Position numbers and translations under genes: made by a program. The notes under the pieces are model-generated. The model did not search any database and was not told where the DNA came from. It was given only the letters and a program-made list of their open reading frames with translations. A stretch of 64,000 nt of DNA from Solibacillus sp. FSL R5-0449 (GTDB lineage Bacteria > Bacillota > Bacilli > Bacillales_A > Planococcaceae), in assembly GCF_037975215.1 (NCBI RefSeq), contig NZ_CP150239.1, forward strand, positions 1,092,001-1,156,000. The letters run 5' to 3'. Shown here one piece after another: positions 1 through 64,000 of the stretch. Each line of letters begins with the position of its first letter. Positions within the stretch are counted from its first letter, which is position 1.

Positions 1-594
1 CAAACAGCGGTGGCTATTATCATCACAGATAACGGTCATGTAGAAAATCGAACACTAACGTTACCACCGGGTTTTAACCCGCATGATATTGAAAAAATGG
101 TTAACATTTTGAATGACCGTCTAGTCGGTGTGCCGTTATATGAACTTCCGGTAAAACTTCAAACTGAGGCAATTTCGGTATTGAAGTCTCATATTCATGC
201 ATCCGATTCGATTATCCGGTCATTGTTATCCATTACTTCAAACCATCACGAAAATAAAGTTTATTACGGTGGTAAATCCAATATGTTGAATCAGCCGGAG
301 TTCCATGATCTAGAGAAAATGCGAATGCTGATGGATCTGATCGACAAGGAAAGCCAAGTTCAAACTTTATTCAATGAACAGAAAAATGGTATTCAAATCC
401 GAATAGGTTCAGAAAACAATCATTTAGCAATGGAAAACTGCAGTGTCATCACCGCTTCCTTCCTTGTAGGGGAAGAACAGCAGGGGGCAATCGCAATTAT
501 CGGCCCGACGCGCATGGATTACCGACGTGTTGTGACATTATTGGATGTTATGACAAACAGTCTGTCCAGAGCGTTCTTCGATAATAAGAAGTAA
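1..594 (+). CDS. hrcA: HrcA heat-shock repressor, C-terminal part (5' end outside window)
   Basis: The frame is open from base 1 (Gln-Thr-Ala-Val...) to the stop at 592-594, so this is the C-terminal ~197 residues; the N-terminal winged helix lies upstream of the window. The opening stretch TAVAIIITDNGHVENRTL and the closing MDYRRVVTLLDVMTNSLS (about 20 residues from the end) are typical of HrcA, the repressor that binds CIRCE operators of hrcA-grpE-dnaK and groESL operons and needs GroEL to fold. Its place directly before grpE is the standard Bacillales order. No CIRCE element is visible inside the window; it would be expected upstream of hrcA. Confidence 0.95.
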   Translation, partial: QTAVAIIITDNGHVENRTLTLPPGFNPHDIEKMVNILNDRLVGVPLYELPVKLQTEAISVLKSHIHASDSIIRSLLSITSNHHENKVYYGGKSNMLNQPEFHDLEKMRMLMDLIDKESQVQTLFNEQKNGIQIRIGSENNHLAMENCSVITASFLVGEEQQGAIAIIGPTRMDYRRVVTLLDVMTNSLSRAFFDNKK

Positions 595-668
595 AACCGT
601 TGATTCAGCGGTCTTAGTAAACATAGCCGCTGAATTCTTGAATGATTGATACTCGAGGAGGAAAAGAA

Positions 669-1223
669 GTGTCAGAAACAAAAAACAATGAAGAATTGCA
701 GCAGGAAGAAACTACGGAAGAAGTAGTGGAAACAGCTGAAACTACTGAAACAGAAGAAACTGCAGATGAAAAAGATCAGAAAATCACTGAACTTGAAGCG
801 AAACTTGCTGAAGAGGATGCGCGCTATCTGCGTTTGCGTGCTGACTACGATAACTTAGCTCGCCGTACACGCTTAGATCGTGAAGCAGCCGAGAAATACC
901 GTGCACAGAGCTTACTGACTGAACTTTTACCGGTGCTGGACAATTTAGACCGCGCACTGCAAGTAGAAGTAACAACAGAAGAAGCGGCTTCATTATATAA
1001 AGGTGTACAGATGGTATATGACCAGTTAGTTGCTGCTACGGAAAAAGAAGGTCTTACGATCATTCCGGCAGAGGGCGAAAGCTTCGATCCGAACTTCCAC
1101 CAAGCTGTAATGCAGGAGCAGGACAGCGAAAAGGAAACTGGCGTCATTTTACGCGAACTGCAAAAAGGGTATCAGTTAAAGGACCGTGTACTGCGTCCGT
1201 CAATGGTATCTGTAAACGAGTAA
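669..1223 (+). CDS. grpE: GrpE nucleotide exchange factor
   Basis: GrpE releases ADP from DnaK and sets the pace of the chaperone cycle in the cytoplasm. The 184-residue protein has a very acidic, Glu/Thr-rich N-tail (about residues 1-35), a coiled-coil dimerisation helix (about 38-85, with LRADYDNLARRT) and a C-terminal beta-domain with FDPNFHQAVM near residue 138. I chose the GTG at 669 because GAGGAGG at 656-662 sits at good distance; the in-frame ATG at 642 precedes that ribosome site and would add a short, unlikely extension. Co-transcribed with hrcA and dnaK. Confidence 0.95.
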   Translation: MSETKNNEELQQEETTEEVVETAETTETEETADEKDQKITELEAKLAEEDARYLRLRADYDNLARRTRLDREAAEKYRAQSLLTELLPVLDNLDRALQVEVTTEEAASLYKGVQMVYDQLVAATEKEGLTIIPAEGESFDPNFHQAVMQEQDSEKETGVILRELQKGYQLKDRVLRPSMVSVNE

Positions 1224-1299
1224 TTTAGTGCTTTTCGGTGCTATCTATATATTTTTTAAATTAACACATTTTGTTTTTTACTATTAGGAGGAAAATTAA

Positions 1300-3156
<1,857 letters not shown>

Positions 3157-3175
3157 TCCTTTCTGATTTTCACAT

Positions 3176-3209
3176 AAAAGCCAAAGACCGCTTGCGGCTT
3201 TGGCTTTTA
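3176..3209 (+). terminator. Rho-independent terminator after dnaK
   Basis: AAAAGCCAAAG-A-CCG stem, CTTG loop, CGG-CTTTGGCTTTT return arm with one bulged A. It directly follows the dnaK stop and should end most hrcA-grpE-dnaK transcripts. Confidence 0.8.
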
Positions 3210-3255
3210 TGCTTGTCGTGATATGTGCTGGGCTTATTAGCGGATTTTTGTGGGG

Positions 3256-3778
3256 AAGTAGAAATGTTCGGCCTTAAAGTAGAAAGTTCAAATTTATTAG
3301 CAAATCCTCGCGAGAAAGTAGAACTTATTGAAGCGAAAGTAGAAAGTTCAATGAGTAAAGTAGAAGTTATCTATGAGAAAGTAGAAATGTTCGGCCTTAA
3401 AGTAGAAAGTGCAAGTTTTATTAGCCGATTCCCGAGAGAAAGTAGAACTTATTGAAGCGAAAGTAGAAAGTTCAGCGACTAATGTGGAAGTTATCCATGG
3501 GAAAGTAGAAGTGTTCGGCTTTAAAGTAGAAAGTTCAAATTTATTAGCAAATCCCCGTGAGAAAGTAGAACTTTTTGAAGTGAAAGTAGAAAGTTCAGCG
3601 GCTAATGTGGAAGGTAACCATGGGAAAGTAGAAGCGTACGGCCTTAAAGTAGAAAGTGTAAGTTTTATTAGCGGATTCCCGCGAGAAAGTAGAACTTATT
3701 GAAGCGAAAGTAGAAAGTTCAGCGGCTAATGTGTACGTTATTCAAAGAAAAGTAGAAATGCACACTCATAAAGTAGAA
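3256..3778 (+). repeat. Array 1: AAAGTAGAA boxes at 21-bp steps with 39/40-bp linkers
   Basis: Nineteen exact AAGTAGAA copies plus three decayed ones start at 3256, 3277 | 3316, 3337, 3358, 3379, 3400 | 3440, 3461, (3482), 3503, 3524 | 3563, 3584, (3605), 3626, 3647 | 3687, 3708, (3729), 3750, 3771. Steps inside each block are exactly 21 bp; jumps between blocks are 39, 40, 39, 40. Two linker types alternate, giving a 247-bp higher-order repeat (3316 to 3563). Read on the plus strand the box gives Lys-Val-Glu every seven residues, but the 40-bp linkers break the frame, and copies differ mostly by amino-acid-changing substitutions. I therefore treat it as non-coding. Function unknown. Confidence 0.9.
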
Positions 3779-3829
3779 GTTATGACGGGTAATAAATTTC
3801 ACCAAACCTTGACTCTAATTAAATAGAAG

Positions 3830-4065
3830 TCCAACGCCCATACTACCCGGTAGTTGTGCGGAGTGGAGAGGCCGACTCCTAGGGGATTAGCGTGCGCGGA
3901 AAATCCACTTGATACTTGATGTATGCCGCCGTAGAGGCATACATCAAGTTAGTTGGAGCCACGCCCCCATGAGATAGGAACGAATGCTAAGAGCGTCACA
4001 TCGTGTGACAACGCATTCGTGACCAACATCGTGTTGGCCTCCGCAACGCAGCACATCGGCCTATA
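3830..4065 (+). repeat. Interspersed dyad-rich element A
   Basis: GC-richer block with three hairpins: a perfect 13-bp stem CTTGATGTATGCC / GGCATACATCAAG (3915-3948), GTCACA-TCG-TGTGAC (3995-4009) and CCAACA-TCG-TGTTGG (4023-4037). The right half is homologous, in reverse orientation, to element B near 20.9-21.0 kb, so it is a dispersed repeat. No ORF is carried. It may be a REP- or MITE-like non-autonomous element; the family name cannot be settled from sequence alone. Confidence 0.7.
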
Positions 4066-4095
4066 TGAAAGAAACTAAACTTTATAACTTCAGCC

Positions 4096-4125
4096 GGAGT
4101 GAAATCAACGGACTTTATGAACAAA
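4096..4125 (+). repeat. Short repeat remnant (AATCAACGGACTTTATGAA)
   Basis: The 19-mer AATCAACGGACTTTATGAA here recurs exactly at about 17674-17692, where it is joined to a fragment of the palindromic element described at 48.47-48.57 kb. Probably the tail of a decayed mobile repeat. Confidence 0.5.
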
Positions 4126-4231
4126 CCGAAACATTATTTAATTTCATATAAGATGAACTAAAGCAAAAGCTATACATCAATTTTTCAACATGATAAAATA
4201 GACGTTATGTAAAAAGAGCGGAGAGTGAACA

Positions 4232-5353
4232 ATGAGTAAGCGCGATTACTATGAAGTACTTGGCCTGAGCAAAGGTGCAAGCAAAGATGAAATAAAAAAA
4301 GCGTATCGTAAATTATCAAAACAGTATCACCCTGATTTAAACAAAGAAGAGGGCGCAGACGTAAAGTTCAAAGAAGTCGCAGAAGCGTATGAAGTACTGT
4401 CAGACGACCAAAAACGCGCACGTTATGACCAATTCGGCCATGAAGATCCAAATGCCGGATTTGGTGGCGGCGGCTTCGGAGGCGGCGCTGGATTCGGCGG
4501 TTTCGAGGACATCTTCAGTTCGTTCTTCGGAGGCGGCCGACGTCAAGATCCAAACGCCCCACGTAAAGGTGACGATCTGCAGTTCCGTATGAACATTTCC
4601 TTCGAAGAAGCAGTATTCGGTAAAGAAACAGAAATAGAGATTCCAAAAGAAGAAACATGTGATACATGTCACGGTTCTGGTGCAAAACCAGGTACGCATC
4701 CACAAACATGTTCACAATGTAATGGCGCTGGTCAGATTAACCAGGCAGTCGACACACCGTTTGGCCGTATGGTAAACAAACGTTCTTGTCCATCATGTCG
4801 TGGTCAAGGTAAAATCATTGTGGAAAAATGTTCACCATGTCGCGGTACTGGTACAATTACGAAAAAGAAAAAAATCAAAATCACAATCCCGGCAGGTGTT
4901 GATGATGGTCAACAATTACGCGTAGCTGGTCAAGGTGAAGCAGGATACAACAATGGTCCGGCCGGCGATTTATACATTATCTTCAATGTTCGCAAGCACG
5001 AGTATTTCGAACGTGACGGCGATGATATTTTATATGAACTAAAATTAACATTCCCGCAAGCAGCGTTAGGTGATGAAATCGAAGTACCGACAATTCACGG
5101 GAAAGTGAAACTGAAAATTCCTGCAGGCACACAATCCGGTGCACAATTCCGCCTGAAAGATAAAGGCGTAAAAAATGTACACGGCTATGGCATGGGGAAC
5201 CAGTATGTCATCGTAAATGTTGTCACACCGACGAAATTAACGGAAAAACAAAAACAATTGTTACGTGAATTTGCAGAAATCAGCGGAGACATTCCGGAAG
5301 AACACGGAAGCTCGCTGTTCGACAAAATTAAGAAAAAAATTAAAGGCGACTAA
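4232..5353 (+). CDS. dnaJ: DnaJ (Hsp40) co-chaperone
   Basis: Stimulates DnaK ATPase and delivers substrates. The 373 residues show a J-domain with HPD at 33-35, a Gly/Phe-rich linker (about 70-105), four zinc-binding repeats [24 protein letters not shown] and CSPCRGTG (about 142-205) and the two C-terminal beta-domains. GGAGAG precedes the ATG. Unlike the usual tight dnaK-dnaJ spacing, 1,075 bp of terminator, repeat array 1 and element A lie upstream. A separate promoter is therefore expected; a TAAAAT at 4194-4199 is a weak -10 candidate. Confidence 0.97.
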
Positions 5354-5367
5354 GGAGTGTATTGCAA

Positions 5368-6306
5368 GTGAAATGGACAGAACTTTCGATTTTAACAACG
5401 CATGAAGCTGTTGATGCAGTGACGAACATTTTACACGAAGCTGGCGCAAGCGGTGTAGTAATTGAAGATTCAAAGGAATTAGATAAAGAGAGAATCGATA
5501 AATTTGGTGAAATTTATGCACTGAATCCTGAAGATTTTCCGAAAACAGGTGTCATTGTAAAAGCATATTTATCGGCTTCAAGTTTTTTAGCGGAAACAAT
5601 CGAAGAAATTAAGCTTGCAATCGCAAACCTTGTAAACTTTGATATTAATATTGGCGAAAATGTATTAACACTTTGTGAAGTTGATGAAGAAGATTGGTCA
5701 ACAGCATGGAAACAGTACTACCATCCGGTGAAAATTTCGGAACGCTTCACGATTGTGCCGACTTGGGAAGACTACAAACCGGTATCGACGGATGAGCTGA
5801 TCATTGAGCTGGATCCGGGAATGGCGTTCGGAACAGGAACACATCCTACAACAGTAATGTGTTTACAGGCGCTTGAAAAAGTTGTACAACATGACCACAC
5901 AGTTGTCGATGTTGGTACAGGATCTGGTGTACTGTCAATTGGTGCTGCCATGCTTGGAGCGAAAAGCGTTCATGCATTGGACTTAGATGAAGTAGCGGTA
6001 AATGCAGCGCGTGAAAACGTTGAACTGAATAAAATGAGTGATATTGTTGAAGTATTCCACGGCAATCTTTTGGATACAGTAAAAGAACCAGCTGATATTG
6101 TGGTGGCGAATATTTTAGCGGAAATCATCATGTCATTTACAGATGATGCCTTTTCAATTGTAAAACCAGGCGGCATCTACGTGACATCAGGTATTATCGG
6201 AGCGAAAAAAGACGATGTCAAAGCCGCTCTTGAAAAAGCCGGATTTGTCATTGAAGAAGTATTAATGATGGAAGATTGGGTAGCGATTATTTCACGTCGT
6301 CCTTAA
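5368..6306 (+). CDS. prmA: Ribosomal protein L11 methyltransferase PrmA
   Basis: Trimethylates ribosomal protein L11 using S-adenosylmethionine. The 312-residue product begins [17 protein letters not shown], the PrmA N-terminal substrate domain, and has the SAM-binding motif [14 protein letters not shown] near residue 178 and the [10 protein letters not shown] catalytic segment near 246. GTG at 5368 matches the family N-terminus; a TTG at 5362 is in frame and two codons longer. AAGGAG at 5352-5357 overlaps the dnaJ stop, so the two genes are translationally close and share a transcript. A strong terminator follows. Confidence 0.93.
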
Positions 6307-6322
6307 TTAAATCGTTTAATCG

Positions 6323-6363
6323 AAAATCGAACATTTTGCTATCGGGCAAAATGTTCGATTTTT
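6323..6363 (+). terminator. Terminator after prmA
   Basis: Perfect 17-bp stem AAAATCGAACATTTTGC / GCAAAATGTTCGATTTT with loop TATCGG and a T tail. Confidence 0.85.
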
Positions 6364-6388
6364 ACGTTATCAACAAGGAGTGAAGACA

Positions 6389-7132
6389 ATGCAAAGATAT
6401 TTTGTAGATACAGTGGATAGTGATAAGGACCAATTTATCATTTCCGGAGAAAACGCACGCCATATTTTAAAAGTGATGCGTATGACGGTCGGGGAAGAGA
6501 TCATCGTTGTACACGATAATGTAGCACATGTTTGTGAAATTATCGAACTTGACCAGGATGTCTGTGCGAAAAAAACAGGTACGACAATACCTTCACCGGA
6601 AATGCCGGTTAAAGTCGATATCGCATGCGGTCTGCCAAAAGGCGATAAACTGGAACTGATTGCACAAAAAGCGACGGAGCTCGGGATGCACGCACTGATT
6701 CCGTTTGCGGCAGAACGTTCGATTGTTAAATGGGATGATAAAAAAGCGAAGAAAAACCAGGAACGCCTGCAAAAAATTGCTCAGGAAGCGGCCGAGCAAT
6801 CGCATCGTACATATGTACCGAATGTTGTACAACCAATCAGTTTCAAACAGCTTGTACAAACATTCTCAAACTATGATGCCGTATATATTGCAGACGAAGA
6901 AGACGCGAAGTTGGCGACACGTACGACTTTTAAACAAAAGCTGCAGTCGTTAAATACGGAAAAAACACTGCGCATCTTATGCATTTTCGGTCCTGAAGGC
7001 GGCATTTCCCGCAATGAATCGGCAATAATGCTTGAAGCCGGTGCACAGACAATGTCACTTGGACCACGTATTTTACGGGCAGAGACCGCGCCATTTTATG
7101 CGCTTGCGGCGATTTCGTATGAATTTGAATAA
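6389..7132 (+). CDS. rsmE: 16S rRNA m3U1498 methyltransferase RsmE
   Basis: Methylates N3 of U1498 in 16S rRNA; equivalent to yqeU of Bacillus subtilis and in the same place after prmA. The 247 residues carry the N-terminal PUA-like domain (MQRYFVD..., ENARHILKVMR) and a SPOUT knot with IFGPEGGISRNE near residue 193 and LGPRILRAETAP at the end. ATG 6389 has AAGGAGTG seven bases upstream; the in-frame GTG at 6380 lies inside that ribosome site. Confidence 0.93.
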   Translation: MQRYFVDTVDSDKDQFIISGENARHILKVMRMTVGEEIIVVHDNVAHVCEIIELDQDVCAKKTGTTIPSPEMPVKVDIACGLPKGDKLELIAQKATELGMHALIPFAAERSIVKWDDKKAKKNQERLQKIAQEAAEQSHRTYVPNVVQPISFKQLVQTFSNYDAVYIADEEDAKLATRTTFKQKLQSLNTEKTLRILCIFGPEGGISRNESAIMLEAGAQTMSLGPRILRAETAPFYALAAISYEFE

Positions 7133-7141
7133 TAAACCTAT

Positions 7142-7188
7142 AAAAAGCCTTAATTTCTCACGAAAAGAGAAGTTAAGGCTTTTTATTT
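7142..7188 (+). terminator. Terminator after rsmE
   Basis: AAAAAGCCTTAA-T-TTCTC stem, ACGAAAA loop, GAGAA-G-TTAAGGCTTTTT return arm. Confidence 0.8.
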
Positions 7189-7242
7189 TGTTAACCATAG
7201 CCCCCTATTTGTAAATTATCTCAAATTAAATGCATTTCCCTC

Positions 7243-7271
7243 TTGTATAACAAAAAACAAGTATGTATAAT
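7243..7271 (+). promoter_or_regulatory. SigA-type promoter of the carotenoid gene
   Basis: TTGTAT (7243-7248), 17-bp spacer, TATAAT (7266-7271), about 180 bp before the desaturase start. TTGTATAACA overlaps the -35 and is repeated exactly at 7274-7283, just past the -10, and could be a direct-repeat operator. Confidence 0.55.
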
Positions 7272-7447
7272 GTTTGTATAACATATAACGAAGTCACTGG
7301 ACAAATATTTATTTGAAACAGTTAATATATCAAAGTTTATTATTAGCAACGTTAGAAAGAACGAAGAATACCTCTAAACATTATACAAATCAAAATTAAT
7401 AAGTGAAACATTGTACAATATCGAATCAGAATAGGGAGGAAATAGAA

Positions 7448-9022
7448 ATGAAAAAAATTGCAGTGGTAGGGGCAGGACCCGGTGGATTAGCGGTTGCCAT
7501 GTTATTGGCACATAAAGGGTATGAAGTAACGATTTATGAAAAGCAGGCATATGTAGGTGGGCGAACAAGCGAGATTAAGCTTGGTGATTATAAATTTGAT
7601 ATGGGCCCGACATTTTTAAATATGCTGTACATTGCCGAAGAAATTTTTGAGTTAACAGGCCGAAATATTCACGACTATGTGGATCTGATTGATTTGAATC
7701 CGATGTACCAACTGATTTACCATAATAAAAAAATTAATATGACGCGTGATGCCGATGAGATGATCCGTCAAATCAACGAGCTTTTCCCTGGGAATGAGGG
7801 TAGCTATGAGCGCTACATGGAGCAGACGCAAAAGAAACTTGAAGTGCTGGCACCAGTACTGCAGGCACCGATGAATAAGCTGACAGATCTGTTCAATCCG
7901 AAAGTGATGAAAGCGTTCAAAGAGTTGGAAATAGGAAATTCTCTAGTTGATACACTGTCGAAATTCTTTAACGAAGAAGAATTGCAGCTCGCTTTCACAT
8001 TCCAGGCGAAATATTTAGGAATGTCACCTTGGGAAAGTCCTGGCGCATTTTCGATTCTTTCATATATTGAACATGCGTACGGCGTTTACCACATTAAAGG
8101 CGGCATCAATAAGCTGACACAAGCAATGGGCAGAGTTGTGCTAGAATCAGGCGGGAAAATCCTCCTCAATAACGGCGTGAAAAAATTAAAAACAAAAGGC
8201 AGAAAAGTGACGGGCTTACTGCTGGAAGATGGTCAGGAAATTGAAGCGGATGAGGTCATCATTAACGGAGATTTTGCCCATGCGATGACACATCTTGTGG
8301 AGCCGGGTCTACTGAAAAAATACACACCGGAAAAACTTGAGAAAAAACAATATTCTTGTTCAACATTCATGCTGTATTTAGGTGTCAATAAACAATTTGA
8401 TTTACCGCACCATACAATTTGGTTTGCAAAAGACTACCGTAAAAATGTAGAGGAAATTACTAAGACAAAACTGATGTCCGAAGATCCGTCAATTTATATT
8501 CAAAATGCAGTCGTAACGGATGAAACGGTTGCTCCAAAAGGGAAGTCGACATTATATATTTTAGTACCGGTACCGAATAATATGAGCGGAATTGACTGGG
8601 CGGAAAAGGCGGGTCCTTTCCGCGATATGGTTTTAAATATGGTGGCAGATAAACTTGGCGTTAAGGACATTTGGGAGTATATCGAAGAAGAGCGTATGAT
8701 TACACCTGCTGACTGGGAACGCGATATTCATGTTTATAAAGGGGCGACGTTCAATTTAGGTCACCAATTGTCTCAAATGCTTGTATTCCGTCCGCGCAAT
8801 AAATTTGAAGAGCTGGATCAGTGCTGGTTAGTCGGCGGTGGTACACACCCGGGCAGTGGCTTGCCGATTATTCTGGAATCAGCCCGAATTACAGCAAACG
8901 GCATTTTACAGCAGGATAAACAGACATTACTTCCTGTTAAACCATTGCCGAAAGTAGAGCTGTATAAAAAGAAAGAAGCACAATTACACCATCAGCCGGC
9001 AGCAATTCAAACAAATGCTTAA
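7448..9022 (+). CDS. Phytoene/diapophytoene desaturase family oxidoreductase
   Basis: FAD-dependent CrtI/CrtN-type enzyme expected to desaturate or oxidise a C30 or C40 carotenoid. The 524 residues have the N-terminal dinucleotide motif GAGPGG at 8-13, followed by EKQAYVGGRTSE near 31-42, and the C-terminal family signature GGGTHPGSGLPIILESA near residue 462. GGGAGG precedes ATG 7448; a longer in-frame start at 7403 lacks a ribosome site. No phytoene or diapophytoene synthase (crtM) is near, so the exact substrate (CrtN or CrtP type) cannot be told. It lies in a block inserted between rsmE and mtaB, adjacent in B. subtilis. Confidence 0.85.
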   Translation: MKKIAVVGAGPGGLAVAMLLAHKGYEVTIYEKQAYVGGRTSEIKLGDYKFDMGPTFLNMLYIAEEIFELTGRNIHDYVDLIDLNPMYQLIYHNKKINMTRDADEMIRQINELFPGNEGSYERYMEQTQKKLEVLAPVLQAPMNKLTDLFNPKVMKAFKELEIGNSLVDTLSKFFNEEELQLAFTFQAKYLGMSPWESPGAFSILSYIEHAYGVYHIKGGINKLTQAMGRVVLESGGKILLNNGVKKLKTKGRKVTGLLLEDGQEIEADEVIINGDFAHAMTHLVEPGLLKKYTPEKLEKKQYSCSTFMLYLGVNKQFDLPHHTIWFAKDYRKNVEEITKTKLMSEDPSIYIQNAVVTDETVAPKGKSTLYILVPVPNNMSGIDWAEKAGPFRDMVLNMVADKLGVKDIWEYIEEERMITPADWERDIHVYKGATFNLGHQLSQMLVFRPRNKFEELDQCWLVGGGTHPGSGLPIILESARITANGILQQDKQTLLPVKPLPKVELYKKKEAQLHHQPAAIQTNA

Positions 9023-9038
9023 AGAGTAGACATTGTAG

Positions 9039-9065
9039 TGAAACTTTTAATTGAATGGAAACGTA
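9039..9065 (+). promoter_or_regulatory. Possible SigW-type promoter
   Basis: TGAAAC (9039-9044), 17-bp spacer, CGTA (9062-9065). The SigW consensus has 16 bp, so this is one base off. It lies 32 bp before the PH-domain gene start. Confidence 0.4.
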
Positions 9066-9096
9066 TAATAACTATTCAATTAAAGGGGGCAATACA

Positions 9097-9711
9097 ATGT
9101 TCAAAAAATTAGCATCAGACGCATTAGGTCTATCAGATATTGGGGTAGTTATTTCAAGACAGGACTTTGACAAAACAGATGCGGATGATTTCATTTTTAA
9201 TGAAGCGGACGAAAAAATTTATTTCCTGATCAAAACAAAAGCGGATGAGTATTGCTTCACGAACTATGCATTAATACATGTTGACGGGGCTAATGCAATC
9301 AGTAAAAAACGTATGCTGCGTCGCTATGACTATGAGCATTTTGCGATTGAAGAAGTGCTGCTGGAAACAGCCGGAACAATTGATCTGGATGTAGAGATTA
9401 AATTTGTAATCGGAAATGTGCCATTAAGCATTGATATTCATAAAAAACACTTAACGGAAATTAAAGATTTATACAAAGCGCTTCATGCTATTTCACTTGA
9501 ACAAAAAGCGAATGCATTCAGCATGGATGCTGCAAAACAAAGTCTGAATTTAGCGGCATCTGCAATCGGCCGCGCTGGCAATGAAGGGGTTTCACCAGCC
9601 GAAGCATTTAAGGAGATCACAACATTTTCACATAGCTGGCTTCTTGAACAAAAGAAAGCATTTGTGAAGAAAGATTTCGGCGATGTTTTTGAGAAATATA
9701 TTAATAACTAA
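9097..9711 (+). CDS. Bacterial PH-domain protein, YvbH-like
   Basis: The 204-residue soluble protein MFKKLASDALGLSDIG... resembles the bacterial pleckstrin-homology-like (bPH) family typified by B. subtilis YvbH: a beta-rich PH-like fold over about residues 20-125, then a helical C-terminal oligomerisation region (about 130-200). No signal peptide or membrane segment is visible. Function is not established for the family. ATG 9097 has AAAGGGGG upstream; the ORF is open from 9055 but without a ribosome site. A SigW-like promoter candidate precedes it, which would fit an envelope-stress role (inference). Confidence 0.65.
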   Translation: MFKKLASDALGLSDIGVVISRQDFDKTDADDFIFNEADEKIYFLIKTKADEYCFTNYALIHVDGANAISKKRMLRRYDYEHFAIEEVLLETAGTIDLDVEIKFVIGNVPLSIDIHKKHLTEIKDLYKALHAISLEQKANAFSMDAAKQSLNLAASAIGRAGNEGVSPAEAFKEITTFSHSWLLEQKKAFVKKDFGDVFEKYINN

Positions 9712-9717
9712 CGGATG

Positions 9718-9750
9718 AAGCATGCGATATTTGTCGTATGCTTTATTTTT
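9718..9750 (+). terminator. Terminator after the PH-domain gene
   Basis: AAGCATGCGA stem, TATTTG loop, TCGTATGCTT return arm, then TATTTTT. Confidence 0.75.
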
Positions 9751-9911
9751 GTACATAATAAAGGAGACAAACTTTTTATTTACTTGGAGCCCATACTTGA
9801 AGATTTGGGACATTATGGTGGCATGATAATAAATTGGATGTGTAAACAGGAAGGAAAAAGGTGATATATTAGTTACTAACATGGAGAACAGATTGAAAGG
9901 GTCGCGATAAT

Positions 9912-10949
9912 ATGGAAATTGAAGAAATTTTAACAGGGATCTTAATTATCTGTAGTGTAATGCTTTTTATTCTATTATGTATTTATTTTTTAACAATCTA
10001 CCGGAAGAACGAGAAGAAGCGCACTTTCAATAAAATAAATAACTATATCCAACAAAATGAGAGGGACTGGTACAATTATTTAGTTTTAAAAAAACCACTT
10101 CCAAAACACTTGGCTACAAAAAATGAGCTTGAGGCAATTGACAGTATTTTCGTTTCGTATGTTACATCGATGAATAAAGAAGAGATTCTGGAGAGAGCTT
10201 CAACATATGCTGCGTTAAATATGAAAAACTATTATACAAAGCAATTGACGAGTCGTGATCAAGCTGACCGTCTTCATGCTTTGCAACGCACATTGATTCT
10301 GGATCTGGAATTTTTAGTGCCGCTAATCGAACGCCGACTAAAAGACAATCGTACAGGGTCTATGGAAGAGTATTTGTTAATGCTAAAGGTTGCAGCGAAA
10401 TATAATAGAAATTTATTTTTGGCGCATATGTACAAGCCTAGATTGACTTTTAATGATAATGAATACCATGTGTTGCTATCGAATATAGAGGATAGTTATT
10501 GTGACTACTTTAAAGATCATTTTGAAGAATTGCCGATGCAGCTGAAATTAGCGTTCCTGGAGTATTCATGCTTGAATAGGAACTTGGGCCCTTCATACCT
10601 TTCATTATTTGAACAGTTACTGACTTCCGAATGTGGGGGAATTCGTCTTCGTGCATTAAGAGCAATTTCATCGTATGGCGAAATTTCGCATGTGAAGCAT
10701 TATGAAGAATTTATCCATTCAACACATTGGGAAGAGCGTCTATTGCTCGCCGAAATTTTACGCTTTGTTAAAGAGGACGATTCGTACACTTATCTGAAAA
10801 AGTTGATGCTTGATCCAAACAGCAATGTTCGAAAACAGGCGGCTTTATCGCTGATGGGTTTACCGGATGGACAGGCGATACTGCAACAGGTATCCGACAA
10901 TGAAGAACATATCCGTTCTACACAGGCTTCAGTGAAAGAAAGTCTGTAA
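9912..10949 (+). CDS. Membrane-anchored HEAT-like repeat protein
   Basis: Not assigned to a named family. The 345-residue protein has one N-terminal transmembrane helix (about residues 7-30, ILTGILIICSVMLFILLCIY) followed by a basic stop-transfer segment YRKNEKKR. An all-helical soluble domain follows. The last ~110 residues (GGIRLRALRAISSYGE, HWEERLLLAEILRFV, DPNSNVRKQAALSLMGL) look like HEAT/armadillo repeats, so a protein-binding scaffold facing the cytoplasm is likely. GAAAGGG precedes the ATG. It stands alone between the carotenoid block and mtaB, with no partner gene such as a glycosyltransferase nearby. Confidence 0.7.
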   Translation: MEIEEILTGILIICSVMLFILLCIYFLTIYRKNEKKRTFNKINNYIQQNERDWYNYLVLKKPLPKHLATKNELEAIDSIFVSYVTSMNKEEILERASTYAALNMKNYYTKQLTSRDQADRLHALQRTLILDLEFLVPLIERRLKDNRTGSMEEYLLMLKVAAKYNRNLFLAHMYKPRLTFNDNEYHVLLSNIEDSYCDYFKDHFEELPMQLKLAFLEYSCLNRNLGPSYLSLFEQLLTSECGGIRLRALRAISSYGEISHVKHYEEFIHSTHWEERLLLAEILRFVKEDDSYTYLKKLMLDPNSNVRKQAALSLMGLPDGQAILQQVSDNEEHIRSTQASVKESL

Positions 10950-11120
10950 TTTAACAAGTAGTTAAAAAAATAGGCTTTGTATAGCGTTTTGTGCTATTAT
11001 AAAACACGTTGATATTTTTCTTCATTTAAGGAATGAAGATCGTGCTACCGGTCGACTTAAAAGAGGGAAATCGCCGGAGTAAAATAGATAAGTGCTAACC
11101 TTGAAAGGATGATATAAATT

Positions 11121-12470
11121 ATGAGTTACGAACGTACGAAAACCGTATCTCTACATACATTAGGGTGTAAAGTAAACCACTATGAAACAGAAGCAATTTG
11201 GCAGCTATTTAAAGAACAAGGCTATGAACGTACTGAGTTCGATCATCAAGCGGACGTTTATGTAATCAATACTTGTACTGTAACGAACACGGGTGATAAA
11301 AAATCTCGCCAGGTAATCCGTCGTGCAATCCGTCAAAATCCGGATGCGGTTATTTGTGTAACAGGCTGTTATGCACAAACATCACCTGCTGAAATTATGG
11401 CCATTCCAGGGGTCGATATTGTTGTTGGTACACAGGACCGCGAAAAAATGCTTGGATATATCGATCAATACCGTAACGAGCGTCAGCCGATCAATGCGGT
11501 ACGTAATATTATGAAAAACCGTGTATATGAGGAATTGGATGTACCGGCATTTACAGACCGTACTCGTGCTTCACTGAAAATCCAGGAAGGCTGCAATAAC
11601 TTCTGTACATTCTGTATCATTCCTTGGGCGCGCGGCTTAATGCGTTCACGTGATCCGGAAGAAGTTATTCGTCAGGCTCAGCAACTTGTTGATGCGGGTT
11701 ATTTGGAAATCGTCCTAACAGGTATCCACACAGGCGGATACGGACAAGACTTCAAAGACTATAACTTAGCGCAGCTGTTACGTGACTTGGAAGCACAAGT
11801 TAAAGGCTTGAAACGTTTACGTATTTCTTCAATCGAAGCATCTCAATTAACAGATGAAGTGATTGAAGTACTTCAAAACTCTGAAATTGTCGTGAACCAC
11901 TTACACATTCCAATCCAATCGGGTTCAGATACAGTATTAAAACGTATGCGTCGTAAATATACAATGGAGTTTTTCGCAGAGCGTCTTGAAAAGCTGAAAA
12001 TCGCTTTACCTGACTTGGCGGTTACTTCTGACGTAATCGTAGGTTTCCCGGGTGAAACGGAAGAAGAGTTTATGGAAACATACAACTTTATCCGCGACCA
12101 CAAATTCTCTGAGCTTCATGTATTCCCGTACTCTCAACGTACTGGTACACCTGCAGCGAGAATGGAAGATCAAATTGATGAAGAAATTAAAAATGAACGC
12201 GTTCACCGTCTGATTGCACTGAATGATCAGCTTGCAAAAGAATATGCTTCCCGTTTTGAAGGGGAAGTTCTGGAAGTTATACCGGAAGAACGCTTCAAAG
12301 ATGGCGACAATGAAAACTTATATGTCGGCTATACAACGAACTACCTGAAAGTAATATTCGAAGGCACAGAAGAAATGGTCGGCGAACTTGTAAAAGTTAA
12401 AATTACAAAAGCAGGCTACCCATACAACGAAGGACAATTCGTCCGCGTATTGGAAGGCCAAGCGATTTAA
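11121..12470 (+). CDS. mtaB: tRNA t6A37 methylthiotransferase MtaB
   Basis: Radical-SAM methylthiotransferase converting t6A37 to ms2t6A37 in ANN-decoding tRNAs (yqeV of B. subtilis). The 449 residues show the N-terminal UPF0004 domain with three cluster cysteines (LGCKVNHYE, INTCTVTN, CVTGCYAQ), the radical SAM motif CNNFCTFCIIPWARG near 158-172 and a C-terminal TRAM domain from about 375. GAAAGGATG precedes the ATG. The ~170-bp leader holds a small hairpin CTTCATT/AATGAAG (11020-11038) and a GC-richer stretch with no recognised riboswitch. Confidence 0.95.
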   Translation: MSYERTKTVSLHTLGCKVNHYETEAIWQLFKEQGYERTEFDHQADVYVINTCTVTNTGDKKSRQVIRRAIRQNPDAVICVTGCYAQTSPAEIMAIPGVDIVVGTQDREKMLGYIDQYRNERQPINAVRNIMKNRVYEELDVPAFTDRTRASLKIQEGCNNFCTFCIIPWARGLMRSRDPEEVIRQAQQLVDAGYLEIVLTGIHTGGYGQDFKDYNLAQLLRDLEAQVKGLKRLRISSIEASQLTDEVIEVLQNSEIVVNHLHIPIQSGSDTVLKRMRRKYTMEFFAERLEKLKIALPDLAVTSDVIVGFPGETEEEFMETYNFIRDHKFSELHVFPYSQRTGTPAARMEDQIDEEIKNERVHRLIALNDQLAKEYASRFEGEVLEVIPEERFKDGDNENLYVGYTTNYLKVIFEGTEEMVGELVKVKITKAGYPYNEGQFVRVLEGQAI

Positions 12471-12487
12471 AAGTATTCTTTATAAAG

Positions 12488-12521
12488 AAAGAGGGATTGC
12501 ACAGAGCAATCCCTCTTTTTG
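12488..12521 (+). terminator. Terminator after mtaB
   Basis: AAAGAGGGATTGC / GCAATCCCTCTTT stem with loop ACAGA and T tail. Confidence 0.85.
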
Positions 12522-12557
12522 TGTTAGATGACATTACTTTGTACAAAAAGTTAATTA

Positions 12558-12582
12558 GTTGTTCTCCGTTACGGAGAACAAC
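12558..12582. promoter_or_regulatory. Perfect 11-bp dyad, candidate operator
   Basis: GTTGTTCTCCG-TTA-CGGAGAACAAC. There is no T run, so it is not a terminator. Within the 354-bp gap 12471-12824, which otherwise holds the mtaB terminator and a distant inverted pair ATAATCGGG (12662-12670) / CCCGATTAT (12793-12801). The symmetry suggests a regulator site ahead of the lipoprotein gene. Confidence 0.45.
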
Positions 12583-12824
12583 GTGTAAGGAGTGGATATT
12601 ATATTAAACCTATTTTACTTCTAATAAAATCGGGTACAGAAAATAATGTGCACAAGTTTTCATAATCGGGGAACAACATGTACTTTTATGCAGCAAATTA
12701 ATTTACCAAAAGTTAGTCGTAAACGGCTGGAAGTTTAAGTATATTATGAGGAAGACAAGCCGACACTATGATTCGGAAACATTGTGTTGATCCCGATTAT
12801 AAGCAAAGAAGGTGAGCAATTTAT

Positions 12825-13364
12825 ATGAAGAAAATATGGATGTTTGCTGCAATTCTATTTATTTTATATGGTTGCACGGAAAAAAAAGAAGAACCAACAG
12901 TAGAAAGTGAATCGGCTATGCTGGAAGTCAGTATTCCTACTGAAGTAGCAAGACATTACGGCTCGCTTAATATTGAGTACAAAGCATCGGATGTTTATAA
13001 AAGTATTGAGCCGAATGGTGTCGTTTCTTTGGCGATGAATGAGCAACAGCTAACTGAAGTCACGCAACAAACAGAACAATTTCTAAAGCAGTATAAGAAA
13101 ACAAGTGAGCAAAGTACAGAAGATGGAATTACGCATATCGCTGCAAATGAAAACTATTCAAACTGGGAAATTGTATTATCTGATGACTCTCTTATAGAGC
13201 AAGAGGCATTTGATTTGGCACAGGAGCATTTAATAAAAAATATTTTAACGTACCAGTTAGTCCATCGTCAGAATCCCGAGTTGAATATTCAATATGTCAC
13301 AGATGACGGTGAGCCTTTGGACAGAAAAATAATTCGTACAAAATTCGCCTATTCAGATGAATAA
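12825..13364 (+). CDS. Putative lipoprotein, unknown function
   Basis: A 179-residue secreted protein with a short lipoprotein signal (MKKIWMFAAILFILYGC; lipobox LYGC, lipidated Cys at about 17) followed by a Glu-rich linker. The mature part shows no family I can name; it has a helical central segment (EQQLTEVTQQTEQFLKQY) and charged C-terminus. AGAAGGTGAG precedes the ATG. It stands as a single gene between mtaB and deoC with a long upstream region carrying a dyad. Confidence 0.7.
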   Translation: MKKIWMFAAILFILYGCTEKKEEPTVESESAMLEVSIPTEVARHYGSLNIEYKASDVYKSIEPNGVVSLAMNEQQLTEVTQQTEQFLKQYKKTSEQSTEDGITHIAANENYSNWEIVLSDDSLIEQEAFDLAQEHLIKNILTYQLVHRQNPELNIQYVTDDGEPLDRKIIRTKFAYSDE

Positions 13365-13382
13365 TTTAAGTTGTCTGATAAT

Positions 13383-13410
13383 TTGCGTCAATTAAAATAC
13401 ATGCTAAACT
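13383..13410 (+). promoter_or_regulatory. Possible SigA-type promoter of deoC
   Basis: TTGCGT (13383-13388), 16-bp spacer, TAAACT (13405-13410), 45 bp before the deoC start. Confidence 0.4.
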
Positions 13411-13455
13411 ATAGATGTACGGACAACTAATGTTGAATAAAAGGAGTAATGAAAA

Positions 13456-14124
13456 ATGACTCAAAATTATGCAGTAATGATTGATCATACTTTATTAAAA
13501 GCTGATTCTACAAAAGGTCAAGTAGAAAAGATTTGTGCAGAAGCGAAACAATACGGATTTGCTTCAGTATGTGTAAATCCTACTTGGGTGAAGTACAGCG
13601 CAGAGCAATTAGCTGGTACAGAGGTTAAAGTATGTACAGTTATCGGTTTCCCATTAGGTGCTACAACATCTGCAGTAAAAGCATTCGAAACAAAAGATGC
13701 GATTGCAAACGGTGCCGGCGAAATTGATATGGTTATTAATATTGGTGCACTAAAAGACGGTAATTACGATTTAGTTCGTGATGACATCAAAGCAGTAGTA
13801 GATGCTGCAAATGGTACTTTAGTAAAAGTAATTATCGAAACTTGCCTATTAACAGATGAAGAAAAAGTAAAAGCTTGTGAACTTTCTGTTGAAGCAGGTG
13901 CAGATTTCGTGAAGACTTCTACTGGATTCTCAACAGGCGGAGCAACAGCTGAAGATATCGCATTAATGCGTAAAACAGTCGGTCCGGATCTTGGTGTGAA
14001 AGCTTCCGGCGGTGTTCGCAGCTTGGAAGATATGCAACTGATGATTGAAAATGGTGCTACTCGTATTGGTGCTTCATCTGGTGTTGCTATCATGAATGGT
14101 CTAAAATCAGATTCTAATTACTAA
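13456..14124 (+). CDS. deoC: Deoxyribose-phosphate aldolase
   Basis: Cleaves 2-deoxyribose-5-phosphate to glyceraldehyde-3-phosphate and acetaldehyde in deoxynucleoside catabolism. The 222 residues follow the class I aldolase TIM barrel: MIDHTLLK near the start, [40 protein letters not shown], the Schiff-base lysine in [15 protein letters not shown] (about residue 153) and [20 protein letters not shown] precedes the ATG. It is monocistronic here, away from the pdp/dra operon partners seen elsewhere; cdd, a related pathway gene, is 10 kb downstream. Confidence 0.96.
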
Positions 14125-14138
14125 TTCAATAGTTTTTG

Positions 14139-14167
14139 TTGACTCTTTTTTTAAGATACGCTATACT
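14139..14167 (+). promoter_or_regulatory. Strong SigA promoter of rpsU
   Basis: TTGACT (14139-14144), 17-bp spacer, TATACT (14162-14167), near consensus, as expected for a ribosomal protein gene. Confidence 0.8.
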
Positions 14168-14234
14168 ACTTTAGTACACATTAACTAACAAGTTAATGTA
14201 TGTATGACGTGTGTTCGGAGGGAGGGAAAGAGAG

Positions 14235-14408
14235 ATGTCAAAAACTGTCGTTCGCAAAAACGAATCGCTTGAAGATGCTCTTCGTCGCTTCAAACGTACT
14301 GTATCAAAATCAGGTACAATTCAGGAAGTTAGAAAGCGCGAGTTCTACGAAAAACCTAGCGTTAAACGTAAAAAGAAATCAGAAGCTGCACGTAAACGTA
14401 AGTGGTAA
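14235..14408 (+). CDS. rpsU: 30S ribosomal protein S21
   Basis: Small subunit protein S21: 57 residues, [20 protein letters not shown], with the basic tail [24 protein letters not shown] is the ribosome site. In B. subtilis yqeY follows in the same operon; here the gene is followed at once by a terminator and yqeY is absent from the locus. Confidence 0.97.
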
Positions 14409-14474
14409 TTTTCCCTGTAAAAACCCTACGTTCATAACACGCAATTTTCAGATTTAACTGAGCAGACAAATGAT

Positions 14475-14508
14475 ATACCCCGCAGTTATTAATTTAACTG
14501 CGGGGTAT
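14475..14508 (+). terminator. Terminator after rpsU
   Basis: Perfect 14-bp stem ATACCCCGCAGTTA / TAACTGCGGGGTAT with loop TTAATT, then TTGTATTTC. The gap 14409-14722 otherwise holds only the SigW-type promoter at 14658-14683. Confidence 0.8.
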
Positions 14509-14657
14509 TTGTATTTCTTCTTAAAATCACCCATAATAGAAAAGAGAAAGAAAGCGTTTTCGGGGAAAGTTTTAATAATCTGCAACTAGTTCCGTATAAT
14601 TGGAATATGTTAGCAAATCATAGTAAAGTAAGTTTTTTTAAGCTTTTTAAAAAAATT

Positions 14658-14683
14658 TGAAACTTTTCTTAATCTCATCCGTA
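14658..14683 (+). promoter_or_regulatory. SigW-type promoter of the nfeD-floA operon
   Basis: TGAAAC (14658-14663), exactly 16 bp, CGTA (14680-14683): a full match to the SigW consensus. In B. subtilis the orthologous yqeZ-yqfA-yqfB operon is SigW-dependent. Confidence 0.85.
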
Positions 14684-14722
14684 GAATTAACTGTACATAA
14701 CTTAGCTAAAGGGGTGATAAAA

Positions 14723-16051
14723 TTGAGACGAACGAAAGGGATTAGTTGGATTTTTCTGATAGTCATGTCATTCGTATTAATGTTTCCTTCTTTAACAGCA
14801 TTTGCAGATGGTAAAGTGTATGAAATATCCATCAATAACGAAATTGAAAAAGGTTTGGTGGAGCATTTAAAGCGTGGATTCGATGAAGCGAAAGAAAATA
14901 ATGCAGAAGCAATCATTTTAAATATGCATACACCGGGCGGGTTTGTAACTGCCGCTTCGGAAATCGGCAAACTGATGGATGAAATGGATATACCGATAAT
15001 TGCCTTCATCAATTCGGATGCACTGTCTGCTGGAGCGTTCATTGCTTTACATGCCGATGAAATCTATATGACGCCTAATGCTACTATGGGTGCTGCAGCG
15101 GTCACCGATTCTACCGGTAACACAGCAGGAGAAAAGGCAGAAAGTGACTGGCTTGCTAAAATGTCATCGGCTGCCGAAAACTCTGGCAGGGATCCTAAAT
15201 ATGCGAAGGCAATGGTCAGAAACGATGAGGATCTGCCTGAACTTAGAGCCCCTAAAGGAAAACTCCTAACACTAACTGCGAAAGATGCGGAAGAAGTTAA
15301 GTACTCGGAAGGCACTGTTGCATCGATAACAGAACTGCTGGAAAAAACCAACCTTGATGGCAGCGACGTTGTAAAAATCGAGCAAACATTTGCCGAAAAG
15401 CTGGCACGCTTTATTACCAATCCGGTTATTGTTCCTATTTTATTGTCGATTGCAAGTATTGGATTGGTCGTGGAACTGTATTCACCAGGATTCGGTGTGG
15501 CAGGATCAATGGGGCTTGCTTCGTTAGGTATGTTCTTCTTTGGACATACGATTGCAGGTTTTGCCGGATATGAAACCGTCATCATTTTTGTAATCGGACT
15601 TATTTTACTCATTGCCGAGCTATTTGTACCAGGTGGTATTATTGGTATTATCGGTGGCGCATTAATGATAGGAAGTTTGCTTTTTGCAGGGGAAAGCTTT
15701 GTTCATATGGCTTATTCGATTTTAATTGCAATGATAATTGCAGGTATAGGAATGGTGATACTTATGAAATTCTTCGGGAAAAAGTTGCATATGTTCAACC
15801 GTCTCGTGCTGAGAGATGCAACGACGACGGAAGAAGGTTATGTTTCAAACAAAAACCGAATTGAATTAATAGGCAAGACAGGGCAGGCTATCACGCCGTT
15901 GCGACCATCAGGGACCGTCATTGTTGATCAGGACCGTCTGGATGTTGTAACACAGGGCGGCTATATTGATGCTGGTAAAACAGTAGAAGTAGTGAAGGTA
16001 GAAGGCTCTCGTATTGTCGTAAGAGAATTTATTGGAAGAGGTGGAGAATAA
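14723..16051 (+). CDS. yqeZ: NfeD-family membrane-bound ClpP-class protease (YqeZ)
   Basis: Long NfeD protein, the membrane partner of the flotillin FloA. After a signal sequence (about 8-28, ending LTAFADG) comes an extracytoplasmic ClpP-class serine-protease domain with [13 protein letters not shown] and the nucleophile motif SAGAFIAL near residue 90-97. Four to five membrane helices follow (about 230-365), then a C-terminal OB-fold NfeD domain. I took the TTG at 14723, with AAAGGGG ahead of it; the ORF runs open from 14657, but that start lies on the promoter -35. Total 442 residues. Two bases separate it from floA, so the two are co-transcribed. Confidence 0.88.
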
Positions 16052-16053
16052 GT

Positions 16054-17061
16054 ATGAATATGTTAGCAGATGCAGGAACAATTACATTAATTGTCGGATT
16101 AGTCATTGCATTTATTATCCTGGCAGTATTTTTCACATTTGTTCCGGTTGCACTATGGATTAGTGCCCTAGCAGCAGGTGTAAGAGTAAGTATTTTCACA
16201 TTAGTCGGAATGCGTTTACGTCGAGTTATTCCGTCACGTATCGTGAATCCGTTAATTAAGGCTCATAAGGCCGGTTTAGAAGTAACAATTAACCAATTGG
16301 AATCACACTATTTAGCAGGTGGTAACGTAGACCGTGTTGTCAATGCATTAATCGCGGCACACCGAGCAAATATCGAGTTAACATTTGAACGTGCTGCAGC
16401 AATCGACTTAGCTGGTCGTGACGTATTAGAAGCGGTACAAATGTCGGTTAACCCGAAAGTTATTGAAACACCATTTATCGCCGGTGTTGCGATGAACGGG
16501 ATTGAAGTTAAAGCAAAAGCGCGTATTACAGTACGTGCAAACCTGGACCGCTTAGTCGGTGGTGCTGGTGAAGAAACAATCGTTGCCCGTGTTGGTGAAG
16601 GTATCGTATCGACATTAGGTTCTAGTGAATCACATTCAAAAGTACTGGAAAATCCGGATTTAATTTCTCAAACGGTTTTATCTAAAGGTTTAGACTCTGG
16701 TACAGCATTCGAAATTCTATCGATCGATATCGCGGACGTTGATATCGGTAAAAACATCGGTGCCGAGCTTCAAATCGAGCAAGCACAGGCAGATAAAAAC
16801 ATTGCTCAAGCAAAAGCCGAAGAGCGTCGTGCAATGGCCGTAGCAAGCGAGCAAGAGATGATTGCAAAAGTTCAGGAAATGAAAGCGAAAGTAGTAGAAG
16901 CAGAGGCAGAAGTTCCAATGGCTCTTGCAGAAGCGCTTCGTTCTGGCAACTTCGGTATTATGGATTACATGAACTACAAAAATATTCAGGCGGACACATC
17001 AATGCGTGATTCGATCTCAAAAGTTTCGAATGACGATAGCAAAGATCCGAAAAACAAATAA
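16054..17061 (+). CDS. floA: Flotillin-like protein FloA (YqfA)
   Basis: Scaffold of membrane microdomains, with an N-terminal membrane hairpin (about residues 7-50), an SPFH-type region and a C-terminal Ala/Glu-rich helix ([19 protein letters not shown]...) that drives oligomerisation. The 335 residues match the usual family length (~330). It sits immediately after yqeZ, with ribosome site GAGGTGGAG in the end of that gene. A second flotillin, FloT, lies at 57.7-59.2 kb, so both B. subtilis-type flotillins are in this window, each behind a SigW-type promoter. Confidence 0.95.
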
Positions 17062-17084
17062 TCGAGGAAAGGAGTGAGCACTAA

Positions 17085-17555
17085 ATGGAAGGAATTATCA
17101 TTATGATTATTGTCTTTATTGTCAGTTCTTTATTGGGTAAAGGTAAAGAACAGCAGCAAAAAAGAGAAAAGCAACAAATGCCGCCATTTAGCAGTCAACC
17201 TGCTCCTCGAAAACAGGAAGTTCAGCGTCGAACAGAGCAAAGCCGTCCAAAAACATTGGAGGATTTTGCGAACGAAGTATTCGGCCAGCTGAATGAAAAA
17301 GTAAAACCAGTAACGCAAAATATAGAACGGGAGCTTCCGAAACAAGTATCAAAACCTGTTGAAGCTGCTCCTTCTATAGTGGAACCGGTAACTGAAAAGA
17401 TGAATAATGCCCGTTCATTAAAAGAGCGTCCGATCGTCGCAATGGCCAAAAAAGAAGCAGAAGCTTTTCAGGTCGTGCCATCGAGTCAACGTGATTTAAT
17501 GCAGGCGATTATTATGACAGAAGTTCTCGGTCCACCTAAAGCGAGAAGAAAATAA
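17085..17555 (+). CDS. Single-pass membrane protein of the floA operon
   Basis: A 156-residue protein with one N-terminal membrane helix (about 2-18, IIIMIIVFIVSSLLG) and a long, charged, Gln/Pro-rich cytoplasmic part without recognised domain. It holds the same operon slot as yqfB of B. subtilis, but I see no convincing similarity and give no name. GAAAGGAGTGAG precedes the ATG; 23 bp separate it from floA. A good terminator follows, so it ends the operon. A flotillin-linked role is inference from position. Confidence 0.65.
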   Translation: MEGIIIMIIVFIVSSLLGKGKEQQQKREKQQMPPFSSQPAPRKQEVQRRTEQSRPKTLEDFANEVFGQLNEKVKPVTQNIERELPKQVSKPVEAAPSIVEPVTEKMNNARSLKERPIVAMAKKEAEAFQVVPSSQRDLMQAIIMTEVLGPPKARRK

Positions 17556-17558
17556 TAC

Positions 17559-17602
17559 AAAACTACCTATTTCACCGTAACGTGGGAATAGGTAGTTTTT
17601 TT
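17559..17602 (+). terminator. Terminator of the floA operon
   Basis: AAAACTACCTATT / AATAGGTAGTTTT stem around a 14-base loop, then T run. Confidence 0.85.
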
Positions 17603-17639
17603 ATATAAGATATATGAAAATGTAATGTTGACCTCGTAT

Positions 17640-17692
17640 CCACGGAAAGCGTTCATCCGTAATGGAAAATCAACGGACTTTATGAAAACAAG
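17640..17692 (+). repeat. Truncated copy of the 48.5-kb palindromic element
   Basis: CCACGGAAAGCG ... AATGGAAAATCAACGG matches one end (in reverse) of the palindromic element at 48468-48566 and ends in the same 19-mer as the remnant at 4.1 kb. A partial, presumably inactive copy. Confidence 0.5.
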
Positions 17693-17745
17693 CAATTAAA
17701 TTTCCGCGGAACCGGGTATATCTATTATGAGAGGGGGAAACAGAC

Positions 17746-18255
17746 ATGAAAAAAAGATGGATATTAATGTTTGTGTTTATTTTAGTACTGGCTGCATGCG
17801 GTAAGGAAGTGGAAGAGGCGATTACTGAGACGGATGGATCGTCTACTGTTTTCGAGAGCGAGGAGCCACTGACACATCATATGGAAGGTGTCACATTAAA
17901 TCTCGACTATAAAATTCAAAAGGTATCTGCCGAGCCGGGTGAATTGATTCTTGAAATTAGCGGAAATATTAAAAATGAGTTCAGCCAAATCGTTTATTAT
18001 ACGCCGGAATTTACTATTCAAACACCGGATCAGGAAGATATAGAACAGCTGTCGTCTTCTGTTGAGAACGAACAAATTATGGTGAATCCTCAAATGGAAA
18101 CGACTTTTAATGTGTCATATTTGATTCCTCAGCACATATATGATGAAAATACATCGCTGAATCTCCTAGTTCCAGCTGCATTTAAGGAACCGGAAAGCGA
18201 AAGTTCCGGTGATGCATTAGGAGATACTGCGAACTGGGAAATTCCGATAAAGTAA
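17746..18255 (+). CDS. Putative lipoprotein, unknown function
   Basis: A 169-residue lipoprotein: signal MKKRWILMFVFILVLAAC with lipobox LAAC (Cys about 18), an acidic linker, then a beta-rich domain (LNLDYKIQKV, GELILEISGNI, VYYTPEFTIQTP, ETTFNVSYLIP) reminiscent of immunoglobulin-like DUF4352-type extracellular domains; that resemblance is tentative. GAGAGGGGG precedes the ATG. No operon partner is evident: the next gene, yqfC-like, is 116 bp downstream with its own ribosome site. Confidence 0.7.
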   Translation: MKKRWILMFVFILVLAACGKEVEEAITETDGSSTVFESEEPLTHHMEGVTLNLDYKIQKVSAEPGELILEISGNIKNEFSQIVYYTPEFTIQTPDQEDIEQLSSSVENEQIMVNPQMETTFNVSYLIPQHIYDENTSLNLLVPAAFKEPESESSGDALGDTANWEIPIK

Positions 18256-18371
18256 AACCTCGATTAATAGGGCGATTAATACCCCATTGATTGTTAGTTA
18301 AAGTGGTATTAAATAATCTATACATGCCTTCTTTTTTCCGAGCATATAGTGACGTAAAAAGGAGGCTTTTA

Positions 18372-18608
18372 TTGAAAAATTTATTTCCTAAAAACAATAA
18401 ATTGCAAATCACCTCTTTTATGGATATCCGCTATGATGGTTCCTATACGATAGGTGATGTAACCCCGACCGAATATAATTGTACGACAAAGGATTTTACG
18501 ATGTACGTTCATGCAGGGGAAGTGGAAGTCCAGCATTTATTCGAAGAAGGGTTTTTAATTCAATGTAAAAATCTGCAGAAGCTTACGATTGAGCGGAATG
18601 CAAAATGA
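18372..18608 (+). CDS. YqfC-like sporulation protein (divergent)
   Basis: A 78-residue protein starting at TTG 18372 behind AAAAGGAGG. Its size, beta-rich pattern (QITSFMDIRYDGSYTIGD, DFTMYVHAGEVEVQHLF, FLIQCKNLQKLTIE) and position directly before yqfD, overlapping it by ATGA, match YqfC, which with YqfD is made in the mother cell under SigE in B. subtilis. Sequence similarity is too weak for a firm symbol. The ORF is open further upstream to 18291, but nothing there resembles a start region. Confidence 0.55.
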   Translation: MKNLFPKNNKLQITSFMDIRYDGSYTIGDVTPTEYNCTTKDFTMYVHAGEVEVQHLFEEGFLIQCKNLQKLTIERNAK

Positions 18609-19714
18609 GTAAATCCTATAAAAAGCTAATAACAATCAAACTAAAGCAATCAAAAGAAGCAAGTACTTTTATTATGCTGCTGAAAGAGCATAAAATCCGT
18701 GTTTTTAATTTGACTTTTAAACAGAGCGAAATAACTTTCCAAGTGGCGCATAGTAATTTGTCATTACTGCGCAGACTAAGAAAAAAAGCGAAAGTAAAAA
18801 TTACAATCCGTTACAGCGAGCCGGAGAAAATTCTGCAAAAAGATATGGTTACGGCCATTGGTATCATCATGTTAATCATCCTGCCAATAATACTTTCACG
18901 CTTTGTATGGGAAGTCGAAGTTGAAGCCACCACGATTGAACTGGAAGATGAAGTGGCGCAGTATTTGCATAAGGAGATGGGCGTAAAGTTTCCTGTACCG
19001 AAAAAAACATTTTTATCCGATAATGAAATCCGACAGACGATGATGAAGGAGTTTCGGGAGTTTTCATGGGTACATATTATGAAAAACGGAAGTAAAATTA
19101 CGATTAATCCGCAATTGGCGCCAAAGATTGAGCCGGTTCCAAAAGTGAACAAAAACCAGCATCTCGTTGCGAACAACAGCGGTGTCGTCACTCATTTCCA
19201 AATTGAACGCGGTGTTCGTCAAGTTGAGCAAAATATGACGGTCTACAAAGGAGATATTCTCGTTTCAGGTGTGCTGCAGCATGGTGAAAAGGAAATTGTT
19301 ATCGGTGCTGAAGGCGAAGTGTTTGTGGATTACTGGCTTGAAACATCATTTTCCGTTCCTAAATCAATTGAAATCGAAGTATTGGATGACCATGGCTGGA
19401 AGTATGACGTGAATTGGGAGAAAATCGGAACAGCGATAGAACAGATGTCTATTGAACCTTTGAAGTCCGTTGTGACGTATAAACCTTATCGAATGTTCCA
19501 TAAAAAAAAGGAAAAGATAAGTGAAAAGGATGTAGAAACAATTATCTTGCCATTACTGCATGAAAAGATGATTTCTTCATTACCGCTTGAAACCGCCATT
19601 AAAGCAGAAAAACTTTTGCACGTCTACAGTGATGATGATACAGTTAAAGGGAAAGTCTTGTATTTAATAAATGAAAATATCGCACAACCACATCCAATTC
19701 ACCAAGGAGAATGA
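18605..19714 (+). CDS. yqfD: Sporulation protein YqfD
   Basis: A 369-residue membrane protein of the SpoIV/YqfD family needed for efficient sporulation in B. subtilis. It has a cytoplasmic N-terminal domain, one membrane helix (about 81-99, MVTAIGIIMLIILPIILSRF) and an extracytoplasmic part with the family landmark VANNSGVVTHFQIERG (about 194-209) and a C-terminal acidic/basic tail. It overlaps the previous gene by ATGA and is followed by phoH with a similar overlap, so the three are translationally coupled. Confidence 0.88.
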   Translation: MSKSYKKLITIKLKQSKEASTFIMLLKEHKIRVFNLTFKQSEITFQVAHSNLSLLRRLRKKAKVKITIRYSEPEKILQKDMVTAIGIIMLIILPIILSRFVWEVEVEATTIELEDEVAQYLHKEMGVKFPVPKKTFLSDNEIRQTMMKEFREFSWVHIMKNGSKITINPQLAPKIEPVPKVNKNQHLVANNSGVVTHFQIERGVRQVEQNMTVYKGDILVSGVLQHGEKEIVIGAEGEVFVDYWLETSFSVPKSIEIEVLDDHGWKYDVNWEKIGTAIEQMSIEPLKSVVTYKPYRMFHKKKEKISEKDVETIILPLLHEKMISSLPLETAIKAEKLLHVYSDDDTVKGKVLYLINENIAQPHPIHQGE

Positions 19715-19716
19715 GT

Positions 19717-20676
19717 ATGTCAGAAAAATATGTTGAGCTCCAAATCGACAATCCAAATGAAGCTGTAATGCTTTTAGGAATGTCAGATGCAAATATAACA
19801 TTGATTGAAGAAACTTATAGCGTACAAATTATTACGCGTGGGGAAGTCATACAAATTGCAGGTGACGATTTAGAAAAGAAAAATCAGGCATATGCAGTTT
19901 TGGAAGCGTTATTGAAAGTTATTCGAAAAAATATTAATATCGATCAGCGTGATGTGTCAACAGCCATTGAGATGGCCAGTAAAGGCACAATTGAATATTA
20001 TGCGGAGCTATATGATGAAGAAATTGCGCGCAATACAAAAGGCAAGCCCATCCGTGCAAAAACGATCGGGCAGCGTGAGTACATCCGGGCAATCCGTCAT
20101 AAAGACCTGATATTCGGAATTGGACCAGCCGGAACCGGTAAAACATATTTAGCGGTTGTGATGGCTACACAGGCATTAAAAAATGGTCATGTAAAGCGTA
20201 TTATTTTAACACGCCCTGCCGTTGAAGCAGGCGAGTCTTTAGGGTTTTTGCCGGGGGATTTGAAGGAAAAAGTCGATCCGTATTTACGTCCGCTCTATGA
20301 CGCCTTGCATGATATTTATGGACAGGAACAGACGCAGCGCCTAATTGAGCGCGGGACGATTGAAATCGCGCCGTTAGCGTACATGCGTGGCCGTACATTG
20401 GATGATGCGTTTGTCATTTTAGACGAAGCCCAAAACACAACACATCAGCAAATGAAGATGTTCTTAACGCGTTTAGGCTTTGGTTCGAAAATGGTCATTA
20501 CAGGCGATAAAACGCAAATTGATTTACCTAAAAATACGGAATCCGGTCTAATTATTGCGGAGCGCACATTACGCTATGTAAAAGACATTCATTTCCAAAT
20601 ACTTGAACAAGGTGATGTAGTCCGTCACCCATTAGTAGCGAGAGTCATCCAGGCTTACACAGAGCAGGAATTATAA
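19717..20676 (+). CDS. phoH: PhoH-like ATPase
   Basis: A 319-residue P-loop NTPase of the PhoH family, linked to RNA processing by its constant neighbour ybeY. Walker A is GPAGTGKT near residue 137; the Walker B region is AFVILDEAQN near 230, followed by the arginine-containing TRLGFGSKMVITGD. The N-terminal ~100 residues form a KH-like domain. Two ATGs are possible: 19711, overlapping the yqfD stop, and 19717, which is better spaced from AAGGAGA; I took the latter. Confidence 0.93.
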   Translation: MSEKYVELQIDNPNEAVMLLGMSDANITLIEETYSVQIITRGEVIQIAGDDLEKKNQAYAVLEALLKVIRKNINIDQRDVSTAIEMASKGTIEYYAELYDEEIARNTKGKPIRAKTIGQREYIRAIRHKDLIFGIGPAGTGKTYLAVVMATQALKNGHVKRIILTRPAVEAGESLGFLPGDLKEKVDPYLRPLYDALHDIYGQEQTQRLIERGTIEIAPLAYMRGRTLDDAFVILDEAQNTTHQQMKMFLTRLGFGSKMVITGDKTQIDLPKNTESGLIIAERTLRYVKDIHFQILEQGDVVRHPLVARVIQAYTEQEL

Positions 20677-20681
20677 AAAGG

Positions 20682-20718
20682 AAACTTTCAACTTTATTGT
20701 AAGGTTGAAAGTTTTTTT
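20682..20718 (+). terminator. Terminator after phoH
   Basis: AAACTTTCAAC / GTTGAAAGTTT stem, 11-base loop, T7. Confidence 0.8.
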
Positions 20719-20734
20719 ATTGGGAAAAATGGCA

Positions 20735-20760
20735 TGAAACTTATTGGAAAAATTTACGTA
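20735..20760 (+). promoter_or_regulatory. SigW-type promoter with no intact gene behind it
   Basis: TGAAAC (20735-20740), exactly 16 bp, CGTA (20757-20760), extending to CGTATA: a full SigW match. It reads into AAAGGAGG and a 13-codon ORF (20783-20824), then into repeat element B. Confidence 0.7.
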
Positions 20761-20782
20761 TATAAACTAAAAGGAGGAATTC

Positions 20783-20824
20783 GTGACAATGTTCATTGGT
20801 ATAAAGACATTTATCCCGCATTAA
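20783..20824 (+). pseudogene. 13-codon ORF behind a perfect ribosome site, possibly a truncated gene start
   Basis: AAAAGGAGG (20770-20778) is followed by GTG at 20783 and ATG at 20789, giving MFIGIKTFIPH from the ATG, then a stop at the edge of repeat element B. Either a genuine leader peptide or the first codons of a SigW-driven gene whose remainder was replaced by the repeat. The latter is inference. Confidence 0.35.
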
Positions 20825-21020
20825 CGGGTAGTAATTTATCTGTTTGGGATAATTGTTTAGCGCTAGAAGTAAGACTTCCAGCTTTGGCATAAAACAGAGA
20901 TTGTGGTCAACTACCCGTAAAAGCCCGATTGGTTTGGGCCAACACGATGTTGGTCACACAAGCGTTGTCACAGGACGTGACGTTTTTAGCTTGTGTTCCT
21001 TTTAATCAGTGGGGATAAAA
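20815..21020 (-). repeat. Interspersed dyad-rich element B (reverse copy of element A)
   Basis: In reverse orientation the part 20936-21020 aligns with 3965-4042 of element A: both contain CCAACA-CGA/TCG-TGTTGG (here 20939-20953), a GTCAC/GTGAC hairpin (20967-20981) and a conserved AGGAAC and CCCCA segment. The other half carries the inverted pair ACGGGTAGT (20824-20832) / ACTACCCGT (20910-20918), the motif also seen as CTACCCGG in element A. It fills most of the 451-bp phoH-pgpH gap. Confidence 0.7.
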
Positions 21021-21127
21021 AGAACCCCCACAGATTGAAGTTAAACTTTATTTGAAAAACATACGTACTTTTCGTAACACCAAACATATAATTTTGATAA
21101 AATGAACATAGAAACAAAGGGAGGTGC

Positions 21128-23242
21128 ATGATCATAGAAAGATTTAACAAGCTCATCCAACTAGTCAGCTTTCGCGCACTGTTAATCATCGTACTTGCGG
21201 CTACTGCACTTCTGCAGTTTTTCCTGATGATTGATAATGTTCGTGGCGTTACATATGATATCCAGCTAACTGAATTATCACCGGAAACGATTCGTTCTTC
21301 CAAAACAGTGGAAGATACGGTAAAGACAGAAATAGAAAGGGCAAATGCGGAGAAAGCCGTAGATCCTGTATACATATATAAAGATGAGGTTCCAAGTCAG
21401 CGTGCAACTTTTGTGACGACCATTTTTGATATCGCATTGGACGTGAAAAATGAGATTGCAAAGGCGGAGGAGGAAGTACCGCAAGATGAACAGGTTAAAA
21501 TTCTGCGTTCAGCGCTAAAAGATATATTGGACAACCAGCAAACCCTGATTTTATCGGATGCACAGTTGGTGAATGTCTTAAGTGCACCACAGGCAAATCT
21601 TGAATCTGCACGTGATGCATTGGCGACATTGGTAGAAGTAAACTTAAATTATCCGCTTCGTAAGGAGAGCTTGCTGCCATACCGAAACGAACTGGAAAGC
21701 AAGATTCGCCAGCAGCCCTCAATATCCGAGGGGTTAATGAGTGTGGCAATCGTCATTGGTCGTGCAGCTATTGTTGAAACTGAAGTGCTTGATAGTGAAA
21801 AAACGGAGATTGCCAGACAGCAGGCAAAGGAAGCGGTGGAGCCGACACGTATTTTGCAAGGACAGATTATTGTCCAGGAAGGCGAAGTTATTACCCGCGA
21901 AATATACCGCCAGCTTGATTTGTTAGGAATGCTGGACAGTGAGGAATCGATTAAACCGATTGCCGGACTGATTATTTTGATTTTACTGCAAATGTCATTC
22001 CTGTTTGTTTTGTTTGACCGTTCGGAAAAAGACATTGCTTCAAAACGCAATGAACTGCTCGTGACAATTATTGTGTATGCGATTGCGTTAATCATGATGA
22101 AACTGATCGCGCTCATTTCAACGAATTTTGATTTGATGATTGCCTTCATTTTCCCGTCAGCGTTAGCGACAATGCTTGTTCGCGTACTGGCCAATGACCG
22201 TACCGCGAGTATTGTGACAATCATTACGGCTGCATCTGCAGGGATCATCTTTCATGAAGGGTTATCCGGTATTTTACAGATGGATACAGCGCTTTACATT
22301 TTATTTGGCGGATTCGCATCGATTATATTCATGCGCAGTCTGGAAAAACGGACAGACATTTTACAGGCGGTTGGTATTGTAATCCTTGTGAACATTGTAT
22401 TTATCGCATTTTATATTTTAATGGGACAATCAGGTTACGGAATGAAGGAAGTTGCATTTTACGTTGCTGCAGCAATTATTTCCGGGTTATTATCCGGTGC
22501 TTTAATGATGGGGCTGCTTCCTTACTTTGAATCGGCATTCGGACTTTTATCGGTCGTGCGTCTGATTGAATTATCGAATCCGAACCACCCGCTGCTGAAG
22601 AAAATTTTGACGGAAACACCTGGTACGTATCACCATAGTATAATGGTTGCGAATCTGGCTGAAGCGGCATGTGAAGCGATCGGGGCGGATGGCTTGCTGG
22701 CAAGGGTCGGCTGCTATTATCATGATGTAGGAAAAACGCGAAGACCTCTATTTTTCATTGAAAACCAAATGGGGACAAATCCTCATGATACGATGGCACC
22801 CGAAAGTAGTGCGGAAATTATTATTGCGCATACTACAGATGGGGCAGAGCTCTTGCGCAAGCATAAAATGCCGCAGGAAATCATAGATATTTGTCTACAG
22901 CATCACGGGACAAGCACATTGAAATTCTTTTTGTTTAAGGCGAAGGAAGAAGGGAAAGAATTGGACGAAAGTATATTCCGATACCCGGGTCCAAAGCCAC
23001 AGACGAAAGAAGCGGCAATCATCAGTATTGCGGATAGTGTGGAAGCGGCAGTCCGTTCGATGCAGCAGCCGAATGCTGAGAAAATACAGAAGCTTGTGCA
23101 ATCGATTATTCAGGATCGTGTACAGGATGACCAGTTTGATGAATGTGATATTTCATTAAAAGAACTGAAAAAGATTGAAGACGTATTATGTGAAACATTG
23201 AATGGAACGTTCCACTCGCGTATTGAATATCCAAAGGAATAG
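21128..23242 (+). CDS. pgpH: 7TM-HD cyclic-di-AMP phosphodiesterase PgpH (YqfF)
   Basis: Membrane HD-domain phosphodiesterase that degrades c-di-AMP. The 704 residues comprise an N-terminal membrane helix, a large extracellular 7TMR-HDED domain (about 50-270), seven further membrane helices (about 275-470) and a cytoplasmic HD domain with [12 protein letters not shown] near 500 and the metal-binding HDVGKTRRP near 531. GGGAGGTG sits just before the ATG. It is followed by ybeY after 14 bp; separated from phoH here by a repeat element, whereas the two are adjacent in B. subtilis. Confidence 0.95.
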
Positions 23243-23256
23243 TAGGAGGGAACAAC

Positions 23257-23728
23257 ATGTTATTAATTGATTTTTTAGATGAAACAAATGAAGTGAAAGA
23301 AGACCACTTGGAACTAGTGGAAAAATTACTGCAGCATGCAGCGGAGCAGGAAGGAATCGAGGACGGCTCGGAAGTGTCGGTTACGTTTGTGACAAATGAA
23401 GCGATCCATGAAATTAACCGTGAATACCGTGATAAGGACCAGCCTACTGATGTTATTTCTTTTGCAATGGAAGAAATGGGTGAAGGGGAACTGCAAATTA
23501 TCGGTGAAGGGATTCCGCGTGTTTTAGGGGATATTATCATCTCGACAGACCGCACACGTGAACAGGCAGCCGAATATGGCCATACGTTTGAGCGTGAACT
23601 TGGCTTCTTGGCTGTCCATGGCTTTTTGCACCTGCTAGGCTATGATCATATGACACCGGAAGATGAAAAAGTCATGTTCGGGAAGCAAGATACGATTTTA
23701 CAGTCATACGGCCTAGGTCGTGATATGA

Positions 23729-23742
<14 letters not shown>
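23257..23742 (+). CDS. ybeY: Endoribonuclease YbeY (rRNA maturation)
   Basis: Zinc-dependent endoribonuclease for 16S rRNA 3' maturation and ribosome quality control (yqfG of B. subtilis). The 161 residues include [20 protein letters not shown] and the zinc site [17 protein letters not shown] (histidines near 122, 126 and 132). AGTAGGAGGG precedes the ATG. Its last 14 bases overlap dgkA, so the two are translationally coupled. Confidence 0.96.
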
Positions 23743-25414
<1,672 letters not shown>

Positions 25415-25426
25415 GATGTAGCGAAG

Positions 25427-25456
25427 CACCCATTTTCTTAAGGAAAATGGGTGTAT
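25427..25456 (+). terminator. Terminator after era
   Basis: CACCCATTTTC-TTAAG... return GAAAATGGGTG, then TATTTTA; modest T run. Confidence 0.7.
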
Positions 25457-25463
25457 TTTAATG

Positions 25464-26036
25464 TTCTACTTTTCGTGCGTCTCGTTTTCGTGCGAGGAGG
25501 TTCTACTTTCGCCATGAAATATTCTCCATTTCTCATTGAATTGGCGAATAAGGTAGGCGTGTTCTACATTCCATGCGTGTTGTTCCACATTAGGATGAAA
25601 AGGTTCTACTTTCGGGCAGGGAGGTTCTACTTTTGCCATGAAATATTCTACATTCCTCATTAAATTGGCGAATAAGGTAAGCGCGTTCCACATTCAGTGA
25701 GTATTGTTCCACATTAGGATGAAAAGGTTCTACTTTCGGGCAGGGAGGTTCTCCTTTCGCCATGAAATATTCTCCATTTTCTATTTGTTTGGCAAATAAG
25801 GTATGCGTGTTCTACATTTCGTGAGTATTGTTCCACATTACGGAGAAATAGTTCTACTTTTGGGCAGGGAGGTTCTACTTTCGCCATGAAATATTCTACA
25901 TCGCTCATTGAATTGGCGAATAAAGAAAGCGCGTCCCACTTTCCAATGAAAAGATTCTACTTCCAAGCCAAAACCTTCTACTTTTACCACTAAACTTTCT
26001 CCAAACCTCAACAACGAGTCCAATAAATTCTCCCAC
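25464..26036 (-). repeat. Array 2: same box architecture as array 1, opposite orientation
   Basis: On the plus strand the box is TTCTACTTT or TTC(T/C)(A/C)CATT; on the minus strand this is the AAAGTAGAA of array 1. Starts: 25464, 25501, 25522 | 25562, 25583, 25604, 25625, 25646 | 25686, 25707, 25728, 25749, 25770 | 25810, 25831, 25852, 25873, 25894 | 25934, 25955, 25976, 25997 | 26028. Steps inside blocks are exactly 21 bp, jumps between full blocks exactly 40, giving a 124-bp super-period three times in a row. The linker core (minus strand TTATT-N-GCC-N-ATTC) also occurs in array 1. Minus-strand reading gives Val-Glu every seven residues but the 40-bp linkers shift frame. It fills the 708-bp gap between era and the next gene. 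Confidence 0.9.
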
Positions 26037-26122
26037 CCGATAACAACATTATTCTTGATTATAGCGAATGTTCTGCTACCATTTAATAAGGGAATATTTA
26101 ACAGAAGTTAGCAGGTGAAACA

Positions 26123-27286
26123 TTGAATAAATTAAATAAATTTTTATTGGCACTATGGACGGTATCACTCGCTTTACTATTTATTGTCATTGCGACTGCG
26201 GATCAGGACCCACCAATATTAGTCGCAGAAGGTCAAATGACTACCGAGGAAAACAACCCACCTGAAATAAAGTCAGAGAATGATCTAAATGAAACTGACA
26301 AACCGATCAGCAAACCTAAGGAACAAGTCACCAAGGAATCGATTCGTCTTGCAATGACAGGTGATATTTTGCTGCATTTAAGGCTTGCGAAATATGATGA
26401 TTATACTTCATCTTTTGCAGCGGTGGTGCCGAAGATGCAAAGCTATGATTTTCTGATTGCCAATCAGGAATCGCCACCTGTCGGCAATGAGTATCCATTA
26501 AGCGGCTATCCGCGCTTTTCGAGTCCAGCCCATATTATTCGCGATCTCCAGCATGCAGGGGTGGATTTGGTGACGATAGCCAATAATCATATCGTCGACC
26601 AAGGTGAAAGTGGTATACGTACGGTCTTCAATAACCTGGAAGACTATCATATGCCATATGTCGGAGCTTATAAAAATAAAGAGGATCAGTCAGCACAACG
26701 CATTATCGAAATCGGATCGATAAAAATTGGACTGCTTGCCTATACGTATGGAACAAATGGACTTTATTTACCGAAGGAATCACCATTGCTCATTAATTAT
26801 ATCGATGAAGCAAAGATCAAAGCGGATGTCGAGGAATTAAAAAAAACGGTCGACGTCGTAGCAGTCTCGATGCACTGGGGATCAGAATATGTGTATGCAG
26901 CGAATGACAATCAAAAATATTATGCGGATATATTAAATAAAGCAGGTGTTGATATTATATTCGGGACTCACCCGCATGTACTCCAGCCGTATGACAAGCT
27001 GACAAATGAACAGGGGCAGGAAACGCATATTTTTTATTCTCTCGGTAATTTCTTTTCTACTATCTTAACAATACCAAACACGATGATTGGCGGGATTGCA
27101 AGCCTTGATATTACAAAGGAAGGCGACCGGATTACAATAGATAAACCTGAGCTTTATGCCACGTCTGTATTAAAGGATGCAGACGGAATTTATCGGGTTT
27201 ATCCGTTAAAAGATGTGGAACAGCGCTCTGTAAAAAATCTGCAATGGGTAAAGAAAATCATGGGACAATCTGTAACCGTTTATTAA
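26123..27286 (+). CDS. CapA-family (poly-gamma-glutamate type) metallophosphoesterase-fold protein
   Basis: The 387-residue protein has an N-terminal membrane anchor (about 6-25, FLLALWTVSLALLFIVIATA), a Glu/Pro/Lys-rich stalk and an extracytoplasmic CapA/PgsA-like domain from about residue 74 (RLAMTGDILLH, FLIANQESP, LVTIANNHIVDQG, SMHWGSEY, IIFGTHPHVLQP). Relatives take part in poly-gamma-glutamate capsule synthesis, but no capB or capC homologue is nearby, so a capsule role cannot be claimed. The TTG start follows GCAGGTGA; no other start fits the membrane anchor. It sits in a block inserted between era and recO. Confidence 0.8.
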   Translation: MNKLNKFLLALWTVSLALLFIVIATADQDPPILVAEGQMTTEENNPPEIKSENDLNETDKPISKPKEQVTKESIRLAMTGDILLHLRLAKYDDYTSSFAAVVPKMQSYDFLIANQESPPVGNEYPLSGYPRFSSPAHIIRDLQHAGVDLVTIANNHIVDQGESGIRTVFNNLEDYHMPYVGAYKNKEDQSAQRIIEIGSIKIGLLAYTYGTNGLYLPKESPLLINYIDEAKIKADVEELKKTVDVVAVSMHWGSEYVYAANDNQKYYADILNKAGVDIIFGTHPHVLQPYDKLTNEQGQETHIFYSLGNFFSTILTIPNTMIGGIASLDITKEGDRITIDKPELYATSVLKDADGIYRVYPLKDVEQRSVKNLQWVKKIMGQSVTVY

Positions 27287-27347
27287 ACTTTTCTATTGAT
27301 AGTGCGGTATAATAGAGATACGAAAGAAATAGAAGGATGTGCAACAG

Positions 27348-28121
27348 ATGCTACATAAATGGGAAGGCATCGTTTTAAAGGCGCGTGCTTATGGTGAATC
27401 CAATAAAATCGTGACCCTTATGACACGTGAAGCCGGTAAAGTCGCGTGTATGGCACGTGGAGCGAAAAAGCCGACGAGTCGTCTGGCAGGTGTAACACAA
27501 ACATTTATGCATGGCTCGTTCTTAGTCCAGCGAACATCAGGCATGGGGACATTGCAGCAAGGGGAACATTTCAATTCGATGCGTCATATACAAACGGATA
27601 TTGTGGCAACAGCCTATGCAAGCTATATCGTGGAAATTGTGGATCGCCTCGTTGAAGAAGGACGACCGGAACCTTATGCTTTTGATATATTAATACAGGC
27701 ATTGAATGCAATTGAAGAAGGGTATGATCCTGAAGCAATTACATTATTTGTGGATTGGAAAATGCTCCCGTTTGCAGGGATCCAGCCGATTTTGCATGCA
27801 TGTGCAGGGTGTGGAGCCGTTGATGGGGAATTTGCATTTTCATTTACACAAGGCGGATTTATCTGCCATCGTTGTTTCCATTTGGATCCGTATATTATTC
27901 GGTTGTCACCAACGCAGCTTAAGCTGATTCGCATGTTTTATACAGTGCCGATTGAACAAGTCGGCAAGCTGGATTTAAAACCGCAAACGAAACAATTTAT
28001 AAAAAAAATTGTCACGACAATCTATGAAGAGCAAACAGGAATCCGTCTGAAATCACGCAACTTCATTGAGCAATTGGAGCGTACACCGTTACTGCAGCGT
28101 GAAAAGAAGGAAGAAGAATAA
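27348..28121 (+). CDS. recO: DNA repair protein RecO
   Basis: Recombination mediator that loads RecA with RecR. The 257 residues start MLHKWEGIVLKARAYGESNKIV (OB fold), include MARGAKKPTSRL near 40 and a zinc-type site CAGCGAV...CHRC (about 152 and 175). ATG 27348 fits the family N-terminus; the GTG at 27339 sits on the ribosome site AAGGA. In B. subtilis yqzL lies between era and recO; here array 2 and the CapA-like gene do. Confidence 0.95.
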   Translation: MLHKWEGIVLKARAYGESNKIVTLMTREAGKVACMARGAKKPTSRLAGVTQTFMHGSFLVQRTSGMGTLQQGEHFNSMRHIQTDIVATAYASYIVEIVDRLVEEGRPEPYAFDILIQALNAIEEGYDPEAITLFVDWKMLPFAGIQPILHACAGCGAVDGEFAFSFTQGGFICHRCFHLDPYIIRLSPTQLKLIRMFYTVPIEQVGKLDLKPQTKQFIKKIVTTIYEEQTGIRLKSRNFIEQLERTPLLQREKKEEE

Positions 28122-28139
28122 AATTATTGCCTAGGAAAT

Positions 28140-28185
28140 AAAGCGAGTCGAAATTGCGTAGAATTGCGCAGACTCGCTTTGTTCT
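28140..28185 (+). terminator. Terminator after recO
   Basis: AAAGCGAGTC / GACTCGCTTT stem, 21-base loop, TGTTCTATT tail. Confidence 0.7.
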
Positions 28186-28202
28186 ATTGAGGAGGGGAAA
28201 TA

Positions 28203-29009
28203 TTGCGCCAATTTGAAAATGAGCAGCTAACCGTATTTCAAAGTGTGTTATATCAAACGACATCAGCGGTAGTTAAAACAAAGGATGCTTTAATTGTTAC
28301 GGACCCTAACTGGTTGCCGAATGAAGTTGCCGAAATAAAAGCCTATATCGATTCGGTTATTGAAGATCGGAAATTATATATTATTTATACACATAGTGAT
28401 TATGATCATATTATTGCTGCAGGGGCCTTCCCGAATGCGACTACTATCGCCAGTGAAGCCTTTGTCAATAAAATAAATAAAGAAGAGGTATTGGAACAAA
28501 TTCGTCAGTTTGATGCGCAGTACTATATCGAAAGGGATTATCCAGTTATTTATCCTCATATCGATATCGTCATAAAAGAAGATAGCCAAACAGTTGAGCT
28601 GCAGGACGTGACGTGTAGCTTTTATCGATCGCCAGGACATACGGCAGATGGCTTATTTACAGTTGTGGAGCCGTCCGGGATTTTATTGGCAGGGGATTAT
28701 TTATCGAATGTCGAGTTTCCTTTTATCGAAGATTACGAAGCGTATTTGGCGACAATTCAAAAGGTACAGACAATTATTTCGCACAAAAAAATTGAAGTTC
28801 TCGTGCCGGGACATGGGACAACGACGAATAACAAAAATGAAATTCAAAAACGTATTGATGAGTCTTTATTATATTTAAATAATTTATCAGCCGACTGTGT
28901 GGATGAAACAGAATTGCAAAAGCTTTATCCGTTTTATAAAGGTTTAAAAGACATGCATAAACTAAATAAAGAAACGGTAAAAAATAGCCAAGGATTTAGG
29001 TCAAACTAA
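28203..29009 (+). CDS. Metallo-beta-lactamase-fold hydrolase
   Basis: A 268-residue cytoplasmic MBL-fold protein, substrate unknown. It shows the metal motif THSDYDH (about residues 61-67), SPGHTADG near 142, AGDYLS near 159 and PGHGT near 201, i.e. all the usual MBL metal-binding landmarks (first His replaced as TH-S-DYDH keeps H-x-x-x-D-H spacing). GAGGAGGGG precedes TTG 28203. It converges with the EcsC-like gene through a shared bidirectional terminator. Confidence 0.82.
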   Translation: MRQFENEQLTVFQSVLYQTTSAVVKTKDALIVTDPNWLPNEVAEIKAYIDSVIEDRKLYIIYTHSDYDHIIAAGAFPNATTIASEAFVNKINKEEVLEQIRQFDAQYYIERDYPVIYPHIDIVIKEDSQTVELQDVTCSFYRSPGHTADGLFTVVEPSGILLAGDYLSNVEFPFIEDYEAYLATIQKVQTIISHKKIEVLVPGHGTTTNNKNEIQKRIDESLLYLNNLSADCVDETELQKLYPFYKGLKDMHKLNKETVKNSQGFRSN

Positions 29010-29026
29010 AATCCTTGGCTATTTTT
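28981..29026. terminator. Bidirectional terminator
   Basis: AAAATAGCCAAGGATTT / AAATCCTTGGCTATTTTT around a short loop, A run on one side and T run on the other, between convergent genes. Confidence 0.85.
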
Positions 29027-29034
29027 ATGGAAAA

Positions 29035-29841
29035 TTAGTTGTTTGCCAGTTCATTCATCCGTTCCAGCACTCTTCGCTTACGGTATAGCATCATGCCTGC
29101 CTCGGCAATATCTTCAATCAATGACTTATTGATAAAGGCACCGAAAATCATACCGGCTACAGGAATCATTTGAAAGAGCTTCTTCATACCGAAGTTATCG
29201 CGGTACGTAAAGAAGACTTCCTGCCAGCCTTGTAGCTGGGAAACCATATTTTCTGCAGCGTTAGGTTTTTCATAATGTTGTGCCAGCTCGTTTAGTATAG
29301 CTTCTTTGCCGACTACATCCGAAGAGGCAAACTGCAGACATTTTACGATGAAAATACGCTCGGCTTTTTCATTTGGATCATAGCCATGGATCATGGCGAT
29401 TTCCTGCAATGTTTTTAACGCAATTCCAAGAATAACTGGGATATCGAGTGCCAATGTAAACACACCGCCAAAGCCGGTTGACGCCCCTTGTACAGTCGCT
29501 ACTTTTGCACGGTTTTTCTGCAGTTTCTCACTCAGTTCCACCATATCTTCAATTGGCATCTGTCCAATATCCTCCAAAGTCGAAACCGAATGCAACGTAT
29601 GTTTTTGAATATGACGCATCATTGACTTTTCGCTTACTAAATATTTTCCACCTGTTTGGACATAGCTCACCAGTTCGTCGATCAAGACGGAAAGTTTCTC
29701 CTGTATGAATTTCGGTGTTAATTTATCGAGTATTTTAAAAGGGATACGGCCAATTTTCTCCCAAAACCATAAACCGCTTTGATCTTTTTCCCATAGTTGG
29801 ATTGCTAATAAGTGATTTTCCAGCTGCTGTTGCGTTTCCAT
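29035..29841 (-). CDS. EcsC-family protein
   Basis: The protein resembles the EcsC family (partner protein of the EcsAB ABC transporter in Bacillus, function unknown), with a C-terminal hydrophobic hairpin-like stretch (LFQMIPVAGMIFGAFINKSLI) and a Gly-rich central stretch (GASTGFGGVFTLALDIPVILG). I prefer the ATG at 29841 (268 residues, METQQQLENHLL...), which has GGGAGG 12 bases upstream; ATG 29889 would add 16 residues without a good ribosome site. ecsA and ecsB are not adjacent. Confidence 0.75.
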   Translation of the reverse strand: METQQQLENHLLAIQLWEKDQSGLWFWEKIGRIPFKILDKLTPKFIQEKLSVLIDELVSYVQTGGKYLVSEKSMMRHIQKHTLHSVSTLEDIGQMPIEDMVELSEKLQKNRAKVATVQGASTGFGGVFTLALDIPVILGIALKTLQEIAMIHGYDPNEKAERIFIVKCLQFASSDVVGKEAILNELAQHYEKPNAAENMVSQLQGWQEVFFTYRDNFGMKKLFQMIPVAGMIFGAFINKSLIEDIAEAGMMLYRKRRVLERMNELANN

Positions 29842-29910
29842 AAATCTAATCGCCCTCCCAATGGACATGTTCCTTATTTTACGTTTCATATAGGAAAAGG
29901 TTTCAGCAAG

Positions 29911-30375
29911 TTACTCGAATTGTGTCAGCAATGGGATGATATCTTCTTTTAACCGTTCATAAAACTCTTCTTCAAGCTTTAAGTGCTGATGATGGTGCAT
30001 CTGTTCGAAAAGAGTGAACATATCATCGATTTTTTCTTTGGAAAAGCGGAAGTGATGATTAAAATGATCACGTTTTTGATCGTCGCTTAAATGCATATAA
30101 CCCCGGATGATTGTAAACAATTGATTGTATTTTTTATTTGCCAGTTCATAAGCTTCGCGGCTCAAACGATCAAGTGCATTGCTCGGATCATCAAACTTTC
30201 TGTAAAATAACTGTGCTTCACGGTAAGTTTCAAGCTTCATATTTGCGGTGTAAAGGATGTGGTGCTGTGCGCGGTGTTCCGGGCATTCATATTGGAGTAT
30301 AGCTTTTACGAGATGTGAAATTTTATCAAACGTGTCTAAAGGTGTATTGGATTTATCCTTTACCTGAAAAAACAT
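29911..30375 (-). CDS. Conserved-looking hypothetical protein
   Basis: A 154-residue soluble, mostly helical protein without a family I can name. It is charged and His-rich near the C-terminus (FNHHFRFSKEKIDD, EQMHHHQHLKLEEEF). GGAGGGG sits eight bases before the ATG. It is 21 bp upstream of the EcsC-like gene on the same strand, so the two probably form an operon. Confidence 0.6.
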   Translation of the reverse strand: MFFQVKDKSNTPLDTFDKISHLVKAILQYECPEHRAQHHILYTANMKLETYREAQLFYRKFDDPSNALDRLSREAYELANKKYNQLFTIIRGYMHLSDDQKRDHFNHHFRFSKEKIDDMFTLFEQMHHHQHLKLEEEFYERLKEDIIPLLTQFE

Positions 30376-30563
30376 AAAATCCCCTCCATCTATTACTTTC
30401 TTAGATTATAACTTATTTTTACGTTTAATTATCTAAATAATCTAAAAATTAAAAGCGTTTTTGTATATTTTTACAGGAAGATAATATAAAAAGGGGTGCT
30501 TTTGCTTTAGTGAATTAATTTCCGGAATACTTAAAGCTTGTGAGGGGGGGAGACCCTGTAAAA

Positions 30564-30602
30564 AGAAAAAACACTTTCTGCTCGAAATCGAACAGAAAGT
30601 GC
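30564..30602 (-). terminator. Terminator of glyS
   Basis: Minus strand CACTTTCTG / CAGAAAGTG stem with a 12-base loop and T run. Confidence 0.8.
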
Positions 30603-30611
30603 CTTGTGAAA

Positions 30612-32000
30612 TTAGAATTGTAAATGTTTTTCGATATAAGCTTTTACTTCAGCGATCGGCATACGGATTTGTTCCATTGAATCGCGGTGACGTACTGTTA
30701 CTTGACCGTCTTCTTTTGAATCGAAATCGTATGTGATACAGAATGGTGTACCGATTTCGTCTTGACGGCGGTAACGTTTACCGATCGATTGTGACTCATC
30801 GTAATCAACCGGGAATGCTTTACGTAAATCTGCCCATACGTCGCCAGCTTCTTCCGATAATTTTTTAGAAAGTGGCAATACCGCTGCTTTGAATGGAGCT
30901 AGTGCAGGGTGGAAGCGTAATACTGTACGAGTATCGTCGCCTTCTAATTGCTCTTCTTCAAAAGCGTCACATAAGAATGCCAATGTTACACGGTCAGCAC
31001 CTAATGATGGCTCGATACAGTATGGTACATAGCGCTCATTTGAAACAGGATCGATGTAAGTGAAATCTTCACCAGAATGTTCCATATGCTGCTTCAAGTC
31101 GAAATCTGTACGGTCTGCGATACCCCATAGTTCGCCCCAGCCGAATGGGAAGCGGAATTCGATATCTGTTGTCGCATTTGAATAGTGTGAAAGCTCATCA
31201 TCTTCATGATCGCGTAAACGCATTGAATCTTCTTTCATACCTAATCCAAGAAGCCAGTTTTTACAGAACTCTTTCCAGTAAGAGTGCCACTCAAGGTCTT
31301 CACCTGGCTTACAGAAGAATTCAAGTTCCATTTGTTCGAATTCACGAGTACGGAATGTGAAGTTACCAGGTGTGATTTCGTTACGGAAAGATTTACCGAT
31401 TTGGGCGATACCGAATGGTGTCTTTTTACGCATTGAACGTTGAACGTTTTTAAAGTTTACGAAAATACCCTGTGCTGTTTCCGGACGAAGGTAAATTTCA
31501 TTTGATGATGATTCAGTTACACCTTGGTGCGTTTTGAACATTAAGTTGAATTGGCGGATATCTGTGAAATCGATTTTTCCGCAGTCCGGACAAGCTACTT
31601 CAAGCTCTTCCATTTTTTCTTTCATTTGATCGAACGTCATACCATCAACGATAATTTCTTTGCCTGTTTTTGTTAATGAAGCATCTTCAATCAATTTATC
31701 TGCACGGTGACGCGCTTTACATGCTTTACAGTCGATCATCGGGTCATTGAAGTTACCTACGTGACCAGATGCAACCCAAGCTTTTGGGTTCATTAAAATC
31801 GCTGCATCTAAACCTACGTTATGTTCAGATTCCTGAACGAACTTCAGCCACCAAGCTTTTTTAACGTTGTTTTTAAGTTCTACACCTAGTGGACCGTAAT
31901 CCCAAGTGTTTGCTAAACCACCGTAAATATCAGATCCCGGAAATACGAATCCGCGGTGTTTTGCTAATGATACAATTGTCTCCATTGATTTTTCTGCCAT
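30612..32000 (-). CDS. glyS: Glycyl-tRNA synthetase, single-chain (alpha2) type
   Basis: Charges tRNA-Gly. The 462-residue class II enzyme starts [20 protein letters not shown] behind AGGAGG; a longer in-frame start at 32057 lies in the T-box terminator and is rejected. Motifs include [10 protein letters not shown], motif 2 [21 protein letters not shown], motif 3 GADR and a C-terminal anticodon-binding domain. An internal zinc-like pair CKACKAR / CPDCGK is present. This is the dimeric form also found in staphylococci, whereas B. subtilis has the two-subunit glyQ-glyS in the same chromosomal slot. Expression is set by the T-box leader. Confidence 0.96.
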
Positions 32001-32025
32001 GAAAAAAAACCTCCTGTTCGGTAAT

Positions 32026-32280
32026 GAAAAAATAAAAGCACCCGTCTCCGGGCACAAAATCTCTGCCCGGGGACGAGTGCATCAAGACGATATACCCGCG
32101 GTTCCACCCCGCTTGTTTTTAATAAATTAAAAACCTCTTTTATAAAAATAGCTCAGGGGTGCCGTTTCTCAATTCAATGTAGGCTTGCACTATCCCTACT
32201 CGCTTATGTTAGAATTGATACTTATTAATCCCATCATCGCTTACATATTAATAATCATGAAACAACAAGTGCGTTGTTCG
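32026..32280 (-). ncRNA. T-box riboswitch (glycine) leader of glyS
   Basis: On the minus strand the T-box GGGGTGGAACCGCG (plus 32098-32111) is followed by a terminator, GCACTCGTCCCCGGGC / GCCCGGAGACGGGTGC plus T run (32030-32080). Upstream lie stem I elements (GCGATGATGGGA, AGTAGGGATAGTG) and a likely specifier GGC, a glycine codon, at plus 32161-32163. Uncharged tRNA-Gly would pair and allow read-through into glyS. Confidence 0.9.
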
Positions 32281-32285
32281 CTAAT

Positions 32286-32314
32286 ATTGTAGCATGGGTT
32301 TGTTTTCTTCGCAA
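32286..32314 (-). promoter_or_regulatory. SigA promoter of the glyS T-box transcript
   Basis: Minus strand TTGCGA (32314-32309), 17-bp spacer, TACAAT (32291-32286). Confidence 0.75.
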
Positions 32315-32371
32315 TATAGAAGGAAATAGTATATAATAATTAAGGATAAAGTATAACATTATTTGAAGCGG

Positions 32372-33010
32372 GTGAGTCCAATCGAACTCAATAAACGTCA
32401 AGATGTAATCTTGCAAATTGTAAAAGAAAATGGCCCTATTACGGGCGAACATATCGCTGAGCGCCTTGGATTAACGCGCGCTACATTGAGACCGGATCTA
32501 GCTATACTAACGATGGCTGGATTTTTAGATGCGCGCCCACGTGTCGGCTACTTCTATGCTGGTAAAAAAACAACGGCAGCCTTTACGGAATCAATGCTGA
32601 ACTTAAAAGTAAAAGATTTTCAGTCAATCCCGGTAGTTGTTCCGGATGATATGACCGTCTATGATGCGATTATCCATATGTTTTCCGAGGATGTCGGAAC
32701 ACTGTTCGTTATTGATAAAGATGAAATATTACAAGGTGTGCTGTCTCGAAAAGATTTACTTCGTTCGAGTATCGGAACACAGGATTTAAATAAAATGCCT
32801 GTGCATATAATTATGACGAGAATGCCGAATATCGCCTATTGTGTTAATTCGGATTCATTGATCGTCACGGCCAAAAAGTTAATAGAACGAGAGATCGATT
32901 CCATGCCGGTTGTTGAAGAAACAGAGAAGGGCTTGGTCATTACCGGTCGTTTAACAAAGACGAATATTACACGTGCGTTTATTTCGTTAGCTGAAACGCA
33001 TGATTTATAG
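32372..33010 (+). CDS. ccpN: CcpN, catabolite-linked repressor (HTH + CBS)
   Basis: Represses gluconeogenic genes (gapB, pckA and SR1 in B. subtilis) when glucose is present. The 212 residues have an N-terminal winged helix (SPIELNKRQDVILQIVKENG, LGLTRATLRPDLAIL) and two CBS domains (about 80-205; DMTVYDAIIHMF, VGTLFVIDKDE, SRKDLLRSSIG). GTG 32372 matches the family N-terminus; TTG 32363 is also in frame. It diverges from glyS and is followed after 8 bp by ppsR, the same pairing as in B. subtilis. Confidence 0.93.
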   Translation: MSPIELNKRQDVILQIVKENGPITGEHIAERLGLTRATLRPDLAILTMAGFLDARPRVGYFYAGKKTTAAFTESMLNLKVKDFQSIPVVVPDDMTVYDAIIHMFSEDVGTLFVIDKDEILQGVLSRKDLLRSSIGTQDLNKMPVHIIMTRMPNIAYCVNSDSLIVTAKKLIEREIDSMPVVEETEKGLVITGRLTKTNITRAFISLAETHDL

Positions 33011-33018
33011 GTGACCTT

Positions 33019-33834
33019 ATGAAAAAATTGACGATATTTGTTGTATCAGATTCGGTCGGTGAAACTGGAGAAGCTGCTGTGAAAGCGGTAGTAAGCCAGT
33101 TTCGGCCAAATTTTGAAAAAGTAAGGATTCGAAAATTTCCGCATATTGCTAATGTGGATGTGCTGGAGAAAATTGTCCAAATTGCGATTGCAAATGAAGC
33201 AACGATTGTTTTTACACTTGTTGAAAAGCAGATGAGACAAGCACTTCAAAAAATCGCAGCAGAATATAAGGTTCATGCAATCGACTTATTGGGATCGATG
33301 CTTGACCTGATTGAAACTTCATTTGATGAAATGCCGCTGCAAAAGCCGGGACTTGTCCATCAGTTGGATGATGATTATTTCAAAAAGATTGAAGCAATCG
33401 AATTTGCTGTTAAATTTGATGACGGGCAGGACCCGCGCGGCATATTGCTGGCGGACATCGTTTTAGTCGGAGTATCTAGAACATCCAAAACCCCGCTATC
33501 CCAATACTTGGCGCATAAACGGTATAAAGTGGCGAATGTGCCGCTCGTTCCGGAAGTGGAACCACCGGCTGAATTAATGCAGATTGATCCGAAAAAATGC
33601 TTCGGATTAGTCATAACACCGGAAAAGCTTAACAATATTCGAAAAGAGCGTCTAATAACGTTAGGATTAACGGAAAATGCATTTTATGCACAACATGCTA
33701 GAATTGAGCAGGAAATTAGCTATTTTTATAGTATTGTTGATAAAATAGGTTGTCGAACGATAGATGTTACAAATCGTGCAGTCGAAGAAACAGCACACAA
33801 AATAATCGATATGCTAGAGCTTGATTGTCGATAG
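33019..33834 (+). CDS. ppsR: Pyruvate, phosphate dikinase / PEP synthase regulatory protein
   Basis: Bifunctional serine/threonine kinase and Pi-dependent phosphorylase (DUF299; yqfL of B. subtilis) that switches PPDK or PEP synthase off and on. The 271 residues start KKLTIFVVSDSVGETGEAA and carry the P-loop-like GVSRTSKTPLSQYLA near 151. Its link with CcpN (both acting on gluconeogenic flux) fits the two-gene operon. A terminator follows. Confidence 0.94.
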   Translation: MKKLTIFVVSDSVGETGEAAVKAVVSQFRPNFEKVRIRKFPHIANVDVLEKIVQIAIANEATIVFTLVEKQMRQALQKIAAEYKVHAIDLLGSMLDLIETSFDEMPLQKPGLVHQLDDDYFKKIEAIEFAVKFDDGQDPRGILLADIVLVGVSRTSKTPLSQYLAHKRYKVANVPLVPEVEPPAELMQIDPKKCFGLVITPEKLNNIRKERLITLGLTENAFYAQHARIEQEISYFYSIVDKIGCRTIDVTNRAVEETAHKIIDMLELDCR

Positions 33835-33843
33835 CATCCATAG

Positions 33844-33876
33844 CCGCCTCTTCAAAAAGGAAGAGGAGGTTTTTTT
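33844..33876 (+). terminator. Terminator after ppsR
   Basis: CCGCCTCTTC / GAAGAGGAGG stem, AAAAA loop, T7. Confidence 0.85.
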
Positions 33877-34065
33877 GGTGGAATAATATTCGAGATTTTT
33901 TAGAAACTAAGTGAACTATACTTTTGCTCCAGAAAACTCTCGCATGTTTTGCTAAATTTCGACATTTTTAGTTATATTCTGATTATTTTTTTGAAATTAT
34001 ATAGCAACAATAGTCTTTTTGTTTTATAATAATAAAATTGTGGTAAAAATAATTATTATAGGGTA

Positions 34066-34081
34066 ATTACAAATTTGTAAT
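34066..34081. promoter_or_regulatory. Perfect 16-bp AT-rich palindrome before dnaG
   Basis: ATTACAAATTTGTAAT. It lies in the 312-bp AT-rich gap 33835-34146, which otherwise shows only the ppsR terminator and no promoter I would commit to. Could be an operator or chance in AT-rich DNA. Confidence 0.3.
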
Positions 34082-34146
34082 AAGAAATTTTGTCGTATTT
34101 TAGAGGATATTTGTAATTTATCTCGAATACTGTAGATGGTGATAAT

Positions 34147-35976
34147 GTGGCTGGAAAAATACCCGAACATGTGATTGAACAAATTCGCTCGCAGTCCGAT
34201 ATAGTCGATGTCATTAGCGATTATATGCAGTTAACGAAAAGAGGGCGCAACTATTTTGGATTATGTCCATTTCATGGTGAGCAAACACCCTCTTTTTCCG
34301 TATCCAGCGATAAGCAGATATTTCACTGTTTTGGCTGTGGGGCAGGAGGAAACGCCATTACTTTTGTAATGGATATGGAACAACTGTCGTTTCCGGATGC
34401 ACTCATTAAACTAAGTCAACGTGCGGGAATCCCGCTTGAAATGGAAATGTCGACAGATCAATCGGTGTCGAATTCGCCCATTTCAAAAAAAGAGCAGCAA
34501 ATGCGAGAGGCTCATACGTTTGCAGTGGAGTTTTATCATCATATTTTAATGAACACAGAAGATGGCGAACCTGCATTAAATTATTTGCTTGAAAGAGGAT
34601 TTACACGTGAGCAAATCGAAACACATCAGATAGGGTGGGCGTTGCCGAATTGGGACACGCTGTCAATCTTACTGGAGCGTAAAGGATTTGATCCTGAAGA
34701 AATGGCTGAAAGCGGTCTGATTATCCGTAAAGAAAGTGATGACAGCTACTTTGACCGTTTCCGGGGACGGATTATGTTTCCGATCCGGGATGAAAACGGG
34801 AAAACGATTGCATTTTCAGGCAGGATTTTAAATTCCGATGGCGAAGATGCTAAGTACTTAAATAGTCCTGAAACGCCGATCTTCCATAAAAGTCAAGTAC
34901 TTTATAATTTGGATAAGGCGCGGGCATCTATTCGTAAATCAAGACAAGTAATTTTAATGGAAGGCTTTATTGATGTTTTAGCAGCAAACCAAGCAGGTAT
35001 ATACAATGCTGTAGCAACGATGGGTACGTCTCTGACACCCCAGCATATTACAAAGCTCAAACGCTTAGTTCAGCAAATTACGATTTGCTATGATGGTGAT
35101 AATGCTGGTTTCGAGGCTGCCAAGCGCGCTGCACAGATGCTTCATCAAGAACAGATTAAAGTTGAGGTCGCTGTTTTACCAGATAAACTTGACCCGGACG
35201 AATACATTCGGACACACGGTCAAGAGGCATTTAAAAATCAAATAATAGAAAAGCCGCACGCTTATATTGCATTTATGATGATGCATGCGAAACGCGGCAA
35301 AAATTTTCAATTTGAAAATGACACACTTCAATACATTCAAGAAGTTCTGGAAACATTAAAAAATAATACTTCTCCAACTGAACGTGATTTATACATTCGT
35401 CAATTGGCAAATGAAACAAATATTTCCCAAGAGGCGATCAGTACCCAATTAAGAAAAATGGTCGCAGATAATGTAAAAGAGCAGAAACGCGATCAGAAAA
35501 TGGTGGAAGAACCAACACCTCTTCTCCAAAGGGAGCGTAAAAAAGATGCGACAGACCGTGCGGAAAGTATACTTTTAGCACATATGTTGCATGATGTAAA
35601 TATTGTGAATAAAGTTCTCAGAGAGGGAAATAACGAACCTTTCATTCATGAGGAATATTTATCGGTATTTGTTCGTTTAATTGGTTTTTACGAAGAATAT
35701 GAAATGGCTGATTTCCATCGATTCGTCGAAGTGTTGGATGATCATGATTTACGAAAAATCGTGATGGATGCTGCGTTACTTGAACGTGACCCTGATAATG
35801 GTGAAGCGGAGATAATTGATTGTTTAAAACAAATCGAAAAACGCCGATTAGAACTAAAGATTGAACAATTAAAGCACGATCAAAAAGAAGCAGAAAAAAT
35901 GCATGAGCATAGACGAGCACTTGAGATTGCCCAACAGATAATTGCATTGAATAGAAAGATAAAAATGGGCGTTTAA
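34147..35976 (+). CDS. dnaG: DNA primase DnaG
   Basis: Makes RNA primers at the replication fork. The 609 residues show the CHC2 zinc domain (CPFHGEQTPSFSV near 40, FHCFGCGAGGNA near 59), the RNA-polymerase core with the TOPRIM motifs VILMEGFIDVLAA (about 275) and CYDGDNAGFEAAKRA (about 317), and a C-terminal helicase-binding domain. The start is GTG 34147 behind GATGGTGAT, a weak ribosome site. The stop is 30 bp from rpoD: the macromolecular-synthesis operon dnaG-rpoD. Confidence 0.96.
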   Translation: MAGKIPEHVIEQIRSQSDIVDVISDYMQLTKRGRNYFGLCPFHGEQTPSFSVSSDKQIFHCFGCGAGGNAITFVMDMEQLSFPDALIKLSQRAGIPLEMEMSTDQSVSNSPISKKEQQMREAHTFAVEFYHHILMNTEDGEPALNYLLERGFTREQIETHQIGWALPNWDTLSILLERKGFDPEEMAESGLIIRKESDDSYFDRFRGRIMFPIRDENGKTIAFSGRILNSDGEDAKYLNSPETPIFHKSQVLYNLDKARASIRKSRQVILMEGFIDVLAANQAGIYNAVATMGTSLTPQHITKLKRLVQQITICYDGDNAGFEAAKRAAQMLHQEQIKVEVAVLPDKLDPDEYIRTHGQEAFKNQIIEKPHAYIAFMMMHAKRGKNFQFENDTLQYIQEVLETLKNNTSPTERDLYIRQLANETNISQEAISTQLRKMVADNVKEQKRDQKMVEEPTPLLQRERKKDATDRAESILLAHMLHDVNIVNKVLREGNNEPFIHEEYLSVFVRLIGFYEEYEMADFHRFVEVLDDHDLRKIVMDAALLERDPDNGEAEIIDCLKQIEKRRLELKIEQLKHDQKEAEKMHEHRRALEIAQQIIALNRKIKMGV

Positions 35977-36006
35977 CGCGATTTGTTTTTAGAAGGAGGA
36001 AGGTTT

Positions 36007-37134
36007 ATGGCGGACAAGTCAAAACATTCAAAAGATACGGTAGTAAACGGGGTTTCATTAGAGCAGGTAAAAAAGCAACTTTTAGCTAAAGCAAAACAGG
36101 TTGGCGAAATGTCAATGAAGGAAATCTCTGAAACATTAGCATTTTTCGAACTGGAAAATGAAGAGATTTTCAACTTTGCCGATGAAATCGAAAAAAATGA
36201 TGTAACAGTTGAAGGAAAAGAAGAATTTGAAGAAGAAGCGCTATCTAAGCAAGAATCAAGCGAAGAAGCTTTCGACTTAAATGATTTAAGTGTTCCTCCT
36301 GGCGTTAAAATTAATGACCCGGTACGTATGTATTTAAAAGAAATCGGACGTGTGGATTTACTTTCTGCAGATCAGGAAATCCGTTTAGCGGAACGTATCG
36401 AACAAGGTGACGAAGAAGCACGTAAACGCCTTGCCGAAGCAAACTTACGTCTTGTAGTATCGATTGCAAAACGTTATGTCGGCCGTGGCATGCTGTTCTT
36501 GGATCTTATTCAGGAAGGTAACATGGGTCTGATCAAAGCGGTTGAAAAATTTGATCACCGTAAAGGATTCAAATTCTCGACTTATGCAACTTGGTGGATC
36601 CGTCAGGCGATTACGCGTGCGATTGCTGACCAGGCACGTACAATCCGTATTCCGGTACACATGGTTGAAACAATCAACAAATTAATCCGTGTACAACGTC
36701 AGCTTCTTCAGGATTTAGGCCGTGAACCTTCTCCAGAGGAAATTGGAGAGGAAATGGATTTAACACCTGAAAAAGTTCGTGAAATTCTTAAAATCGCTCA
36801 AGAGCCTGTATCATTGGAAACACCAATCGGGGAAGAAGATGATTCTCATTTAGGTGATTTTATTGAAGACTCGGAAGCACAATCTCCTTCTGATCACGCA
36901 GCATATGAGCTATTGAAGGAACAGTTAGAGGACGTGCTGGATACATTAACAGACCGTGAAGAAAACGTATTACGTTTACGTTTCGGTTTAGATGATGGCC
37001 GTACACGCACTTTAGAAGAAGTAGGGAAAGTGTTTGGCGTTACACGTGAACGTATTCGTCAAATCGAGGCGAAAGCATTACGTAAATTGCGTCATCCATC
37101 TCGCTCAAAACGCTTAAAAGATTTCTTAGAATAA
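36007..37134 (+). CDS. rpoD: Primary sigma factor SigA
   Basis: Housekeeping sigma-70 factor. The 375-residue protein has an acidic region 1.1 (about 1-95), region 1.2 ([17 protein letters not shown]), regions 2.1-2.4 ([37 protein letters not shown]), region 3 and region 4 with the -35-binding helix ([21 protein letters not shown]). AAGGAGGA precedes ATG 36007; an upstream in-frame ATG at 35983 has no ribosome site. A terminator follows. Confidence 0.97.
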
Positions 37135-37145
37135 GCTAAACAGAG

Positions 37146-37182
37146 AAAAGATGAAGGAGTATATTACTCTTCATCTTTTTTT
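37146..37182 (+). terminator. Terminator after rpoD
   Basis: AAAAGATGAAG-GAGT / ACTC-TTCATCTTTT stem with T run. Confidence 0.8.
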
Positions 37183-37302
37183 GTGTAAATATAGCAGGTA
37201 ATTACTATTTTTCGAGAATAATGGTATAGCTTTTTACCGATGTTGTTCATCCGGGAATTATTTAAAATAGGATAGAGCATATAAATACAGATTTGGGGCG
37301 AA

Positions 37303-37860
37303 ATGATGTCAAATCCTAAAAAACAAATTATTATGAATGAAATCAAGTTCTGGAAACAAAACAAAATGTTACCGGAACATTATTGCGATTTTTTAATGAC
37401 CCTTTATTCGGAAGGGAACCAACAGGAAGAAATTGAAGGAAAATCAAAAAATGCAGTCATTAATGTCGAAAAACGTAAAAACCGCAGTATATCGATGTTC
37501 TTCCCGATTAGTGCAATTGTGATTATGTTGCTGCTGTTTACAATGCAGTTCGAATGGGTTGTCATTGCAGTAGCCGCTGTATTTGCGGCAGGCTGTCTGA
37601 TCGGGGCGATTTATTTTGCAAAAAGAAATCATGTAATGGCTGTAATGCTGCAGCTGGCGACCGCCTTATCCATTTTAGGTGTGACATTGAAAGTGAGTAC
37701 AACGTATTTTGCCGGCAATAATGAAATACTGTATATAATTCTTATTGTAAATTGTGTATTTTGGCTCGTAAGCGGTCTTATGCTGAAAATCATCTATTTT
37801 ACGATTTCAGGCATTCTCGGGTTAATTGCGATCATTGCTGCATGGATTTATTTTCTATAG
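37303..37860 (+). CDS. Polytopic membrane protein, unknown
   Basis: A 185-residue protein with an N-terminal cytoplasmic part of about 65 residues (EIKFWKQNKMLPEHYCDFLM is its most ordered stretch) and about five membrane helices from residue 65 to the C-terminus. No family name can be given; the layout resembles small Bacillales inner-membrane proteins with a helical N-domain. Two adjacent ATGs (37303 and 37306) are possible starts after GGGGCG. A single-gene unit between two terminators. Confidence 0.6.
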   Translation: MMSNPKKQIIMNEIKFWKQNKMLPEHYCDFLMTLYSEGNQQEEIEGKSKNAVINVEKRKNRSISMFFPISAIVIMLLLFTMQFEWVVIAVAAVFAAGCLIGAIYFAKRNHVMAVMLQLATALSILGVTLKVSTTYFAGNNEILYIILIVNCVFWLVSGLMLKIIYFTISGILGLIAIIAAWIYFL

Positions 37861-37900
37861 AAAATCCGAAGTAATACATATATTTATATTATTCTTCTAG

Positions 37901-37940
37901 GCTATGCGGAAGTTTTCGAACTTTCACGCATAGCTTTTTT
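37901..37940 (+). terminator. Terminator after the membrane protein
   Basis: GCTATGCG-GAAGTT / AACTTTC-ACGCATAGC stem with T6. Confidence 0.8.
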
Positions 37941-38047
37941 GTGTCTATTTTACAAAATACTCTGCAAAATACATATATTTTCTGTAAAAATACATATTTT
38001 TAGATTACAATAGAGTGGAAATGAAATAGGCTGAGAGGATGAATGGT

Positions 38048-39184
38048 ATGCATTTTGATTTAACAACAGAGCAAGCAATGTTACAAAAGATGATACGTGA
38101 GTTTTCGGATGAAGTAGTGGCACCAGGAGCAGTCGAGCGTGATAAAACGAAAGCCTTCCCAGTAGAAATTTTTAAAGAACTTTCCGATATGGGCATTATG
38201 GGACTGCCGTTTCCTGAACAATACGGTGGGGCTGGTGCAGATACAATCAGCTTTGCAATCGTGACAGAAGAGTTGAGCCGTACATGTGCTTCAACAGGTA
38301 TTACATATTCGGCTCATATTTCCCTAGGCGGCGCACCACTGCATTTATTCGGTACGGAGGGGCAGAAGGAAAAATACTTAACGCCGATCTGTACAGGGGA
38401 ATCATTCGGTGCTTTCGGTTTAACAGAGCCTAATGCCGGTTCTGATGCAGGTGGTACAGAAACTACTGCTGTGTTGGATAATGGCGAATTTGTCATTAAC
38501 GGGTCGAAGGTTTTTATTACAAATGCAAGTTATGCCAAACATTTAGCGTTAACAGCAATCACAAATCGGGATGGAAACAAAAAAGAAATTAGCGCCATTA
38601 TTGTCCCGACCGATGCCAAAGGTTTTACGATCAAATCGGAATACGAAAAGATGGGCTTGAATGCTTCGAATACAACAGAATTGATTTTAGAAAATGTTCA
38701 CGTACCGGAAGAAAACTTGCTTGGGGTCCGGGGGAATGGCTTTAAGCAGTTTTTAACGACGCTGGACGGCGGTCGGATCGGTATTGCGGCAATGGCTGTC
38801 GGAATCGCCCAGGGCGCATTAAATAAAGCGGTTCAATACGCAAAAGAACGCAAGCAATTCGGGAAGGCGCTGGCGGATTTCCAGGCAACCCAGTTTAAAT
38901 TAGCGGATATGGAGGTAAAAATACAATTAGCGCGGACATTCGTATACAAAGCGGCATGGCTGAAAGATCAGGGACGTCCTTTTGGAAAAGAAGCGGCGAT
39001 CGCCAAATACTATGCTTCCGAAATGGCGATGGAAGTGTGCGATGAGGCCATTCAGATTCATGGCGGCTACGGCTATATGAAAGAATATGAAGTAGAACGT
39101 TATTTACGTGATGCAAAACTATTAGAAATCGGTGAAGGAACGTCCGAAGTACAGAAAATGGTAATTGCAAGACATATATTATGA
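38048..39184 (+). CDS. Acyl-CoA dehydrogenase
   Basis: FAD flavoenzyme catalysing alpha,beta-dehydrogenation of acyl-CoA. The 378 residues contain the signatures GAFGLTEPNAGSDA (about 124-137) and QIHGGYGYMKEYEVERYLRD (about 337-356), with the catalytic glutamate in EIGEGTSEVQ near 361-364. Its length and motifs fit the short-chain/butyryl type (mmgC, bcd-like), but the chain-length preference cannot be read. ATG 38048 is better spaced from GAGAGGATG than ATG 38039. No other beta-oxidation genes are close. Confidence 0.9.
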   Translation: MHFDLTTEQAMLQKMIREFSDEVVAPGAVERDKTKAFPVEIFKELSDMGIMGLPFPEQYGGAGADTISFAIVTEELSRTCASTGITYSAHISLGGAPLHLFGTEGQKEKYLTPICTGESFGAFGLTEPNAGSDAGGTETTAVLDNGEFVINGSKVFITNASYAKHLALTAITNRDGNKKEISAIIVPTDAKGFTIKSEYEKMGLNASNTTELILENVHVPEENLLGVRGNGFKQFLTTLDGGRIGIAAMAVGIAQGALNKAVQYAKERKQFGKALADFQATQFKLADMEVKIQLARTFVYKAAWLKDQGRPFGKEAAIAKYYASEMAMEVCDEAIQIHGGYGYMKEYEVERYLRDAKLLEIGEGTSEVQKMVIARHIL

Positions 39185-39334
39185 TAGAAATAGCAAATTG
39201 GTAAAATTGTTACAAAGCTAGTAAAACTTGTTCGTAAAGTCTTTCAGTTTTCTATAGAATCAAGTACAATTAATATTGTTTACTAGGCAAAAGTCTAGCA
39301 TGAAATAGAATATTTAATGAGGGAGGGGAACGCA

Positions 39335-39673
39335 ATGAGAAACAATCCACTTATTCCATACGTACTTATCATGGCATTCGGTATCGGACTAATTTTCTTC
39401 ATGTCATTTGAGGGTGCAGCTGATAAAAACAGTGCGGACGGCGATCATTCAGGGGAAACTGCTGAATTAAATGGTGAAGATATTGCTCAAAATAACTGTA
39501 TTTCGTGCCACGGTGGTGATTTAACTGGTGGTGGAGGTCCTTCAATCGTTGGATTAGATCCTGAGCATATTAAAGACTACGCATTAAACGGTTCGGAAAA
39601 CGGCAATATGCCGCCAATTCTTAAAAACGAAGCGGAAGCAGATGCAGTAGCCGAGTATATTTCAGGTTTATAA
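39335..39673 (+). CDS. cccA: Cytochrome c-550, membrane-anchored (CccA)
   Basis: Small class I cytochrome c attached by an uncleaved N-terminal helix. The 112 residues have a membrane segment (about 5-23, LIPYVLIMAFGIGLIFFMSF), an acidic linker and one heme-binding motif CISCHGG (about 61-67) with the axial methionine likely in GNMPPIL near 93. GGGAGGGG precedes ATG 39335. It lies downstream of rpoD as in B. subtilis, here separated by the accessory membrane protein and acyl-CoA dehydrogenase. Confidence 0.93.
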   Translation: MRNNPLIPYVLIMAFGIGLIFFMSFEGAADKNSADGDHSGETAELNGEDIAQNNCISCHGGDLTGGGGPSIVGLDPEHIKDYALNGSENGNMPPILKNEAEADAVAEYISGL

Positions 39674-39682
39674 TGAATAGCC

Positions 39683-39721
39683 AAGTGCAGAAAATGGAGT
39701 GATCCTGTTCTGCACTTTTTT
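39683..39721 (+). terminator. Terminator after cccA
   Basis: AAGTGCAGAA / TTCTGCACTT stem, 15-base loop, T run. Confidence 0.8.
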
Positions 39722-39800
39722 ATATTCTGGAAAGAGACGTTTATGTAAAAGTTCTATATAATAGGGGTAGTTTGTGATATAGAAAAGAGGATATATAAAT

Positions 39801-40496
39801 ATGAACGCACAAAAACTTTCAAAACGACTTGAAACGGTCGCTTCATTTGTCCCGACAGGAGCAATTGTAGCGGATATCGGAAGTGACCATGCCTATTTAC
39901 CATGTTATTTAGTGCATAAAGGAATTGCTGCGCGTGCAGTAGCGGGTGAAGTTGTAAAAGGACCTTATGAATCAGCTGTCAAACAAGTTCGCACAGAAGG
40001 CTTAACAGATAAAATTACAGTACGCATGGCAGATGGTCTGGCGGCTGTCGAAGAAGCGGATGAAATTACAGCTGTGACGATTGCAGGAATGGGCGGACCA
40101 CTGATCGTATCCATTTTAGAAAAGCATCCACAAGCTTTAAAAACGGTAACCCGTTTAATTTTGCAGCCGAATATTCATGCAAAAGCGATCCGTGAATGGG
40201 CAATGGCAAATGGCTGGGCGATCCAGGATGAGGTCATTTTAGAAGAGGACGGTAAAATTTATGAAGTCCTAGTTTTACAGCGTGGGGAAATGAAATTAAA
40301 CGAAGCGCAAACTTTGCTTGGGCCAAAGCTGATGGAAACGAAAGTACCGGTTTTCATCGAAAAATGGTCACGTGAAATCGCAAATTGGCAGCGTGTACAA
40401 CAAGCGATTTCAGAAGCCGAAAAAACGCCTGAAAATCAGGAAAAGTATGACCAACTTACACACTACATTAAAATGGTACAGGAGGCGATTGCGTGA
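39801..40496 (+). CDS. trmK: tRNA m1A22 methyltransferase TrmK
   Basis: SAM-dependent enzyme methylating A22 of bacterial tRNAs (yqfN). The 231 residues have a Rossmann methyltransferase domain (IVADIGSDHAYLPCYL near 22, TVTIAGMGGPLI, LILQPN) and a C-terminal coiled-coil region (EKWSREIANWQRVQQAISEA). Its stop overlaps the next start by GTGA, so trmK and nif3 are coupled. Confidence 0.93.
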   Translation: MNAQKLSKRLETVASFVPTGAIVADIGSDHAYLPCYLVHKGIAARAVAGEVVKGPYESAVKQVRTEGLTDKITVRMADGLAAVEEADEITAVTIAGMGGPLIVSILEKHPQALKTVTRLILQPNIHAKAIREWAMANGWAIQDEVILEEDGKIYEVLVLQRGEMKLNEAQTLLGPKLMETKVPVFIEKWSREIANWQRVQQAISEAEKTPENQEKYDQLTHYIKMVQEAIA

Positions 40497-41614
40497 AATC
40501 CGTAAACGGCAACGAGATTATCCAACTATTTGAATCATGGTCACCCAAAAAATATGCATGCATGCCGAATGACCCGATTGGATTGGCCATTGGTACGTTA
40601 AATAAGCCGGTTACAAAAGTGCTTGTCACACTGGATGTGACAAATGAAGTCGTGGATGAGGCAATCGACAACGGCTGTGAGCTTATTATTGCACACCATC
40701 CGCCGATCTTCATGAAACTTTCGAACTTGCGTACAGACAATCCGAAAGGGGCATTGTATGAAAAGTGCCTGAAAAATGATATTGCAGTATATGCAGCACA
40801 TACGAATCTCGATGTAGCACCGGGCGGAGTCAATGATTTACTGGCAGATGCACTAAAATTGGAAGAACGTAAAATACTGGATGTTACATTCGAAGAGAAA
40901 ATGATGAAGCTAGCTGTATTCGTTCCTAACGATGATGCAGATGCTTTACGTGACGTGCTGGCTAAAGCCGGAGCGGGCCGTTTAGGGCACTATGAGGCGT
41001 GCAGCTATACATTGCAAGGCAAAGGCCGTTTCCGTGCCACAGAAGGAGCAGATCCGGCTGTAGGGGAGATCGGTGAGCTTCACATCGAGGAAGAGGAAAA
41101 GGTGGAAGTCGTGTTCCCGCAATCGATGAAAAATAAAATTTTAAAGGCAATGCTTAATAACCACCCGTACGAAGAACCTGCATATGACCTGTTTACAATG
41201 GATGTCGACACGAATGAACAAGGCCTTGGCCGTATCGGGAAGTTAAAAGAGCCGATGACATTACGGGAGTTTGCCGAGTTCGTGAAAGTGCAGCTGGACG
41301 TGCCTTGTCTGCGTGCAGTCGGACCGTTGGATCGTACTGTAAAGAAGGTAGCAGTAGTCGGTGGTGACGGCAATAAATATATTCGTGCTGCAAAATATGC
41401 CGGGGCGGATGTATTTGTAACAGGAGATATCGGCTTCCATATGGCACAGGATGCAGAGGTGGATGGTCTAAGCATTATTGATCCGGGTCACCACGTCGAA
41501 AAAGTCATGATTAAAGGTGTTGCTGAAAAAATGACTTCTCTATGTGATGATAAAAAATTGCCGGTTGAATTTATCCAGTCCAAAATTAATACGGAACCGT
41601 TCCAGTTTATTTAA
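40493..41614 (+). CDS. yqfO: Nif3-like dinuclear metal-centre protein (YqfO)
   Basis: NIF3/YbgI family hexameric protein with a two-metal site; function debated (GTP cyclohydrolase I type 2 annotation is common but weakly supported). The 373 residues include LIIAHHPPIF (about 64-73), AAHTNLDVAPGGVN (about 102-115) and a C-terminal metal ligand DPGHHVEK (about 330). A PII/CutA-like domain of ~100 residues is inserted in the middle (about 125-235), as in other Firmicutes. GTG start overlapping trmK. Confidence 0.93.
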   Translation: MKSVNGNEIIQLFESWSPKKYACMPNDPIGLAIGTLNKPVTKVLVTLDVTNEVVDEAIDNGCELIIAHHPPIFMKLSNLRTDNPKGALYEKCLKNDIAVYAAHTNLDVAPGGVNDLLADALKLEERKILDVTFEEKMMKLAVFVPNDDADALRDVLAKAGAGRLGHYEACSYTLQGKGRFRATEGADPAVGEIGELHIEEEEKVEVVFPQSMKNKILKAMLNNHPYEEPAYDLFTMDVDTNEQGLGRIGKLKEPMTLREFAEFVKVQLDVPCLRAVGPLDRTVKKVAVVGGDGNKYIRAAKYAGADVFVTGDIGFHMAQDAEVDGLSIIDPGHHVEKVMIKGVAEKMTSLCDDKKLPVEFIQSKINTEPFQFI

Positions 41615-41625
41615 TCAGGAATAAC

Positions 41626-41668
41626 AAAAATCTCAATTTTCTCCGGCAGAAGAAAATTGAGATTTTTT
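41626..41668. terminator. Bidirectional terminator between nif3 and ispH
   Basis: AAAAATCTCAATTTTCT / AGAAAATTGAGATTTTT stem, convergent genes on both sides. Confidence 0.85.
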
Positions 41669-41673
41669 CTTTA

Positions 41674-42642
41674 TTAGTAAGGCATGATCTTTTCAACTGG
41701 TTTTGGTGCTTTAATTTTCGGTAAAATTTTGTCCAATGTCACGGAACGTACGATTTCATGTGTTGAAGGATCGTTTTTATCAAACTTTTCAAGGAATGAA
41801 ATAACTTCCTTAACGATTGGTGTCGGTGTTGAAGCACCTGCAGTTACTGCTACTGTTTCAACGTTTTCTAGCCATTCAATTTGCAGCTCTGAAACATCCG
41901 AGATGCGGTAAGATGGTGTTCCGGCAATTTCCACCGATACTTGTGTCAAACGGTTTGAGTTGTTTGATTTTGGATCGCCCACTACGATTAATAAGTCGGA
42001 AGCACCAGCCTGTTCAGCAACGGCTTCTTGGCGAACTTGTGTCGCTAGGCAAATTTCTTTATGCACTTCTACATGCGGGAATTTTTCTTTTAAACTATCC
42101 ATCAGGAATGCAACGTCCCATTGACTCATTGTCGTTTGGTTTGTTACTAGAATTTTATCATTTTCAAAAGATAAATTATCGATATCTTTCATCGATTGAA
42201 CTAAGTGAACGTGATCCGGTGCAACGCCGATTGCGCCTTCCGGTTCAGGATGTCCCTTTTTACCGATATAAATAATATCGTAGCCCTCTGCTGTTTTTTC
42301 GCGGATTAAGTCGTGTGTCACCGTAACGTCCGGGCAAGTCGCATCAATTGATACGAGTCCTTTACGTTTTGCGATTTCACGAATTTCAGGTGATACACCG
42401 TGTGCCGTGAAAATAACGGTACCTTGCTCTACTTGTTCGATTATTTCTTTACGGTTTTCGCCATCAAGCGTAATGATGCCATCTTGTTCAAATGCATCTG
42501 TAACATGTTTATTGTGTACAATCATACCTAAAATGTAGATTGGTCTTGGTAATGTCGGATCAAGTGCGGCATTGCGTGCAATGACCATAGCGTCAACTAC
42601 CCCATAGCAGTACCCACGCGGATTAATTTTAACAACTTTCAT
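41674..42642 (-). CDS. ispH: 4-hydroxy-3-methylbut-2-enyl diphosphate reductase IspH
   Basis: Last step of the MEP isoprenoid pathway, giving IPP and DMAPP via a [4Fe-4S] cluster. The 322 residues have the three cluster cysteines in [10 protein letters not shown] (Cys12), [12 protein letters not shown] and [12 protein letters not shown], and the substrate-binding FTAHGVSPE and SNNSNRL motifs. AAAGGAG precedes the ATG on the minus strand. The product feeds undecaprenyl lipid carriers and the carotenoid pathway suggested by the 7.4-kb gene. Confidence 0.95.
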
Positions 42643-42676
42643 TTATACGTAACTCCTTTCAAAGCCCTGTAATTTC

Positions 42677-42705
42677 ATTATATAGGACGTGTATGCTTTA
42701 TTCAA
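42677..42705 (-). promoter_or_regulatory. SigA promoter of ispH
   Basis: Minus strand TTGAAT (42705-42700), 17-bp spacer, TATAAT (42682-42677). Confidence 0.65.
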
Positions 42706-42838
42706 AGTTCGCTTACTGAAATCTCTATTAAATTCGGTCAAAAAAGCAGTATATATCAAATGATAGCGCAAGTACAGGAATTTGCGAACGTTTGCTATAA
42801 TAGCAGAAATAAATAAAACGTAAAGTGGGGGAAATGGG

Positions 42839-43117
42839 ATGGCGTTTTCTTTTTTTAAGAGGAACAAAACGGCAGCGTTAAAAAATCAGGTGGAGTTTTG
42901 CATGACGAATTTATCGCTCGGCGCAGCAGATGTATATGATGTGTTGCTGGAACGCGATGATATAGATATAACGGAATCCGGCTGTACATCAAACTGTGAA
43001 ATTTGCGAATGTAATTTATTTGCGATTGTAAATGGTGAGCTTATAAAAGCGGAAAATGCCGATAAACTTTTACAACATGTTGAAAAAGAGCTGGAAGAAA
43101 ATTCTGTCCATTATTAA
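42839..43117 (+). CDS. DUF1450 / YuzB-like protein
   Basis: A 92-residue cytoplasmic protein resembling the DUF1450 family (B. subtilis YuzB): VEFCMTNLSLGAADVYDVL followed by the cysteine cluster GCTSNCEICECNLFAIVNGE. The four closely spaced cysteines suggest a metal or redox centre; function unknown. GTGGGGGAAATG precedes the ATG. An extended -10 (TGCTATAAT, 42793-42801) lies 38 bp upstream. It diverges from ispH. Confidence 0.8.
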   Translation: MAFSFFKRNKTAALKNQVEFCMTNLSLGAADVYDVLLERDDIDITESGCTSNCEICECNLFAIVNGELIKAENADKLLQHVEKELEENSVHY

Positions 43118-43135
43118 AAACCAAAAGATAAAAAT

Positions 43136-43215
43136 AAAGCTACTCCATCATACAAAGGAGAGGACTCGTAATAGTAAAAAACGAATCTGCACTCATTTGC
43201 ATGGGGTAGCTTTTT
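43136..43215. terminator. Long-loop hairpin between convergent genes
   Basis: AAAGCTACTCCAT / ATGGGGTAGCTTT with a loop of about 50 bases and T run; shared by the DUF1450 gene and the yqfQ-like gene. Confidence 0.6.
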
Positions 43216-43224
43216 ATGGTGTTA

Positions 43225-43755
43225 TTATTCAAAAGGCGGCTGAAATATTTTCGGTAAAGACGGTTTTGTTGTAATTTTCTCTTCAACTGGCTCTTGTTCT
43301 CGCCGGTTCCCTCGAGGATTCATTCTTTCTCTCATTCGTTCTCTTGGTCGCTCCTGTTCTTGCGGCATCGAAACAGTAGAAGATTCGAGCGGGTCCGATG
43401 TGTCTTTAAATCCTTTGTATAAACGCCATAAAGCGGGCAGATTTTTAAACATTGGTGCTGCCTGCTGAATATAAGGCGTGAACTTTTGGGCATTATTAAA
43501 TAAAGAGTTTGCTCCTGATAAAAATCCTTCAAGTTTCGGTACACTCCCTGCTCCAGCTCCTGGTATAGGTGCTTGAGGAGGAATTGGCATATGGTTCATA
43601 AACTGGCCAGCTCCGGGAATTGGTCCTGCTCCAGGTATCGGACCTATCCCTGCTGCCGGACCTCGCATCATGTATGGTGCATACATTGGGAAGCGTGGTG
43701 CAACCGGCATTTGATTCATCATTGCTTGGGGTTGGAAGTAATAAGGTGGGCGCAT
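43225..43755 (-). CDS. YqfQ/VrrA-like protein
   Basis: A 176-residue protein with a Pro/Gly/Met-rich N-terminus (MRPPYYFQPQAMMNQMPVAP; repeats of PIPGAG near 40-75), a conserved central helix (LEGFLSGANSLFNNAQKFTPY) and an Arg/Glu-rich tail. This pattern and its place between ispH and cshB match YqfQ (VrrA-like), a low-complexity protein seen in spore formers; function unclear. AAAGGAG precedes ATG 43755; the longer frame to 43803 has no ribosome site. Confidence 0.75.
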   Translation of the reverse strand: MRPPYYFQPQAMMNQMPVAPRFPMYAPYMMRGPAAGIGPIPGAGPIPGAGQFMNHMPIPPQAPIPGAGAGSVPKLEGFLSGANSLFNNAQKFTPYIQQAAPMFKNLPALWRLYKGFKDTSDPLESSTVSMPQEQERPRERMRERMNPRGNRREQEPVEEKITTKPSLPKIFQPPFE

Positions 43756-43820
43756 AATTAACTCCTTTCTAAAAATCGACATGATATTACAATTTTCTTT
43801 CATAAATTCGTCCCAACTGT

Positions 43821-43849
43821 TTGACGTTGAAACTATTTACCGTTATGAT
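43821..43849 (+). promoter_or_regulatory. SigA promoter of cshB
   Basis: TTGACG (43821-43826), 17-bp spacer, TATGAT (43844-43849), about 65 bp before the start. Confidence 0.65.
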
Positions 43850-43913
43850 ATGCAGATGGTCACTTAAATGTACGAATTATAGTACAATAGGAAAGATGTA
43901 AGGAGGTACGTGA

Positions 43914-45224
43914 ATGTCAAAATATACTGATTATCAATTCAAGCCATTTTTGCAGGACGCCATTGCAAAGCTTGGATTTACAGAACCGACACCCATTCAA
44001 AAAGAAATGATTCCACTCGTATTAAAAGGAAAGAGTGCAATCGGACAAGCTCATACAGGTACAGGGAAAACACATAGTTTTTTATTGCCAATCGTGGAGC
44101 GTATTGTAGAAGAAAAGCAAGAAGTACAGGCGGTTATTACATCGCCAACACGTGAGCTGGCGCAACAGATTTTTGATGCATTAAACCAGTTGGTTGAAGG
44201 AACAGAAATTTCAACTAAATTATTTATCGGTGGTACGGACAAACAACGTACAATCGACCGTTTAAAAACACAGCCGCAAATCGTTGTAGGTACACCTGGT
44301 CGTATTAAAGATTTAGTAAAAGAAAATGCATTGCTTGTTCACACTGCCCCGATTTTAGTTGTCGATGAAGCAGACTTGGCATTTGACATGGGCTTCATTG
44401 AAGATATCGACGGTTTTGCGTCGCATATGCCTGAAAAGCTTGAAATGTTCGTGTTCTCAGCGACAATTCCAGAAAAATTAAAACCATTCTTGAAGAAATA
44501 CATGGATTCACCAGTCCATATTCATATGAATGACAAACGCCCGGTAGCGGAAGGTATTGATTTTGTATTGGTGCCTGTACGTTCGAAAGCGCGTAATACA
44601 CGTTTACTTGAAGTAATTAAAGGAATCAATCCATTCCTTGCTGTTATTTTCTGTAACACACGTAAAAATGCAGAAGCTGTCGCAAGCTTTTTAGCAGAAC
44701 AAGGGGTCCGTGCAGGACAAATCCACGGTGATTTAAGCCCGCGTGACCGTAAAAAAATGATGAAGCAAGTACGTGATCTTGAGTTCCAATATATCGTAGC
44801 AACAGATTTAGCTGCACGCGGTATTGATATTCAAGGAATTTCGCATGTCATCAACTATGAAATTCCTGAAGATCTTGAATTCTTCATTCACCGAGTTGGT
44901 CGTACAGCACGTGCCGGTTCTAAAGGTACAGCGATTACGTTATACCAGCCGGAAGATGAGGATGCAGTAGTACGCATCGAAAAAATGGGCATCCCATTTG
45001 TACAAAAAGATATTAAAAATGGCGAATGGTCAGATTTAAAAGACCGTCACCAACGTGCAAACCGTAAAGGTGAGCGTAAAGAAGATGAAATTGATGTGAA
45101 AGCCAAAGCCCTCGTACGTAAGCCGAAGAAAGTAAAACCAGGCTATAAACGTAATATGAAGTGGGAAATGGAAAAAGTGAAAAAACGCGAACGCCGTATT
45201 AAAGCGCGCCGCAACAATAGATAA
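43914..45224 (+). CDS. cshB: DEAD-box RNA helicase CshB
   Basis: ATP-dependent RNA helicase linked to cold adaptation and mRNA turnover (yqfR). The 436 residues contain the Q motif (FTEPTPIQKEM), Walker A AHTGTGKT (about 44-51), PTRELAQQ, DEAD at VVDEADLAF (about 149), SATIPE and the C-domain HRVGRTARAG (about 327). The tail is Lys/Arg-rich (about 370-436), as usual for RNA-binding helicases. AAGGAGG precedes the ATG. Confidence 0.93.
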   Translation: MSKYTDYQFKPFLQDAIAKLGFTEPTPIQKEMIPLVLKGKSAIGQAHTGTGKTHSFLLPIVERIVEEKQEVQAVITSPTRELAQQIFDALNQLVEGTEISTKLFIGGTDKQRTIDRLKTQPQIVVGTPGRIKDLVKENALLVHTAPILVVDEADLAFDMGFIEDIDGFASHMPEKLEMFVFSATIPEKLKPFLKKYMDSPVHIHMNDKRPVAEGIDFVLVPVRSKARNTRLLEVIKGINPFLAVIFCNTRKNAEAVASFLAEQGVRAGQIHGDLSPRDRKKMMKQVRDLEFQYIVATDLAARGIDIQGISHVINYEIPEDLEFFIHRVGRTARAGSKGTAITLYQPEDEDAVVRIEKMGIPFVQKDIKNGEWSDLKDRHQRANRKGERKEDEIDVKAKALVRKPKKVKPGYKRNMKWEMEKVKKRERRIKARRNNR

Positions 45225-45293
45225 TTTTACAAGGGGCTGCTTAGAAAGATATTTCTACGCAGCCTGTTTGTTCGTTAAATGGAGGAAAGTTAA

Positions 45294-46181
45294 ATGTTAT
45301 TAGGTTCACATGTTTCAATGAGCGGAAAGAAAATGCTGCTAGGTGCCAGTGAAGAAGCATTAAGCTATGGTGCCAATACTTTTATGATCTATACAGGCGC
45401 ACCTCAAAATACGCGCAGAAAGCCGATTGAAGAGCTGAATATTATGAAGGGCCTTCTTCATATGAAAGAAAACGGCCTTTCAAACATTGTTGTTCATGCA
45501 CCTTATATTATTAATTTAGGGAATACGACAAAGCCGGAAACGTTTGAGCTGGGCGTAAACTTTTTGCAGGAAGAGATTAAACGTACCGCTGCACTTGAAG
45601 CGACACAAATCGTGCTGCATCCGGGTGCCCATGTCGGTGCGGGCGTTGATGCGGGTATTGAACGCATTGTAGAAGGTCTAAATGAAGTACTGACACAGGA
45701 CTATCCGGTACAGATCGCACTCGAAACAATGGCGGGCAAAGGCACTGAAATCGGTCGTACATTTGAAGAATTGGCACGTATTATCGATGGCGTGACAAAC
45801 AATGAGCGCCTGTCGATTTGTATGGACACTTGCCATATTCATGATGCGGGCTATGATGTTGTTAATGATTTTGACGGTGTGTTAAATGAATTCGACAAAA
45901 CAATCGGGTTGGACCGTTTAAAAGTACTGCACATCAATGATTCGAAAAATGTGCGCGGTGCTGCAAAAGACCGTCATGAAAATATCGGTTTCGGCGAGAT
46001 CGGTTTTGAGGCGATGCATTATATTGTGCATCATCCACAGTTAATGCATTTACCGAAAATATTGGAAACACCATTTGTCGGTCCGGATGCGAAAAACAAA
46101 CAAGCGCCATATTTACACGAAATTGCGATGCTTCGCAACAGTGAATTCCAGCCGGCATTAATTGATGCTCTGCGCGAATAA
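45294..46181 (+). CDS. nfo: Endonuclease IV (AP endonuclease)
   Basis: Cuts DNA 5' to abasic sites in base-excision repair (yqfS). The 295-residue TIM barrel shows the tri-zinc ligands in [65 protein letters not shown] and ILETPF. ATGGAGGAAAG precedes the ATG. A terminator follows. Confidence 0.96.
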
Positions 46182-46191
46182 TAACAAAATG

Positions 46192-46233
46192 AAAACATAC
46201 TTTGCATAAATTTGATGCAAAGTATGTTTTTTT
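46192..46233 (+). terminator. Terminator after nfo
   Basis: AAAACATACTTTGCAT / ATGCAAAGTATGTTTT, AAATTTG loop, T run. Confidence 0.9.
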
Positions 46234-46306
46234 GCGTTTTTTATGACATAATTTGTTATAATAAGTTAACTGTAAATTAGAAAAATTCAAAAGGAGGAAT
46301 CAGTTG

Positions 46307-47725
46307 ATGAAAAAAATATTCCAGCTCGTCATTTTATTTGCACTCTTCTTTTCATTGCCTATTCAAAGTTTCGCATCAGTCAATAGTGCGGTAACGACAC
46401 ATTTAGGGAAAAGTAATGCAGCGGTGACGATACGTGACGCGGAGAGCGGAAAAGTTGTCTATTCACAAAACGGGGACAAGCTGATGCGCCCGGCTTCGAA
46501 TATGAAATTAGTATCCGGTGCGGCTGCATTGTCGATTTTAGGTGAGGACTACCGTTTTAAAACGGATTTATATATTGACGGCATTATTGTCAACGATACA
46601 TTAAATGGAAATGTGTACATAAAGGGCAGTGGTGATCCGACATTGAAGAAGGACGACTTTTTGGAGTTTGCCCGAGTATTGAAGCGCAATGGTATTCGTA
46701 CAATCAATGGTCACTTAATCGGTGATGATACCGCATTTTCCGGCAGTACATTACCGCCGGGTGTCTTGAAATCGGATGAGACGTATTACTTCGGGGCACG
46801 TACTTCCGCAATCACGATGTCACAAAACAATGATTTTGATGCGAGTACAGTGATCATTACTGCAAAGCCTGGTAAAGTCGGGGCCAAACCGAGCTATTCG
46901 ATTGAACCGAATTTAAGCGGTATGGTCATTTCCAATCAGGCGAAAACAGTGAGTAAAGGAAGTCGAAATACGATCGCTATCAAGCGTGCCTACAACACGA
47001 ACCGCATCATTATTTCAGGGAATCTTCCACAAGGGAGCAGCAAGAAGGAATGGGTAACATTGCAGGACCCGTCGAAAAATACGATGCAGGCAATTAAGCA
47101 GACGCTGCAAGGGACAGGTTTAAAATTTGTGAAGAGTTCGAAAGTGGAATTAGGGAAAGTTCCGAAAAAAGCTACGTTGCTCTATACAAATGAATCTCGT
47201 ACATTGGCAGCCATTTTCCCGGCATTTATGAAGCTGAGCAATAACAGTATTGCCGATATTCTTGTAAAAGCGATGGGCAAGCAGCAGCTAGGGGAAGGCA
47301 GTACAAAGAAAGGTGTCACATTACTGAAGAAATACAGTGCATCATTGAATATTCCTGTGAACAACTGGCATTTTGCAGATGGCTCGGGACTATCGAATTC
47401 AAACCGTGTAACATCAAACGGTCTTTCACAGCTACTTTACAAAGTTCAAAAAGAACCGTATTTCGATACATTTTTTGATTCGTTGCCAATCGCCGGCAAT
47501 AAAGACCGCATGGTAGGCGGAACATTAAAAAGTCGTTTAACAAGCAGTGCGTTGAAAAATAGAATTTACGCAAAAACGGGCTATATTCCGAATGTATATA
47601 CTTTATCAGGATATATGAAAGGCCAAAGCGGCAAACAATATATTTTCTCAATTTTACTGGAAAACAAATCGAATGGCACTGTATATATTGACCGTACAAT
47701 GGCAGCGCTTGTAAAAAACTTATAG
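46307..47725 (+). CDS. dacC: D-Ala-D-Ala carboxypeptidase/endopeptidase (PBP4 type, peptidase S13)
   Basis: Low-molecular-mass class C penicillin-binding protein that trims or cuts peptidoglycan cross-links outside the cell. The 472 residues have a signal peptide (about 1-23, ending QSFA), the serine motif SNMK in RPASNMKLVSG (about 64-67), SNN in LSNNSIADI (about 306) and KTG in YAKTGYIPN (about 425). The usual large insertion between SxxK and SxN is present. AAGGAGG precedes ATG 46307. The symbol follows B. subtilis dacC (PBP4a) and is the best guess. Confidence 0.87.
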   Translation: MKKIFQLVILFALFFSLPIQSFASVNSAVTTHLGKSNAAVTIRDAESGKVVYSQNGDKLMRPASNMKLVSGAAALSILGEDYRFKTDLYIDGIIVNDTLNGNVYIKGSGDPTLKKDDFLEFARVLKRNGIRTINGHLIGDDTAFSGSTLPPGVLKSDETYYFGARTSAITMSQNNDFDASTVIITAKPGKVGAKPSYSIEPNLSGMVISNQAKTVSKGSRNTIAIKRAYNTNRIIISGNLPQGSSKKEWVTLQDPSKNTMQAIKQTLQGTGLKFVKSSKVELGKVPKKATLLYTNESRTLAAIFPAFMKLSNNSIADILVKAMGKQQLGEGSTKKGVTLLKKYSASLNIPVNNWHFADGSGLSNSNRVTSNGLSQLLYKVQKEPYFDTFFDSLPIAGNKDRMVGGTLKSRLTSSALKNRIYAKTGYIPNVYTLSGYMKGQSGKQYIFSILLENKSNGTVYIDRTMAALVKNL

Positions 47726-47738
47726 AGGGGCAAAACAG

Positions 47739-48371
47739 ATGGAGAAATTACTATTAACAGGATTTGAACCATTTTTATCAAATCCGATCAACCCTACAAT
47801 GGAAGTCGTGCAGGCACTGAACGGAAAATCTATCGGTCAGTTTGAAATTGTCGGCCATGTATTATCTGTGGACTTTGCAAAAGCACCAGAACAGTTTATG
47901 GCACTGATTGAAGAAGTAAAGCCGACGATTATCATTTCATTGGGATTAGCTGCAGGAATTACAAAAATTTCTCCGGAACGAGTTGCATTGAATGTAAAAG
48001 ATGGGGAAAAAGACAATGCGGGAAATGCATTTGAAGATGCACCGATAAAAGAAGACGGGGATGTTGCATATTTGTCGACATTGCCGATTCGTAAAATAGC
48101 CAACCGCTTAAATTCTGCAGGTTATCCGACAGCTATATCGAATTCAGCGGGAACGTATTTATGCAATAATATTATGTATGAAGGCTTGTACTATGCTGCG
48201 AAGAATGAAGCGATTCGAGCAGCAGGATTTATTCACATTCCTGCATCATTCGAGCTGGCGATTGAGCACGGCCGAATTCCCGGCTGGTCAATGCGGGATC
48301 TGACAGCAGCCATTGAACTGGCAATCGAAGTATGTGTAGAAAATTTAGAGATTCCGGGGAAAGTGCTTTAA
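47739..48371 (+). CDS. pcp: Pyrrolidone-carboxylate peptidase
   Basis: Removes N-terminal pyroglutamate from peptides. The 210 residues show the catalytic Glu in SPERVALN (about 82), Cys in SNSAGTYLCNN (about 144) and His in GFIHIP (about 168), with GFEPF near the start. GAGGGG precedes the ATG, 13 bp after the dacC-like stop, so the two may be co-transcribed. Confidence 0.95.
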   Translation: MEKLLLTGFEPFLSNPINPTMEVVQALNGKSIGQFEIVGHVLSVDFAKAPEQFMALIEEVKPTIIISLGLAAGITKISPERVALNVKDGEKDNAGNAFEDAPIKEDGDVAYLSTLPIRKIANRLNSAGYPTAISNSAGTYLCNNIMYEGLYYAAKNEAIRAAGFIHIPASFELAIEHGRIPGWSMRDLTAAIELAIEVCVENLEIPGKVL

Positions 48372-48412
48372 AATAAATGAATGATCAATTATTAGAGGCT
48401 GGGACATAACCC

Positions 48413-48453
48413 AAAAATGCTATTTTTCTCTGAGAGAAAAATAGCATTTTTTT
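48413..48453 (+). terminator. Terminator after pcp
   Basis: AAAAATGCTATTTTTCTC / GAGAAAAATAGCATTTTT with TGA loop and T run. Confidence 0.85.
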
Positions 48454-48467
48454 GCTGAGCGTTAAAA

Positions 48468-48566
48468 ATTGATTTCCATTCCGGGACGCTTTCCACGGGC
48501 ACGGCCTGAGCCTGTAGTCTCAGGCGTCGTGCTATTCCCGTAGGAGTCGCCCTTCATTCCAATCAA
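48468..48566. repeat. Palindromic ~100-bp interspersed element
   Basis: Imperfect inverted repeat: TTGATT...CCACGGG at the left mirrors CCCGTAGGAG...AATCAA at the right, with the inner stem GCCTGAG / CTCAGGC. Of the kind scattered through Bacillaceae-type genomes between genes; a truncated copy occurs at 17.64-17.69 kb. Confidence 0.6.
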
Positions 48567-48659
48567 TTTTATAAAATATCCGATTCTTAATAAGGATTTC
48601 CTTCTTATTCAACGGTACTTCTACATATGTCTCAGCCTCTTTGACTGGATTAATAGTTC

Positions 48660-48908
48660 TTATAATCCGACGAGCTTCATTAATTTTTTATACCGTCTAT
48701 CCCCAAGCAGCTTCTGGATTTTTTGTAAAACTTCTTTTGGAATGCCGGTAAGAGCCCAGCTTATGTTGGCATGCCTAAGAATTTTTTGCAGCTTCTGAAC
48801 TTCTTCAATACTCAATTCAAGTCCCTGCTGTTTGGCGAAATCCTGTAGTTGCCTGTCATTCATTCCTTTTAAATTTTCAAACCATTGTAGCATTTGAATT
48901 GTCTTCAT
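48660..48908 (-). CDS. yqfT: DUF2624 family protein (YqfT)
   Basis: An 82-residue helical protein (MLQWFENLKGMNDRQLQDFA, IPKEVLQKIQKLLGDRRYKK) matching the short DUF2624 proteins found after nfo in Bacillales, such as YqfT. Function unknown. GAAAGGATG precedes the ATG on the minus strand. It diverges from the zinc operon, with only about 95 bp between them. Confidence 0.7.
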   Translation of the reverse strand: MKTIQMLQWFENLKGMNDRQLQDFAKQQGLELSIEEVQKLQKILRHANISWALTGIPKEVLQKIQKLLGDRRYKKLMKLVGL

Positions 48909-48926
48909 CCTTTCAAGCTTATTCCC

Positions 48927-48955
48927 TTTACATGAACAAAAAACTACATTATACT
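48927..48955 (+). promoter_or_regulatory. SigA promoter of znuC-znuB-zur
   Basis: TTTACA (48927-48932), 17-bp spacer, TATACT (48950-48955). Confidence 0.7.
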
Positions 48956-48965
48956 AACATGATGT

Positions 48966-48986
48966 AAATCGTAATGATTTTGAATT
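48966..48986. promoter_or_regulatory. Zur box
   Basis: AAATCGTAATGATTTTGAATT: the left half matches the Bacillus Zur operator AAATCGTAAT-N-ATTACGATTT exactly, the right half partly. It begins about 10 bp after the -10, around the expected transcription start, so Zn-Zur binding would block initiation of its own operon. Confidence 0.65.
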
Positions 48987-49003
48987 AGAAAGAAGCGAAC
49001 GAA

Positions 49004-49750
49004 ATGAAAAAACCATTGATTGAATTGAAAGATGTCTCCTTTCAATATGAATACACACAAGCATTGAAAAATATTTCGCTACGTGTCAATGAAGGCGATT
49101 TTTTGGCGTTAATCGGTCAAAACGGTTCCGGAAAATCGACACTTTTGAAATTAATTTTAGGACTGTTAAAGCCCATGTCAGGGGAAATTAAATTATTCGG
49201 CGAACAAGCAAACCATTTTAAACACCGCGAATGGATTGGCTATGTTTCGCAAAAATCCAATGCCTTTAACTCGGGGTTTCCTGCAACGGTCGAAGAAGTC
49301 GTGAAGAGCGGTTTATCGCAAAAGGTCGGGCTCTTTAAACGCTATCCAAAAGATGCGGACTTTTTAGTGAAAGGTGCTTTAAAAGATGTCGGCATGGAAA
49401 AATTTCTGAAACGGAATATTGGTCAGCTTTCCGGCGGACAGCAGCAGCGTGTGTTCATCGCACGTGCATTAGTGTCCGATCCGAAGCTCCTTATTTTGGA
49501 TGAACCGACAGTCGGCATTGACCGCGAAAATGTGCAGGCATTCTATGATATGCTCGCACATTTGAATAAGCATCACAATATGACAATGATTTTAGTTACA
49601 CATGATGTGGACACGGTTTCGGATCGTGTCAGTCATGTCGCCTGCTTAAATCAGTCGATCCATTTCCACGGATATAAAAATGATTTTGATACGATTTCGG
49701 AAGAACAGATTGCTAGCTGGAACGGCCACTCTGTTCGAAAGATTCATTAA
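49004..49750 (+). CDS. znuC: Zinc ABC transporter, ATP-binding protein
   Basis: Energises zinc uptake. The 248 residues have Walker A GQNGSGKST (about 39-47), the Q-loop at YVSQKSN, signature LSGGQQQR (about 143), Walker B LLILDEPT and the H-switch VTHD. AGAAGCGAACG is a weak ribosome site before ATG 49004. It heads a three-gene operon with the permease and regulator; the binding protein (znuA) is not in the window. Confidence 0.9.
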   Translation: MKKPLIELKDVSFQYEYTQALKNISLRVNEGDFLALIGQNGSGKSTLLKLILGLLKPMSGEIKLFGEQANHFKHREWIGYVSQKSNAFNSGFPATVEEVVKSGLSQKVGLFKRYPKDADFLVKGALKDVGMEKFLKRNIGQLSGGQQQRVFIARALVSDPKLLILDEPTVGIDRENVQAFYDMLAHLNKHHNMTMILVTHDVDTVSDRVSHVACLNQSIHFHGYKNDFDTISEEQIASWNGHSVRKIH

Positions 49751-49765
49751 GAGGAGCAGGCCGTT

Positions 49766-50632
49766 ATGATTGAAGCTATATTAAACTATGAATTTTTACA
49801 AAATGCCTTTTTCTCAGGGCTTGTTATTGGAATAATAGCACCACTATTAGGTGTATTTATCGTAGTCAGACGTTTATCGCTCATTGCGGATGCGCTGTCG
49901 CATGTTACACTGGCGGGGATTGCCGGAAGCCTGTACTTGAGTCAATCATTTGCAGCGCTGGCATTATTGAACCCGATTTATTTGGGGATTATCGCATCTG
50001 TAAGCGGTTCGATTTTAATTGAACGTTTACGCAGACTGTATAAACATTATGAAGAGCTTGCGATTCCGATTATTATGTCTGGCGGAATCGGTGTGAGTGC
50101 GATTTTAATTTCACTTGCAAGCGGATTTAATACCGATTTAATGAGCTATTTATTCGGCTCTGTATCTGCGGTATCACGCCAGGATTTATATGTTGTACTG
50201 GCAATTGCAGTCGTCGTCGTTTTATTTTTAGTGCTGTTTTTCAAAGAGCTTTTCGTATTGTCGTTCGATGAGGAATATGCGAAGGCGAGCGGTTTGCCGG
50301 CGAAATGGATTCATTTATTATTTATGATTGTTGTCGCACTCGTCATCGCAGCAAGTATGCGCATTGTCGGAATTCTGCTTGTTTCAAGCTTAATGACATT
50401 ACCGGTAGCTGCAGCGATGCGATTGGCTCGCGGCTTTAAAGAAGCGATCATTTTAGCGATTGTATTTGGCGAGCTGGCCGTAGTGATCGGACTCGTTTCT
50501 GCCTTTTACCTGAACTTGGCACCGGGTGGAACAATTGTTGTCACATCCATTTTGATTTTGCTGTCAGTAATTTTAATTAAAAAACTTGTATTGAAATTTT
50601 CAATTAAAACGGAAGGGGAAGAAGTACTGTGA
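49766..50632 (+). CDS. znuB: Zinc ABC transporter, permease
   Basis: ABC-3 family permease of 288 residues with about eight membrane helices; the family signature around RRLSLIADALSHVTLAGIAG (about 32-51) and the GILLVSSLMTLPVAAAMRLA segment (about 209-228) are clear. AAGAGGAG precedes the ATG. The last bases overlap the zur start (GTGA). Confidence 0.9.
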   Translation: MIEAILNYEFLQNAFFSGLVIGIIAPLLGVFIVVRRLSLIADALSHVTLAGIAGSLYLSQSFAALALLNPIYLGIIASVSGSILIERLRRLYKHYEELAIPIIMSGGIGVSAILISLASGFNTDLMSYLFGSVSAVSRQDLYVVLAIAVVVVLFLVLFFKELFVLSFDEEYAKASGLPAKWIHLLFMIVVALVIAASMRIVGILLVSSLMTLPVAAAMRLARGFKEAIILAIVFGELAVVIGLVSAFYLNLAPGGTIVVTSILILLSVILIKKLVLKFSIKTEGEEVL

Positions 50633-51039
50633 ATGCAGCGCGCGCGTGGGAAATATTAAAGGATAATGGCTATAAAAAGACGGATAAACGAGAGTTGATT
50701 TTGGGTATGTTTGCAGCTACAGACAAATATTTGACTGCCCGTGATTTGCTGTCAGTATTGAAAAAAGATTTCCCTGGGATGAGTTTTGATACAATTTACC
50801 GTAACTTGGCCACTTTTGTGGAGCTTGATATTTTGGAAGAAACAGAATTAAACGGTGAGCGCAATTTCCGCATGCATTGCGAGTCGGATCACCATCATCA
50901 TCATTTTATTTGCCGTGATTGCGGAAATGTAAAGGAACTGTCTGTCTGCCCGATGGAAATGCTCGGTGAAAAGCTGCCGGGTTATGCTGTTGAGGCCCAT
51001 AAATTTGAGATTTACGGGAAATGTCCGGATTGTTTATAG
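50629..51039 (+). CDS. zur: Fur-family zinc uptake regulator Zur
   Basis: A 136-residue Fur-family repressor: N-terminal winged helix (AARAWEILKDNGYKKTDKRE, FDTIYRNLATFVELDILEE) and C-terminal dimer domain with the His-rich HCESDHHHHHFIC and two CxxC zinc sites (CRDC, CPDC). Its coupling to znuCB and the Zur box upstream point to zinc rather than iron. Confidence 0.88.
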   Translation: MNAARAWEILKDNGYKKTDKRELILGMFAATDKYLTARDLLSVLKKDFPGMSFDTIYRNLATFVELDILEETELNGERNFRMHCESDHHHHHFICRDCGNVKELSVCPMEMLGEKLPGYAVEAHKFEIYGKCPDCL

Positions 51040-51058
51040 GAAACTGAAAATATTTTAT

Positions 51059-51086
51059 TTGCATAATTTTTTTTATATGCTAAAGT
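51059..51086 (+). promoter_or_regulatory. Possible SigA promoter of the cobalamin operon
   Basis: TTGCAT (51059-51064), 16-bp spacer, TAAAGT (51081-51086), just before the riboswitch. Confidence 0.45.
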
Positions 51087-51107
51087 GATTAAGACAAATT
51101 GAATAAA

Positions 51108-51275
51108 TTTGCAGGAAAAAGATGCATTATGCATAAATGGGAATTCGGTGCAAATCCGAAGCTATATCCGTAACTGTAAGCGTTGATGAAAATAAGTGTG
51201 ATACCACTGCTAATATGGCGGGAAGGTACTTATGAGTAAAGTGAAACGCAGAGCCAGGAGACCAATCTTTTTCTT
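51108..51275 (+). ncRNA. Cobalamin riboswitch
   Basis: Core features in order: GGGAATTCGGTGCAAATCCG, then CCGTAACTGTAAGCG, and the B12 box GAGCCAGGAGACC ending near 51265. A terminator hairpin at 51362-51392 follows, so adenosylcobalamin is expected to switch off transcription of the downstream genes. Confidence 0.92.
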
Positions 51276-51361
51276 ATCGTAACATCCCTCTTCGGAATTA
51301 AAGAGAATGTACGGCAGTCACGGATCGAATGAGCATTATTGTGCCCTTTTTTGATTTTTGA

Positions 51362-51392
51362 AGCCATCCATTTTCTTGGGTGGCTTTTTTTC
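51362..51392 (+). terminator. Riboswitch-controlled terminator
   Basis: AAGCCATCCA / TGGGTGGCTT stem, short loop, T7, about 50 bp before the first gene of the operon. Confidence 0.8.
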
Positions 51393-51442
51393 GTACCCTT
51401 GATAATTTCGGTGAGGCACTACTTGAAGTGAGGAGAATTTTT

Positions 51443-52000
51443 ATGAAAAAGGATATTCGTTTTTCCTGCTATCCGTTTATGCGGGAAAAATCAAGCTGTG
51501 TCGATTATGAAATCCGTACCGATTCTTTAACAACACGAATTGGTACAGTATTTCCGACATTAGTTGATGATGCATCCGGACATGTCGTTTTGAAGGACTT
51601 AAGGATGATTCAACCGTTAGCCTATCATGCGAATGGTTCGGTCCGCGGCAAATTGGCCATTACATCTGAGGATCTGCAATGGCTCAGTGATCGATACGAT
51701 TATTATGTAGGTGAAGTCAGAGAGTCGATTCAGCAGTTTGTACTGCCACAAGGAATCGAAAGTGCCGCAAGACTGCATATTTGCCGCAGTGAGGCGAAAA
51801 AGTCTTACAGGGCATTACATAAAGTGAGCGAAGAACGGGAAGTGGATGAAATTCTGTTTGATTTTCTTGGATTGCTTGCCAATGTATTTTTTGTCATGGC
51901 AGTGTATATGAATCAGCAGCATCAGCAAGAGGAAATTCCATTTATCTCAAAATCCTATCCAACGAAAAAGAAAAAAGGAGTTACAACAAATGAAATTTAA
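51443..52000 (+). CDS. ATP:cob(I)alamin adenosyltransferase-like protein (PduO fold, divergent)
   Basis: The 185-residue protein matches PduO-type corrinoid adenosyltransferases in its second half: FVLPQGIESAARLHICRSEAKKSYRALHK-like segment (about 103-132) and FDFLGLLANVFFVMAVY near 146. The usual N-terminal TKTGDKG ATP loop is absent (here DYEIRTDSLTTRIGT), so activity is uncertain. ATG 51443 follows AGGAGA. It is the first gene after the riboswitch and overlaps the BtuF-like gene by 11 bp. Adenosylation of salvaged corrinoid is the inferred role. Confidence 0.65.
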   Translation: MKKDIRFSCYPFMREKSSCVDYEIRTDSLTTRIGTVFPTLVDDASGHVVLKDLRMIQPLAYHANGSVRGKLAITSEDLQWLSDRYDYYVGEVRESIQQFVLPQGIESAARLHICRSEAKKSYRALHKVSEEREVDEILFDFLGLLANVFFVMAVYMNQQHQQEEIPFISKSYPTKKKKGVTTNEI

Positions 52001-52943
52001 TAACAAATGGATCGTTGCTTTAGCGGCAACATTATTACTGGCAGCATGTAGTTCAGATGAGGAAAAAACTGATGGCAAAGTGGAAAAAGAAGAGCAGGCT
52101 ACATCGAAAAATGATGGAGCACCGTATACAGTTGTTGATGATCGCGGAGTTGAAGTTACATTCGATGAAGTACCGGAAACAATTATTTCTCTACAGCCAA
52201 GCAATACAGAAATTTTATTTGAACTGGGCGTCGGGGAACAAATTATCGGTGCCACAGAATTTGATACATATCCGGAAGCCGCACAAGAAATTGAACGTGT
52301 GTCGACTTCTACTGTCATTAATGCAGAGCGAATTCTGGAATTAAATCCGGACGTTGTTGTTGCTTATACAATCGGAGAGGAAGCTCAAATTGCCCAATTG
52401 GAAGATGCGGGTCTTAAAGTGTTTGTAATTGCTTCGGCGGCGACATTTGATGATGTTTATTCGGATATTATCCAGCTGTCTGAAGTAATGGGTGTCGAAG
52501 AAAAAGGCGAAGAAGTTGTAGAAGACATTAAGGCGCAAATTGAAACAGTACAGGAAAAAACAGCAACACTTGATACGAAGAAAAAAGCATATTATGAAGT
52601 AACACCAGCTCCGAATCTTTGGACTACCGGCAGCAGTACATTCCAGCAGGAAATCATGGACCACGCCAATGTTGAAAATATTTTTGCAGATCAGACGAGC
52701 TGGATTAGTGTAACGGAAGAAGATGTTATTACACGTAATCCTGAAATTATTATTACACCAGCAACTTATATGGAAAATGCGGTTGATGAGATTCTAGGTC
52801 GTACAGGCTGGAATAAAATACAGGCAGTCACAGATCAGGCTATTTATTTAGTCGATGGGGATATTATGTCCCGTCCTGGACCGCGTATTGGTGAAGCGGT
52901 AGAAATTATGGCACAATCAGTATACCCGGAACTGTTTAAATAA
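51990..52943 (+). CDS. btuF: Corrinoid ABC transporter substrate-binding lipoprotein (BtuF-like)
   Basis: A 317-residue class III binding protein: lipoprotein signal MKFNNKWIVALAATLLLAAC, acidic linker, then the PBP domain (VTFDEVPETIISLQPSNTE, ILFELGVGEQIIGATEFDTY, LDLNPDVVV-like LELNPDVVVAYT). Placement in a B12-riboswitch operon with cobUSC points to cobalamin or cobinamide rather than siderophore. The permease and ATPase partners (btuC, btuD) are not here. Confidence 0.85.
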   Translation: MKFNNKWIVALAATLLLAACSSDEEKTDGKVEKEEQATSKNDGAPYTVVDDRGVEVTFDEVPETIISLQPSNTEILFELGVGEQIIGATEFDTYPEAAQEIERVSTSTVINAERILELNPDVVVAYTIGEEAQIAQLEDAGLKVFVIASAATFDDVYSDIIQLSEVMGVEEKGEEVVEDIKAQIETVQEKTATLDTKKKAYYEVTPAPNLWTTGSSTFQQEIMDHANVENIFADQTSWISVTEEDVITRNPEIIITPATYMENAVDEILGRTGWNKIQAVTDQAIYLVDGDIMSRPGPRIGEAVEIMAQSVYPELFK

Positions 52944-52957
52944 GTATAGAATAGAAG

Positions 52958-52986
52958 GGCATGCCTTAGTTTAGGCATGTCTTTTT
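52958..52986 (+). terminator. Terminator between btuF and cobU
   Basis: GGCATGCCT-TAGTTT-AGGCATGTC followed by TTTTT. Partial read-through is likely, since the next genes continue the pathway. Confidence 0.65.
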
Positions 52987-53011
52987 ACAATGCATAAGGA
53001 GGAGGATACCA

Positions 53012-53554
53012 TTGATTTTTATAACCGGTGGTGTGCGCAGCGGTAAAAGTGCTTTTGCAGAGAAGTATGCGAGGGAGTTAGGTGAGGAAAAGATATTCTA
53101 CTATGTGGCGACAGGTGTATCTTTTGATGATGAAATGAAAAAACGCATTATCCGCCATCAGCAGGACCGTGACAATCAGAATATCAACTGGACTACAGTG
53201 GAAATGCAAGTGAAGGTTCCGGAAGCAATTGGGCAACTCTCAAACAATGCAGTAGTATTGTTTGAATGTGTGACAACATGGCTTTCGAATGTACTGTATA
53301 CATATGAACAAAAAAATGAAAATAGCGAATATATCGATATTTGTATCGAATCGATGCAAAAGCAATTGCTAACTTGGCGGAAGCAAGGTGCTACAATAAT
53401 AGTTGTATCAAATGAAGTGCTGGATGAACTGCCTTCACAATATGAGGAAGTAAATTTATATCGTAAATTGTTGGGAGAGTTTCACCAATGGATTGTCCAA
53501 AATAGTGATGAAGCGTATGAAGTACAATTTCAGCTTGTACAGCGGTGGAAGTAA
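53012..53554 (+). CDS. cobU: Adenosylcobinamide kinase / guanylyltransferase (CobU)
   Basis: Phosphorylates and then guanylylates adenosylcobinamide. The 180 residues have an intact P-loop GGVRSGKSAFAE (about 5-16) and the central ECVTTWLSNVLY motif (about 88-99). However, the C-terminal motif normally reading SNEV-G-GIVP ... RRFRDLAG is degenerate here (SNEVLDELPSQYEEVNLYRK). TTG start behind AAGGAGGAGG. A second CobU-like gene at 54.86 kb has the converse pattern. Confidence 0.88.
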   Translation: MIFITGGVRSGKSAFAEKYARELGEEKIFYYVATGVSFDDEMKKRIIRHQQDRDNQNINWTTVEMQVKVPEAIGQLSNNAVVLFECVTTWLSNVLYTYEQKNENSEYIDICIESMQKQLLTWRKQGATIIVVSNEVLDELPSQYEEVNLYRKLLGEFHQWIVQNSDEAYEVQFQLVQRWK

Positions 53555-53566
53555 GGAGGAAGCAAG

Positions 53567-54340
53567 TTGAAAAATAGCTGGAGCGGTTTTTTATTGGCGT
53601 GGCAGTTTTTTTCGGCAGTGCCGGTAAAAAAACAGCTGGATATGAATGCCAAGTCTGTTACATGGATGTATGGATTTCTGCCGATTGTCGGATTGCTGAT
53701 GGGATCCATAATTAGTAGTGGCGTATTTATATTATCTCGCTATAGTGAGATTTCGGACCTGTTGTTGGCAATTTTGATTGTGATCGGGATGATCGTCCTG
53801 ACAGGGGGGCTGCATTTAGACGGATGGATCGATATGAGCGATGCGTTCTTTTCCTATGGAGAAAAGGAGAAACGGTTGGAGATATTGGATGATCCGCATA
53901 CAGGCGCTTTTGGGGTAATAAGTGTTTTTTGTTTACTAGTATTAAAAATCGGCGTTATTTATGAAATGCTGTTGCATGGTCAATTGGCGATTGTGCCGTT
54001 TTTAATCTTCATTCCTTTTATAGCGAGAATGGGGATGCTGTTATATTTTGTAACGATGCAGCCTGCAAAGGAAAAGGGACTCGCTGCCTATTTTAAAGGA
54101 ATCGTCATTCAAAATAAGCTTGCTGTTTTAATCGGCGTTCAAAGTATTCTGGCATTTGTATGCTGGTTTTACGTTGGCGTTTTCAACTTATTTATTTTGG
54201 TCGTAATAATGCTGATTGCTGTTGTTATTTACCGGAATTGGTCAAAGAAACATTTTGGCGGTGTAACAGGTGATTTACTCGGAGCACTCGGTGAAGGGTT
54301 GGAGGTTGTCCTATGGCTAACGATATTACTGTGCATTTAA
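53567..54340 (+). CDS. cobS: Adenosylcobinamide-GDP ribazoletransferase (CobS)
   Basis: Membrane cobalamin synthase joining AdoCbi-GDP to alpha-ribazole (phosphate). The 257 residues have about six membrane helices and the active-site motifs GGLHLDGWIDMSDAFFSY (about 82-99) and ILDDPHTGAFGV (about 107-118). TTG start behind AAGGAGG, 12 bp after cobU; the end overlaps cobC by 28 bp. Confidence 0.93.
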   Translation: MKNSWSGFLLAWQFFSAVPVKKQLDMNAKSVTWMYGFLPIVGLLMGSIISSGVFILSRYSEISDLLLAILIVIGMIVLTGGLHLDGWIDMSDAFFSYGEKEKRLEILDDPHTGAFGVISVFCLLVLKIGVIYEMLLHGQLAIVPFLIFIPFIARMGMLLYFVTMQPAKEKGLAAYFKGIVIQNKLAVLIGVQSILAFVCWFYVGVFNLFILVVIMLIAVVIYRNWSKKHFGGVTGDLLGALGEGLEVVLWLTILLCI

Positions 54341-54918
54341 TCAGACATGAAAAAACGAAAGCAAATATGGAGCGCAAATATATTGGCTGGACAGATGAGC
54401 CGATCCAAAAAAAAGTGGAAGCCGAGATCGATCTGCAGCCTGCTATCATTTATGGGAGCGATTTGCGGAGATGCCGAGAAACTGCCCAATGCTATTTTCC
54501 GAATGCCGAATTTATCGCATCAAGGGAATTGCGTGAGCTGCATTTTGGGGATTTTGAAATGTGTACATATGAACAATTACAGCATAATGAAACATACCGG
54601 GCCTGGATTGATGACCCGCTCGAAAATCCGATTCCGAACGGAGAAACCTTTATCCGATTCAAGCAGCGCGTATTGGACGGCTTTCATGGCATTGTAAAGG
54701 AAAAGAAGGAATATACGTTCATCGTACACGGAGGGGTCATTCGATTATTACTTGCCGTATACGGAATGAAGGAACAATCCTTTCAGCAAACAGTGGCCAA
54801 TCATCGCACGATTTATACACTTGGCTGGGATTCGGCAGATGAACTTTTAGGAGGTGCGAGATGCACGTTATACTCGGAGGCGCACATAACGGTAAACGAA
54901 AATATACAGAACAACTGA
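54313..54918 (+). CDS. cobC: Alpha-ribazole phosphatase (CobC-like histidine phosphatase)
   Basis: Histidine phosphatase family member of 201 residues: phospho-acceptor motif LIRHEKT (about 8-14), SDLRRCRET (about 49-57), ELHFGDFE and VHGGVIR (about 138). In the operon it should remove phosphate from adenosylcobalamin-5'-phosphate or alpha-ribazole-5'-phosphate. GGAGG in cobS serves as ribosome site; the 3' end overlaps the next gene by 58 bp. Confidence 0.85.
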   Translation: MANDITVHLIRHEKTKANMERKYIGWTDEPIQKKVEAEIDLQPAIIYGSDLRRCRETAQCYFPNAEFIASRELRELHFGDFEMCTYEQLQHNETYRAWIDDPLENPIPNGETFIRFKQRVLDGFHGIVKEKKEYTFIVHGGVIRLLLAVYGMKEQSFQQTVANHRTIYTLGWDSADELLGGARCTLYSEAHITVNENIQNN

Positions 54919-55289
54919 TTGAACAGTTACCAGCAAAAGAACTGATTGTTTGTGAAGGACACTTGCCAAAAGTAGAAAATATAAAAGAAAACGAGCGCTA
55001 CATAATAAGTAATTTTGAACAAATGATTTTACCGTATCTTCATGAACCGGAAGAAAAGGCTGCGCAGCAAATTTTCGATCAGATTATTCAAATTGCCGAG
55101 CGAGCAGAACTGTTTTGTATTTGTACGGATACAAGCCGCGGTGTAGTACCACTGGAAAAAGAAGCACGGCAATTAAGAGATACATGCGGCCGGCTATACC
55201 AGTTGCTTTGTAATGAAGCACAGACAGTTGTTCGTGTATGGTACGGTATTCCACAAATTTTAAAGGGAGATTCTCATGGACAAAACTAA
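54861..55289 (+). CDS. Second CobU-like protein, partial motif set
   Basis: A 142-residue protein, shorter than CobU (~180). The N-terminus GGAHNGKRKYTEQLIEQL aligns with the CobU P-loop but has Arg in place of Ser/Thr after GK, and the central DCLTLWLSN-like motif is missing. The C-terminal part SRGVVPLEKEARQLRDTCG (about 96-114) with VWYGIPQILKG is a good CobU match, exactly where the neighbouring CobU is weak. GGAGGTGCG precedes the ATG within cobC. It overlaps cblT by 14 bp. Role inferred: partner or specialised paralogue. Confidence 0.65.
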   Translation: MHVILGGAHNGKRKYTEQLIEQLPAKELIVCEGHLPKVENIKENERYIISNFEQMILPYLHEPEEKAAQQIFDQIIQIAERAELFCICTDTSRGVVPLEKEARQLRDTCGRLYQLLCNEAQTVVRVWYGIPQILKGDSHGQN

Positions 55290-55770
55290 ATTACGTTTCA
55301 TTATTTTAACAGCACTCATTGCGGCAATTTGTGTGATTGGGAGTTTTATTAAAGTGCCGGTAGGGATAGTCGGAACAGCTGCACTCGATTCTGCCCCGGC
55401 TCTTATTAGCGCAATATTTCTCCCACCAGTTTTTGCAGGGGCGGCTGGAGCACTTGGTCATATCGCAACAGGTCTTACATCCGGTTTTCCGCTAGGCATT
55501 TTACATCTGTTAATTGCAGCGGAAATGTTTATTATTGTTGCGGTTTTTGCAATTATGCATCAAAAAGGCCTTCATATTTTAAAATGGATATTTGTAATAA
55601 TTGCAAATGGTGTTATTGCACCGATTCCGTTTTATTTTATTATTTCTCCGGCATTTTACATCGGTTCCATTGCCTCACTAACAATTGCGACAGCTGTGAA
55701 CTGTCTTATCGCAATACTTGTCATGCCTGTATTGAAGACGGTCGTGCAGCGAGTAGGGGTTAATGTATGA
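55276..55770 (+). CDS. cblT: ECF transporter S component, probable alpha-ribazole transporter CblT
   Basis: A 164-residue membrane protein with about five to six helices, typical of ECF substrate-binding S components (FIILTALIAAICVIGSFIKV; LISAIFLPPVFAGAAGALGH). It lies directly before the CblS-like kinase, the arrangement of the alpha-ribazole salvage genes cblT-cblS described in Geobacillus and Listeria. The energising EcfAA'T module is not local. Its substrate rests on context; vitamin precursors other than alpha-ribazole remain possible. Confidence 0.7.
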   Translation: MDKTKLRFIILTALIAAICVIGSFIKVPVGIVGTAALDSAPALISAIFLPPVFAGAAGALGHIATGLTSGFPLGILHLLIAAEMFIIVAVFAIMHQKGLHILKWIFVIIANGVIAPIPFYFIISPAFYIGSIASLTIATAVNCLIAILVMPVLKTVVQRVGVNV

Positions 55771-56441
55771 GAAATGCGATCGAAGTGAACGGGTTAGTCG
55801 TATCGATTGATAATTCGGGCTGTATCGGTACAAAAGAGCATGATATTGTACATGTGCCAAATGAAATTACCGCTTATTTTACAGCACGTACCGCTATTTT
55901 GGAACAGCTTTGCGCGGGTGCCATCCCTGTTCAGTTAGTAATGGCCAATTTTTCGGGTGATGATATTTGGACGGAATATGAGCATGGGTTTAAAAAGGCA
56001 TTTTCCGAAATGGGGCTGGAGATGCCACCTTTAATGGGTTCGAGTGAAACGAATTTCCAGTCGCTACAATCAGCGGTTTCCCTCACGATGTTAGGAAAAA
56101 AGAAATTTGAGCGAAATACAAACAATTGCGAGTTTTATGTTGTCGGTGAACCGCTTGTCGGAAATGATGTGATGGAAAACCGAAAGAAAATCGCTCAGTT
56201 GGATGAGTTGTACGAAGGACTGAATAGCGGTTGGATCCAAGCAATATGGCCAACGGGTTCTAAAGGAATTGGGGCGGAAATAATCCGTTTTGCCGGTGAA
56301 AACTATACAACAGATGTGGATTTAACAAGTTCGGCAGGCCCGTCATGTGCAGTGCTGGTGGCTGTGAAGAAAGAGCAAGAAGAACTGTTCAAAACTAACA
56401 TGACAGCACCTGTCAGAAAACTTCTGAAAATGGAAAAATGA
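55767..56441 (+). CDS. cblS: Probable alpha-ribazole kinase CblS (AIR-synthase related)
   Basis: A 224-residue protein with AIR-synthase-like N-terminal landmarks (VSIDNSGCIGTKEHDIVHVP, ITAYFTARTAILEQLCAGA) and a C-terminal SAGPSCAVLVAVKKE. This matches the kinase that makes alpha-ribazole phosphate for CobS. The start overlaps cblT by ATGA. With CblT, CobU, CobS and CobC it completes a route from scavenged cobinamide plus alpha-ribazole to adenosylcobalamin without lower-ligand synthesis. Confidence 0.68.
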   Translation: MRNAIEVNGLVVSIDNSGCIGTKEHDIVHVPNEITAYFTARTAILEQLCAGAIPVQLVMANFSGDDIWTEYEHGFKKAFSEMGLEMPPLMGSSETNFQSLQSAVSLTMLGKKKFERNTNNCEFYVVGEPLVGNDVMENRKKIAQLDELYEGLNSGWIQAIWPTGSKGIGAEIIRFAGENYTTDVDLTSSAGPSCAVLVAVKKEQEELFKTNMTAPVRKLLKMEK

Positions 56442-56582
56442 TTGCGTAGAAATTTGCTCGAAAACTAATGGAACTGCTAGAAAAAAATATTTTTTGTCTA
56501 AAATTAAAAAATACTAAATTTTCTAAAAATAACATGGTATGATAAAGTGTATCAACTTAAATTAGTTAAGGAGCATGAAATT

Positions 56583-57653
56583 ATGACAACATACCAAATT
56601 ACAACTGAGTTATCAACAAATAGAAAACAGAAAACACCTGCAGAACAGCTTGGTTTTGGTAAAATTTTTACTGACCATATGTTTGTTATGGATTATGAAG
56701 ATGGAAAAGGATGGCATAATGCGACAATTACACCATATGCTCCGATTACATTAAGCCCTGCTGCGATGGTATTCCACTATGGACAAGCAGTATTTGAAGG
56801 TCTGAAAGCATATATGACAGAAGATGGGGAAGTCCAGTTATTCCGCCCGGACCGTAACTTCCAACGATTAAATACTTCCAATGCACGTCTTTGCATTCCA
56901 CCGATTGATGAGGACTTTGCATTAGAAGCATTAAAAGAATTACTTCGAGTAGATCGTGAGTGGGTTCCGACGGCGCCAGGTACATCTCTATACATTCGAC
57001 CATTTATTATTGCGACAGAAAGCTATTTAGGTGTAAATCCTGCGAATAGCTATAAATTTATGATTATCATGTCACCAGTTGGCTCTTATTATAAAGAAGG
57101 CATTAACCCGGTTAAAATTTTAGTAGAACAGCACTACGTACGTGCCGTAGTTGGCGGTACTGGTGAAGCAAAAACAGCCGGCAACTATGCATCGAGCTTA
57201 AAAGGCTCTGAAATTGCTGCACAACAAGGCTATTCTCAAACATTATGGCTGGACGGCAAGGAAAATAAATACGTAGAAGAAGTAGGCAGTATGAACATCT
57301 TCTTTAAAATTTCAGGAAAAGTAATTACTCCGGCATTAAACGGCAGTATTCTACCTGGGATTACTCGCGATTCAATGATTCAAGTATTAAAATCAAAAAA
57401 CATTCCGATTGAAGAGCGTGCAATTGCTTTTGAGGAAATTGTAGAAGCGGCTAAAAACGGTACTTTGGAAGAGGCATTCGGTACAGGTACAGCAGCTGTC
57501 ATTTCTCCGGTAGGGGAGCTGAAGTGGCTGGATGATATCATTACTGTCAACAACGGCCAAATCGGTGAAGTAACACAAATGCTTTACGATACATTAACAG
57601 GCATCCAATACGGTAAAGTTGAAGATCCGTTTGGCTGGACGGTTAAAATTTAA
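56583..57653 (+). CDS. ilvE: Branched-chain amino acid aminotransferase
   Basis: PLP-dependent fold-type IV transaminase for Leu, Ile and Val. The 356 residues contain YGQAVFEGLKAY (about 74-85), RPDRNFQRLNTS, the PLP lysine in GEAKTAGNYASSLKGSE (about 196-212), EEVGSMNIFF and FGTGTAAVISPVG. AAGGAGCATG precedes ATG 56583; the frame is open to 56547 without a ribosome site. Single gene, terminator after it shared with floT. Confidence 0.95.
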   Translation: MTTYQITTELSTNRKQKTPAEQLGFGKIFTDHMFVMDYEDGKGWHNATITPYAPITLSPAAMVFHYGQAVFEGLKAYMTEDGEVQLFRPDRNFQRLNTSNARLCIPPIDEDFALEALKELLRVDREWVPTAPGTSLYIRPFIIATESYLGVNPANSYKFMIIMSPVGSYYKEGINPVKILVEQHYVRAVVGGTGEAKTAGNYASSLKGSEIAAQQGYSQTLWLDGKENKYVEEVGSMNIFFKISGKVITPALNGSILPGITRDSMIQVLKSKNIPIEERAIAFEEIVEAAKNGTLEEAFGTGTAAVISPVGELKWLDDIITVNNGQIGEVTQMLYDTLTGIQYGKVEDPFGWTVKI

Positions 57654-57659
57654 TAAAAG

Positions 57660-57697
57660 AAAATACAGCACTTCCGTTATGGAGGCTGTATTTTTTA
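57660..57697. terminator. Terminator between ilvE and floT
   Basis: AAATACAGC / GCTGTATTT stem with 15-base loop and T run, between convergent genes. Confidence 0.75.
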
Positions 57698-57706
57698 TTG
57701 TATTAA

Positions 57707-59245
57707 TTATTTTTCAAGTACTTCTTCAACGCGTGAAAAGTCTTCGCGAGGAATGATTGCCGATTTTTCAAATGCATTTTTTCCGACATATGTCTCAATT
57801 AATTCCTTCACATCAATACCGGAAGAAGCTTTTAATGTTTCCTGTAAACCGGCCATTAGATCAGTCGCATAACCCGTCACTTTACCGGCACCACCGTTTG
57901 CACCGCCACCTGTATCCACAACGGTAATCTTATCGATATTAGAAAGTGGGCTCGCAACTTGTTTTGCGTATTCCGGTAACATTTTCACAATCATATCAAG
58001 GACAGCTGCCTGACCGTATTGTTCAAACGCTTCTGCAATTTTCTCTTTCGCTTCTGCTTCCGCAAGACCGCGCAGACGGATAATTTCTGCCTCTGCCGTA
58101 CCTTGTGCACGCTCTGCATCGGCTTTCGCCAGACCATCTAAACGAATACGTTCCGCTTCAGCTTGTGCCTGTGCTTCAATCCGGTATTTCTCGGCATCTG
58201 CCTGTGCAAGCTCTTTACGTTTTTGCGCTTCTGCGTTTTGTTCGATTGCATAACGATCCGCATCTGCTTTTTTCTTAACTTCCGAATCATATTGCTTCTC
58301 ACGACGTAGAATTTCTTTTTCTTCTAATTCAATTTGCTTTTGACGTTCAATGATTCGTACTTGCATTTCCTGTTCCGTTACTTCCTGTTTCGCACGTGCA
58401 GATTCCAGTTCGTATGCCTGGTCGGCACGAGCTTTTGCGATATCCTGCTCGCGGCGGTATTCAGCCACTTTTAACTGATTATTTTTCTCGGCTTCCGCAA
58501 TTTCAGTAGCACGCTCTAATTCAGCCTGTTGCGCTTCCTGAGCTGCCTGTGCACGTTTAATACGTGTTTCTTTGTCTGCTTCGGCAGTTGCGATATCTGC
58601 ATCACGTTTCACTTGTGCGATTCGCGGCTTACCTAGAGAATCCAAATAGCCGTTTTTATCACGAACATCTTTAATTGTAAATGATACGATGACCAAGCCC
58701 ATTTTCGCTAAATCTTGTGATGCGACACGCTGTACTTCCTGCGAGAACTTATCACGGTTTTTGTAAATCTCTTCAACAGTCATCGATCCTAAAATCGAAC
58801 GTAAGTGACCTTCAAGTACTTCACGCGCTTCACTTTCGCGTTCCTGTTTATCTTTTCCTAAAAATTGCTCGGCAGCAGTGGCAATTTCCGAAATTGAACC
58901 ACCGATTTTGATGATTGCTGTACCATCCGCCATAACCGGAACACCTTGCTCTGTATAAACTTCCGGAGTTGTTACTTCGAGTTTACTTGAAAGTAGACTA
59001 AGTGGTTTTGCCTGTTGGAAAACCGGGAATACAAATGTACCACCACCGCGAATAATCTTGATGCGGTTTCCTGAATCATCGGTATGTACATTTTTGCTTC
59101 CTAAATAGCTCCCAGTTACGATTAATGCTTCATCCGGACCAGCTGTGCGATATTTCATAATATAGACGGCTACAAGAGCGACAATTAGAAATACAACTAC
59201 CCCCACTGTTAGTAAAATTCCTGATATTCCTGCCAAACCTGACAT
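57707..59245 (-). CDS. floT: Flotillin FloT (YuaG)
   Basis: Membrane-microdomain scaffold. The 512 residues begin with a membrane helix (about 9-31, GILLTVGVVVFLIVALVAVY), then the SPFH/band-7 domain (about 35-220) and a long Glu/Ala-rich coiled coil (about 225-410; AEADKETRIKRAQAAQEAQQ and similar EA repeats) and a C-terminal oligomerisation segment. Length matches B. subtilis YuaG (~509). It follows yuaF with 18 bp spacing on the minus strand, under the SigW-type promoter upstream. Confidence 0.95.
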   Translation of the reverse strand: MSGLAGISGILLTVGVVVFLIVALVAVYIMKYRTAGPDEALIVTGSYLGSKNVHTDDSGNRIKIIRGGGTFVFPVFQQAKPLSLLSSKLEVTTPEVYTEQGVPVMADGTAIIKIGGSISEIATAAEQFLGKDKQERESEAREVLEGHLRSILGSMTVEEIYKNRDKFSQEVQRVASQDLAKMGLVIVSFTIKDVRDKNGYLDSLGKPRIAQVKRDADIATAEADKETRIKRAQAAQEAQQAELERATEIAEAEKNNQLKVAEYRREQDIAKARADQAYELESARAKQEVTEQEMQVRIIERQKQIELEEKEILRREKQYDSEVKKKADADRYAIEQNAEAQKRKELAQADAEKYRIEAQAQAEAERIRLDGLAKADAERAQGTAEAEIIRLRGLAEAEAKEKIAEAFEQYGQAAVLDMIVKMLPEYAKQVASPLSNIDKITVVDTGGGANGGAGKVTGYATDLMAGLQETLKASSGIDVKELIETYVGKNAFEKSAIIPREDFSRVEEVLEK

Positions 59246-59263
59246 AAAATTTCCTCCCTGTTT

Positions 59264-59794
59264 CTAAAATTGAATTTCTTCTTTCTCATAAATCGCGACC
59301 ATTGCTGTACCACTCTGCATCTCAATTATTAAAACTTGCGTGTCATACGGAATCTCTACTTGATGAAAACTTGCTGCACGCTTTGAAATAATACCGTTTG
59401 CCGTTTCAATCACTATTTCCCCAAAACCATCAAGAGGAACGGGCACAATCACTTTTCCGACCTGACCTTCAAGTGATTCTTCCGTATAGGCAAGGGACAC
59501 CTCTGCTGAACGTAATGGAACGAGCAGGAAAAAATATATAAGTGCTGTCAATAAACTCGCAATTATAAGGGCGATGATGAATATGATGATACTCGTTAAG
59601 CCGGTAAACTGTTCCAGCAAATAGCCCGCAGCCGATGTGAACGTTATAAATGAAAGGATAACAGCCGGGTCAAAAAATGGTGTTCCATCGATGGACACAT
59701 CCGCAACATCTGCAAAAAATAAGTAAAGAACAGTGCAACACCCAATAACGATTAAGATGATTAAATAAATGGTTTCAATGGAATAACCAAACAA
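59264..59794 (-). CDS. yuaF: NfeD-like membrane protein YuaF
   Basis: Short NfeD protein that accompanies FloT. The 176 residues have three to four membrane helices (about 8-27, 42-62, 65-95) and a C-terminal OB-fold domain (LEGQVGKVIVPVPLDGFGEI, about 109 onward). GGAGGTGG precedes the ATG. No protease domain, in contrast to the long NfeD (YqeZ) partner of FloA at 14.7 kb. yuaI is absent from this operon. Confidence 0.88.
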   Translation of the reverse strand: MFGYSIETIYLIILIVIGCCTVLYLFFADVADVSIDGTPFFDPAVILSFITFTSAAGYLLEQFTGLTSIIIFIIALIIASLLTALIYFFLLVPLRSAEVSLAYTEESLEGQVGKVIVPVPLDGFGEIVIETANGIISKRAASFHQVEIPYDTQVLIIEMQSGTAMVAIYEKEEIQF

Positions 59795-59826
59795 GTTGCC
59801 ACCTCCTTATTGCTATTTAATAAATT

Positions 59827-59852
59827 TACGGATGAAATGGAAAAAAGTTTCA
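59827..59852 (-). promoter_or_regulatory. SigW-type promoter of yuaF-floT
   Basis: Minus strand TGAAAC (59852-59847), exactly 16 bp, CGTA (59830-59827): full consensus. In B. subtilis yuaF-floT-yuaI is SigW-dependent. Confidence 0.85.
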
Positions 59853-59875
59853 AAAAAATTTATTATTTTCCGAAA

Positions 59876-59917
59876 AATATAAAATGTATGCCAATTCAAA
59901 GTGATTGACATACATCT
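59876..59917 (-). terminator. Terminator of the 5'-nucleotidase-like gene
   Basis: Minus strand ATGTATGTCAAT / ATTGGCATACAT stem, then TTTATATTTTT. Confidence 0.75.
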
Positions 59918-59932
59918 TGGAGGAAGAGTGGT

Positions 59933-61375
59933 TTATTTCATTTGGAAATCGTTTTTGATGTGAACCGTTAGCGGACTGTTCTGTTCTATGTACTCCATCA
60001 TCAAATCGGGAATGAATTGATCGGTTTTACGAATAGGCGGTTTTTTAAACATCTGCATGTTATGTGCACCTGTTGCACGGTAGCTATTGACCGCTACTTC
60101 AAAAATTTCATTATCCTGAATTGGATTTCCTTCAAAAGCTAGCTTCGTGACGCGTTGACCTGTTTGTTGACATAAGTCAATTATGTAATCAATGCCACCC
60201 CACAGATCATAAATATACGGCTGAGGCTCCGGATAGTAGACGTTCATGCTAAAATCGATTTTTCCCAGATCGTTGAGCGCAAAGACAGCGGCACTTTGTT
60301 CAATCGCCCGGCGGATTTCGGCTCCGGTCATTCGGATGACGAGCAGTCGGGTAGACCGGGGGAGGTTATGTAAAACATCTTCACGGGTTATTTTTTCCGG
60401 AAAGCCGCCTTTTGCATGGTACGGCAATTCGATGACCGAAATTTGAGCGCCCGTGTAATGGAGCTGCATATCGTAAAGCAACTGTGTATAAGTGGTCATT
60501 TTCATGCGGGGCGTATAAAAGTCGGAATAAGTCAATGCTTCACCAGCTGTTCCGATTTGTTGTTTTTTCCACGCATCAAAATCGGGAAAAGACTGCATTG
60601 TTAATGTTGAATCGACTTGAACGATAGAAGGATCAAAAGAAAATGAACCGTTTTCCACAGTGACATCGATTTGCGCGAAGCAATGTGCATTTGCTCCCGG
60701 TTGTACTATTGCGACACCATTTTGTACTGTGGCAATTTCCAAATGCTGATGGCCGGTAATGAAGAGATCAATTCCTTCTATTTCGTGAAGCATACGATAA
60801 CCTTCATTTTCGCCTTGTTCCAGATCGATTAGGTGACCGTTATGAAGATCCCGTTCAAAACCGCCGTGATAGCTTAAAATGACAAGCCGTACCTGTTCAA
60901 CTTCGCGAACATGCTTTACAGTGTTTTTTGCACTTTTAAAAGCATTCTCGAAATGCAGATGCTTTGTCGAATCACATTCATCCCAGTTTTTTGTGAAATG
61001 CGTCACGACCCCAATGACAGCAATGCGCAGCCCATTTATTTCTTTAATAAAATATGGTTCGGCAAACCCTGCAATATTGGCGGCGATCCACGGGAAATTA
61101 GTGGCGTTGCGGATCGATTGGATTTTCTCGGGAGAATAGTTGAATTCATGGTTCCCGAAAACGGCAACATCATAGCCAAGGGTGTTCGCAAGCTCAATTT
61201 GCGGGTGCTGTTCTTGAATAATATAATCGTAATAATAACTTAAATGACTGCCATGCAAAAAATCGCCATTATCGATTAACAGTTCTGGCTGTCTGGCAGA
61301 AATCATTTGCGCAAGCTGTGAAAAGCGTTCGGTATGTCCATGAATATCGCTCGTCGCAATAATAGTAAATTTCAT
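59933..61375 (-). CDS. 5'-nucleotidase/UDP-sugar hydrolase family metallophosphoesterase
   Basis: A 480-residue two-domain protein: N-terminal dimetal phosphoesterase (SDIHGH at about 9-14, DNGDFLHG, FGNHEFNYS near 82-90, GHQHLE near 208) and a C-terminal 5'-nucleotidase domain (about 290-470; ITREDVLHNLPRS, YRATGAHNMQMF). No signal peptide is visible, so it is probably cytoplasmic, unlike many secreted UshA homologues. AAAGGAAG precedes ATG 61375; the frame continues open to 61432 without start signals. Substrate unknown. Confidence 0.83.
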   Translation of the reverse strand: MKFTIIATSDIHGHTERFSQLAQMISARQPELLIDNGDFLHGSHLSYYYDYIIQEQHPQIELANTLGYDVAVFGNHEFNYSPEKIQSIRNATNFPWIAANIAGFAEPYFIKEINGLRIAVIGVVTHFTKNWDECDSTKHLHFENAFKSAKNTVKHVREVEQVRLVILSYHGGFERDLHNGHLIDLEQGENEGYRMLHEIEGIDLFITGHQHLEIATVQNGVAIVQPGANAHCFAQIDVTVENGSFSFDPSIVQVDSTLTMQSFPDFDAWKKQQIGTAGEALTYSDFYTPRMKMTTYTQLLYDMQLHYTGAQISVIELPYHAKGGFPEKITREDVLHNLPRSTRLLVIRMTGAEIRRAIEQSAAVFALNDLGKIDFSMNVYYPEPQPYIYDLWGGIDYIIDLCQQTGQRVTKLAFEGNPIQDNEIFEVAVNSYRATGAHNMQMFKKPPIRKTDQFIPDLMMEYIEQNSPLTVHIKNDFQMK

Positions 61376-61497
61376 CGAGAAAACTTCCTTTAATATTTCA
61401 TTTTCCTTATTATAGCGTGAATTATTGCGCAACAGTTCTGAAAGTGATTAAATAAATAGAATAAACAGTTTATGCTAAATTATAGGAGTTGGTAATC

Positions 61498-61827
61498 ATG
61501 ATTACAGTAACTAACCGTATTCAAGTAAAAAAAGGCTTTGCCGAAAAAATGGCCCCAAAATTTGTACAACCAGGACCATTACAGGAATTTGAAGGTTTCC
61601 AGAAAGTAGAAGTACTAGTATCAACGCAATTTGAAGAATATGACGAAATGAGCGTTGTTATGTACTGGGACTCAAAAGAGAGCTTTGCTGTATGGCGTGA
61701 AAGTGATGCATTCAAACAATCACACAAACGTCCATCTGAAGGTGAAGGCGGAGGTCATCAAGGTGAATCACCAATGTTAGGTTCACAAATTGTAATCGCC
61801 GAAGTAGCAGGCACAATCTCAAAATAG
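61498..61827 (+). CDS. IsdG/HmoA-type heme-degrading monooxygenase
   Basis: A 109-residue ABM-fold protein (MITVTNRIQVKKGFAEKM, VVMYWDSKESFAVW, SDAFKQSHKRP). Asn6, Trp66 and His76 fall exactly where IsdG has its catalytic Asn7-Trp67-His77 triad, which supports heme oxygenase activity and iron release. A Gly/Glu-rich loop precedes the last strand. TAGGAG precedes ATG 61498. No clear Fur box was found upstream and no heme transport genes are adjacent. Confidence 0.82.
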   Translation: MITVTNRIQVKKGFAEKMAPKFVQPGPLQEFEGFQKVEVLVSTQFEEYDEMSVVMYWDSKESFAVWRESDAFKQSHKRPSEGEGGGHQGESPMLGSQIVIAEVAGTISK

Positions 61828-61836
61828 TGTAAAGGG

Positions 61837-61866
61837 GGTGTCCTAATGTTTGGTTAGGACACCTTT
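61837..61866 (+). terminator. Terminator after the heme oxygenase gene
   Basis: GGTGTCCTAA / TTAGGACACC stem, TGTTTGG loop, TTTGTG tail. Confidence 0.7.
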
Positions 61867-61946
61867 GTGCTATACATACTTTTAAACGTAATACATATAA
61901 CCGATACTTTCACAAATAGTGAATGAATAACAGAAAGGTGTTTTTA

Positions 61947-62648
61947 ATGTCGAACATGGTGCAGTATTTTTATGACGGACAGTTTTTGAAATGCTATGAA
62001 GAAGCGAAACGCCAATTACAAGGCGGCGAAAATGAACAGGCAACGCAATTTTTAAAAATCTTTGAGAAATACGATTATGGGAAATTCCCGAAGCCGACAG
62101 CACGGATTTCGCAAAGTGTTGAACGTGCCAATGAAAGCTATCCGGAAAATGATGAGGTTGAACAACTGCGTGCGATTAAAGATGAACAACAGTTCTCGGA
62201 AAAAGTGAAACAGCTTGAACACGATGCCCGAACAGCGGATGCCGAACGGAAAGCACAGTCGTTTTATGTACAGGGACATCTTTTTTTAATGGCGCACCAT
62301 TATGATGAAAGTGTGCACTGCTTTATGCAGGCGGTGAAGCATCATCCGGATAAGGCATTGTATTACGGGATTGCAGGACAGACGATGAACCGATTTAACT
62401 GGTCGCCGTTTGATGTAATGGTCTATATTGAGCGGGCGATCGACCTGGATCCGGATAACGCAAGATGGTACTGGAATAAAGCGCTCGTTTTAACACAGCT
62501 GTATAAAGATTTGAATGCCGAGCCGTTTTTGGAAAATGCTTTAATTGCTATTGAAAAAGCAATCGAGAATTGTCGCGAAGATCAAGTATCGCTGCGTTCA
62601 GGCATTGATTCAACATTGGAAAACTTGAAAGAATATCTTTTCAATTAA
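61947..62648 (+). CDS. TPR-repeat protein, unknown function
   Basis: A 233-residue soluble helical protein with tetratricopeptide-like repeats in the C-terminal half (AQSFYVQGHLFLMAHHYDES, VHCFMQAVKHHPDKALYYGI, IERAIDLDPDNARWYWNKAL, about 108-200). Proteins of this kind usually bind partner proteins. AGAAAGGTG precedes ATG 61947; the in-frame ATG at 61923 lies upstream of that site. It is followed after 28 bp by a small membrane protein, probably the same transcript. Confidence 0.7.
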   Translation: MSNMVQYFYDGQFLKCYEEAKRQLQGGENEQATQFLKIFEKYDYGKFPKPTARISQSVERANESYPENDEVEQLRAIKDEQQFSEKVKQLEHDARTADAERKAQSFYVQGHLFLMAHHYDESVHCFMQAVKHHPDKALYYGIAGQTMNRFNWSPFDVMVYIERAIDLDPDNARWYWNKALVLTQLYKDLNAEPFLENALIAIEKAIENCREDQVSLRSGIDSTLENLKEYLFN

Positions 62649-62676
62649 CGAAGCACCGGCAGATGGGGGAACAAGC

Positions 62677-63108
62677 ATGAAGTTTTTATCTTGGAAAGGT
62701 ATTTCGATATACTTAACGATCATTCTATTTTTACTTATTTTTATTCAGATTCTTGATTGGAATAAAGGCAATGAAAAAGAGGCTCAATATGCGGTAGAGC
62801 TGGAAAAAGCGTATACGGATTTGGTGGATTTCCAAACGTATATATTGAACGATGAAGTGGAGATTGATGACAATAAGCATGTGCTGACAATGTACGAGAA
62901 AAACTTTCAATATCAGCTGAGCATGTTCATCGATATTTTCGGCAATAAAAAAGTGGATGATGCAAACCTGTTTGATTCCTATCAACAAATCGATGAGGCA
63001 TTAGCTGCATTTTATGAGGCGGAAAGCGCGGAACAGCAGAGTGGGGCACATCAGCAATTGCTCGATGTTAAAAAACCGCTGTTTACGATTTTGAATGATT
63101 TGAAATAA
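62677..63108 (+). CDS. Single-pass membrane protein, unknown function
   Basis: A 143-residue protein with one N-terminal membrane helix (about 9-26, ISIYLTIILFLLIFIQIL) and an extracytoplasmic or cytoplasmic helical domain rich in Asp/Glu and Gln. No recognised family. GATGGGGG precedes the ATG. It probably forms an operon with the TPR protein and is closed by a terminator. Confidence 0.6.
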   Translation: MKFLSWKGISIYLTIILFLLIFIQILDWNKGNEKEAQYAVELEKAYTDLVDFQTYILNDEVEIDDNKHVLTMYEKNFQYQLSMFIDIFGNKKVDDANLFDSYQQIDEALAAFYEAESAEQQSGAHQQLLDVKKPLFTILNDLK

Positions 63109-63118
63109 TAGGGGAAGG

Positions 63119-63162
63119 GCTCACGAACGCTTTGAGGAAGAAAGCGGTACGTGGGCTTTTTT
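63119..63162 (+). terminator. Terminator after the membrane protein gene
   Basis: GCTCACGAACGCTTT / AAAGCGGTACGTGGGC imperfect stem, T6. Confidence 0.7.
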
Positions 63163-63178
63163 GTGTGGGACGGAAATG

Positions 63179-63835
63179 TTCTAATATTCATGCTGGAAGT
63201 TCTAATAAAATCTGAAAAGTTCTAATATGTTATGGATCTTCTAATATAAGTTGTGGATTGTCTAATAAGTGTCTCCGATTTTCGAATATCGCGGTCAGAT
63301 GTTCTAATAAGTCAGTCGGATTGTCTAATAAACAGGAAAAAGTTCTAATATAACTACCCCGGTGCACACCATAGCCTCTGTGGAACCGTATAAAGACCAT
63401 TTCTTCGCCATAAACCGGCTGAACTTCTAATATAGTTCTAAAAAGCCAAAACAAATCTTCTAATATGTGGAGATGTGCACCCATTAGCATACCGAAGCCC
63501 AAAAAAGCGCTGAAAGTTCTAATATCCATGCTGGAAGTTCTAATAAAATCTGAAAAGTTCTAATATATAACGGAACTTCTAATATATCTCCCGAATCTTC
63601 TAATAAGTAGCTTCGATCTTCGAATAACGCGGTCAGAAGTTCTAATATGTCATTCAGATTGTCTAATAAAATCGAAAAAGTTCTAATATAACTACCCCGG
63701 TGCACACCATAGCCTCCGTGGAAACGTATTTAGACCGTTCTTCGCCCTAAACCGACTGAACTTCTAATATCCCTGTAAAAAGTTCTAATAAGCCACACAA
63801 ATCTTCTAATAAACCCAAAAAAGTTCTAATAAATC
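63179..63835 (-). repeat. Array 3: TTCTAATA boxes at ~21-bp steps, 338-bp tandem duplication
   Basis: Boxes TTCTAATA (variants TTCGAATA, GTCTAATA) start at 63179, 63200, 63220, 63239, 63260, 63281, 63302, 63323, 63343, and again at 63517, 63538, 63558, 63577, 63598, 63619, 63640, 63661, 63681, i.e. the same nine-box block shifted by exactly 338 bp. Between them a conserved non-box segment (CTACCCCGGTGCACACCATAG at 63352 and 63690; 21-base segment abbreviated to its core CCCCGGTGCACACC) is also duplicated. Minus-strand translation gives Ile/Leu-Leu-Glu every seven residues, but 19- and 20-bp steps break the frame. It fills most of the 799-bp gap before the last gene. Confidence 0.88.
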
Positions 63836-63851
63836 CAACACCCCAACCCCC

Positions 63852-63892
63852 AAAAAAAGCTGCCCCAAAGTTATAGACATAACTTCAGGACA
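63852..63892 (-). terminator. Terminator of the truncated last gene
   Basis: Minus strand TGTCCTGAAGTTAT / ATAACTTTGGGGCA stem with GTCT loop and T7 (plus-strand A run 63852-63858). Confidence 0.7.
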
Positions 63893-63907
63893 ACCCCAGT
63901 CCAATCA

Positions 63908-64000
63908 TCACTTCTTCTTTTTTCTATCCTTCACAAACGCAAACACGATCATCGCGACCCAAATCACAGCGATCACAATAAAAATGTAAAAGTTTTTTGA
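63908..64000 (-). CDS. C-terminal fragment of a membrane protein (continues past window)
   Basis: Open minus-strand frame from the window edge to the stop at 63910-63908, giving about 30 residues: a hydrophobic helix (FYIFIVIAVIWVAMIVFAFV) followed by the basic tail KDRKKKK. The composition (C-terminal membrane helix with cytoplasmic lysines) is clear; the family is not. A terminator lies right after it. Confidence 0.6.
   Translation of the reverse strand, partial: SKNFYIFIVIAVIWVAMIVFAFVKDRKKKK

What the first reader, a model, noticed from the sequence alone, without database searches (positions are those of the whole stretch)
3256..3778. Helically phased box array 1 between dnaK and dnaJ
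Seen: AAAGTAGAA boxes at exact 21-bp steps in blocks of five, separated by 39/40-bp linkers, with a 247-bp higher-order period from two alternating linkers. 21 bp equals two turns of B-DNA, so every box in a block faces the same side of the helix; 39/40 bp is slightly under four turns. It also equals seven codons (KVE heptads), but the 40-bp linkers break the frame and differences between copies change amino acids (for example Ile-Glu-Ala to Phe-Glu-Val). A DNA-level role, such as a cooperative protein-binding platform, or a selfish tandem repeat fits better than coding. The function is inference.
Basis: partly seen in the sequence, partly recalled or inferred. Interest (0 to 1): 0.75.

Follow-up and report, generated by a model that had tools for sequence, protein, structure and literature searches.

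The report
Helically phased DNA box arrays
Between two heat-shock genes of a Bacillus relative lies a noncoding stretch in which one short DNA word recurs every 21 bases, exactly two turns of the helix; related arrays occur elsewhere on the chromosome and in relatives, and the word and its spacing are conserved while the DNA between drifts, so it is probably a docking platform for an unknown protein.

Summary
AAAGTAGAA occurs 18 times exactly in window 3255-3778, at 21-bp steps in a 123/124-bp superunit (247 = two superunits). The 39/40-bp linkers hide a degenerate sixth box (TATTAGC).

It is one of 14 such arrays found in this genome. A sister type (TATTAGAA) is more abundant, with a nearly fixed layout (nine-box block at 21x5, 19, 20, 20/21 bp, often behind a four-box block). 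Other genera of the family carry their own versions: TAGAA at 21 bp with lineage-specific flanks.

Coding is excluded: stops are not avoided, and orthologous arrays carry them in frame. RNA structure is unsupported. In orthologous type-2 arrays boxes change ten times more slowly than spacers (2.5% vs 25.5%), spacers change like flanking DNA, and indels are rare. That is in-place selection on a word and its helical phase.

Arrays lie mostly at gene 3' ends and mostly point with transcription; avoidance of divergent regions is only weakly significant. Best reading: a sequence-specific protein-binding platform, working perhaps like E. coli BIMEs but not a member of that family. The protein, its binding and the function are not shown.

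The parts
3255..3778 (+). Type-1 array of the finding: 18 exact AAAGTAGAA boxes, GAAGTAGAA at 3255, degenerate boxes at 3481, 3604 and 3728
3315..3438 (+). First complete superunit (124 bp): boxes at 3315, 3336, 3357, 3378, 3399 plus degenerate sixth box
3439..3561 (+). Second superunit (123 bp)
3562..3685 (+). Third superunit (124 bp)
3686..3778 (+). Fourth, partly decayed superunit
3295..3302 (+). Degenerate type-2-like box (TATTAGCA) in the first linker; core 18 bp after and 21 bp before the neighbouring cores
   Evidence: boxes at such places in linkers of other arrays
3419..3426 (+). Degenerate type-2-like box (TATTAGCC) in the second linker (19 / 21 bp)
3542..3549 (+). Degenerate type-2-like box (TATTAGCA) in the third linker
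3666..3673 (+). Degenerate type-2-like box (TATTAGCG) in the fourth linker
3176..3209 (+). dnaK terminator-like hairpin with T run, about 45 bp before the first box (read by eye)
   Evidence: terminator-like hairpins at array-facing gene ends
25501..25984 (-). Second type-1 array in the window, opposite to both flanking genes
63179..63348 (-). Type-2 array block (TATTAGAA boxes)
63517..63686 (-). Type-2 array block
63762..63829 (-). Type-2 four-box block

Best explanation
The array is a noncoding DNA platform of directly repeated binding sites for a sequence-specific protein not yet identified. Sites 21 bp apart face the same side of B-DNA, so copies of the protein could line up and contact each other. 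SHOWN by sequence: in the sister type 2, boxes and spacing are under strong in-place selection and spacers evolve like flanking DNA; type 1 points the same way less cleanly; the arrays are not coding; they lie mostly at gene 3' ends, often after a terminator-like hairpin, and mostly point with transcription; the same 21-bp/TAGAA plan recurs across the family with different flanking letters. INFERRED: that a protein binds, that binding is cooperative, and that the job is architectural, marking or insulating the ends of transcription units (supercoil management, blocking read-through), as BIME/REP clusters are thought to act in E. coli. I put the DNA-level protein platform at about 0.6 and the BIME-like role at about 0.25 (lowered from 0.3 after weakened the placement evidence).
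For: In four orthologous type-2 loci (three species each, 12 pairs, not independent; boxes placed by best fit to the first sequence) boxes differ at 22 of 864 sites, spacers at 307 of 1202, flanking intergenic DNA at 671 of 3124; gap openings against substitutions are 4 to 329 in arrays and 47 to 671 in flanks. In 109 arrays from eight genomes 727 of 871 steps are exactly 21 bp; reversed sequences gave 0 arrays and nine stretches not chosen for arrays gave 1 (the finder favours 21-bp steps, so the share is partly built in). Type-2 paralogs with mostly unrelated spacers keep the same irregular 19/20 steps. Arrays lie in orthologous intergenic regions of several species of the genus, including dnaK-dnaJ, with different box numbers. 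Stops not avoided; no RNA structure (z 0.46 and 0.39). 18 convergent against 4 divergent array loci (p = 0.004). Terminator-like hairpins in 66 of 121 gene ends facing an array, 4 of 121 shuffled. BIME-2 elements bind gyrase and lie in intergenic regions (PMC6379681 and PMC2817692, passages).
Against: No binding protein was found; LytTR regulators, whose site geometry fits, are in all 16 genomes of the genus whether or not arrays are present. Between co-directional genes 29 of 36 arrays point with the genes (p = 0.0003), a polarity that a non-polar platform does not need and an RNA element would explain. Divergent regions hold 4 of 58 array loci against 54 of 313 background regions, only p = 0.049, and in G092 plus G032 there is no depletion (3 of 21). 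Some genomes of the genus show neither type with these patterns, so the function is dispensable. For the finding's own type 1 the selection test is weaker because whole units come and go (within the array boxes 258/270 identical, spacers 253/360) and because box places were chosen by exact TAGAA in one sequence.
Confidence: 0.6

Rival explanations
1. RNA-level element: the array is transcribed as a 3' extension of the upstream gene and the repeated word in the RNA is bound by an RNA-binding protein or a nuclease.
For: 29 of 36 arrays between co-directional genes point with those genes; many arrays begin within about 100 bp of a stop codon.
Against: No structure above shuffles in the two sequences folded; no Rfam match overlapping the arrays in the window or in 20 type-2 loci; 7 of 36 point against both neighbours, one type-2 case in three species; about half of the array-facing gene ends have a terminator-like hairpin before the array (66 of 121); exact 21-bp phase has no obvious reason in RNA.
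Confidence: 0.15
2. Selfish or neutral satellite: tandem units that spread and expand without host function.
For: Unit number varies between species at the same locus; higher-order repeats; patchy presence within the genus.
Against: Boxes are conserved about tenfold over spacers at fixed orthologous places (type 2), which neutral or merely mobile copies would not show; spacers are not homogenised. No match of the type-1 array in the phage or plasmid collections by blastn; the nine viral-contig hits of the three-box patterns are short, near-perfect repeats unlike these arrays.
Confidence: 0.12
3. Operator array or decoy for a transcription factor of LytTR type (9-bp direct repeats, 12-bp spacer), regulating a neighbour such as dnaJ or titrating the regulator.
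For: LytTR regulators bind 9-bp repeats separated by 12 bp (PMC2766830, passages), the geometry of AAAGTAGAA-N12.
Against: Array loci are at convergent more than divergent gene pairs (18 against 4); 4-6 LytTR hits in each of 16 genomes whether arrays are present or absent; the box fits the LytTR word, as I recall it, only in part.
Confidence: 0.08
4. Coding sequence for a KVE heptad (coiled-coil) repeat protein.
For: 21 bp = 7 codons; ORFs of 76 and 97 aa cross parts of the array.
Against: 40-bp linkers break the frame; stops not below expectation in that frame; in-frame TAG in orthologous arrays.
Confidence: 0.01

Closest known systems
BIME / REP elements of enterobacteria (bound by DNA gyrase, IHF, Pol I; PMC2817692, passages)
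   Same: Many copies per chromosome, extragenic, clusters with higher-order units
   Different: REPs are palindromic and alternate in orientation; here boxes are non-palindromic direct repeats at a fixed helical step
LytTR-regulator operators (SilA, AgrA type; PMC2766830, passages)
   Same: 9-bp direct repeat, 12-bp spacer, 21-bp step, same face of the helix
   Different: Those are one pair at a promoter; here up to about 30 boxes, mostly after gene ends, in tens of loci, and the word differs
Plasmid iterons and par centromere arrays (recalled, no call)
   Same: Direct repeats of about 20-22 bp bound cooperatively
   Different: Those are single loci beside rep or par genes; these are dispersed over a chromosome, and I noticed no constant neighbour gene
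CRISPR arrays (recalled, no call)
   Same: Conserved repeat, diverged spacer
   Different: 9-bp repeat and 12-bp spacer; in type 2 the spacers drift by point mutation at orthologous loci; cas genes were not searched for

Membership tests
REP / BIME | Imperfect palindrome in each unit | tested here: not met
   Box is not its own complement (sequence); folding no better than shuffles
REP / BIME | Alternating orientation inside the cluster | tested here: not met
   No minus-strand box inside array 1
REP / BIME | Extragenic, many copies | tested here: met
   14 type-1 arrays and at least 24 type-2 loci in one genome; of 109 arrays in eight genomes 7 lay mostly inside a long ORF
REP / BIME | Linked RAYT transposase; gyrase binding | not tested
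   RAYT was not searched for; gyrase binding needs an experiment
LytTR operator | 9-bp direct repeats separated by 12 bp | tested here: met
   Type-1 geometry; definition from PMC2766830
LytTR operator | At a regulated promoter | tested here: inconclusive
   4 of 58 loci in divergent regions, 18 convergent, 36 co-directional; promoters were not mapped
LytTR operator | Cognate regulator tracks the sites | tested here: not met
   4-6 LytTR hits in each of 16 genomes, array-bearing or not; a core LytTR protein could still bind
Coding repeat protein | Continuous frame with selection against stops | tested here: not met
Known RNA family (Rfam 15) | Match over gathering score in the array | tested here: not met
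   matches elsewhere in the window and loci only
CRISPR | cas genes and leader | not tested
   No cas search was run; repeat and spacer sizes do not fit

The most novel reading that the evidence does not exclude
A family-wide, undescribed class of chromosomal elements: helically phased TAGAA arrays that, with a co-evolving DNA-binding protein whose specificity has changed from genus to genus (and exists in several versions in one genome), mark and insulate the ends of transcription units, a Gram-positive counterpart of BIMEs built on a wholly different principle (phased direct repeats with fixed irregular steps).
Probability: 0.35. Interest if true: 0.88.

Novelty: categorically new. Interest (0 to 1): 0.77.

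Why it matters
If true, there is a selected, lineage-diversifying DNA element present in tens of copies per chromosome in many members of one bacterial family, with an unknown protein partner. It would give a Gram-positive system for testing how arrays at transcription-unit ends shape chromosome structure, and a natural series of coupled changes in a DNA word and its reader. Gene callers may take pieces of it for short KVE-repeat proteins (ORFs).

Tried and rejected
Coding (KVE): rejected by stops. The only type-1 frame with fewer stops than expected (275 against 294.2 +/- 5.2) has a stop in nearly every box. RNA structure: no signal; Rfam: none at the arrays. Phage or plasmid carriage of the type-1 array: no blastn match; nine viral-contig hits are unlike the arrays. 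LytTR as partner by presence/absence: not supported. Replication polarity: in 54 loci with clear GC skew 46 arrays follow the leading strand, genes 417 of 540 (p = 0.23), so gene direction explains it overall; but in G092 plus G032 it is 19 of 19 against 151 of 209 genes (p = 0.005), unexplained. Cross-genus positional orthology: no sampled locus had both neighbours shared between genera. Literature searches for such repeats: (listings only), nothing pertinent; the library is open-access only. The order-level search held the same 261 genomes as the family search, so it shows nothing beyond the family. A gene-content comparison for the partner was not done. A first placement count included 20 type-2 loci taken from a capped listing that shows mostly plus-strand matches; I recounted without them and use only that.

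Full report
OBSERVATION. In window 3255-3778, between dnaK (1303-3156) and dnaJ (4232-5353) (gene names in this report are my reading of the translations, no family search was run on them), AAAGTAGAA occurs exactly 18 times, GAAGTAGAA once at 3255, and degenerate boxes fill the places at 3481, 3604 and 3728. No minus-strand box lies inside. The two-box pattern gives 31 matches in the window against a shuffle mean of 0.18. TRF reports 124-bp and 247-bp periods. Each of the four 39/40-bp linkers holds TATTAGC with its core 18 or 19 bp after the previous core and 21 bp before the next. The superunit is therefore six boxes in 123 or 124 bp, and 247 is two superunits.

GENOME. The window lies in a single 3.58-Mb contig that starts at a dnaA-like gene; GC skew changes sign between the samples at 1.65 and 1.85 Mb. 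The two-box pattern (up to 3 mismatches) gives 197 matches against 53 for the reversed pattern. Chaining in the regions that held clustered matches gives 14 type-1 arrays: 13 at 0.33-1.12 Mb and one at 2.0 Mb. The match listings are capped at 100 places; from the total counts at up to 2 mismatches (99 plus and 37 minus) and the listed places I reckon that about five plus-strand matches are unlisted, no more than the reversed control, so a further clear array is unlikely.

SECOND TYPE. The array finder also found blocks of TATTAGAA at about 21 bp. Three such boxes in a row occur 257 times in this genome at up to 3 mismatches, reversed pattern once. Twenty loci were fetched from the listed matches; that listing is capped and shows mostly plus-strand, well-preserved copies. 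In 19 of the 20 there is a block of nine or more boxes with steps 21 (first step 20 or 21), 21, 21, 21, 21, 19, 20, 20/21; in 13 of 20 a four- or five-box block lies some 120-155 bp upstream; the reversed control gives 0. Spacers of these paralogs are mostly unrelated, apart from a conserved stretch at boxes 6 to 8, where the short steps lie. Type-1 linkers carry one type-2-like box each, so the two types look related.

RELATIVES. None of 80 named dnaK-dnaJ regions carries the array. Of 16 genomes of the genus, counting the window's own, six are rich in type 1: G000, G004, G005, G007, G008, G012. Eight are rich in type 2 (those six, G003 and G006), three have 9-11 matches and five none at up to 2 mismatches; of those five, G002 has 13 matches of the general TAGAA pattern and may hold another version. 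Arrays lie in the same intergenic regions, with both neighbours shared, in G000, G005, G008 and G012. For dnaK-dnaJ the chained cores number 21, 30 and 12 in G000, G005 and G008; the array beside a 617-aa gene in G012 is probably the same locus.

FAMILY. Four TAGAA at 21 bp (up to 1 mismatch) reach 10 or more matches and at least five times the reversed control in about 49 of 261 genomes, 10 of 19 genera; this is my hand count from the printed table, and some matches in other genera may be coding repeats. Of 31 genomes reached through named loci (32 asked, 1 not held), those with many matches include Lysinibacillus cavernae, L. xylanilyticus, Lysinibacillus sp. KCTC 33748, L. sphaericus OT4b.31 and L. 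fusiformis Juneja; L. macroides and L. piscis have few. Consensus words keep TAGAA and change in front of it: AAAGTAGAA; AAAGTG..GGATAGAA; GACTTCCCATAGAA; AAGCGCTCATAGAA (13 units only); TATTAGAA. G032 and Metasolibacillus meyeri (G285) each hold several versions.

SELECTION. Four type-2 loci were aligned in three species each (12 pairs, not independent). Boxes: 22 differences in 864 sites. Spacers: 307 in 1202. Flanking intergenic DNA: 671 in 3124. Gap openings: 0, 4 and 47. Spacers thus evolve like the flanks, boxes ten times more slowly, and gap openings per substitution are about six times rarer in the arrays (Fisher p = 7e-5, overstated by the shared species). For three type-1 loci the alignments show the same direction (boxes 0.89-0.99 identical, rest 0.47-0.90) but with gains and losses of units, and box places were taken from one sequence. 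This is the signature expected of binding sites with a phase constraint.

STEPS. In 109 arrays from eight genomes 727 of 871 steps are 21 bp. The finder allows only 18-22, 39-42 and 60-63 bp and favours 21, so this share is partly built in; the reversed sequences, scored the same way, give no array, and nine stretches not chosen for arrays give one.

NOT CODING, NO RNA FOLD. In the KVE frame 56 stops were seen against 43.8 +/- 5.0 from column shuffles over 279 type-1 units of four genomes; the type-2 frames lie within 1.5 sd of expectation. The G005 and G008 dnaK-dnaJ arrays carry KVE-stop in repeated units. RNA folding of the finding's array and of one type-2 locus is no better than shuffles.

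PLACE. In 61 array loci merged by intergenic region from G000, G032, G092, G150 and G251 (crude ORF calls, at least 100 aa; G251 from a partial list), 58 had both neighbours: 36 co-directional, 18 convergent, 4 divergent; background regions over 60 bp in the same loci: 213, 46, 54. Divergent against the rest gives p = 0.049, convergent against divergent p = 0.004. Between co-directional genes 29 of 36 arrays point with the genes. Agreement with the leading strand, 46 of 54, is not beyond that of genes, 417 of 540, overall, though it is in G092 plus G032 (19 of 19 against 151 of 209, p = 0.005). Terminator-like hairpins were found in 66 of 121 gene ends facing an array, 4 of 121 in shuffled sequence (orthologous loci counted apart). 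In the finding a dnaK hairpin (3176-3209) ends about 45 bp before the first box.

MECHANISM. Selection on a word and on its helical phase, in noncoding DNA mostly at gene ends, is best explained by a protein that binds the word on one face of the helix and contacts its neighbours. What it does there is inference; the nearest functional precedent is the BIME, an extragenic cluster that binds gyrase (PMC6379681 and PMC2817692, passages read). The nearest geometric precedent is the LytTR operator, 9-bp repeats with a 12-bp spacer (PMC2766830, passages), but LytTR genes do not track the arrays. The polarity with transcription is the main point against a simple architectural platform and the main support for an RNA rival; arrays that point against both neighbours (7 of 36) and hairpins before many arrays speak for DNA.

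NOVELTY. No Rfam family matches the arrays, two REP/BIME features tested fail, and six literature searches found no description; subscription journals were not searched. I rate it categorically new, knowing that an unsearched paper may describe part of it.

Noticed in passing
window 3971-4037 (+) and 20939-21005 (-): Two Bacillaceae-1 RNA elements (RF01690); the first lies in the same dnaK-dnaJ intergenic region as the array.
   Followed up: no
window 51103-51284 (+): Cobalamin riboswitch.
   Followed up: no
G000 0.33-1.12 Mb: 13 of 14 type-1 arrays lie in about a fifth of the chromosome on one replication arm, while listed type-2 matches run from 0.13 to 1.57 and 3.06 to 3.40 Mb (capped list). 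Unexplained.
   Followed up: partly
G032 and G092: All 19 array loci with clear GC skew point with the leading strand, more than genes do (p = 0.005). Unexplained.
   Followed up: partly
G143, G147, G154, G061, G063 and others: The reversed control pattern (AAGAT at 21 bp) is itself enriched in some genomes of the family, perhaps a further class of 21-bp arrays.
   Followed up: no
G092:C1:467875-468237: Nearly perfect 21-bp tandem repeat CTGCTCGGGTCCCTCGTAGAA, unlike the diverged arrays; possibly coding.
   Followed up: no
L282 (G000 0.314 Mb): Three nine-box type-2 blocks in a row, about 235 bp apart.
   Followed up: no
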